From: Phycisphaerales bacterium
GTDB taxonomy: Bacteria; Planctomycetota; Phycisphaerae; Phycisphaerales; UBA1924
Reading direction: 5' to 3'
Assembly: GCA_029260475.1 (NCBI GenBank)
Contig: JAJDDE010000055.1
Coordinates: 1-34,166, forward strand
Length of the DNA stretch: 34,166 nt
The position numbers were made by a program, and so were the translations under genes. This document shows positions 1 through 34,166 of the stretch, one piece after another; position 1 is the first letter of the stretch, and every line of letters starts with the position of its first letter. The notes under the pieces are model-generated. The model saw only the letters and a list, made by a program, of their open reading frames with translations, had not been told where the DNA came from and did not search any database.

Positions 1-1353
1 TCGATGGGACGCCTGACCCTCAACATGCTCCTGAGCTGTGCGCAGTTCGAGCGCGAGGTGGCGGGCGAGCGCATCCGCGACAAGATCGCGGCGACCAAGA
101 AACAGGGCTACTGGGTATGCGGCCAGCCGCCCTTGGGCTACCGCCTACAGCGTGAGGACGAGCCCCGAGGGCTCTACGTCATCGAGGAAGAGGCGCAGCT
201 CGTCCGCACGATCTTCGAGCGGTTCATTGAGACGGCGTCACCGACGGAGGTCGCGCGAACGCTCAACGATGAGGGGCATACCACCAAGCGCTGGGTCAGC
301 AGCACGGACCGTGTGCACGGCGGCAAGCCGCTCACTGCGAAGTACATCTCGACGCTGCTCTCGAACCCCGTGCTGATCGGGAAGGTCACGCACACGCAGA
401 GAGATAGCGGTGAAACCCATGTGTACGATGGACGCCACGAGGCGATCATCGACACCGAGACATGGAAACATGCCCAGTCGCTGATCGGCACGCAGGACCG
501 CGATCAGCAGCACCGCTGGACGCACCCGCACCTCTTAAAAGGCAAGCTCCGTACAGGATCGGGCGACGCGATGAGCCCGACGTCGACGCAGCGGCCACTT
601 ACCAAGCGCGGCGAGACCAATCAGAAACGGCTGGTGCGGTACTACATCAGCCAGCACGCGATCAAGCACGGCTTCGCGGCGTGCCCGATCAAGTCCATCA
701 ACGCCGAGCACCTCGACGACCTCGTGCGCGGCGTGGTCCTGGATCACCTCGATCACGAACGGCTCTCCGGGCAACCCCAAGAGGCCCGCGACCACTGGAT
801 CCGAGCAGTACTCGATAGCGTGACCCTCACGTCCGACGCGGTGACCATCCGGCTGCACAACGACGCGCTCGAAGTCTTGCGGCGGCACGAATTCGATCCC
901 TTGAATTCGGAAGCGGTCGGACGCCCAACCTGCCCGCGGAAACCGGAATTCGTCGACGACGGCGACACGCAACGCCTCACGCTCAGGATCCGGATCAAGA
1001 AACACGACGGGCGGCGGGTCCTCTTAGACCCAGAAGGGCGCGACCTCGTGCTGACCTCGAATCCTGAGCCGAGCCCCCACATCGTCGATGCGATCGGACT
1101 CGCGTACCGCTGGCACGACGAGCTGCTGGAGACGGGCGAGAGCATCCGCGTGTTCGCTGAGCGGGTCGGGGTCTCCCGGGCATGGGTCAGGAAAATATTG
1201 CCCCTGACGCAGCTGGGGCCGGAGCCCCTGAAACAATCCCTGCACGGCACGCTACCCCCAAGCGTGACACTCGCGGACCTGCTCCACGCTGCGGGCGAAC
1301 TCGATTGGGACCGGCAAGCGCATGCGCTCGGGCTCGCACCGGTCACCCGCTAA
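1..1353 (+). CDS. Large serine recombinase, C-terminal part (5' end outside window)
   Basis: The reading frame is open from the first base, which encodes a Ser before the first Met, so the gene starts outside the window. The visible part opens with the end of the resolvase catalytic domain (GRLTLNMLLSCAQFEREV, then GERIRDKI, the long helix typical of large serine recombinases). It continues into the recombinase DNA-binding domain (about residues 35-150, with GYWVCGQPPLGY and ARTLNDEG). The catalytic serine would lie upstream. A region resembling the family's beta-ribbon segment (RYYISQHAIKHG) follows, but without the paired CxxC zinc ligands seen in many relatives. A helix-turn-helix-like stretch (FAERVGVSRAWVRKIL) lies near the C-terminus. 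Such enzymes cut and rejoin DNA at att sites of phages and integrative elements. The gene points towards a tRNA-Ser gene with palindromic repeats between them. The family is certain; whether it is mobile or domesticated is not. Confidence 0.93.
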   Translation, partial: SMGRLTLNMLLSCAQFEREVAGERIRDKIAATKKQGYWVCGQPPLGYRLQREDEPRGLYVIEEEAQLVRTIFERFIETASPTEVARTLNDEGHTTKRWVSSTDRVHGGKPLTAKYISTLLSNPVLIGKVTHTQRDSGETHVYDGRHEAIIDTETWKHAQSLIGTQDRDQQHRWTHPHLLKGKLRTGSGDAMSPTSTQRPLTKRGETNQKRLVRYYISQHAIKHGFAACPIKSINAEHLDDLVRGVVLDHLDHERLSGQPQEARDHWIRAVLDSVTLTSDAVTIRLHNDALEVLRRHEFDPLNSEAVGRPTCPRKPEFVDDGDTQRLTLRIRIKKHDGRRVLLDPEGRDLVLTSNPEPSPHIVDAIGLAYRWHDELLETGESIRVFAERVGVSRAWVRKILPLTQLGPEPLKQSLHGTLPPSVTLADLLHAAGELDWDRQAHALGLAPVTR

Positions 1354-1379
1354 ACAAGCGCCACCCAACCTCGACCGTT

Positions 1380-1421
1380 TCCCTGCAGATTCCCTGTTTA
1401 GTCGCCCAGGGAATTCGCCGG
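1380..1421. repeat. Palindromic repeat unit, copy A
   Basis: The unit reads TCCCTG, a short gap, TCCCTGTTT, a loop, then CAGGGAATTCGCCGGA. TCCCTG at 1391-1396 and CAGGGA at 1407-1412 are inverted repeats. The same order of motifs recurs 111 bases downstream with small changes, so this looks like a duplicated unit, not chance. It lies just after the recombinase stop codon. Confidence 0.6.
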
Positions 1422-1490
1422 ATTGAGGGGTCAAAATCGGTTTCCGGAGGCGGTGAGTGGGGGGGCGTTTGGGAGGGAGTGATCGCGAAA

Positions 1491-1546
1491 TCCCTGCGTT
1501 TTGAAATGCTCCCTGTTTTCGTGAGGCAAACAGGGAATCCGCGGAA
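1491..1546. repeat. Palindromic repeat unit, copy B, with 9-bp hairpin
   Basis: Same order as copy A: TCCCTG at 1491, TCCCTGTTT at 1510-1518, then AAACAGGGA at 1528-1536 followed by ATCCGCGGAA. The inner arms are a perfect 9-base inverted repeat with a 9-base loop. There is no T-run after it on either strand, so it does not look like a simple terminator. A recombinase or other protein binding site is possible but unproven. Confidence 0.6.
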
Positions 1547-1692
1547 GCGGCCAGGATCGGAGGCATGAATTGGACACCCCTCAAATCGCCCGGAGAGACG
1601 ATTTGCTGAAACAACGCCAAACCATGCCAAAACCGGCCAAGCCAAGAATTGCAGAGACGCTCAAACTGTGCGATTTCCCCGGGAAACACGAG

Positions 1693-1713
1693 CAAAATGC
1701 CTGATCCATCAGG
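1693..1713 (-). terminator. Possible weak terminator of tRNA-Ser
   Basis: Read on the minus strand, CCTGAT-GG-ATCAGG forms a 6-bp hairpin (1700-1713) followed by CATTTTGC. It begins 29 bases after the tRNA 3' end. The stem is short and the T-run has only four bases, so the call is tentative. Confidence 0.35.
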
Positions 1714-1741
1714 ACCGGCGAGAGCGCATCGTGGATCAAAG

Positions 1742-1830
1742 CGGACAGGGCGGGATTCGAACCCGCGGTACGTCGTTAAACGTACGCCGCTTTAGCAAAG
1801 CGGTGCCTTCAGCCACTCGGCCACCTGTCC
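1742..1830 (-). tRNA. tRNA-Ser(GCT)
   Basis: The reverse complement gives an 89-nt class II tRNA. The acceptor stem pairs GGACAGG with CCTGTCC, and the discriminator base is G. The anticodon arm is CCGCT-TTGCTAA-AGCGG with anticodon GCT, which reads AGC and AGU. There is a long variable arm with a 6-bp stem (GTACGT/ACGTAC), and the T arm is GCGGG-TTCGAAT-CCCGC. The 3' CCA is not encoded. The long variable arm and GCT anticodon make serine certain. The 3' end faces the recombinase gene, so this tRNA could be an integration target. Confidence 0.97.
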
Positions 1831-1975
1831 GTGTACGGGCGATCGTCGCCCGCACGGGGTCACGATCATCCGCCCCTTACGCCCCCGGGTCAAGCCCGAC
1901 ACGGACGCATGATCGGTCTAGGGTGTCATCCCCGCACCGCGATCCACCCACCGCACCCCGAAGGAGCACACACAG

Positions 1976-2551
1976 ATGGCCCAAACGCCCTCCACTATGG
2001 TCGAGCTCGGCACCCCAGCCCCGCACTTCAACCTCCCCGACCCCGACGGCACCGTCGTCGCGATGGCAGACTTCGCGGACAAGAAGGCCCTCGTGGTCAT
2101 GTTCATCTGCAACCACTGCCCCTTCGTCAAGCACATCGCCGATGAGATCGCATCGTTCGGGAAGTGGGCGCAGGAGCAGGGGGCCGGGGTCGTCGCCATC
2201 CAGCCCAACGACATCTTCAACTACCCCGACGACGCCCCCGCCAAGATGAACCAGGAGATCGAGGCTCGCGGCTACACCTTCCCTTACCTCCACGATGAGG
2301 AGCAGGACATCGCGATGGCCTACCGCGCCGCCTGCACACCCGATTTCTTCATCTACGACGAGCAGCGCCTGCTCCGGTACCGGGGCCAGCTCGACGGCTC
2401 GCGTCCTGGCAACAACGTGCAGGTGACCGGCGAGGACCTGCGACGTGCGCTCACCGCGATCCTCGCGGGCGAAGAATTGTCCGCCGACCAGACACCCAGC
2501 ATCGGCTGCAACATCAAGTGGAAGCCCGGCAACGAACCGGATTACGCCTGA
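1976..2551 (+). CDS. Thioredoxin-fold (redoxin/AhpC-TSA-like) protein
   Basis: A 191-residue cytoplasmic protein with a thioredoxin fold. It opens with a redoxin-type segment (GTPAPHFNLPDPDG). After a beta strand (ALVVMFIC) comes the CxxC motif C45-N-H-C48 followed by PF, the expected position of a redox-active site. A conserved cis-Pro loop is visible at ACTPDFFIYD, and the C-terminus carries another Cys (SIGCNIKWKPG), as in a widespread family of thioredoxin-like proteins of uncertain substrate. It is likely a thiol-disulfide reductase or peroxiredoxin-like enzyme. No signal peptide is seen. The ATG at 1976 is supported by AAGGAG about nine bases upstream. It is a lone gene: the tRNA before it and yjbQ after it lie on the other strand. 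Fold sure, precise reaction not. Confidence 0.88.
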   Translation: MAQTPSTMVELGTPAPHFNLPDPDGTVVAMADFADKKALVVMFICNHCPFVKHIADEIASFGKWAQEQGAGVVAIQPNDIFNYPDDAPAKMNQEIEARGYTFPYLHDEEQDIAMAYRAACTPDFFIYDEQRLLRYRGQLDGSRPGNNVQVTGEDLRRALTAILAGEELSADQTPSIGCNIKWKPGNEPDYA

Positions 2552-2568
2552 GCGCCGCTCGGCTGCTG

Positions 2569-2973
2569 CTACGCGAAGTGAACAACCACACGGCGCTCGT
2601 GCGCGCGGGAGCGGTGTTCCCACAAATAGATTCCTTGCCACGTCCCGAGCGCCAGGCGGCCCTCCATGATCGGGATGGAGAGCGAGGTCTGCGTGAGCGC
2701 CGCTTTGATATGGGCCGGCATGTCGTCGGGACCCTCACTGGTGTGCGTGTAGAGCGGGTCGTCCTCGGGCACGTGGCGCTCGAGCCAGCGTTCGAGGTCC
2801 TTCCTCGCGCTGGGGTCCGCGTTCTCCTGGATGAGCAGGCTGCAGGAGGTGTGACGCACGAAGACCGTGCAGAGCCCCTCTTGCAGCTCCCCTCGGGCGA
2901 CAAACTGCTGCACGCGGTCGGTGAATTCGTGCAGCCCCGTGCCCCGCGTTGAGATCACCAGCTCCTTGATCAT
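2569..2973 (-). CDS. YjbQ/UPF0047 family protein
   Basis: A 134-residue protein that matches the UPF0047/YjbQ family over its whole length. Family signatures are FVRHTSCSLLIQENAD in the middle and the C-terminal LALGTWQGIYLWEHR. E. coli YjbQ has been reported to have weak thiamine-phosphate synthase activity, but the physiological role is unsettled, so no reaction is claimed here. It is small, soluble and without signal peptide. It is divergently arranged from the ferredoxin-NADP reductase gene, whose start lies 73 bases away, so the short gap probably holds promoters for both. It converges with the thioredoxin-fold gene, leaving 17 bases between the stops. Confidence 0.9.
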   Translation of the reverse strand: MIKELVISTRGTGLHEFTDRVQQFVARGELQEGLCTVFVRHTSCSLLIQENADPSARKDLERWLERHVPEDDPLYTHTSEGPDDMPAHIKAALTQTSLSIPIMEGRLALGTWQGIYLWEHRSRAHERRVVVHFA

Positions 2974-3046
2974 CCGTCGGCCCTTTCAGACGTATCGCCT
3001 ACCATTACCGATCATCCCCGCCACCCTACACGCGAGCCCCCGAATC

Positions 3047-4012
3047 ATGTCCAGCGAGCCCCAGACCCAGATAATCCCCGAGCTCCGCGAAGTCACGATG
3101 CACGCCCACCGCCCGAACGACCCGGGCAAGGCGATTATCACCAAGAACGAGCTCTGCACCGCGACGCGGAAGGCCGCCGGGTTTGTTCGGCACATCGAGT
3201 TCGATGTTTCGGGCTCGGGCCTCGAGGGCATCTGCCAGGCGGGGCAGGCGGTCGGGGTCATCGCCCCGGGCCAGGACGCCAAGGGACGGCCGCACGCGCC
3301 GCGTCTCTACTCCCTCGCCTGCCCCTCGGGCGGTGAGACCGGTGACGGCACCATCCTCTCTACCACCGTCAAACGGACCATCGACGAGCACTGGGAGGAC
3401 AACTCCCTCTTCACGGGCGTCGCGTCCAACTACCTCTGCGGCACCCGGGTCGGCGACGAGATCACCGTCACCGGCCCCGCCGGCAAGCGGTTCGTCCTCC
3501 CGAAGAACCCGGGGCAGCACGGCTACGTCTTCGTCGCCACCGGCACCGGCATCGCGCCATTCCGAGGCATGTGTCTCGAGCTACTCCGCGACCACCCCGG
3601 TGTCCCCATCACCCTGATGATGGGCGCGCCCTACAGCACCGACCTGCTCTACCACGACTTCTTCCGGGACATGGAACGGACGCACGAGCACTTCCGCTAC
3701 GTCACCGCCCTGAGCCGCCAGCCCAACGAGGACGGCTCCGAACCGCTCTACATCGGGGGCCGCTTTTCCCCGACTGACGGTGCCCTCGTCGAACAACTGC
3801 AAGACGACCGCACACTCATCTACGTTTGCGGCATCGCGGGCATGGAGCTCGGTCTCTTCCGCAGCATGGTCTTCGATATGGGCGACGACATCGCGTTGCC
3901 CTACGTCGCCATCGATGACGAGCTCCGCGATCCGGAGATCCGCTGGGACCGCAAGATGATGCACAAGAAGATCAAGGCGACCAAGCGCGTCTTCCTCGAG
4001 GTCTACGCCTGA
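3047..4012 (+). CDS. Ferredoxin-NADP(+) reductase, plant type
   Basis: A 321-residue FAD enzyme that moves electrons between ferredoxin or flavodoxin and NADP(H). The FAD-binding motif RLYS is at residues 86-89 and the NADP-binding loop GTGIAP at 166-171 (followed by FRGM). The family's Cys-Gly motif is in YVCGIAGMELG. The C-terminal FLEVYA is comparable to the aromatic tail that stacks on the flavin in plant and cyanobacterial enzymes. The order and spacing fit the plant/cyanobacterial PetH-like branch, not the shorter bacterial Fpr branch. The frame stays open upstream to 2867, but the ATG at 3047 gives the expected length and the upstream part overlaps yjbQ in low-quality sequence. No clear ribosome binding site is seen. 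The ferredoxin partner is not in the window. Confidence 0.9.
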   Translation: MSSEPQTQIIPELREVTMHAHRPNDPGKAIITKNELCTATRKAAGFVRHIEFDVSGSGLEGICQAGQAVGVIAPGQDAKGRPHAPRLYSLACPSGGETGDGTILSTTVKRTIDEHWEDNSLFTGVASNYLCGTRVGDEITVTGPAGKRFVLPKNPGQHGYVFVATGTGIAPFRGMCLELLRDHPGVPITLMMGAPYSTDLLYHDFFRDMERTHEHFRYVTALSRQPNEDGSEPLYIGGRFSPTDGALVEQLQDDRTLIYVCGIAGMELGLFRSMVFDMGDDIALPYVAIDDELRDPEIRWDRKMMHKKIKATKRVFLEVYA

Positions 4013-4181
4013 CCCCGGGGCACGGTTTTTCGACACATCACTAACGATGAGCCGTTCCCGGCTCGTACGGCACGGCATTCTCGGAACTTTCCCGAAACGT
4101 TCCGGCGAACATGGCATCGCTGCGCCGATACACGCCACTCGGTCGGAGCCACTTTCGACCGCCCAACTCGGAGGCGCCGCC

Positions 4182-4559
4182 ATGGCCCACGTCCTGATGA
4201 TCGATGATTCGCCCCTCGCACGCTCCGTCGTCCGCATCGTTCTCGAACGAGACGGGCACACGCTCATCGAGGCCTCCGACGGGGTCGAGGGGCTGGACGC
4301 CGCCATCGCGCACCGACCGGATGTCATCCTCTGCGGCGTCTCGCTGCCCGGCATGGGGGCCCACGACATCGCTCGCTGCCTCCGCAGCGCGGGCATCGGC
4401 TCGCCCATGATCGCGCTCGGGCACGACCCTGAATCGAGTCAGTGCATCGTGAGCGGAGACCTGGGCATCATCGGCATGGTCGGGCGCCCCCCGTGCGCCG
4501 ACACACTGCGATCCGGCATCGACGCCGCGATGCACGCGGGCTCGCGCTTCGCGGCGTGA
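4182..4559 (+). CDS. Receiver-like domain protein lacking the phosphorylation site
   Basis: A 125-residue stand-alone response-regulator receiver domain. The N-terminal acidic pair is intact (MIDDSP, D8 and D9) and the beta-3 region is recognisable (PDVILCGVSLPGM). The phosphoacceptor Asp position is Gly52, however. The switch Thr/Ser position reads Gly (MIALGHD) and the conserved Lys is Arg102 (VGRPP). Three of the key residues are therefore replaced, and phosphorylation by a histidine kinase is unlikely. It may work by protein binding alone or be a decaying gene. The frame is open from 4047, but the ATG at 4182 has GGAGGC just upstream and matches the receiver fold exactly. There is no output domain and no kinase nearby. 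It is convergent with the immunophilin gene. Confidence 0.85.
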   Translation: MAHVLMIDDSPLARSVVRIVLERDGHTLIEASDGVEGLDAAIAHRPDVILCGVSLPGMGAHDIARCLRSAGIGSPMIALGHDPESSQCIVSGDLGIIGMVGRPPCADTLRSGIDAAMHAGSRFAA

Positions 4560-4592
4560 CGTGGAGTGTCGCCCGGTCTCAGTCCTCCGGTC

Positions 4593-5693
4593 TTAGAGAA
4601 CCTTGACCAGTTCCATATCGAAGACGAGCACCGCCTTGGGCGGGATGCCCGAGCGCCCGGCTTTGCCGTACGCCTTGTCGTAGGGGATCACGAGGAAGCG
4701 CCGACCGCCCTCGCCCATCTTCACGAGCGTGTCGTTCCAGCCGGCGATGAAGCCGTTGGCGACGTGGTCCATGGGGGCACCACGATCGCGCGATGAGTCG
4801 AACTTCTTCCCGTTGGGGAACCAGCCGGTGTAGTGAACGCGGACGCCGTCCGTGGGCTCGGGCTTCACGTCGTTGCCCTTCTCGACGATCAGCGTCCAGA
4901 CGCCGGTCTCGGTGTCCATGTACCCCTCGGAGACGTCGTAGCCCTGGCTGGCGATGAGTTCCTTCGCCTGGGCAAGGGCATCGGTCCACAGTTTCACGTC
5001 CGCCTCGGCCAGTTCCTTCGCGATGCGCTCACGCTCGGCGATGCGCTCCTTGCGGAGTTTGGAGGCCTCGTCCTCGGGCAGCATCTGGGCCTTCTTGATC
5101 ACGACGTTCTCGACCGGCCAGTCATTCATCGCGCCGTTCGGTGTCTCCTTCGGGGCGGTCTGCACCTGACGGATCGCGTCCACCACGTCTTTGCCGTCGA
5201 TCACCTCGCCGAAGACCGCGTAGCCCGCGCCGTCGCGCGGCTGGTCCAGGAACGCGTTGTCCGACACGTTGATGAAGAACTGCGCGGTCGCGGAGTCCGG
5301 CTGGCGCCCGAGGCGGGCCATCGCGACGGAGAACTTCGTGTTCGAGAGGCCGTTCTTCCACTCGTTCTTGATCGCGTCACGCACGTCCTTCTGCTCGGCG
5401 TCGACCGTGAACCCGCCGCCCTGGATCATGAAGTTGCTCATCACGCGGTGGAACACGGTCCCGTCGTAGTGCCCGTCCTCGATGTACTGCACGAAGTTCT
5501 CGACGGAGATCGGGGCCTTCTCGTAGTTCAACTCGATCAGCATCTCGCCCATCGAGGTCTCGAACGTGACGTACTCGTAGTTGTTGAACTCTCGGGCCTT
5601 CTCGGGCTCGGAGTCCGTCTCGGTCTGACCGCAGGCGCTCGTGATCGGGAGCGTCAGAGCCGCGACAGCGGCGAGGGTGAGGAGCGTGCGCAT
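4593..5693 (-). CDS. Cyclophilin-FKBP dual peptidyl-prolyl isomerase, probable lipoprotein
   Basis: A 366-residue exported protein with two unrelated prolyl isomerase domains. Residues 1-21 form a signal peptide ending in TSAC, a plausible though weak lipobox with Cys21. Residues about 42-203 are a cyclophilin (FHRVMSNFMIQGG with Arg83, then AQFFINV). Residues about 205-250 are a charged, probably helical linker. Residues about 280-366 are an FKBP domain (VHYTGWF, FDSS, IPYDKAYGKAG, and a hydrophobic end FDMELVKVL). It would catalyse proline isomerisation during folding of exported proteins, probably anchored facing the periplasm. It is a single gene, upstream of nothing related. Fusions of both immunophilin families in one chain are uncommon. 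The lipid anchor is less certain than the domains. Confidence 0.92.
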   Translation of the reverse strand: MRTLLTLAAVAALTLPITSACGQTETDSEPEKAREFNNYEYVTFETSMGEMLIELNYEKAPISVENFVQYIEDGHYDGTVFHRVMSNFMIQGGGFTVDAEQKDVRDAIKNEWKNGLSNTKFSVAMARLGRQPDSATAQFFINVSDNAFLDQPRDGAGYAVFGEVIDGKDVVDAIRQVQTAPKETPNGAMNDWPVENVVIKKAQMLPEDEASKLRKERIAERERIAKELAEADVKLWTDALAQAKELIASQGYDVSEGYMDTETGVWTLIVEKGNDVKPEPTDGVRVHYTGWFPNGKKFDSSRDRGAPMDHVANGFIAGWNDTLVKMGEGGRRFLVIPYDKAYGKAGRSGIPPKAVLVFDMELVKVL

Positions 5694-5791
5694 AGATGAA
5701 GGCCTCCGTGTGGGGATCGTGAGTATCGGTTGTGCGAGGCCCGATGCTAGCGGGCCGGCGGCGTGGAGTGGTGGAGAAGCGGGTCAGTCGG

Positions 5792-7108
5792 TCAGTCTGA
5801 GGAGCGCTGGAACAACAGGGCCCCGATCAGGAACCCGACGACTCCGATACCGATGAGCACCGCGCACGGTGCGATCACCTCGCCAAAGGTCGCCTGGCGC
5901 CACAGCGCCCCATCAAGCACCTGGATCACCCATTTGAACGGGCTGATCGACGCCGCCTGCTGCACCCAGCCCGGCATGATCGCCAGCGGGACCCCCGCGC
6001 CGCCCACCAGCGCGAGGATCAGGAGCACCGCGCGCGACAGCCCCTCCGAGCCCGTCTCGGTCTTCCCGAGCGAGGCCAGGAGCATCCCCAGCCCCACGAA
6101 CGCGATACACGCACAGAGGATGCCCGCGATGAGAATCCCCCACGAGTCCGGACGCACGCCGAACACGCCCACTCCGAGCGACATGATCAATACCTGCACC
6201 CCGAGGCACGTCAGGAAACACGCGAGCGCCTTGCCGGCGATGATCTGCCACGGCGCGATGGGCGCGAGGCGGAGGCGCGTGAGCGTGCCGCGCGTCCTCT
6301 CGCCCACCACGCCCAGCCCGAACCCGAGGACGCAGGACATCAGCCCCCACGCGACGGCCTGCGGGAACGTGATCTCGAAGGCGGTGTCCGGGCTCGCCTT
6401 CTTCGGAGCGTCTGGATCGTCATCGCTGCCGGTAGCGGGGGAGTCGTCGGTGATCGTGATGGGCTGGAAGCCGCCGGTGCCGTCGCCAGTCGCGCCATCT
6501 TCGGAGTCGTCCTGCTCGCGCAGGGAGAGCATGCTGTCTGCGCTCGAAAGGAACGTGCTGATCACAGCGCGCTCGGCGAAGTTGAGGTCCTCGGATTCCG
6601 CGAGCGATTCCCTTGCGCGGTCGAGCATGCGCTGCGAAGACGCGCCGCCCTGGAATGCGCCGAACATCGTCTGGTACGCCGCAGCCTGGATCATGCCGCG
6701 CAGCACACCGCTCTCGAGATTCTTGCCCGGGTCGAACGACACCACGAGTTCCGCGCCTTCGCCGAAGAACATCGACTCGAGATCGTCTCCGAATCCCTCG
6801 GGGATCAGAAGAGCCCCAGCCTGTTCACCGGTGCGCACCATGTCGAATGCTGCGTCACGGTCCGCGTCGAGCGTCACGCTGATCTTCGGGTCGTCCTCGA
6901 GCAGCCCTATCAGCGCCTCCGATGCCGGGCTGTTGTCGAGGTCGGCGATCACGAGCCTCACGTTCGATGGGCCATCGCTCGCGCCCGAGAAAATCACGCC
7001 GAAGAGAACACCGAACCCGATCGGGAAGATGAAGACGAAGAAGAAGCCCACGCGGTCGCGGAAGAGCTGCGCCATGTCCTTCTTCGCGATGGCGAGTACC
7101 GGGTGCAC
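5792..7108 (-). CDS. ABC-2 type transporter permease
   Basis: A 438-residue membrane subunit of an ABC-2 exporter. One transmembrane helix lies at about residues 21-42. A large extracytoplasmic domain of about 200 residues follows (the ABC-2 type extended loop, starting GPSNVRLVIADLDNSPAS). Then come about five helices at 245-435, containing the typical cytoplasmic segment GERTRGTLTRLRLAPIAPW between the first two. The likely start is GTG at 7108, giving HPVLAIAKKDMAQLFRDR, a usual opening for this family. The stop codon of its ATPase lies three bases upstream, so the two genes form an operon and presumably one transporter. The cargo cannot be told; relatives export drugs, sodium or polymers. 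An unusually acidic, Ser/Asp-rich stretch (about residues 190-225) lies in the large loop. Confidence 0.9.
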   Translation of the reverse strand: MHPVLAIAKKDMAQLFRDRVGFFFVFIFPIGFGVLFGVIFSGASDGPSNVRLVIADLDNSPASEALIGLLEDDPKISVTLDADRDAAFDMVRTGEQAGALLIPEGFGDDLESMFFGEGAELVVSFDPGKNLESGVLRGMIQAAAYQTMFGAFQGGASSQRMLDRARESLAESEDLNFAERAVISTFLSSADSMLSLREQDDSEDGATGDGTGGFQPITITDDSPATGSDDDPDAPKKASPDTAFEITFPQAVAWGLMSCVLGFGLGVVGERTRGTLTRLRLAPIAPWQIIAGKALACFLTCLGVQVLIMSLGVGVFGVRPDSWGILIAGILCACIAFVGLGMLLASLGKTETGSEGLSRAVLLILALVGGAGVPLAIMPGWVQQAASISPFKWVIQVLDGALWRQATFGEVIAPCAVLIGIGVVGFLIGALLFQRSSD

Positions 7109-7111
7109 AGG

Positions 7112-7957
7112 TCAGTCCCTCAGCGAGCGCCCGGTGAGGTTCAGGAAGACGCGTTCGAGATCGGGCGGCTTGATCTCGATCGCGGTGGTCGTCGTGTCCT
7201 GCATCGCCTTCTGGAGTTCGGGCATGGGTGTGTCGGTGGAGACCTCGCGGACGCCCTCTCCCGAGGTGACGCGGACGACCGAATCCCCGCCGTGCTGGGC
7301 GACCAGCGCCGCGACGGAATCGACCGCCATGGTGCGCCCGCGATCGACGATCGCGACCACGTCGCAGAGTTTCTGCGCCTCTTCCATGTAGTGCGTCGTG
7401 TAGACAATCGTCACGCCCTCACCCTTGATCTCGCGCACGAGGTCGAAGATGGCGTTGCGCGACTGCGGGTCCACACCGACCGTCGGTTCGTCGAGCAGCA
7501 GGAGCATGGGCTTGTGAACGAGGGCCACCGCGAGGTTGAGGCGGCGCTGCATGCCCCCCGAGAATCCGCTCACGCGGTCCCTCGCGCGCTCGGTGAGGCC
7601 CACGCGCTCGAGCAGTTCGTCTGCGCGATGGGCACCATCGCCCCGCGAGAGGCCGTACAGGTTCGCGAAGAACAGCAGGTTCTCACGCGCCGAGAGGTCG
7701 TCGTAGATCGCCAGGCTCTGCGGCGCCAGCCCGATCAGGCGGCGCACCTCCGGGTCCGTGGGCGCCCCGCGTCCGTCCACGCTCACGCTGCCCTCGTCAG
7801 GCTTGAGCAGCCCGACACCGATACGGATGCTCGTGGTCTTCCCCGCGCCATTCGGGCCCAGCAGCCCGAAACAGGAGCCCCGCTCGACGTGCAGCGACAA
7901 CCCGTCCACCGCGAGGTGGCCGTTGAAGTGGTGCCGGATGCCGCGGAGATCGAGCAT
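7112..7957 (-). CDS. ABC transporter ATP-binding protein
   Basis: A 281-residue ATPase subunit of an ABC-2 exporter. It shows all nucleotide-binding motifs in order: Walker A GPNGAGKTT, Q-loop LAPQS, signature FSGGMQRR, Walker B LLLLDEPTVGVD, and switch His in TTHYMEEA. The C-terminal part (PDLERVFLNLTGRSLRD) is the usual tail of this subfamily. It energises the permease encoded three bases downstream. The frame stays open up to 8101, but the ATG at 7957 gives the normal N-terminus (MLDLRGIRHHFNG). It is transcribed away from the flagellin gene, so the 363 bases between them should contain both promoters. The substrate is unknown. Confidence 0.93.
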   Translation of the reverse strand: MLDLRGIRHHFNGHLAVDGLSLHVERGSCFGLLGPNGAGKTTSIRIGVGLLKPDEGSVSVDGRGAPTDPEVRRLIGLAPQSLAIYDDLSARENLLFFANLYGLSRGDGAHRADELLERVGLTERARDRVSGFSGGMQRRLNLAVALVHKPMLLLLDEPTVGVDPQSRNAIFDLVREIKGEGVTIVYTTHYMEEAQKLCDVVAIVDRGRTMAVDSVAALVAQHGGDSVVRVTSGEGVREVSTDTPMPELQKAMQDTTTTAIEIKPPDLERVFLNLTGRSLRD

Positions 7958-8320
7958 GACGACGCAGCGTACCCGGATGGTCACACGGGCGACGACCCGG
8001 ACTCTCCGCCCCCGTCTTGAGAAGCAACGTGGAAACCGTGATTCGCCCGGGCCGTCTGTGCGCTTCACAACGGTCTTCAGGCCCCCCTGACACGGGCGCA
8101 CGGCCCAGAGCGGCTTTTATCGCTCCAAAAAATTATCACACGCGGTGAAGGTGGGTCTGTGCGGGGTCGATGAACCACACCGACGCATGTTTCGGAGCCA
8201 GACCAGGCGCGTCGCCCGGTCCGAGAAAGCTCTGGAGCGTCAGCACCGGCGGAGCCGGGATTCAGCAACACGCAGGGCGACAGTGCCCATGTCCAGAGAT
8301 CCCGGTTCACGGAGGACCCC
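7958..8320. other. Divergent regulatory region between ABC operon and flagellin
   Basis: No gene is seen in these 363 bases. It must hold promoters for the ABC operon (leftwards) and flagellin (rightwards). An A-rich patch (CCAAAAAATTATCAC) lies near 8126-8141. A weak flagellar sigma-28-like arrangement is visible: TGAA near 8144, about 15 bases, then GTCGATGA near 8165. It matches the enteric consensus only in part and is not called as a promoter. Just before the flagellin start is GGAGGA, a strong ribosome binding site. Confidence 0.5.
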
Positions 8321-9904
8321 ATGACTCGCATCAACACCAACGTGCCGTCGCTCATCTCACAGCGTGTGCTGGGCCGCAACAACGTCGCCCTGAACACCTC
8401 GCTCGAACGCCTCTCCACCGGCCTCCGCATCAACCGCGGCAAGGACGACCCCGCGGGCCTCATCGCCTCGGAGAACCTCCGGGCAGAGAAGTCCGCGTTG
8501 AGCGCCGCGATCCGCAACGCCGAGCGTGCCGATCAGGTGGTCAACATCGCCGAGGGCGGTCTCACGGAGATCTCCAGCCTGCTCACCGAGGTGCAGTCGC
8601 TCGTGACGCTCACCGCGAACGACGCGGGCCTCTCCAACGAGGAACGCGAAGCCAACCAGCTGCAGATCGACTCGATCCTCCAGACGATCGATCGCATCGC
8701 CGGGGCCACCAGCTTCCAGGGCAGCAAGCTGCTCAACGGCAACCTCGATTACAACATCTCCAACGTGGACGGCGTGATCTCCAAGTCACGCGTCAACGGG
8801 GCCAAGCTGCAGTTCAACGGCACGCAGGAAGTCGATGTCCTCGTCACTGCCTCCGCGCAGCTCGGCGGATTCCTGCTCTCTTTCGGCGCCAACAACCTGA
8901 ACCTGGGCGGTGCCGCCGCCGACGATGGTGCCAACGAACAGTTCATCATCGAGATTTCCGGCACCCTCGGCTCGCGTGAGCTCAGCTTCGCCTCGGGCAC
9001 GCAGCTCTCCAACATCGTGACCGCGATCAACAACTTCTCCACCGTCACCGGCGTCTCCGCCACCCTCTGCGGCACCACCGGACTCCGACTCGAATCCCTC
9101 GAGTACGGCGACGACGAGTTCGTCTCCCTGAAGGTCGTCGATGACGGCGCCATCAACGGCGGCAACGGGATCTATGGCCTCAGCGCCGGCGACACCGACG
9201 TGGCGGACACCGGCTCGGTCACCGCCTTCAACACGACCACCGCCTCCAACGGTTTGACCGACTTCGGTCAGGACGTAGCGGCGACCATCAACGGCATCGT
9301 CGCGACGACCAAGGGCCGCGAGGTGCGGATCAACACCGACTTCCTCGACGTCGAGCTCGAACTCGCGTACGACACGGGCAACCCGTCCGCCGCGGCGCTC
9401 GGCCTCGTCAATGCCTTCACCATCACCGGCGGCGGCGCAGACTTCCAGCTCGCCGGTCGTGTTGACATCGCGGGCAAGGTGCCCATCGGCATCCAGAACG
9501 TCGCGACCCGCAACCTCGGTCAGTCCGACGTCCGCACGTTCGATACGGATTCGACCCCCGTCACACGCCGGTACACCCTGTCGGACTTCGCCGCGGGCAA
9601 GGCCCTGAATCTCAACGACGGCGATCTCGCGAGCGGTCAGGTCATCATCGAGAACGCCATCCGAGAGGTGAGCTCGCTGCGAGGACGCCTCGGCGCGTTC
9701 CAGGCGAACACCGTCGCCGCGACGATCAACTCGCTGGGCATCTCGCTGGAGAACACGTCCGCCGCCGAGTCGCTCATCCGCGACACGGACTTCGCCGCCG
9801 AGACCGCGGGCCTGACGCGTGCTCAGATCCTGTCCCAGTCCGCGCAGGCCTCCCTGCAGCTCGCGAACAACCAGCCTCAGAACGTCCTTCAGCTCCTCGG
9901 GTAA
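8321..9904 (+). CDS. fliC: Flagellin
   Basis: A 527-residue flagellar filament subunit, exported through the flagellar type III apparatus and polymerised outside the cell. The conserved N-terminal D0/D1 helices occupy about residues 1-140 (TRINTNVPSLISQRVL, LSTGLRINRGKDDPAGLIAS, ATSFQGSKLLNG). The variable middle is Gly/Asp/Thr-rich and probably surface exposed. The C-terminal D1/D0 is intact (LRGRLGAFQANTV, AESLIRDTDFAAE, and the end QPQNVLQLLG). GGAGGA sits directly upstream of the ATG, and a strong terminator follows the stop, so this is a single-gene transcript. No other flagellar gene, chaperone or FliW/CsrA gene lies nearby. There may be other flagellin copies elsewhere. The symbol is used in the generic sense. 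Confidence 0.97.
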   Translation: MTRINTNVPSLISQRVLGRNNVALNTSLERLSTGLRINRGKDDPAGLIASENLRAEKSALSAAIRNAERADQVVNIAEGGLTEISSLLTEVQSLVTLTANDAGLSNEEREANQLQIDSILQTIDRIAGATSFQGSKLLNGNLDYNISNVDGVISKSRVNGAKLQFNGTQEVDVLVTASAQLGGFLLSFGANNLNLGGAAADDGANEQFIIEISGTLGSRELSFASGTQLSNIVTAINNFSTVTGVSATLCGTTGLRLESLEYGDDEFVSLKVVDDGAINGGNGIYGLSAGDTDVADTGSVTAFNTTTASNGLTDFGQDVAATINGIVATTKGREVRINTDFLDVELELAYDTGNPSAAALGLVNAFTITGGGADFQLAGRVDIAGKVPIGIQNVATRNLGQSDVRTFDTDSTPVTRRYTLSDFAAGKALNLNDGDLASGQVIIENAIREVSSLRGRLGAFQANTVAATINSLGISLENTSAAESLIRDTDFAAETAGLTRAQILSQSAQASLQLANNQPQNVLQLLG

Positions 9905-9946
9905 GGAGGAACGCCCAGGGGCTCAACAGATGGACCGAGAGCAGCG

Positions 9947-9980
9947 CCGCCGATGACGACACGTCATCGGCGGTGTTTTT
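9947..9980 (+). terminator. Intrinsic terminator after flagellin
   Basis: A perfect 11-bp stem (9947-9957 with 9963-9973) and a 5-base loop, followed by TGTTTTT. It lies 43 bases after the flagellin stop, is transcribed in the same direction, and separates flagellin from the oxidoreductase gene. Confidence 0.95.
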
Positions 9981-10007
9981 ACGCGCAGCCGGTACGATCG
10001 CGTGACG

Positions 10008-11141
10008 ATGGCCACCTACTGGAACTCAGATCACACACTCCCGATCCGCGAGACGGACATCGCGATCATCGGAGCCGGCGTCGCGGGCCTGTCCGCCGCC
10101 CTCGCTCTGCAGGGCGCGGGCGTCGCGTGCGTGCTGCTCGAGCAAGGCGACGTCGGCAGCGGCGCGAGCACGCGCAACGCCGGCTACCTCATGCGCGGCG
10201 CCGCCGACAACTACAAGGCAGCGATCGACGACCTCGGACGAGAACAGGCACGCGATCTATGGCGAGCGACAGAGGACAACCTCAAAGACCTCCTCGCCCT
10301 GGGCGTCGCCGACGTCCCCACCTTCGAGCGCCGTCCCTCGACGCTCCTCGCCTACGACGAGGACGAAGCGAGCGATCTCCAATGCGCCGCCGTCGCGATG
10401 CGAGAAGACGGTTTCAACACCGAACTGGTGACGTCGGGGACCGACACGCTCTGGCAGCACGCGCCGCCGAGGGTGGCCCTCGTGAACCCGGACGACGCGG
10501 TGGTGAACCCGGCGCGGCTCATCGCGTGGCTGCGAGGCCTCGTGACCGTCCCGCTGGTTGAGCAGACGGGCGTGTTCGAGATGCGTGAGCATGAGCAAGG
10601 CGTCCTCCTGCGCAGCAGCAAGGGGGATCTCGCCGCACGGCGCGTGCTGGTGTGTACCAACGCATGGACCGCCCGGCTCGTGCCGAGCCTGCCCGTGCAG
10701 GCCAACCGGGGCCAGATGCTCGCGCTCCGCGTCCCCCAAGGCGTCCGCCTCGATCACGCCTACTACGCCAACCGCGGCTCAGAGTACATCCGCCAGGCGG
10801 CCAGCGACACCGTCGTGGTGGGGGGGTGGCGCAAGCACTTCGAGAACGACGAACGCACCGACCGCCTCGGCGTCACCATCGGCGTGCAGCAAGGCCTCGA
10901 AGACTTCGCGGCGAACCTCCTGGGCGACCGCCATCCGGTCAGCCACCGGTGGGGGGGGATCATGGGCTTCACCCCCGACGGCCTGCCCCGTGTGGGCCCA
11001 ACGGGCGACAGCCGCCGCGTCTGGGCCTGCACCGGCTTCACCGGTCACGGCATGTCCCTCGCCCACCGCACCGCGACGCTGACCGCTCGCACCATGCTCG
11101 AAGGCGGGCCGCCCCCGCCCTGGACCCGCCCGGCGCGATAA
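10008..11141 (+). CDS. FAD-dependent oxidoreductase (DAO family)
   Basis: A flavoprotein of about 377 residues in the D-amino-acid/glycine oxidase family. The N-terminal dinucleotide-binding motif is TDIAIIGAGVAGLSAALAL (G22, G24, G27), with the acidic strand end LLEQGD and the family motif GSGASTRNAGYL. The C-terminal GIMGFTPDGLPRVGP and GFTGHGMSLA close the FAD site and resemble gamma-glutamylputrescine and glycine oxidases. It would oxidise an amine or amino acid, but the substrate cannot be told. A GTG at 10002 is an alternative start two codons upstream; ATG 10008 is preferred. No strong ribosome binding site is seen. The flagellin terminator ends only 27 bases before, so the promoter must lie in or very near that hairpin. 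It is followed by tRNA-Pro. Confidence 0.88.
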   Translation: MATYWNSDHTLPIRETDIAIIGAGVAGLSAALALQGAGVACVLLEQGDVGSGASTRNAGYLMRGAADNYKAAIDDLGREQARDLWRATEDNLKDLLALGVADVPTFERRPSTLLAYDEDEASDLQCAAVAMREDGFNTELVTSGTDTLWQHAPPRVALVNPDDAVVNPARLIAWLRGLVTVPLVEQTGVFEMREHEQGVLLRSSKGDLAARRVLVCTNAWTARLVPSLPVQANRGQMLALRVPQGVRLDHAYYANRGSEYIRQAASDTVVVGGWRKHFENDERTDRLGVTIGVQQGLEDFAANLLGDRHPVSHRWGGIMGFTPDGLPRVGPTGDSRRVWACTGFTGHGMSLAHRTATLTARTMLEGGPPPPWTRPAR

Positions 11142-11207
11142 GCCCGCCCAGTGGTGCTTCGCCGCTGGTGGACCCTCCCGGCATCGCCTACACTCGCCCC
11201 ACACCAT

Positions 11208-11281
11208 CGGGGTGTAGCGCAGCTTGGTAGCGCGTCTCGTTCGGGACGAGAAGGTCGCAGGTTCGAATCCTGTCACCCCGA
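11208..11281 (+). tRNA. tRNA-Pro(CGG)
   Basis: A 74-nt tRNA. The acceptor stem pairs CGGGGTG with CACCCCG, and the discriminator is A. The anticodon arm is TCTCG-TTCGGGA-CGAGA with anticodon CGG, which reads CCG. The T arm contains GTTCGAATCC. The 3' CCA is not encoded. The sequence is close to standard bacterial proline tRNAs. Its last 13 acceptor/T-arm bases occur again at 12900-12912, suggesting that the gene has served as an integration site. Confidence 0.97.
11268..11280 (+). repeat. Left copy of the tRNA-Pro 3'-end repeat (att-like)
   Basis: TCCTGTCACCCCG at the 3' end of tRNA-Pro, followed by ACTTT. The same 13 bases, followed by CCTTT, recur at 12900-12912 in the same orientation. 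This is the pattern left by integration into a tRNA 3' end. Confidence 0.6.
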
Positions 11282-11294
11282 CTTTCAGCTCAAC

Positions 11295-11320
11295 GGCCTC
11301 GGCAATTGCCGGGGCCTTTT
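11295..11320 (+). terminator. Intrinsic terminator after tRNA-Pro
   Basis: A 9-bp stem (GGCCTCGGC with GCCGGGGCC, one T-G pair) and loop AATT, followed by TTTT. It starts 14 bases after the tRNA 3' end. Confidence 0.88.
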
Positions 11321-11331
11321 GTATTTACTGG

Positions 11332-11412
11332 TTGTTCAACCGATTCATGCCACTTCACGAACGAGCCACTTTTGGGCGACTACCGCTAGGCGGTATCACC
11401 TCGATTGAACAA
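11332..11412. repeat. Nested inverted repeats near the left att-like site
   Basis: Outer arms are 11332-11343 and 11401-11412 (11 of 12 bases complementary). An inner 6-bp perfect stem with a 3-base loop lies at 11381-11395. Symmetric sites of this kind near a tRNA junction can be integrase arm or excisionase sites, but none is recognised here. Confidence 0.4.
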
Positions 11413-11631
11413 TGCTCCCGCTGGTAATACGGCAATCAAACAGCGGTACTGATTCTGTACCAACCTGAGATTCCTGTGTCTCGACTCAGGCTTCCAGCTT
11501 GAGGCAATACGTGGAGCGTGCGACCGTTCTACAGGCTCTTGCCGTTCATGTCCCGCGGCAGGGATGAAGGGAACACGATAAATTGGGGCTGACAGATTAT
11601 CCAATGGATGCCCTGCATCACGGAGCTTGCA

Positions 11632-12795
11632 ATGAGCCATGTTGTACGGATTCGCTTTTTCTATACGGGGGTTCTCTGTTCCCTGTGCATGTCCGTCAAC
11701 GGCTGTGGCGCGTTGGATGGTCAGCCCCATCGAGAATCCCATGTGAGCACTAGTTCTGAGGCGCAGGGCACGGATGTCGATGCCCGTCCGGTGAATCTGG
11801 CCCACTTCATAGAATCGGCCTTGGCTGGGCCGATCGTGCAAGAAGAACGGGCACTATCCGACGGTACCGTCGCGCTCTGCTATGTCATCAGGACATACTC
11901 AGAGCCGCAGGAGCACGCGATGGGGCCGTGGGCACCGACCACGATCTACGACGACGCGAGCAAGGGCGGCATCTGGTTCCACGACGGGCATGTCCACGAT
12001 GTAGACGGCGCGTTCGTGCACGATATCGCCGAGTTCTACGGCGACCCGGAGTGGAAACTCTACCGCGAGGACGGCTCGGTCATTGTGACCGACACGAAGG
12101 CGGCATTCGAGGCCGCCGCACGGCCCGATGTCGATCCGCAGTACCACAACCATGTGGTCGAAGGGCGGCCCGAGTGGATTGACCGACAAGTCTCGGTCTT
12201 TGTCATACCTGTGCAGCCTATCTATCAGGATCAGCCGACCTCCATTGGAGGTAGGGCGGGTGGTCCCGATCGCGGGGCACACAATGATGGCCCGCCATCC
12301 GGCAGGCGGGGCGGGCCACCGCCGCGACGCCCAGGCGAAGACGGTGGACGGCCACCCCGTCCCGGTGGCCGGCCCGCGGATGGTGCCCGAAGAGGCGGGC
12401 CGGGCTTTGCCGCACTCGGTGTAGCGTTCAACGGCGTGGAGTTTGCGCCGCCGGCACCGTTGCAAGCAATCCTCGCCGCGCACACGATCGCGCCGTTCGA
12501 TGACGCGGGAGGGCACCTCAACCCACACGATGGGTACCACTACCACGCCGTGACCGGCCACACCAAAGAGATCGCCCAGTCAGACGGGCACGCGCCGATG
12601 ATCGGCTACATGTTGGACGGGTACGCACTGTTCGCCCTGGAAAACGAGGACGGATCCGTACCAGTTGACCTTGATGAGTGCGGTGGCCATTGGGATGCAA
12701 CCCGCGGCTACCACTACCACGCAGGTGCTGCTGGCGAGAACCAGATCATTAAAGCGTTCCGGGGCATTCCTGGAACCATGACAACAGAAGACTGA
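11632..12795 (+). CDS. YHYH-motif lipoprotein
   Basis: A 387-residue predicted lipoprotein. The signal peptide covers about residues 1-22 (MSHVVRIRFFYTGVL..., ending VNGC). ATG 11632 has GGAG seven bases upstream and is preferred over ATG 11608. The C-terminal half is a YHYH-type domain: two copies of the motif occur in NPHDGYHYHAVTG and TRGYHYHAGAAG, with MIGYMLDGYALF and ECGGHWD between them. The same His-rich pattern is found in a widespread family of secreted proteins without known function, and may bind metal. A low-complexity linker of about 55 residues (Gly, Pro, Arg; near residues 205-260) precedes the domain. The N-terminal half is unrecognised. It is the only gene between the two tRNA-Pro 3'-end copies, so it may have arrived by transfer. 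Confidence 0.85.
   Translation: MSHVVRIRFFYTGVLCSLCMSVNGCGALDGQPHRESHVSTSSEAQGTDVDARPVNLAHFIESALAGPIVQEERALSDGTVALCYVIRTYSEPQEHAMGPWAPTTIYDDASKGGIWFHDGHVHDVDGAFVHDIAEFYGDPEWKLYREDGSVIVTDTKAAFEAAARPDVDPQYHNHVVEGRPEWIDRQVSVFVIPVQPIYQDQPTSIGGRAGGPDRGAHNDGPPSGRRGGPPPRRPGEDGGRPPRPGGRPADGARRGGPGFAALGVAFNGVEFAPPAPLQAILAAHTIAPFDDAGGHLNPHDGYHYHAVTGHTKEIAQSDGHAPMIGYMLDGYALFALENEDGSVPVDLDECGGHWDATRGYHYHAGAAGENQIIKAFRGIPGTMTTED
12288..12318. repeat. REP-like palindrome inside the YHYH gene
   Basis: TGGCCCGCC (12288-12296) and GGCGGGCCA (12310-12318) are perfect 9-base inverted arms around ATCCGGCAGGCGG. The palindrome falls in the Gly/Pro/Arg linker. A smaller palindrome (ACCTCC-ATT-GGAGGT) lies about 40 bases upstream. 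Together they suggest that GC-rich palindromic DNA was inserted in frame and is now translated as linker. This is inference. Confidence 0.4.
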
Positions 12796-12899
12796 ACGAT
12801 ATGAGGTCGATGTTGCAGTTCACGCGTTTTCCCGTGAAAGAAGAGCCCGCGTTTCCAGAGTCCAAAAGTCGATCTCAGCCACAAAGAGTTCGACTGGTG

Positions 12900-12912
12900 T
12901 CCTGTCACCCCG
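12900..12912 (+). repeat. Right copy of the tRNA-Pro 3'-end repeat (att-like)
   Basis: TCCTGTCACCCCG is identical to the last 13 bases of the tRNA-Pro acceptor/T-arm side (11268-11280), and the next five bases (CCTTT against ACTTT) differ once. Slightly upstream, GTTCGA is also kept, but five extra bases separate it from the repeat. This fits the remainder of an interrupted tRNA copy. Confidence 0.6.
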
Positions 12913-12921
12913 CCTTTGCAT

Positions 12922-12950
12922 GACAGCCCACCCCCGCGGTGGGCTGTCTT
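12922..12950 (+). terminator. Terminator hairpin downstream of right att-like repeat
   Basis: An 11-bp stem (GACAGCCCACC with GGTGGGCTGTC) and a 5-base loop, followed by TTT. It lies 10 bases after the duplicated tRNA-Pro end. It may be the original tRNA terminator displaced by insertion, and it can also serve the YHYH gene. Confidence 0.75.
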
Positions 12951-13199
12951 TGCAAGGTAGGCTCGCGGATTCAGGACCAGGGAACGCAGTCGAGCGCGAT
13001 GAGCGAAGACGCCTCACGGGTTCGGTCCGATACACAGCGAGGATCCGCGCAGCGGCATTCCTGTCACTCCAACTGTCGGAACGCCTTGTCAAACCGCGTT
13101 GTTTCGAGCCGCACGGTGCTCAGACTCCACGCATGAGGAGTCGATCCAGAAGTGCTGAGGCCCCAAAAGCGACGTTTGGTCGGCCTTCCTCGATCCGCG

Positions 13200-13240
13200 T
13201 TGACTCCGGGCGGACACCGCGCACACTCTGGCGGAGTCAA
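13200..13240. repeat. Inverted repeat upstream of PEP-CTERM-like pseudogene
   Basis: TTGACTCCG (13200-13208) and CGGAGTCAA (13232-13240) are perfect 9-base arms separated by 23 bases, ending 27 bases before the ATG at 13268. It could be an operator or a leader hairpin. TTGACT resembles a -35 box, but no good -10 box follows at the right distance. Confidence 0.45.
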
Positions 13241-13267
13241 TCTGTAACAGGGTCCAGGAGGATCACT

Positions 13268-13576
13268 ATGAAATATTCGTATGCAGTCGCCTGCACGGCG
13301 GCGGTGCTCTGATTGTCCGGAACGGCGCGTGCCGAGTTCGTGATGATCAACCTCACCGGCACCGCCTCGACGACATTGGGCGGGATCACGACCGGCGGCG
13401 CTGACATGCGATTTCGCGAAGTATTTGGCTCAACCACCTCTGTCTTCTTCGACATCACCGACGTGCAGATCGTCGAGGTCCCGACCCCCAACGGACTCAC
13501 GCTGGCGATGGCCTGCACCGGCGTGATCGGTGTTCGTCGGCGTCGGCGCGTTGCCCTCACCACCAGGCCCGGTTGA
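13268..13576 (+). pseudogene. Broken PEP-CTERM-like secreted protein gene
   Basis: AGGAGG lies just before ATG 13268, and the frame begins as a signal peptide (MKYSYAVACTAAVL). It then meets TGA at 13310 and continues in the same frame (LSGTARAEF, with a good cleavage site ARA-E) to 13576. The C-terminus has the layout of planctomycete PEP-CTERM sorting tails: VPTPNG, a hydrophobic stretch (LTLAMACTGVIGV), then RRRRR. Such proteins are exported and processed at the membrane by an exosortase. The total of about 102 codons is short for a mature protein of this kind, so an internal deletion is also likely. TTG 13313 could start a protein without a full signal peptide, which seems useless. A single stop in an otherwise intact signal suggests recent inactivation or a sequencing error. 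Confidence 0.7.
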
Positions 13577-13669
13577 GATCGCGCGAATCGAATTCGGTAC
13601 CCGATGGCTCGTCTGGTCACACGCTCCGACGCGGGGGAACCCGGCGTCCGTAGATCGGGATCGCCCCGC

Positions 13670-15703
13670 TCAGGCCAGTTTCTGCCCCGGCATCAGCGGA
13701 GGCACAGGCACGTCCAACTCGTCCCCGATCACCCGGAACAGCTCCGCCTCGTTCGGTGTCACCATCCGGTCGGCGCTGATGCACACGGCGGACGCCGCCA
13801 GCACCTGTTTCTTCAGACGGGGGGCCATCCGCGTCAGGGTTTCGAGGGCCGAGCCCAGCCGGTCGAGGCCCGAATCCGATTCGTTCTTGAAGGCGAGCCC
13901 GGGCACACGCAACTGCTGCGCCGCGTGGTCGAAGGCGAGGCGCTGGGACTCGAGTGCGGCGTGCCCGGCGCGGGCGACCGCCGAGAGCAGCACCGAGACG
14001 TCGTCCGTGATCTTGTGCATCGCGTAGTAGTCCACGCGCGAGCGCCGCTCGTTCCCCAGCATCGAACGCAGCCGCCTCTCGACGATCCGCAGCAGCGCCC
14101 ACTCGAAGGGCTCGATCTTCTCGTCCGCCTCCGCGAGGGCCCGGGCGTTGTCGATGAAGGTGACCGCCTGGTCCGCGGTCATCGCGGCGAGCGCCGGTGT
14201 CGCGATATCCAGGATCGGCAGGCGGAGTTCCGGGCCCACCCCCTCGAAGCTGGGCAGGATGCGCGCGAGCGCCCGCACCACCGCGGGGTCGGCGCTCGAC
14301 TTGAGCCGGTCGAGCTGCTTCTTCCGCTCGGGCCCGTCGTCGTGCAGCAGCAGCCCGAAGATCACGGCGCGCGCACTGAACGCGTCGTTGGTCGCCTCGC
14401 GGATCGGCTCGGGGATCGAAGTGAGCAGCCCGCGTGCGTGCTCCACGTGCGCCTCGTCGATCCGACCGATGGACTCGAGAACCGAAGCCGCGATCGCGCC
14501 CTGAACCGCAGCACCCGCAGCGCCACCCACCGCGCCCGCAGCGCCGATCGGGAGCACGTCCTGGAGCCGTTCGAGTGAAGTTCGATCTTCCCCACCCGGC
14601 CCTTGCCCGGCCCGTCGGTCGCCGCTCCGCACTTCGGGGTACGCGGCCTCATCCACCTGCGGGAACGTGCCGTCCCACGAAGGGTCCACGCGTTTGATCC
14701 GGTCCGTCAGCGGCGGGTGGGTCGCGAACACGCTGCTGAAGCCCGACGTGATCGCCTGCGCGAAGAACAGGTGGCTCGCCTCGGGCGCGTGCGGGCTCAC
14801 GATCCGGGCGCGGTGCTTGTAACCACCGATCGAGCGCAGGGCACCGGCGATCGTCTGCGGGTCGCGCGTGAACTGCACCGCCGAGGCATCGGCGAGGAAC
14901 TCGCGCTGGCGGCTGACCGCCGACTTGATCAACGTCCCGAAGAACGTCCCCACCGCGCCGAGCACGATGAGCACGCCTCCGACGACCAGCACGACGATGA
15001 CGATCTGCCCGCCGCCGCTGTCCTTCCTGCCCCCGCGAGACCTCCCGCCGGACATCATGGAGCCGTAGAAGAAGGAGCGGATGATCATCGAACCGACGAT
15101 GCCCAGCAGCAGGATGCCGTGGATCACGCCCATGAGGCGGATATTCAGGCGCATGTCGCCGTTCAGGATGTGGCTGAACTCGTGGGCCATCACGCCCTGC
15201 ATCTCTGCGCGTGAGAAGTGATCGATGGCACCACGCGTCACGCCGATCACCGCCGAACTGGGCGAATAGCCCGCCGCGAAGGCGTTGAGCCCGCGCTCGT
15301 CGTCCATCACGTACACCGGCGGCACGGGCGTGCCCGAGGCCAGGGCCATCTCCTCGACGATGTTCAGCAGCCGGCGCTCGCCCGCGTCGTTGGTGTCGCG
15401 GGAGAGCAGACGCCCGCCCAGCGATCGCGCGACCACCTGACCGCCCGCTCTGAGCTGGACCAGCTTGTACATGGTGCCGCCGCCGACGATCAGCAGCAGC
15501 AGCGTGACCGAGAAGAGGGCGGCCAGCGGGTTCACCCACTCGATCGCCCACGCGCCGGTCTCGCGGTCCGCCATCAGGTAGCCCGAGGCCACGACGCCCA
15601 CGGCGTACAGGATCAGACCGATCGAGACGACCGCGAGGCAGAAGAGCAGCACGAGCTGCCCCGTCTTCTTCCGGGCGACGTCCTGGTGCTCAAAGAAGTC
15701 CAT
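13670..15703 (-). CDS. M48 family zinc metalloprotease with long C-terminal region
   Basis: A 677-residue membrane protease related to HtpX. Two N-terminal transmembrane helices (about 17-40 and 57-80) precede the catalytic domain. The zinc site is H174-E-F-S-H178, with the third ligand probably Glu268 in REFLADASA. Two more helices lie at about 192-212 and 233-262. HtpX enzymes degrade damaged membrane proteins. Relatives end near residue 300-350, but here about 325 further residues follow. They are mainly helical and include acidic segments (ALAEADEKIEPFEWALL and VCISADRMVTPNEAELFRVI) that look like TerB-type helical repeats; this is inference. The gene is downstream of lemA on the same strand with 23 bases between, a known pairing. 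It converges with the PEP-CTERM-like pseudogene. Confidence 0.92.
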   Translation of the reverse strand: MDFFEHQDVARKKTGQLVLLFCLAVVSIGLILYAVGVVASGYLMADRETGAWAIEWVNPLAALFSVTLLLLIVGGGTMYKLVQLRAGGQVVARSLGGRLLSRDTNDAGERRLLNIVEEMALASGTPVPPVYVMDDERGLNAFAAGYSPSSAVIGVTRGAIDHFSRAEMQGVMAHEFSHILNGDMRLNIRLMGVIHGILLLGIVGSMIIRSFFYGSMMSGGRSRGGRKDSGGGQIVIVVLVVGGVLIVLGAVGTFFGTLIKSAVSRQREFLADASAVQFTRDPQTIAGALRSIGGYKHRARIVSPHAPEASHLFFAQAITSGFSSVFATHPPLTDRIKRVDPSWDGTFPQVDEAAYPEVRSGDRRAGQGPGGEDRTSLERLQDVLPIGAAGAVGGAAGAAVQGAIAASVLESIGRIDEAHVEHARGLLTSIPEPIREATNDAFSARAVIFGLLLHDDGPERKKQLDRLKSSADPAVVRALARILPSFEGVGPELRLPILDIATPALAAMTADQAVTFIDNARALAEADEKIEPFEWALLRIVERRLRSMLGNERRSRVDYYAMHKITDDVSVLLSAVARAGHAALESQRLAFDHAAQQLRVPGLAFKNESDSGLDRLGSALETLTRMAPRLKKQVLAASAVCISADRMVTPNEAELFRVIGDELDVPVPPLMPGQKLA

Positions 15704-15726
15704 GGGCGTGCGCGCCTATCTAGCGA

Positions 15727-16338
15727 TCAGAAGCTGACCTTGGGGGCGGCTTGGGCCGCTTCCTTGTCGGGGATCTCGTAGTACACCGCGTCAGTACCGT
15801 GCCCGAAGAGGCCAGCGAAGAGGATGGGCGGGAACGTCTTGCGGAACGCGTTGTAGCTGGTCACCACGTCGTTGTACGCCTGTCGCGAGAACGACACCTT
15901 GTTCTCCGTGGTCGTGAGCTCCTCGGAGAGCTGCATCATGTTCTGGTTCGCCTTGAGGTCCGGGTACGCCTCGGCGACCGCCATCAGCCGACCGAGCGCG
16001 CCCGATAGCATGCCCTCGCCCGCGTTGAGCTGCGCCATCGCGTTCGGATCGCCGGGGTTGCCCGAGGCGGCCTGGAGGCCGGCCATCGCCTGGTTTCGCG
16101 CGGTGATCACCGCTTCGAGCGTCTCGCTCTCGTGGGCCATATAGCCCTTGGCGGTCTCGACGAGATTGGGGATCAGGTCGAACCGACGCTGGAGCTGCAC
16201 GTCGATCTGCGCGAAGGCGTTCTTGTACCGCTCGCGGAGCTGCGTGAGCTTGTTGTAGATGCCCAACACCACCATCACGAGGATGATGAGCCCCAGCACA
16301 ACACCGGCAGCGACTGCGATCCAGATCATATTGCCCAC
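15727..16338 (-). CDS. lemA: LemA family protein
   Basis: A 203-residue protein with one N-terminal membrane helix (about residues 4-27). A helical LemA domain follows, with signatures YKNAFAQIDVQLQRRFDLIPNLVETAKGY, shown here in part as DVQLQRRFDLIPNLVE, then YPDLKAN and SRQAYNDVVTSYN. LemA proteins are membrane-anchored helical proteins of unclear function. They are often encoded next to M48 or TPM-type membrane proteins, as here, where the protease gene follows 23 bases downstream. The likely start is GTG 16338, seven bases after GAGGAG; ATG 16329 is an alternative. It is divergent from pyrB, with 137 bases between. Confidence 0.94.
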   Translation of the reverse strand: MGNMIWIAVAAGVVLGLIILVMVVLGIYNKLTQLRERYKNAFAQIDVQLQRRFDLIPNLVETAKGYMAHESETLEAVITARNQAMAGLQAASGNPGDPNAMAQLNAGEGMLSGALGRLMAVAEAYPDLKANQNMMQLSEELTTTENKVSFSRQAYNDVVTSYNAFRKTFPPILFAGLFGHGTDAVYYEIPDKEAAQAAPKVSF

Positions 16339-16475
16339 GAGAAGGCTCCTCAGATAGCGGGTGTGCCGGACTCGGCGGCCCCGTCGAGATTGGAATCTAC
16401 CTCATTCTTCCGATCCGGGCGTGTCCCCTTCCAGCCTCAGGAAGACACACCAGCGTTTTCGCTACCCTGACAGGC

Positions 16476-17414
16476 ATGACGGGTCGTCCGCTCCAACACC
16501 GACACCTGATGGGCATCGAGGGGCTCAATGCACCCTCGCTCCGCCTCATCCTCGACCGTGCGCACGCCCACGCCGACGACATCCAGACGGGCAGCGTCGA
16601 GCCGACGCTCGCCGGTCGGTTCATCTGCTCGCTCTTTCTCGAAGACTCCACCCGCACGCGCCTGAGCTTCGAAACCGCCGCTCGCCGACTGGGCGCGGAG
16701 ATCATCCGCTTCGATGCCAGCACCAGCAGCCTCTCCAAGGGCGAATCGCTGCTGGACACCGCCCAGACGCTCATCGCGGGCGGCGCGGAGTGCCTCGTCA
16801 TGCGTCACGCTTCCTCCGGCGCCCCGGCGCATCTCAACGCGGGCCTCGTGCGCACGGGGCACGCGGTCCCCATTGTCAACGCGGGCGACGGCATGCACGA
16901 GCACCCGACCCAGGCCCTGTTGGACGTCTACACGCTGGAGCGCCGCCTGGGCACCGTCGAGGGCAAAACCGTCGCGATCATCGGCGACATCAACCGCTCC
17001 CGCGTCGCGCGCTCGCTCACTATCGCGCTGGGGACACTGGGCGCACACGTCCGGCACGTCGGACCGCGTGCCTTTGTCCGCGAGGGCTTGGGCGTCCCGG
17101 TCTTCAACGACCCTATAGAAGGGACACGGGGCGCGGACGCCGTCTGCTTCCTTCGCATCCAGACCGAGCGGACCGGGCGTGCCGCGTACCTGCCCAACAC
17201 CGCCTTTCGCGCGCTCTACAGCGGTTCGCGCGAGGGTCTCATCCCCGAGAACGCCATCATCATGCATCCCGGACCCGTCAATCGAGGCGTGGAACTCGAC
17301 GCCAAGACGCTCGAAGACCCGCGCTGCGTCGTCCTCGACCAAGTCGCCAACGGCGTCCCCGTCCGCATGGCGGTCCTTGAGCGCGCGCTGCTCGACGAAT
17401 GGGGGGAGGCATGA
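16476..17414 (+). CDS. pyrB: Aspartate carbamoyltransferase catalytic subunit
   Basis: Joins carbamoyl phosphate and aspartate, the committed step of pyrimidine synthesis. It is 312 residues long, the usual size of a catalytic chain. The carbamoyl-phosphate loop STRTR is at residues 58-62 (then LSFETA). HPTQALLD and the C-terminal HPGPVNRGVEL are also present. No regulatory chain (pyrI) or inactive dihydroorotase partner is beside it; instead an apparently active dihydroorotase gene follows, overlapping by four bases (ATGA). It is the first gene of a pyrimidine cluster ending with carB. The leader shows no obvious attenuator or PyrR-type structure, so regulation cannot be read from sequence. 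Confidence 0.97.
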   Translation: MTGRPLQHRHLMGIEGLNAPSLRLILDRAHAHADDIQTGSVEPTLAGRFICSLFLEDSTRTRLSFETAARRLGAEIIRFDASTSSLSKGESLLDTAQTLIAGGAECLVMRHASSGAPAHLNAGLVRTGHAVPIVNAGDGMHEHPTQALLDVYTLERRLGTVEGKTVAIIGDINRSRVARSLTIALGTLGAHVRHVGPRAFVREGLGVPVFNDPIEGTRGADAVCFLRIQTERTGRAAYLPNTAFRALYSGSREGLIPENAIIMHPGPVNRGVELDAKTLEDPRCVVLDQVANGVPVRMAVLERALLDEWGEA

Positions 17415-18706
17415 ACACGCGGACTCTCATCACCGGCGCGCACGTCGTGGACCCCTCGAACAATCGCGACGCCATCCTCGACGTGCTCATCGATGGAGAC
17501 ACGATCGCGCAGATCGCACCGGTGGTCGAAGCGCCTCCCGGCACCAACACGATCGATGCCTCGGGCCTCGTGCTCGCCCCCGCCTTCGTGGAGATCCACG
17601 CCCACCTGCGCGAGCCGGGCGGTGAGGCGTCGGAGACGATCGCCAGCGCGTGCCACGCCGCCGCGAAGGGTGGGTACGCCCACGTCTTCGGGATGCCGAA
17701 CACCACGCCCGTCTGCGACAGCCCGATGGGCGTGCGGTACGTCATCGATCGTGCGCGCGAGGCCAGCCCGGTACACATCCACCCCATCGCTTCGGTCACC
17801 GCCGGGATGTCGGGCGAGCGTCTGACGGACTTCCACGCACTGCTAGAAGCCGGTGCCGGCGCGCTCTCGGACGATGGGCTCCCCGTCGCGGACGCCGGTG
17901 TGATGCGCCTCGCGCTCCGGTGTGCCGCGGACCTGGGATGCGTGATCCTCGACCACTGCGAGGACATGTCGCTCACCGGGGACGGCGTGATGCACGACGG
18001 CCCGCACGCGCACAGACTCGGTCTCCCGGGCATCCCGCGCTCCAGCGAAGCCGTGATCGCGCTGCGCGACGGCCTGCTCGCGCTCGAGACCGGCGGCAGG
18101 CTCCACGTCTGCCACGTCTCGACCATCGACACCGTCGAGGCCATCCGCTGGCTCAAGTCCCGCGGCGCTCCGGTGACCGCGGAGGTGTCGCCCCACCACC
18201 TGACGCTGACGGAGGCGCGCGTGGGCGACTACGACACCCACGCGAAGATGAAGCCGCCACTCTGCGAGGAGCGCGACCGCGTGGCCCTCATCGAGGCGCT
18301 CGAGGACGGCACGCTGGACTGCATCGCGACCGACCACGCGCCGCACGCGCCGGGTCTCAAGGCCCAACTCTTTGATCGTGCGCCCTTCGGCATCATCGGC
18401 CTCGAGACCGCCTTCAGCGTCTGTCACACCGCGTTCGTCGAGACGGGGCGATGGACGCTCGGGCAACTGATCGCGTGGATGACCCACAAACCCAGCGAGG
18501 TCGTTGGGCAGCGGTGGGGACGCCTGGACATCGGGGCACCGGCGGACCTGGTGCTGCTGGACGCGAGCGAGCGGTTCACGCTGACCCAAGGGCACCTCGG
18601 ATCGAAGAGCGTGAACTGCCCATGGCTCGGCGAGGACCTCGTCGGTCGGCCCGTCGCGACGATCGTCGGCGGACGCGTCGCCTACGGCGAGGGCGCGTTC
18701 GCCTGA
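17411..18706 (+). CDS. pyrC: Dihydroorotase, class I
   Basis: Closes carbamoyl aspartate to dihydroorotate. It is 431 residues long, an amidohydrolase of the class I bacterial type. The metal-binding HAHLREPG motif lies at about residues 61-68, MPNTTP follows, and the C-terminal metal ligand is in ATDHAPH. The end of the protein (GAPADLVLLD and VNCPWLGEDLVGRPV) is normal for the family. The ATG at 17411 overlaps the pyrB stop (ATGA), pointing to coupled translation. All expected metal ligands appear present, so it should be active by itself and not only structural, as some PyrB-associated dihydroorotase homologues are. 149 non-coding bases separate it from pyrF. Confidence 0.96.
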   Translation: MNTRTLITGAHVVDPSNNRDAILDVLIDGDTIAQIAPVVEAPPGTNTIDASGLVLAPAFVEIHAHLREPGGEASETIASACHAAAKGGYAHVFGMPNTTPVCDSPMGVRYVIDRAREASPVHIHPIASVTAGMSGERLTDFHALLEAGAGALSDDGLPVADAGVMRLALRCAADLGCVILDHCEDMSLTGDGVMHDGPHAHRLGLPGIPRSSEAVIALRDGLLALETGGRLHVCHVSTIDTVEAIRWLKSRGAPVTAEVSPHHLTLTEARVGDYDTHAKMKPPLCEERDRVALIEALEDGTLDCIATDHAPHAPGLKAQLFDRAPFGIIGLETAFSVCHTAFVETGRWTLGQLIAWMTHKPSEVVGQRWGRLDIGAPADLVLLDASERFTLTQGHLGSKSVNCPWLGEDLVGRPVATIVGGRVAYGEGAFA

Positions 18707-18855
18707 ACCCGCAGCGGTCGTTACGATGCGCCTTTGATGAGGCCAGACACCCAAGCTCGTCAAGAAACCACGACCCGGAACGGGCTCTTTCGCAGCACCG
18801 TCGCCGGGTCTCGTTGCATGCGGGAACGCGGAGCAGCAGGCGTGGGGGCCCGCCC

Positions 18856-19650
18856 ATGACCTGCGGGGCGGCCGACCTCCTGCGTGACGCCAAGGCCCGC
18901 ACGGGTTCGCTGCTTTCTGTTGGGCTCGAACCCGCCCCTGACTACCTGCCAGACCGGTTCAAGAGCGACCCGGAGTCCTTCCTGCGCCTCATCATCGAAG
19001 CTGGGTCTGGGCGCTGTTGTGCCTTCAAGCTGAACACCGCCTTCTTCGAGTCGATGGGACCCGAGGGCTGGGCGATGCTGCACCGCGTCCGCGACGAGAT
19101 CCCGGAGGGGCACCTGGTCATCGCCGACGCCAAGCGGGGCGACATCGGCACCACCGCCAAGCACTACGCCAAGAGTCTGTACGACGCTCTGGGTGCGCAC
19201 AGCGCGACCGTGAACCCATTGATGGGGCGCGACAGCGCCCAGCCCTTCCTCGACTTCACCGATCGGCTGACCTTCTTCCTCGGGCTCACATCCAACCCAG
19301 GGGCCGCCGACTTCCTGCTGCCCGAGTCGCTGGGGCTCCGCATCGCACGAGCCGTCGAGGGCTGGAACAGCGCGCACAATTGCGGACTCGTCGTCGGCGC
19401 CACCCGCACCGAGACGCTCCGCGAAGTGCGCACAGCGGCGCCCTCGCTGCCCTTCCTGGTGCCGGGCCTGGGCGCGCAGGGCGGCGATCTCGACGCGGTG
19501 CTCCGCGTAACAACGAACGTGGTGCTCCACGTCACCCGCGCCATACTCCCGGACGAGAACGCCGACCCGCTCGAGTCGATGGTCGCGAAGATCGATGCCT
19601 GGAACGCGCGCGTTCGGGCGGCGCTCGAGACCGTTGGGGGGACCGCATGA
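18856..19650 (+). CDS. pyrF: Orotidine 5'-phosphate decarboxylase
   Basis: Removes CO2 from OMP to give UMP. It is 264 residues long, of the longer subfamily found in actinobacteria and Myxococcus-like bacteria. The catalytic motif is DAKRGDIGTT, with the essential Lys at 93, and the substrate-binding part includes NPLMGRDSAQPFLDF and PGLGAQGGD. The frame is open far upstream, but there it overlaps pyrC in the wrong frame, and ATG 18856 (with GGGGG upstream) gives the normal N-terminus. The 149-base gap before it contains a possible long hairpin (GACCCGG/CCGGGTC, about 18770-18801) that might adjust transcription inside the cluster. It overlaps pyrE by four bases. Confidence 0.95.
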   Translation: MTCGAADLLRDAKARTGSLLSVGLEPAPDYLPDRFKSDPESFLRLIIEAGSGRCCAFKLNTAFFESMGPEGWAMLHRVRDEIPEGHLVIADAKRGDIGTTAKHYAKSLYDALGAHSATVNPLMGRDSAQPFLDFTDRLTFFLGLTSNPGAADFLLPESLGLRIARAVEGWNSAHNCGLVVGATRTETLREVRTAAPSLPFLVPGLGAQGGDLDAVLRVTTNVVLHVTRAILPDENADPLESMVAKIDAWNARVRAALETVGGTA

Positions 19651-20246
19651 CAACGATCGCCGAGCACACACGCGAACTTCTTGCAGAGGTCGGTGCGCTG
19701 CGCGAGGGGCACTTCGTGCTCTCGTCGGGGCTGCACTCGGACCGCTACTGCCAGTGCGCCAAGCTCTTCGAGCACCCCGAGCTCGCAGCGCGTGCCGCGT
19801 CGTACGCGAAGGAGCTGCTGGGTGATCACGGCGCCGACCTCGTCGCTGCTCCCGCGCTGGGGGGCGTCCTCTGGGGCTACGAGCTCGCGCGCGCACTGGG
19901 ACTGCCTTCGGTCTTCGCGGAGCGCAATGAGGGCGTCTTCACGCTCCGACGCGGCTTCGCGATCCTCCGCGAGCAGCGGGTGCTGCTCACGGAGGACGTG
20001 GTTACGACGGGCGGCTCAGTGATGGAACTCGTGCCGCTGGTCGAACAGGCGGGGGCGACGGTCGCGGGGATTGTGAGCGTCGTTGATCGTTCCAATGGAG
20101 CGTTCTCGCCCGGCGTTCCGTTCCACGCGCTGACAACCCTCGAGTTCAACTCGTACGGCTCAGCCGATTGCCCGATGTGCGCCGCGGGCGTGCCGACCGA
20201 CAAGCCGGGGTCGCGCCCGGGTTCTCGCCCCGGAGCAACACCATGA
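19647..20246 (+). CDS. pyrE: Orotate phosphoribosyltransferase
   Basis: Transfers phosphoribose from PRPP to orotate, making OMP. It is 199 residues long. The PRPP-binding motif VLLTEDVVTTGGS covers residues 112-124, and the substrate loop region ERNEGVFTLRRGF precedes it. The N-terminus (GHFVLSSGLHSDRYCQCAKL) is typical. The C-terminus has an extra CPMC pair (in SADCPMCAAG) and then a repetitive Ser/Arg/Pro/Gly tail (GSRPGSRPGATP); the CxxC segment also occurs in other enzymes of this subfamily. ATGA overlaps join it to pyrF upstream and carA downstream, so the three are probably translated together. Confidence 0.95.
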   Translation: MTTIAEHTRELLAEVGALREGHFVLSSGLHSDRYCQCAKLFEHPELAARAASYAKELLGDHGADLVAAPALGGVLWGYELARALGLPSVFAERNEGVFTLRRGFAILREQRVLLTEDVVTTGGSVMELVPLVEQAGATVAGIVSVVDRSNGAFSPGVPFHALTTLEFNSYGSADCPMCAAGVPTDKPGSRPGSRPGATP

Positions 20247-21412
20247 CCGCCCGGACCGCCCGCACCGCAACCACTTCGCTCGGAGCGCTCATGTCACACC
20301 CCGTGGAGGTCTCCGCCGGCGCGCAGGGATCTGACACCGTCCGCCTCGCGCCCGCCCGCCTTGTTCTGGAGGACGGCGTCGTCTTCGAGGGCCGCTCGTT
20401 CGGTCATCCCGAGCCGGTTTCGGGCGAGGTCGTCTTCAACACCGGCATGGTCGGCTACCCCGAGACGATGACCGACCCCAGCTACGCGGGCCAGCTCGTC
20501 GCGCTGACGTACCCGCTCGTCGGGAATTATGGCGTGCCGCGCGAGCACCACGAATCGGGCCTGAGGACGCGGTACGAGTCCGATCGTATCCAGCTGAGCG
20601 CGCTGATCGTCGCTGACTACGCCACCAGCTACTCGCACTGGGACGCCAGCGGGTCGCTCGGGGCGTGGTGCCGGAGCCAGCGGGTGCCCGCGATCACGGG
20701 TATCGATACGCGCGCCCTGACGCAGCACCTGCGCGAGCGGGGCAGCATGCTGGGCGTGATCGAGGTCGATGGCGAAACGACGGATTTGTACGACCCCAAC
20801 CGGCAGAATCTCGTTGCGCAGGTATCGGTTGAGAAGCCGGTGCTGTATGAGGGCGACCGCGACACGCGCGTCGTGCTGGTGGACACCGGCGCAAAGACCA
20901 ACATCGTGCACTGCCTGCTCCGGCGCGGCGTCGGCGTGCTGCGTGTGCCCTGGGACTACGACATTTCCAACGAGACGTATCACGGCGTGATGCTCAGCAA
21001 CGGGCCGGGCGACCCCGCGATGGTGGATAAGACCGTGGACACGATCCGCGCGGTGCTCGAGACGAACACGCCGCTCTTCGGCATCTGCATGGGTAACCAA
21101 CTCCTTGCGCGCGCCATCGGCGCAAAGACCTACAAGCTCCCCTACGGGCATCGCGGGCAGAACCAGCCCGTCATCGAGTGCGGCACCAACCGCTGCTTCG
21201 TCACCAGCCAGAACCACGGGTACGCGGTGGATGCCTCGACACTCCCCGAGGACTGGCGCCCGTGGTTCGAGAACCTCAATGACGGCACCAACGAGGGCGT
21301 GCGACACGCCTGGAAGCCGTTCCGCTCCGTGCAGTTCCACCCGGAAGCCGCGCCGGGCCCGGTGGACACCGCGTTCCTGTTCGACGAGTTCGTGCGCATG
21401 CTCGCGCGCTAA
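20243..21412 (+). CDS. carA: Carbamoyl phosphate synthase small subunit (CAD-like)
   Basis: Glutaminase subunit that feeds ammonia to CarB. It is 389 residues long from ATG 20243, which overlaps the pyrE stop; ATG 20291 is an alternative that would remove an unconserved 16-residue leader. The class I amidotransferase triad is present: nucleophile Cys282 in FGICMGNQLL, and His-Glu in FHPEAAPGP. Several stretches match the glutaminase part of eukaryotic CAD more closely than E. coli CarA as I know them (GNYGVP, then NRCFVTSQNHGYAVDA, and NDGTNEGVRH). Residue 285 is Asn where most have His in GxCxGHQ. carB follows after 26 bases. Confidence 0.95.
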   Translation: MTARTARTATTSLGALMSHPVEVSAGAQGSDTVRLAPARLVLEDGVVFEGRSFGHPEPVSGEVVFNTGMVGYPETMTDPSYAGQLVALTYPLVGNYGVPREHHESGLRTRYESDRIQLSALIVADYATSYSHWDASGSLGAWCRSQRVPAITGIDTRALTQHLRERGSMLGVIEVDGETTDLYDPNRQNLVAQVSVEKPVLYEGDRDTRVVLVDTGAKTNIVHCLLRRGVGVLRVPWDYDISNETYHGVMLSNGPGDPAMVDKTVDTIRAVLETNTPLFGICMGNQLLARAIGAKTYKLPYGHRGQNQPVIECGTNRCFVTSQNHGYAVDASTLPEDWRPWFENLNDGTNEGVRHAWKPFRSVQFHPEAAPGPVDTAFLFDEFVRMLAR

Positions 21413-21438
21413 GCCCTTCACTACGGAGCCCCTGCTTC

Positions 21439-24400
21439 ATGCGACCGATCAACCTTCCCAAGACCGTGCTCGTGCTCGGCTCCGCTGCGCTGAAGATCGG
21501 GCAGGCCGGCGAGTTCGATTATTCGGGCTCGCAAGCGATCAAGGCCCTTAAGCAGGAGGGCGTGCGCACGATCCTGATCAACCCCAACATCGCGACGATC
21601 CAGACCTCCGAGCACCTTGCCGACGAGGTGTACTTCCTGCCCATCACGCCCAAGAGTGTGGAAGAGGTCATGGAGCGCGAGAGCCCGGACGGCATCCTCC
21701 TCTCCTTCGGCGGGCAGACAGCGCTCAACTGCGGGCTCGCGCTGGAAGAATCCGGCGTGCTGGCGAAGCACAGCTGCCGCGTGCTCGGCACGCCCGTCGA
21801 GGCGATCCGCGATACGGAGGATCGGGAGCGCTTCGTGCGCCGGCTCGACGAGGTCAACGCCTTCTACCCCAGGAGCAAGGCCGCGACGAACGTCGATCAA
21901 GCGGTCGGCATCGCGGGCGAACTCGGGTACCCCGTGATGACGCGCACCGCGTACACGCTGGGCGGCATGGGCTCGGGCATCTGCGAGGACGAAGCGCAGC
22001 TCCGCGAACGCGCCGAGAAGGCGCTGGCGCACGGGCCGCAGATCCTTATCGAGGAGTACCTCAAGGGCTGGAAGGAGATCGAGTACGAGGTCGTCCGTGA
22101 CCGGCACGGCAACTGCCTGACGGTCTGCAACATGGAGAACTTCGACCCCCTTGGCATCCACACGGGCGAGTCCATCGTGGTGTGCCCGAGCCAGACGCTG
22201 AGCAACCGCGAGTACCACGCGCTCCGCGAGGTGTCGATCCGCGTGATCCAGCACCTGGGGGTGGTGGGGGAGTGCAACATCCAGTTCGCGCTGAACCCGG
22301 AGAACGAGGAATACCGGATCATCGAGGTGAACGCGCGCCTGAGCCGTTCGTCGGCGCTCGCGTCGAAGGCGACGGGCTACCCGCTGGCGTTCGTCGCCGC
22401 AAAGCTCGCTCTGGGGTACGGGCTGCACGAGCTGCCCAATTCCATCACCCGCGTGACGAGCGCCTTCTTCGAGCCGGCGCTCGATTACTGCGTGGTCAAG
22501 GTGCCGCGCTGGGACCTGAAGAAGTTCCGCAACGTCCGCCCCGAGCTGGGGTCGGGTATGAAGTCCGTCGGTGAGGTGATGTCCATCGGGCGCACCTTCG
22601 AGGAGGCGATCCAGAAGGCCCTGCGCATGCTTGACACCGGGCGGCACGGCCTCGTCGCCAACGAGCCCTACGAGCCCGAGAACATGGATCGCGACCTCGC
22701 GTCGCCGACCGAAGAACGCGTCTTCATCGTCGCCGAGGCTCTGGAGCGCGGGTACTCGGTCGATCGTGTGCACGAGCTGACCCACATCGACGAGTGGTTC
22801 CTCGAGAAGATCGCCAACGTCGTGCGCATAGGCGCGGCGCTGCGGGAGAGAAACGCCGCAGAAGAGATCGGCGTGGACCTCCTGCGCGAGGCGAAGCAGC
22901 GCGGCTTCAGCGACAAGCAGATCCAGCGCCTCACAGGCGTCCACGAGAACGACGTGCGCGTGCGTCGCGTCGCGCTGGGCGTGATGCCCGTGCTGCGTCA
23001 GATCGACACGCTCGCCGCCGAGTTCCCCGCGCAGACCAACTATCTTTATCTCACCTACAACGGCCTTCGCGACGATATCGACCCCGCACCCGCTCCCGCA
23101 AAGCCGGGCAAGCAGCAGCAGAAGACCGTGCTGCTCCTGGGCTCGGGCGCGTACCGCATCGGGTGCTCGGTGGAGTTCGATTGGTGCTGCGTGACCGCGG
23201 GGCTCACGCTCAAGCAGCTCGGCTACCGCACCGTCATGCTCAACTACAACCCCGAGACCGTGAGCACCGACTACGACGAGTTCCACCAGCTCGTCTTCGA
23301 CGAGATCAGCTTCGAGACCGTCCGCGAGCTGTGGGACAAGATGAAGCCCGACGGCGTGGTTGTCTCGATGGGCGGTCAGATCGCCAACAACCTCGCGATG
23401 AAGCTGCACAACGCCGGCGTGAAGGTGCTCGGGACCAGCCCCGAGGACATCGACCGCGCCGAGAACCGGCACACCTTCAGCAGCCTGCTCGACGAGCTGG
23501 GCATCGACCAGCCGGACTGGGAGGAGCTGTCGACCCTCGACGACGCGATCGCCTTCGCTGCCCGCGTGGGCTACCCGGTGCTTGTGCGCCCGTCGTACGT
23601 CCTGTCGGGCGCCGCGATGGCGGTCGCGACCTCGGACGAGGAGCTCCGCACCTACCTCGGGCGTGCTGCGCGCGTGAGCCCCGAGTTCCCTACGGTGATC
23701 TCGAAGTACGTCGAGAACGCCAAGGAGATCGAATTCGACGCGGTGGCGCAGGACGGCGAGATCGTCGTCTACGCGATCAGCGAGCACGTGGAGAACGCGG
23801 GCGTGCACTCGGGGGACGCGACGCTGGTCTTCCCGCCGCAGCGGACGTACCAGGAGACAATCCGCCAGGTGCGTCTCTACGCGCGCAAGATCGCGCAGAA
23901 GCTCCACATCAACGGGCCCTTCAACATCCAGTTCATCGCGAAGGACAACGCGGTGAAGGTGATCGAGTGCAACCTCCGCGCTTCGCGCTCCTTCCCCTTC
24001 GTCTCCAAGGTCATCAAGATGAACTTCATCGACCTCGCGACGCGCGTGATCGCGGGCCAGCGCGTGCGCAAGCCCGACAGCAGCGTCTTCGAGCTCAACC
24101 ACGTGGGCGTGAAGGCGCCGCAATTCAGTTTCAGCCGCCTCGACGGCGCCGACCCCACGCTGGGCGTCGAAATGGCCTCCACGGGCGAGGTCGGCTGCCT
24201 GGGCGACGATTTTTCAGAAGCCTTCATCAAGGCGCTCGAGTCTGTCGGCTTCCGGTTCCCGATCAAGAGCGTGCTGCTCTCATTGGGCCCGCTCATCGCG
24301 AAGGCCGAACTGCTCGCGGGGATCAAGGAACTGCACAAGGGCGGCGTGACGCTCGAGGCCACCGAGGGCACCGCGAAGTTCTTGGAGGACGCGGGCATCC

Positions 24401-24681
24401 CGGTGAAGGAGGTCGGCTGGCCCCTCGAAGAGGCCCCGGGCAACGCGATGGAGCGCATGAAGGCGGGTGCCTACGACCTGGTCATCAATATCCCGTCGGA
24501 CAACCGCCCGGACGAGATCACCAACGGGTACATGATCCGGCGCTCCGCGGTGGACTTCAACGTGCCCCTGATGACCAACAAGCAGGCCGCCCAACGCCTC
24601 ATCGAGGCCATCACGCGGACAGACCTCGCGGCGATCGAGCCCAAGAGCTGGGCGGAATACGCGGCGCTCGGGCAGGAGTGA
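21439..24681 (+). CDS. carB: Carbamoyl phosphate synthase large subunit (CAD-like)
   Basis: Makes carbamoyl phosphate from bicarbonate, ammonia and two ATP. It is 1080 residues long with the usual two-fold repeat. The first ATP-grasp half covers about 1-400 (IGQAGEFDYSGSQAIKAL, YTLGGMGSG). The oligomerisation part follows at about 400-550. The second half covers about 565-930 (SGAYRIGCSVEFDWCC, RPSYVLSGAAM, HVENAGVHSGDATLV). The C-terminal MGS-like allosteric domain runs from about 945. In both halves the motifs are those of eukaryotic CAD/CPS1 enzymes, whereas E. coli has IGQACEFDYSGAQACKAL and RIGQGIEFDYCC. It is the last gene of the pyrimidine cluster. No clear terminator follows, and the next gene is convergent. 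Confidence 0.97.
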   Translation: MRPINLPKTVLVLGSAALKIGQAGEFDYSGSQAIKALKQEGVRTILINPNIATIQTSEHLADEVYFLPITPKSVEEVMERESPDGILLSFGGQTALNCGLALEESGVLAKHSCRVLGTPVEAIRDTEDRERFVRRLDEVNAFYPRSKAATNVDQAVGIAGELGYPVMTRTAYTLGGMGSGICEDEAQLRERAEKALAHGPQILIEEYLKGWKEIEYEVVRDRHGNCLTVCNMENFDPLGIHTGESIVVCPSQTLSNREYHALREVSIRVIQHLGVVGECNIQFALNPENEEYRIIEVNARLSRSSALASKATGYPLAFVAAKLALGYGLHELPNSITRVTSAFFEPALDYCVVKVPRWDLKKFRNVRPELGSGMKSVGEVMSIGRTFEEAIQKALRMLDTGRHGLVANEPYEPENMDRDLASPTEERVFIVAEALERGYSVDRVHELTHIDEWFLEKIANVVRIGAALRERNAAEEIGVDLLREAKQRGFSDKQIQRLTGVHENDVRVRRVALGVMPVLRQIDTLAAEFPAQTNYLYLTYNGLRDDIDPAPAPAKPGKQQQKTVLLLGSGAYRIGCSVEFDWCCVTAGLTLKQLGYRTVMLNYNPETVSTDYDEFHQLVFDEISFETVRELWDKMKPDGVVVSMGGQIANNLAMKLHNAGVKVLGTSPEDIDRAENRHTFSSLLDELGIDQPDWEELSTLDDAIAFAARVGYPVLVRPSYVLSGAAMAVATSDEELRTYLGRAARVSPEFPTVISKYVENAKEIEFDAVAQDGEIVVYAISEHVENAGVHSGDATLVFPPQRTYQETIRQVRLYARKIAQKLHINGPFNIQFIAKDNAVKVIECNLRASRSFPFVSKVIKMNFIDLATRVIAGQRVRKPDSSVFELNHVGVKAPQFSFSRLDGADPTLGVEMASTGEVGCLGDDFSEAFIKALESVGFRFPIKSVLLSLGPLIAKAELLAGIKELHKGGVTLEATEGTAKFLEDAGIPVKEVGWPLEEAPGNAMERMKAGAYDLVINIPSDNRPDEITNGYMIRRSAVDFNVPLMTNKQAAQRLIEAITRTDLAAIEPKSWAEYAALGQE

Positions 24682-24758
24682 TCGCGTTGACAATGGCCGA
24701 TTGATGTCGTCAGGGCGGGAGATCAGTCCGGGAACCCTGAGACGGGCTCGCCGACGAG

Positions 24759-25238
24759 CTAGGGCGATTGCATCCGCGACCCGCACAGCCTCGGCGCGAG
24801 CAGGTAGACCATCGCGCACACCCCCACCAGCACGACGTTCTTCAGCGCGTGCGGCATCTGCGCGTTGCCCGCGAACTGAATCGTATCGACGAGCATGGCG
24901 CGCTCCGACTCGGTGAGCCCCTCGGGGAGCATGGAAGCTCGATCGAGCATGATGGTCATCCATCGGAGGTGGACGAACGCCCCCGCCAACAGCGACAGTC
25001 CGGCAACGATCGCTCCGAGACGAGCGCCACGCGCGAGGAGGAATGTCAGCCCGCCGAAAATCGAACCCGATGCGGTCAGGCCCGCTGCGACCCCGGCTAA
25101 GCCCGCTCCCACGCACGCGTCGAACGCACGGACCGTGTCGGGCCATGAGAGCAGATAGATAGCGCCGGGGACGATCAGCCCCACACCCACGAACCGCATG
25201 AACCAGCGGACGACACGGATTTCATTGGGTTCCCACAT
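24759..25238 (-). CDS. Small membrane protein of unknown function
   Basis: Not recognised. The ATG at 25238 has GAGGCG six bases upstream; the longer open frame to 25484 is rejected because the added part has no coding character and lacks a ribosome binding site. The 159-residue product has about four hydrophobic helices: 12-31, 42-68, 72-92 and 131-149. A hydrophilic loop of about 35 residues (DRASMLPEGLTESERAMLV) lies before the last. The N-terminus (MWEPNEIRVVRWFMRF) is probably cytoplasmic. It stands alone, convergent with carB and divergent from rpsP, with nothing in the context pointing to a role. Confidence 0.75.
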   Translation of the reverse strand: MWEPNEIRVVRWFMRFVGVGLIVPGAIYLLSWPDTVRAFDACVGAGLAGVAAGLTASGSIFGGLTFLLARGARLGAIVAGLSLLAGAFVHLRWMTIMLDRASMLPEGLTESERAMLVDTIQFAGNAQMPHALKNVVLVGVCAMVYLLAPRLCGSRMQSP

Positions 25239-25593
25239 AGACGCCTCGCAGTTGGTGTTGTGACGCCCATGAGATGCCGAAGCCGCCGCGAATGGGCGAC
25301 AGGGGGGGCTGCCCGCAAGAGCATATCTATCGTTGGGCACGCGACCCGGGGCCGATGCAAGGCAATCCAAGCCCTGTACACGACTCGTATCGAGGGGAGC
25401 GGTTGCTCGGGACTCCATGCCAAGAGGGCGTTTTCTCGCTCGGAAGCGGACGGTGTGGGATTTGGGGCTATCATCCTGCCCCATAGGGCGTAGCGATTCT
25501 CCTGCTACCCCGACTTGATCCGCCCCCGATGCGTCCGAATCGGTATGTCACCCTTCGGACCCGTCGCACGCACCAGCCTACGAGGTTTTCCAC
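25239..25593. other. Divergent regulatory region upstream of rpsP
   Basis: No gene is supported in these 355 bases. It should contain the promoter of rpsP-trmD-rplS and that of the leftward membrane protein gene. No clear promoter pair is recognised. TATCAT at about 25467 resembles a -10 box but lacks a good -35. Two mutually exclusive small hairpins lie 34-68 bases ahead of the rpsP start and are listed separately. Confidence 0.5.
25526..25560 (+). promoter_or_regulatory. Possible alternative hairpins in the rpsP leader
   Basis: CCGAT (25526-25530) can pair with ATCGG (25539-25543), while GTCCGAA (25533-25539) can pair with TTCGGAC (25554-25560). The two stems share bases and cannot form together. 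Such switches occur in leaders of ribosomal protein operons, but these stems are short and may be chance. Confidence 0.28.
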
Positions 25594-26088
25594 ATGGTCC
25601 GTCTCCGCATGACCCGCATGGGTCGCACGCACCGTCCCTTCTACCGCATCAACGCCGTCGATAAGCGCACCAAGCGCGACGGCAAGGTCCTCGAGAACCT
25701 CGGCTGGTACAACCCGGTTGAGAAGGACCCCACCAAGCAGATCTCCCTGAAGGGCGATCGCATCAAGGAGTGGCTCGGCAAGGGTGCCGTCCCCTCCGAC
25801 ACCGTGGGCGACCTGCTCGCGCAGAACGGCCTGATCGACGCCGAGGCGTGGAAAAAGATGCGCATGAGCCGCGTCACCCGCAAGATGGTGAAGGTCAACG
25901 CCGCGAAGGCCGAGGCCGACGCCGCCGCCAAGGTCGAAGCCGAAGCCGCTGCCAAGGCTGAAGCGGAAGCCGCCAAGGCGAAGGCCGCCGAGGAAGCCGC
26001 CGCCAAGGCCAAGGCCGAAGAGGAAGCCGCAGCGAGTGCCGCCGCCGCTCCCGAGGCCGCCGAAGGCGAAGAGAAGTCAGAGGGCTAA
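25594..26088 (+). CDS. rpsP: Ribosomal protein bS16 with Ala/Lys/Glu-rich tail
   Basis: A component of the 30S subunit needed for its assembly. The conserved bS16 part covers about residues 1-85 (MVRLRMTRMGRTHRPFYRIN, LENLGWYNP, VGDLLAQNGL). The chain then goes on to 164 residues, about twice the usual length. The tail from about residue 103 consists almost only of Ala, Lys and Glu and probably forms a long charged helix ending in an acidic stretch. GAGG lies 12 bases before the ATG. trmD starts four bases after the stop. rimM, which stands between rpsP and trmD in many bacteria, is absent here. The tail is in frame with normal codon use, so it is part of the gene. Confidence 0.96.
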   Translation: MVRLRMTRMGRTHRPFYRINAVDKRTKRDGKVLENLGWYNPVEKDPTKQISLKGDRIKEWLGKGAVPSDTVGDLLAQNGLIDAEAWKKMRMSRVTRKMVKVNAAKAEADAAAKVEAEAAAKAEAEAAKAKAAEEAAAKAKAEEEAAASAAAAPEAAEGEEKSEG

Positions 26089-26092
26089 GCCC

Positions 26093-26806
26093 GTGCGGAT
26101 TGACATCCTGACCATCTTCCCGGAGATGTTCGAGCCGGCTCTGGCCGTCTCGATCCCAGGCAGGGCCCGCGATGCGGGCCTTCTTTCATGGCACACGACG
26201 GACATCCGGGACTTCACCACCGACAAGCATTCCAAGGTCGATGACCGCCCCTTCGGCGGTGGTCCGGGAATGGTCATGAAGTGCCAGCCGCTCTGGGACG
26301 CCGTCCGGCACACCGAGGCCCAGGACGAGCGCCCCGCGACGCGCATCCTGCTGACGCCGCAAGGGCGCACGCTCACGCAGCCCCTCGTCGAGGAACTCGC
26401 ATCCCTGCCCCGTCTCCTCCTGATCGCGGGGCACTACGAGGGCATCGACGAGCGGGTCATCGAGCGGCTGGACCCGATGGAGGTCTCCGTCGGCGATTAC
26501 GTGCTCTCGGGGGGCGAACTGCCCGCGATGCTGCTCGTGGACGCGGTCGCTCGCCTGCAGAGCGGGGTGCTGGGGCACGCGGATTCCGCCGCCGAGGACA
26601 GCTTCAGCCACAAAGACGAGCAGGGCCGCCCCCTCCTGGATTGCCCGCACTACACCCGTCCGAGGGAGTGGGAGGGCATGGAGGTGCCCGAGGTGCTGCT
26701 GTCGGGCGACCACCCCAAGGTGGACGACTGGCGTGCCGAGCAGCGGCTGACCCGTACGAAAGCCCGAAGGCCGGACTTGCTTGCGGGCGAGAAGCCGCAA
26801 CAATGA
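26093..26806 (+). CDS. trmD: tRNA (guanine-N1)-methyltransferase
   Basis: Methylates G37 of tRNAs that read CNN codons, preventing frameshifts; the donor is S-adenosylmethionine. It is 237 residues long. The N-terminus (RIDILTIFPEMFEP) fits a GTG start at 26093, four bases after the rpsP stop. The knot region with LLIAGHYEGIDERV and EVSVGDYVLSGGELPAM forms the cofactor site, and the end (VPEVLLSGDHPKVDDWR) is normal. The frame is open to 26036 upstream, but that part overlaps the rpsP tail. Translation is probably coupled to rpsP. rplS follows after 43 bases. Confidence 0.96.
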   Translation: MRIDILTIFPEMFEPALAVSIPGRARDAGLLSWHTTDIRDFTTDKHSKVDDRPFGGGPGMVMKCQPLWDAVRHTEAQDERPATRILLTPQGRTLTQPLVEELASLPRLLLIAGHYEGIDERVIERLDPMEVSVGDYVLSGGELPAMLLVDAVARLQSGVLGHADSAAEDSFSHKDEQGRPLLDCPHYTRPREWEGMEVPEVLLSGDHPKVDDWRAEQRLTRTKARRPDLLAGEKPQQ

Positions 26807-26849
26807 CCCTCCCCGGTTCCCCACGACACCCCAAGCCCCGAGTGCCCCT

Positions 26850-27239
26850 ATGAACTCCCAGCAGATCCTTGAAGACGTTGCCCAGAGCCAGGTCAAGACC
26901 GACAACCCCCGTTTCGACGTCGGCGACACGATCAACGTCCACTACCGCATCATCGAGGGCGAGTCCGAGCGCATCCAGGTCTTCCAGGGCGTGCTCATCG
27001 GTCGCAAGGGTCGCGGCATGAACGAGATGATCACCGTCCGGCGCATCGTCAACGACGAGGGTGTCGAGCGCATCATCCCGCTGAACTCGCCTCGTGTCCT
27101 GAAGTACGAGGTCGTGCGCCGCGCGGATGCCCGTCGTGCCAAGCTCTACTTCCTTCGCGAGCGCAAGGGCCGCAGCCGTCGCCTCCGCGACCGCCGTCGC
27201 GGCATGAAGCACGTCGAGGGCCAGAAGACCATCCAGTAG
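26850..27239 (+). CDS. rplS: Ribosomal protein bL19
   Basis: A 50S protein at the subunit interface. It is 129 residues long, normal for the family, with FDVGDTINVHYRIIEG, RIQVFQGVLIGRKGRG and the basic C-terminal RRADARRAKLYFLRERKGR. The ATG at 26850 is chosen because the upstream frame is unconserved. It follows trmD as in most bacteria, completing an rpsP-trmD-rplS operon. No hairpin terminator is obvious in the 37 bases before the next gene, so read-through into the lipoprotein gene is possible. Confidence 0.97.
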   Translation: MNSQQILEDVAQSQVKTDNPRFDVGDTINVHYRIIEGESERIQVFQGVLIGRKGRGMNEMITVRRIVNDEGVERIIPLNSPRVLKYEVVRRADARRAKLYFLRERKGRSRRLRDRRRGMKHVEGQKTIQ

Positions 27240-27276
27240 TCCCGCGTTCGCGCGGATCAGCGTGTAGCATCGGAGC

Positions 27277-28062
27277 ATGTTTGCAATGCCCCGATGCGTT
27301 TTCGCATGCGCCGTGATGATCGCGCTCTCGGGTTGCGCACATCAGTGCAACCCGAGAACTGTAGCGCACGCGCCCGAGCCACCCGCGGAGCCGGGTCCGC
27401 CTGAGCAATCCGTTGAGCCCGCCCCTCCGACCCGGCCCGGGGGAGATGATTGGTCCGAGCTCTTCCCCGGCGTTCGGTACCACGCGGATCGCCGGGCGAT
27501 CGAGGTGGAGGCGTACGTCTCGCCGCTGATCCACAGCGGGCTCGATGGCAAGAACTACTACCTCGAGCAGTTCCTGTGCATCCCCGACACCAAAGAGCAC
27601 GAGTCGCTCCTGGTCACGACAGCGAAGCCCTCGCACCTGCACGCGGCGCTGCTGCTCACCGGCCTGCAGCCCGGAGCGCCGGGCGCGTGGGACGGCACAG
27701 GCGAGCCGACCGACGCGTCGGGTCCGGGTGTGCGGGTGCGGTTCAGGTATGAACTGGGCGGCCAGACGTTCACGGTGCACCCCGCCGCTTGGACGAAGCA
27801 CATCGACTCGCGCGAGCCGATGCCCGAACGCGATTGGGTGTTCAGCGGCTCCACGATCATGACCAATGCGGGCCAGCCCTTCTACGAGGCGGACAGCGCC
27901 GGCACCGTCATCGGCCTCGCGTCGTTCGGTGGCGAGACGCTGAGCTGGCCCGAGTACATCAGCGATGACGAAGCCACCGGCGATCTCGTGTGGCTCGCGC
28001 GGACAGACGCGATGCCGCCCGCGGAGACTCGGGTGACGATCGTCATCACGCCGGCGGATTGA
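27277..28062 (+). CDS. YdjY-domain lipoprotein
   Basis: A 261-residue predicted lipoprotein. The signal ends with lipobox LSGC at Cys20. A Pro/Glu-rich spacer of about 30 residues follows (APEPPAEPGPPEQS). The rest, about residues 58-260, matches the YdjY domain: ADRRAIEVEAYV, LEQFLC, KEHESLLV, and KPSHLHAALLLTGLQPG. This domain is common in planctomycete exported proteins and has no known reaction. It lies on the same strand as rplS, 37 bases downstream. Its stop is only three bases from the stop of the convergent phosphatase-family gene, so no terminator fits between. Confidence 0.87.
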   Translation: MFAMPRCVFACAVMIALSGCAHQCNPRTVAHAPEPPAEPGPPEQSVEPAPPTRPGGDDWSELFPGVRYHADRRAIEVEAYVSPLIHSGLDGKNYYLEQFLCIPDTKEHESLLVTTAKPSHLHAALLLTGLQPGAPGAWDGTGEPTDASGPGVRVRFRYELGGQTFTVHPAAWTKHIDSREPMPERDWVFSGSTIMTNAGQPFYEADSAGTVIGLASFGGETLSWPEYISDDEATGDLVWLARTDAMPPAETRVTIVITPAD

Positions 28063-28065
28063 GTC

Positions 28066-29166
28066 TCACCCGTCTTCGGCGGCGTCCGCGTTCCCCTCGC
28101 GCACCATTTCGTCCGCGTGGTGTTCCTGCTCGCGAGTAGCGCCGTTGGTCTGTCGGCCTTTGTCACGTGCGAACTCGAGTTCGATGAACATCCCGAAGTG
28201 ATCCGACCCTGGGATGCGCACGCGATCGAAGCGGCCGACCTTCACCGTCGGTGACACAAAGACGTGATCGAGCGGGTACCGCAGCGGCGGGTATTCCGCG
28301 TGATAGGTGTTGAGCAGCGTCCGCCCGACACGCGGGTCGCGCAGCCCGGAGAGATCGCGGAAGAGCGACGTGGTGTGCGACCACGCGACGTCGTTGAAAT
28401 CGCCCGCCACAATCCACGCCGTCTCCGGATCGTCGGACGCCTCTCGAGCGATCCGGATGAGCTCCGCGTCGCGGATGCGGCTGTTGTACCGCTCGGCAGG
28501 CCTCTCCGGTTTCTTCAGCGCGGGCGGAGTCGGGTGGATACCGACGAGCCGCACGCTCGGTGCGCCCTCAAGATCGAGATCGACCCAGAGCGAAGGCCGA
28601 TCGTCTGTAACCATGTGCCGGACACGGGCATCGCCGAGCGGCACGCGCGACCATAGCACCAATCCCAGCCCCTCTTCGCGGATCGCTTCCAGCCGATGCG
28701 GATACCGCTCGCGGATCTTCGACAACGCGTCGATCCACCCTCCGTTCGCCTCGATCAGCAGAAGCACGTCCGGATTCTCTTCATCGAGCACCGTGCGCAC
28801 GCCCGCGTGATCGCTCGACGAATACTCGATGTTGGCGACGAGAAGCGAGAGGCCGGGCGAGCCCGAAGTCGCGATTCGCCGCGGGTAGAGGGGCGTGAAC
28901 GGGAGGATATAGACGCTCTGGACCACCACCGAAGCGAGCAGCAGTGGGATCAGCAGCACGTCGAACTTCGATCGGACTCCGAAGAGCATCCACACGCCGA
29001 GGACGATCGCGAATCCCAGACCCAGCACGCCGAGCTGCACTCGCGGGAAATCCCAGGCGCGGATGAACCACGAGCCCGACCGGATCCATGGCAGCATCGC
29101 GCCCAACACCACAAGGATGCCTAGCACCCGAACGATCCATATCAGAGCGATCACTATCCAACTCAT
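28066..29166 (-). CDS. Membrane-anchored endonuclease/exonuclease/phosphatase family protein
   Basis: A 366-residue protein. Three N-terminal transmembrane helices (about 3-25, 44-63 and 68-91) precede a catalytic domain of the endonuclease/exonuclease/phosphatase fold. Expected catalytic motifs are seen: LLVANIEY at the first strand, LLLIEANGGW (metal-binding Glu), GDFND and the final GSDHFGM (Asp-His pair). This layout is common in bacterial proteins of unknown substrate that probably act outside the membrane, possibly on phosphodiesters or phospholipids. The C-terminal 30 residues are hydrophilic and charged. Its start overlaps the stop of the DUF4112 gene by four bases, indicating a shared transcript. 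Confidence 0.87.
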   Translation of the reverse strand: MSWIVIALIWIVRVLGILVVLGAMLPWIRSGSWFIRAWDFPRVQLGVLGLGFAIVLGVWMLFGVRSKFDVLLIPLLLASVVVQSVYILPFTPLYPRRIATSGSPGLSLLVANIEYSSSDHAGVRTVLDEENPDVLLLIEANGGWIDALSKIRERYPHRLEAIREEGLGLVLWSRVPLGDARVRHMVTDDRPSLWVDLDLEGAPSVRLVGIHPTPPALKKPERPAERYNSRIRDAELIRIAREASDDPETAWIVAGDFNDVAWSHTTSLFRDLSGLRDPRVGRTLLNTYHAEYPPLRYPLDHVFVSPTVKVGRFDRVRIPGSDHFGMFIELEFARDKGRQTNGATREQEHHADEMVREGNADAAEDG

Positions 29167-29549
29167 GAATCCGTCTCCGACATGAGCTCCAACTCACGGG
29201 CCAGATGTTCGGCGTTCCTTTTATTCGCTTTGTACCCGACGTCAAGAACCAGGTCCAAGAGCGGCACGAGACCCAGCAACCAGTCGAGGACTAAACGCCA
29301 GATCATCTTCGAGAGCGCTCTTTTTCGGATGCCCAGGCGCCGGCCCTCGAGGATCGGATACGCGCCGAGCACGGCGCCGACGCTGTCGCCCAAGACGGGC
29401 ACGAGACCGAGCACAGCGTCCCATCCGAACCGGATGGGTGTGCCGGGGATACGAAATGCCGTGTCCAGAGCGTGCGCGAGCGCGTTGGCACGGCTGATCG
29501 CCGCGTCGTGCCGCTTGGTGGTGTTTGTTGCCGAAGAAGGCTCGTGCAT
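29163..29549 (-). CDS. DUF4112 membrane protein
   Basis: A 128-residue protein that matches the DUF4112 family: LDTAFRIPGTPIRFGWDAVLG, of which IPGTPIRFGWDAVLG is the core, then LVPVLGDSVGAVLGAYPI and LLGLVPLLDLVLDVGYKANKRN. Two hydrophobic segments (about 47-66 and 85-105) suggest membrane association. The function is unknown in all bacteria. The start codon sits in the middle of a perfect 20-base palindrome. Its stop overlaps the start of the phosphatase-family gene (ATGA), and the HtrA-like gene ends 36 bases upstream, so all three may be co-transcribed. Confidence 0.88.
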   Translation of the reverse strand: MHEPSSATNTTKRHDAAISRANALAHALDTAFRIPGTPIRFGWDAVLGLVPVLGDSVGAVLGAYPILEGRRLGIRKRALSKMIWRLVLDWLLGLVPLLDLVLDVGYKANKRNAEHLARELELMSETDS

Positions 29550-29558
29550 GCACGAGCC
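29539..29558 (-). promoter_or_regulatory. Perfect 20-base palindrome over the DUF4112 start codon
   Basis: GGCTCGTGCA followed by its exact reverse complement. In mRNA it could fold into a hairpin with the start codon in or near the loop; as DNA it could be a protein binding site. Either could control the DUF4112 and downstream genes. It is seen directly; the role is inference. Confidence 0.4.
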
Positions 29559-29585
29559 TATTCGCGTCCGATTCCGCGTTCTGGA

Positions 29586-30845
29586 TCAGTTGTCCGCGTT
29601 GCCGACTTCCCGCTCGATCCATGCGTAGACCTGCGAGCGTGTCATGTCTTCCGAGCCCGGGACGTATTGCAGGCGTGCGCCGGAGGTGTTGAACGCGGCG
29701 CCGAGTCGGACCGTCGAGTCGCGGAACTCGCCCGAGCCCCGGTTGTCCGGACGCCAGTAGCGGATGGTGACGTTCTCGCCCGGGCGATGGATGCTGATGA
29801 GTGAGCGCAGCACGTCCGAGTTGGGGACCGCGACATTGTTGATCTCAACAATGATGTCGCCGGGCTCCAGCCCGCCCTTGGCGGCGGGCTGACCGTTGGG
29901 TGTCGCGGCGACCAAAACGCCGGTGCCGCCATAACCGAGGCGGGACGCGGTCTGCGAGTTCATGTCGAACTGGGTGAGATTGATGCCGAGATAGCCGCGG
30001 AGCACGATGTCGCTCTCGTCGTCGATGAGCTGCTCAACGATCGCCTCGACGGTGTCGAGCGGGATCGCGAAGCCGATGCCCGCGGACTGGCCCTGGAGTT
30101 CCGGGCCCGATGAGTCTCGCACGTTGTTGGCGATTGCGGCGTTCATGCCGATGAGCTGGCCGTTGACATCGACGAGCGGCCCGCCCGAATTGCCCGGGTT
30201 CATCGCGGCGTCGGTCTGGATGAAGTTGGTGTATCCACCGATCATGTTCAGGAAGTTCGCGGCCTCCGATCGGCCCAGCCCCGAGACGATGCCCTGGCTC
30301 ATCGAGAACTTGATCGAGAATGGCGAGCCGAAGGCGAAGACACGCTCGCCCACGCGGATCGGGTTGCCCGTTGAGCGGGTGATCGGCACGACGCCGACGC
30401 CCGGATCGATCTTCACGACCGCGACATCCGTCTGCGGATCGGTGCCGATCACACGGGCTCGAAGCACGCGTCCGTCGTAGAGTTCCGCATCCACGCGGCG
30501 TGCATCGCGGACGACGTGCGCGTTGGTGACGATGTAGCCCTCGTCGTTGAAGATCCAGCCCGTGCCGGAGGTGAACGAGGGGCGCCGGAAGCCGCTGTCA
30601 TCGGAGGGCTGGAAGCGGACGTCGAGGTGAACCACGCTCGGGAGTACCGCCTCGCCGATGGAGGCGATCTCGTCGTTCATGCGATCGAGGAGCGTGCCTT
30701 GGGCCAGGCGGTCCTGGGCCTGTGTGACGTTCGCAGCGATGCGGGCGAATTGGACGCGTCGGACCGCGGAGGGGGCGGCCACGAGCGCCACGGTCACCGC
30801 GAGAAGAACGAGTAGGCCAGGGCCGTAGGTGAAGAACCGACGCAT
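29586..30845 (-). CDS. HtrA/DegP-like serine protease with one PDZ domain
   Basis: A 419-residue trypsin-like protease (family S1C) for quality control of exported proteins. The start ATG 30845 has AGGAGG eight bases upstream, preferred over ATG 30863, which lies ahead of that site. One N-terminal hydrophobic segment (about 4-25) acts as signal or anchor. The catalytic triad is His110 (TNAHVV), Asp140 (TDVAVV) and Ser220 (GNSGGPL). One PDZ domain lies at about residues 300-385 (RGYLGINL, GVLVAATPNGQPAAKGGLEPGD in part). The end (DMTRSQVYAWIEREVGNADN, about 395-419) is family-specific and unrecognised. It may be the middle member of a leftward transcription unit from panB. Confidence 0.94.
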   Translation of the reverse strand: MRRFFTYGPGLLVLLAVTVALVAAPSAVRRVQFARIAANVTQAQDRLAQGTLLDRMNDEIASIGEAVLPSVVHLDVRFQPSDDSGFRRPSFTSGTGWIFNDEGYIVTNAHVVRDARRVDAELYDGRVLRARVIGTDPQTDVAVVKIDPGVGVVPITRSTGNPIRVGERVFAFGSPFSIKFSMSQGIVSGLGRSEAANFLNMIGGYTNFIQTDAAMNPGNSGGPLVDVNGQLIGMNAAIANNVRDSSGPELQGQSAGIGFAIPLDTVEAIVEQLIDDESDIVLRGYLGINLTQFDMNSQTASRLGYGGTGVLVAATPNGQPAAKGGLEPGDIIVEINNVAVPNSDVLRSLISIHRPGENVTIRYWRPDNRGSGEFRDSTVRLGAAFNTSGARLQYVPGSEDMTRSQVYAWIEREVGNADN

Positions 30846-30909
30846 GCGTAATGCCTCCTGCATCTCTCTACCGATCGGCTGCGACGGGGTGCCGCGCCGA
30901 CCATTTGTG

Positions 30910-30930
30910 AAACGTTCGGGACGAACGTTT
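30910..30930 (-). terminator. Hairpin at the panB 3' end
   Basis: A perfect 9-bp stem (AAACGTTCG with CGAACGTTT) and a 3-base loop, overlapping the panB stop codon. On the minus strand only TTTCACAAAT follows, so termination may be partial. It divides panB from the HtrA-like gene. Confidence 0.55.
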
Positions 30931-31804
30931 ATTCGGAAGCGGGCGATTTCAGCTTCGCGGACTCGCCCCGTTTCATCAGATATCTGTGATCGGTTGATGT
31001 TCGGTCCTTCACGCGCTCGATCCAGCCTTCGACCGCTCGCTGGATCTCGGGGCCGATCTGAGCGATGGGCTGCGCGAATCCGGGTTGCCAGTGCGTCATG
31101 CCGATCAGGTCTTGCAGCACGAGGATCTGCCCGTGGGGGGCCGGGCCCGCGCCGATGCCGATCAGCGGCACGCTCGTGCGTTCCAGGATGCCGCGGGTCA
31201 CTTCTTCGGGCACCGCTTCGACGAGCAGCATGACCGCTCCGGCCCTCTCAAGGGTCACCGCGTCCTCGATCACTCGCTCGGCGGCGTCCGCGGTCCGCCC
31301 GGCGCTCGCGTACCCGCCGGTGAGACCGACCGACTGCGGCTTGGACCCGACGTGAGCGCACACCGGCACGCCTGCGCGCGCCATTTTCTCGACGAGCGGC
31401 GCGAACGACGCGTCCGCTTCCAGTTTGACCACGTCCGCGAGGCCCTCGGTAACGAAACGCCCCGCGTTGCGAAGCGCCTCGGCGTCGTCCGCCTGGTAGC
31501 TCATGAAGGGCATATCGCCCATGACCACCGAATTCGGCGCCCCGCGTTTCACACCGGCGGTCAGCGCGATCGCGACATCCAGCGGCATGTGGACGGTGCT
31601 CGGGAACCCGAGCACGACTTCCGCGGCGGTGTCGCCAACGAGCAGCACGTGTATGCCCGCGGCTTCGAGCCACCGCGCGGTCGTCGCGTCGTAGCAGGTC
31701 AGACAGGCGAAGGGCTCGCCCGACGAGGCCATCCGGCGGAGGGTCTTGAGCGTGAGCGCGGGTCGCGAGGAGGGGACCCCGGGCGCATCGTGGGGGATCG
31801 ACAT
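30929..31804 (-). CDS. panB: 3-methyl-2-oxobutanoate hydroxymethyltransferase
   Basis: First enzyme of pantothenate synthesis: it adds a hydroxymethyl group from methylene-tetrahydrofolate to alpha-ketoisovalerate. It is 291 residues long. The family motifs are FACLTCYDATTARWLEAAG, shown in part as LTCYDATTARWLEAAG, then LVGDTAAEVVLGF, VVMGDMPFMSYQ, CAHVGSKPQSV and IGIGAGPAPHGQILVLQDL. Metal ligands in GDT and GDM are intact. An N-terminal extension of about 15 residues is unremarkable. No other pantothenate gene is near. The alpha-glucan phosphorylase gene ends 43 bases upstream on the same strand. Confidence 0.96.
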   Translation of the reverse strand: MSIPHDAPGVPSSRPALTLKTLRRMASSGEPFACLTCYDATTARWLEAAGIHVLLVGDTAAEVVLGFPSTVHMPLDVAIALTAGVKRGAPNSVVMGDMPFMSYQADDAEALRNAGRFVTEGLADVVKLEADASFAPLVEKMARAGVPVCAHVGSKPQSVGLTGGYASAGRTADAAERVIEDAVTLERAGAVMLLVEAVPEEVTRGILERTSVPLIGIGAGPAPHGQILVLQDLIGMTHWQPGFAQPIAQIGPEIQRAVEGWIERVKDRTSTDHRYLMKRGESAKLKSPASE

Positions 31805-31847
31805 GCCCTGATACTAGGGGCGATGAGCCCCCGCCGAAACCGCGGTC

Positions 31848-34016
31848 TCAAGCGTGGGCGGGCAGGTAGAACCCCCGGCAGTAATCCGCGACCATGCGGT
31901 GGCTGGAGAATTTCGCGCAGCACGTGGACATGCACTCGGCGGCCATCTTGGTCCACTTCGTGGGCACGCCCGCCTTGGTGCGGTCGTAGAAGGCGGGGAC
32001 GATCTCGTTCTCGAGCGTCTCGTAGATCGAGGCCGCGTCGAAGGCGTCCTGCTTGGTGCGGCTCTTCATCACCGAACCGTCACCGACGACCCAGCCGTTT
32101 TTGCCGTTGTAGCCCTCGGGCCACCACCCATCGAGGACCGAGAAGTTGAGTCCCGCGTTGAGGCAGGGCTTCATGCCGCTGGTGCCAGAGGCCTCCATGG
32201 GCCTGATCGGGTTGTTGAGCCAGAGGTCACAGCCCTGCGTGAGCAGTCGCCCGACGGCGGTGTCGTAGTTCTGCAGGATGAAGACGCGCCCGCGGAAGGG
32301 TGCCTTGCGCGTGTACGAGAGGATCTTCTTGACGAACTCGTTCCCCTCCTTGTCGGCGGGGTGGGCTTTGCCAGCGAAGACGAGCTGCACCGGGCGGTCG
32401 CTGTCGCTCATGATCGCCGCGAGGCGTTTGGCGTCTTTGAAGACGAGCGGCGCGCGCTTGTAGGTCGCGAAGCGGCGAGCGAACCCGATCGTCAGCGCGT
32501 CCTCGTCGAGTGTGCGGTAGAGCTCGTTGATGAGCCCGGGGTCCTCGTTGTGGTAGACGAGCTGATCGCGAAGCGATGTGCGGAGGTGCGCCACCAGCTT
32601 CCGGCGCAGGAGCTGGCGCAGCGACCAGATCTCATCGGGCTTGGTCGTCTTGGCCTTCTTCCACCAGTTGTCCTCCGGTCCCGCGCCGATCCACTTGGGC
32701 TTGAGGTTCTTGTTGTAGAAGGGGCGAGCTTCGTCGGCGATCCACGTCTCGGGGTGGACGCCGTTGGTGACGTGACCGATCGGGACGTCCTCGGGCTTCT
32801 TCGCACCGAAGGTCTTCATCCACATGGCGCGTGAGGTGGCCCCGTGGAGCTCGGCGACGCCGTTGCAACGCTCGGACATCTTGAGCGCGAGCACGGTCAT
32901 GCAGAACGACTCGTTGACGTCCGACTCGTCCTCACGCCCGAGCGCGAGGAGTTCCTGTTTCTTCAGGCCCAGGTCCGCCTCGTAGCTCTTCATGTACTTC
33001 GCGAAGAGCGTTGCGTCGAAGCGGTCGTTGCCCGCGGGGACGGGCGTGTGCGTCGTGAAGACGCTCGACGAGCGCACCACATCGACCGCCTGATCGTATC
33101 CGAGTCCCGACTTCATCAGCTTGCGCAGCCGTTCGAGGCCCGCGAAGGCGGCGTGGCCCTCGTTGAGGTGGTGAACGGTCGGAGAGAGGCCGAGGGCCTC
33201 CAGCGCGAGCACCCCGCCCACACCAAGGAGCACTTCCTGGCGGATTCGGTACTCGATGCCGGCGCCGTAGAGGTGGTGCGTGAGCTTGCGGTCCGCGGGC
33301 TTGTTCTCGGGGATGTCGGTGTCTAACAGGTACAACGGGATGCGCCCGACTTGGAGCTTCCAGATCTTCGCCTTCACGCTGCCCCGCCCCATAGGCACGG
33401 AGATCGATTTGCTCGTGTCCTCGACGGGTAGCTTGCTGAAGTCGTACTTCGGGTACAGGATGCGCACGTCCTGGTCTTGTGGCAGCTCCTGCCGGTAGTA
33501 CCCGTAACGCCACAGCATGCCGATCGCGACGAGCGGAACACCGAGGTCCGAGGCGCTCTTGAGGTGGTCACCAGCGAGCACGCCCAGGCCGCCCGAGTAG
33601 AGCGGGAGGTGCTCGTGGAGGGCGTACTCCATGCAGTAGTACGCGACCTTGAGCTTCTTCTCCTTGCCCTGGGCCGTGCGTTCGAACCAGGTGCGTGCGT
33701 TCATGTACTCGGCGTGGTGCGCCTCGACTTTCGCGAGCGCTTCGGCGAAGGCGTCGTCGCTGCGGAGCGACTCGCGGCGCCACTCGGGCAGCGCGTCCAT
33801 GACCGCGATCGGGTTCTGCGTGTGCGCGCGCCAGAGCGCCGGCTCGAGCGATTCGAAGAGCGCTTTCGCGTCGGGGTTCCACGTCCACCAGATATTCCGC
33901 GCCAGACGGTCGAGGCGTTCGAAGACGTCGCCCGAACGGGTGCGCACCGGGGTGCGCTTCTTGCCGGTCTGCTTCTTGCGGTGGGCGGGTCGTGCGGAGC
34001 TGGTGCGCTTGGCCAT
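31848..34016 (-). CDS. glgP: Alpha-glucan (glycogen/starch) phosphorylase
   Basis: Breaks glycogen or other alpha-1,4-glucans with phosphate to give glucose 1-phosphate, using pyridoxal phosphate. It is 722 residues long, of the branch of GT35 enzymes distinct from E. coli GlgP. The N-terminal extension is basic (Lys/Arg-rich, about 1-25). A domain starting ERLDRLARNIWWTWNPDAKAL matches the DUF3417-type start. Then come LYSGGLGVLAGDHLKSASDL, of which GGLGVLAGDHLKSASDLG is typical, HLNEGHAAF, THTPVPAGNDRF, and GHVTNGVHPETW. The cofactor Lys is at 616 in GTSGMKPCLNAGLNFSVLDG. The symbol is used for the function. No other glycogen gene is in the window. A TATACT-like box lies upstream (about 34096-34101, minus strand), without a clear -35. 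Confidence 0.95.
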   Translation of the reverse strand: MAKRTSSARPAHRKKQTGKKRTPVRTRSGDVFERLDRLARNIWWTWNPDAKALFESLEPALWRAHTQNPIAVMDALPEWRRESLRSDDAFAEALAKVEAHHAEYMNARTWFERTAQGKEKKLKVAYYCMEYALHEHLPLYSGGLGVLAGDHLKSASDLGVPLVAIGMLWRYGYYRQELPQDQDVRILYPKYDFSKLPVEDTSKSISVPMGRGSVKAKIWKLQVGRIPLYLLDTDIPENKPADRKLTHHLYGAGIEYRIRQEVLLGVGGVLALEALGLSPTVHHLNEGHAAFAGLERLRKLMKSGLGYDQAVDVVRSSSVFTTHTPVPAGNDRFDATLFAKYMKSYEADLGLKKQELLALGREDESDVNESFCMTVLALKMSERCNGVAELHGATSRAMWMKTFGAKKPEDVPIGHVTNGVHPETWIADEARPFYNKNLKPKWIGAGPEDNWWKKAKTTKPDEIWSLRQLLRRKLVAHLRTSLRDQLVYHNEDPGLINELYRTLDEDALTIGFARRFATYKRAPLVFKDAKRLAAIMSDSDRPVQLVFAGKAHPADKEGNEFVKKILSYTRKAPFRGRVFILQNYDTAVGRLLTQGCDLWLNNPIRPMEASGTSGMKPCLNAGLNFSVLDGWWPEGYNGKNGWVVGDGSVMKSRTKQDAFDAASIYETLENEIVPAFYDRTKAGVPTKWTKMAAECMSTCCAKFSSHRMVADYCRGFYLPAHA

Positions 34017-34129
34017 GAAGGTCTCGCGTAACGGGAGATGCGGTGAATGAGGCGTGCGGGCGATCCACGCGCCGTCTTGTCGAACAGTGGGGCGAGTATA
34101 GAGGCAACCGGGACCGGGCCACGCGCACG

Positions 34130-34158
34130 AAAACGCCCGGTCCGAACGGTCCGGGCGT
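34130..34158 (-). terminator. Intrinsic terminator of a gene beyond the right edge
   Basis: On the minus strand, ACGCCCGG and CCGGGCGT form an 8-bp stem with further inner pairing, followed by TTTTC. It would end a leftward transcript arriving from outside the window, and so insulates the phosphorylase gene. Confidence 0.8.
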
Positions 34159-34166
34159 CAGGGTGA

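Follow-up and report, generated by a model that had tools for sequence, protein, structure and literature searches.

We found that the window, a 34,166-nucleotide stretch of DNA from a Phycisphaerales bacterium, encodes what is very probably (about 0.85) a CFBP-type exported protein with two proline isomerase heads. CFBPs are the published bacterial class of cyclophilin-linker-FKBP dual-family immunophilins (Barik, PMC5852385, PMC6316441). The gene occupies 4593..5693 on the minus strand and encodes an exported cyclophilin-helix-FKBP protein of 366 residues; it runs in a single unbroken frame from the ATG at 5693 to the stop at 4593, with a likely ribosome-binding site (GGAGG, 5703..5707, minus strand) 5' of the ATG. 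A 288-residue ORF on the opposite strand (4833-5699, plus) overlaps it and is taken as a shadow ORF. Pfam search of the protein gives two matches spanning nearly the whole of each model. The first is to the cyclophilin family PF00160 (residues 41-203; 5085..5573, minus strand; E 7.2e-44; 150.3 bits against a cut-off of 21.7; model columns 1-158 of 159) and the second to the FKBP family PF00254 (residues 276-363; 4605..4868, minus strand; E 1.9e-22; 79.8 bits against a cut-off of 21.1; columns 3-94 of 94). They are separated by 72 residues, and there is no further Pfam match. The domain search agrees with the first-pass annotation, which had read the sequence as one exported chain carrying a cyclophilin and an FKBP, each complete, with a charged linker between them (a dual-family immunophilin); D, E, K and R make up 47% of residues 207-249 (4947..5075, minus strand). 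Eleven relatives from the same family share this layout at 37-49% overall identity, and an AlphaFold2 model built on an 11-row alignment has two confident domains (mean pLDDT 84.5, with the signal peptide under 50). Together the two full-length domain matches, the relatives and the two-domain model argue that the fusion is not due to chance. In the window genome as a whole, three cyclophilin matches and three FKBP matches pass the family cut-offs; the fusion gene supplies one of each.

The N-terminus is by eye a typical signal peptide (residues 1-21, MRTLLTLAAVAALTLPITSAC; 5631..5693, minus strand), and the N-termini of the relatives also look like signal peptides. At its end stands the candidate lipidation site Cys21 to which the earlier reading had drawn attention; it is indeed present, and the 366 residues contain no other cysteine. 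The motif I-T-S-A-C matches a relaxed, PROSITE-like lipobox pattern. On the strength of the sole cysteine we lean toward lipidation at Cys21, which we consider somewhat more probable than cleavage after Ala20. A rival to the main reading, to which we give slightly better than even odds, is that the lipid is the point, and that the protein is a membrane-anchored lipoprotein chaperone whose two isomerases, held at the membrane, fold outer-envelope proteins. The lone cysteine and the relaxed match speak for such a chaperone, as do the true-looking lipoboxes found in G242 and in the second copy of each of the four tandem fusion pairs described below. However, a T is seldom found at -3, the motif does not fit the strict pattern [LVI][ASTVI][GAS]C, and signal peptidase I could reasonably cut after T-S-A as well. 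Moreover, the relaxed pattern is matched by none of the 11 other family fusions, among which the cysteine is not conserved (one of them, G140, has A-A-C within its hydrophobic stretch), and by only 12 of 87 fusion ORFs overall (3/24, 6/43 and 3/20 across three sets, with start codons set by a simple rule in the 43- and 20-ORF sets); in several of these 12 the cysteine lies well ahead of a better signal peptidase I site.

The tandem pairs come from four genomes of family f112 that carry two fusions in a row (G744, locus L253; G601, L259; G683, L284; G828, L303). In all four the second copy matches the lipobox and the first does not. First copies keep F88, M89, A126, W319 and Y342 in every case; in second copies F88, A126 and R304 are replaced in 4/4 and W319 in 3/4. 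Judged by these residues, the active sites of the lipobox copies look eroded in both halves.

The window protein itself keeps its catalytic residues, where which residues count as key is our assumption, carried over from CypA and FKBP12. Aligned to E. coli PpiA (1clh), the cyclophilin half retains R83, F88, M89, Q91, A126 and F140, lying in FHR 81-83, FMIQ 88-91, MAR 125-127 and QFF 138-140; aligned to E. coli FkpA, the FKBP half retains Y288, F298, D299, R304, W319, Y342 and F358. We thus looked for the loss of key active-site residues in one half, which the first-pass annotation had named as evidence against its reading, and found every checked residue in place. Beyond the window, 71 of the 87 fusion ORFs (from 83 genomes) keep all eight of R83, Q91, Y288, F298, D299, W319, Y342 and F358, which indicates constraint on the catalytic residues of each half. 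We infer from these residues that each half isomerises prolyl bonds. For the published CFBP criterion that each module be a PPIase inhibited by cyclosporin A and FK506, what the window protein offers is the key residues. The review (PMC6316441) states that published CFBP and FCBP proteins have PPIase activity in both modules; elsewhere it names the Toxoplasma protein as the only one for which two-module activity had been demonstrated, which is hard to square with its earlier statement on a flavobacterial protein. In the alignment, the FKBP 80s loop of the window protein is one residue shorter than that of the first domain of wheat FKBP. The positions that we take to be W121 and H126 of CypA are F148 and Y158 in the window protein, a pattern also found in E. 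coli PpiA; with F and Y in place of the CypA W and H, the window cyclophilin would be expected to bind cyclosporin weakly.

We consider it unlikely that the protein works instead as a holdase or scaffold, with at least one of its PPIase sites idle. Such forms do arise: the eroded lipobox copies of the four tandem pairs are examples, and another is the fusion of G107 (family f1; loci L175 / L129), which has kept its cyclophilin and is without most key residues of its FKBP half, so that the FKBP head has been dispensable at least once. The intact residues of the window protein and the 71 intact fusions nevertheless stand against this explanation here. Apart from the fusion, G107 also carries another FKBP match (L148). 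That an assembly or annotation artefact made one gene of two adjacent ones is scarcely credible, given the unbroken frame and the repetition of the layout in independent genomes, and we found no evidence favouring it.

Residues 207-249 are modelled by AlphaFold2 as one 43-residue helix (block pLDDT 87-97), and the orientation of the two domains is uncertain (whole-chain pTM 0.61). In Foldseek, cyclophilins rank first, the cyclophilin half matching those of Azotobacter and E. coli (E 4.6e-19). Next come FkpA, PaFkbA and Mip, matched by the C-terminal half at E about 1e-13 over 160-170 columns, extending beyond the FKBP domain alone, and phmmer aligns residues 226-365 of the protein to FkpA 83-223. 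Because of these long structural matches and the alignment to FkpA, the modelled C-terminal half looks like a Mip/FkpA-like stalk-plus-FKBP with the cyclophilin as its head. Of the NCBIfam models, that of E. coli PpiA (PRK10903) comes closest to the first half; the window protein scores 189 bits on it, below its cut-off of 308. PpiA is likewise exported and has the same active-site F and Y, but lacks an FKBP half. The second half matches the helix plus FKBP of E. coli FkpA and Legionella Mip, although its 86.8 bits are below the cut-off of the NCBIfam FkpA model (215 bits). FkpA and Mip carry an N-terminal dimerisation domain, whereas the N-terminal part of the window protein is a cyclophilin, which sets it outside the FkpA/Mip group.

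As a two-headed isomerase of the CFBP kind, the chain would cross the inner membrane under the direction of its signal peptide, and then either be lipidated at Cys21 and held at a membrane or be cut after Ala20 and freed into the periplasm. There the PpiA-like cyclophilin and the FkpA-like FKBP, to go by their active-site residues, would each isomerise prolyl bonds of exported clients. The predicted charged helix would space the two sites on one chain, such that a client leaving one may meet the other, and the cyclophilin would take the position of the dimerisation domain of FkpA and Mip.

Several features unify the window protein with published CFBPs: a complete domain pair, cyclophilin-then-FKBP order, a bacterial host, and a linker without TPR or other domain whose 72 residues fall within the published 38-76, the paper's boundaries being drawn differently. 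The first-pass annotation had considered the cyclophilin-first order distinctive, but it is the defining order of the published class (PMC5852385, PMC6316441). The FCBPs described there, from unicellular eukaryotes, are FKBP-3TPR-cyclophilin proteins; like the window protein they have both domain families on one chain, and they differ from it in their opposite order, TPR linker and eukaryotic hosts. Three differences from CFBPs were found. First, of the signature peptides, which the CFBP paper uses to recognise the domains and not to define the class, FHR, HY and FDSS are present and MAN, W and H are replaced by MAR, F and Y. Second, the published linker is disordered and the window linker is predicted to be helical, a weak discrepancy since AlphaFold2 is not a disorder predictor; as we see it, linker disorder is not a defining CFBP trait. 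Third, the host belongs to none of the groups that the table of the paper names. Besides 235 flavobacterial, 26 spirochaete and 7 proteobacterial sequences, the 278 counted include 10 'others' (PMC5852385, PMC6316441). The string 'Planctomyc' is absent from the texts of both papers, and a literature search for the dual-family immunophilin class together with planctomycetes returned no paper holding both. We take GldI to be an FKBP-only protein and give no weight to the statement that follows. The review (PMC6316441) has F. johnsoniae gldI encode a CFBP, and cites a paper titled with GldI as a lipoprotein.

The earlier view that dual-family immunophilins are rare does not hold in the class of the window genome. 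In the family of the window genome, matches that reach across both halves at E <= 1e-60 turn up in 12 of 163 genomes (the family-search match of G107 stops at residue 347). At least 62 of 397 genomes in a class sample carry a spanning fusion at E <= 1e-85 (families f1, f2, f103, f112, f113 and f114), and at least 13 of 392 in a phylum sample do so at E <= 1e-50, adding families f12, f40, f48, f55, f61 and f90. The two samples overlap (G000, which is the window genome, and G050), and both counts are lower bounds because at most five candidates were scored per genome and weaker fusions fall under the cut-offs. Commonness in many phyla had been named beforehand as evidence against a distinct architecture; what we find is that it is common in one class and present in further families of the phylum, with other phyla known from publication only (Bacteroidetes, spirochaetes and proteobacteria; PMC6316441). 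The best named match is a single-domain one, to Phycisphaerales UBA1926, with 60% over the cyclophilin. Outside the phylum, 97 loci (the best 80 of 565 genome-contig loci plus 17 viral) all have a cyclophilin ORF and none has an FKBP match at E <= 1e-4, in a scan that used short peptides and in which distant Bacteroidota or spirochaete CFBPs could not show up. A DNA search of E. coli gave 5,303 matching records, and in none did a single place cover 80% of the query. G250 has a triple cyclophilin-FKBP-FKBP protein (family f48; locus L219, 4175-5662, plus strand). A cyclophilin domain of the window genome (L003, contig C13:19652-20071) lies within a 1042-residue open frame, and relatives show similar long frames that match cyclophilin.

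We also considered horizontal spread and phage carriage, and set both aside. None of 170 matching plasmid records covered 80% of the query at a single site, nor did any of 194 with a CypA-type fusion as query; in the 17 viral loci the match was confined to the cyclophilin part, and the Bacteroidota plasmid match H22 had, by eye, only FKBP-like ORFs in 3.5 kb.

In the cyclophilin tree, a 100/99 branch, at a point where long branches meet, sets the seven fusions of families f40, f55 and f61 and one single cyclophilin of the window genome apart from the remaining fusions and the majority of single cyclophilins. The position of CypA H126 is H in these seven fusions and Y in the other 80. The split and this residue difference suggest that fusion took place at least twice in the phylum, and the window cyclophilin is by sequence PpiA-like, unlike the CypA-like half of the second fusion group. 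It groups with three single cyclophilins at 100/93 (91 in the quick tree) and not with the other family fusions. In quick-tree tests, constraining the 12 family fusions to a single clade was not rejected (p 0.157), while a constraint uniting all 17 PpiA-type fusions was (p 0.028). On one common origin of the fusions the trees speak with little resolution, for the cyclophilin and the FKBP alike, the bootstrap of the FKBP tree being unsettled.

Gene neighbourhood offers a second view of descent. Upstream of the fusion, on the same minus strand, are an ABC-2 permease (5792-7108) and an ABC ATPase (7112-8101), both by Pfam; downstream on the other strand are a receiver-domain protein and a protein that we name ferredoxin-reductase-like. 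Among the 11 other fusion loci of the family, six have a homologue of the latter near the fusion and two have the ABC pair upstream, several of these contigs being short (one is 3 kb). None of nine single-cyclophilin loci shows any of the neighbours looked for. The shared neighbourhood points to descent at one locus in some family fusions, and its absence from the single-cyclophilin loci further suggests that the fusion has long resided at that locus in some members of the family. This might be squared with the tree if a cyclophilin half had been replaced or if genes had been split. A conserved operon with the ABC transporter was rejected, since the pair occurs at so few of the loci. No promoter-like site was found in 4400-8300 with the sigma-70 consensus. 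Elsewhere in the window are a YHYH-domain protein with a low-complexity middle rich in glycine, arginine and proline (11608-12795, plus strand) and a serine recombinase-type protein (4-1353, plus strand) whose resolvase N-terminus is cut by the window edge.

With published CFBPs compared by description only, we put at even odds the broader proposal that the window protein belongs to a second dual-family immunophilin lineage apart from the CypA-type CFBPs, joining a PpiA-type cyclophilin to an FkpA-type helix-FKBP, serving several families of the class as a standard envelope chaperone, and duplicated in one family into a soluble active copy and a lipid-anchored eroded one. To the already known order, domains and export, this work adds a host group, a PpiA-type half, a predicted helix and tandem pairs. 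We know of no direct study on the envelope folding machinery of the Phycisphaerae (Planctomycetota). CFBPs, a curiosity so far described mostly from spirochaetes and flavobacteria, would become an exported protein that is widespread within one class, probably the Phycisphaerae. The predicted rigid helix puts the published picture of a floppy linker in question, and the tandem pairs of soluble and lipobox copies would be natural material for asking what tethering and catalysis each contribute.
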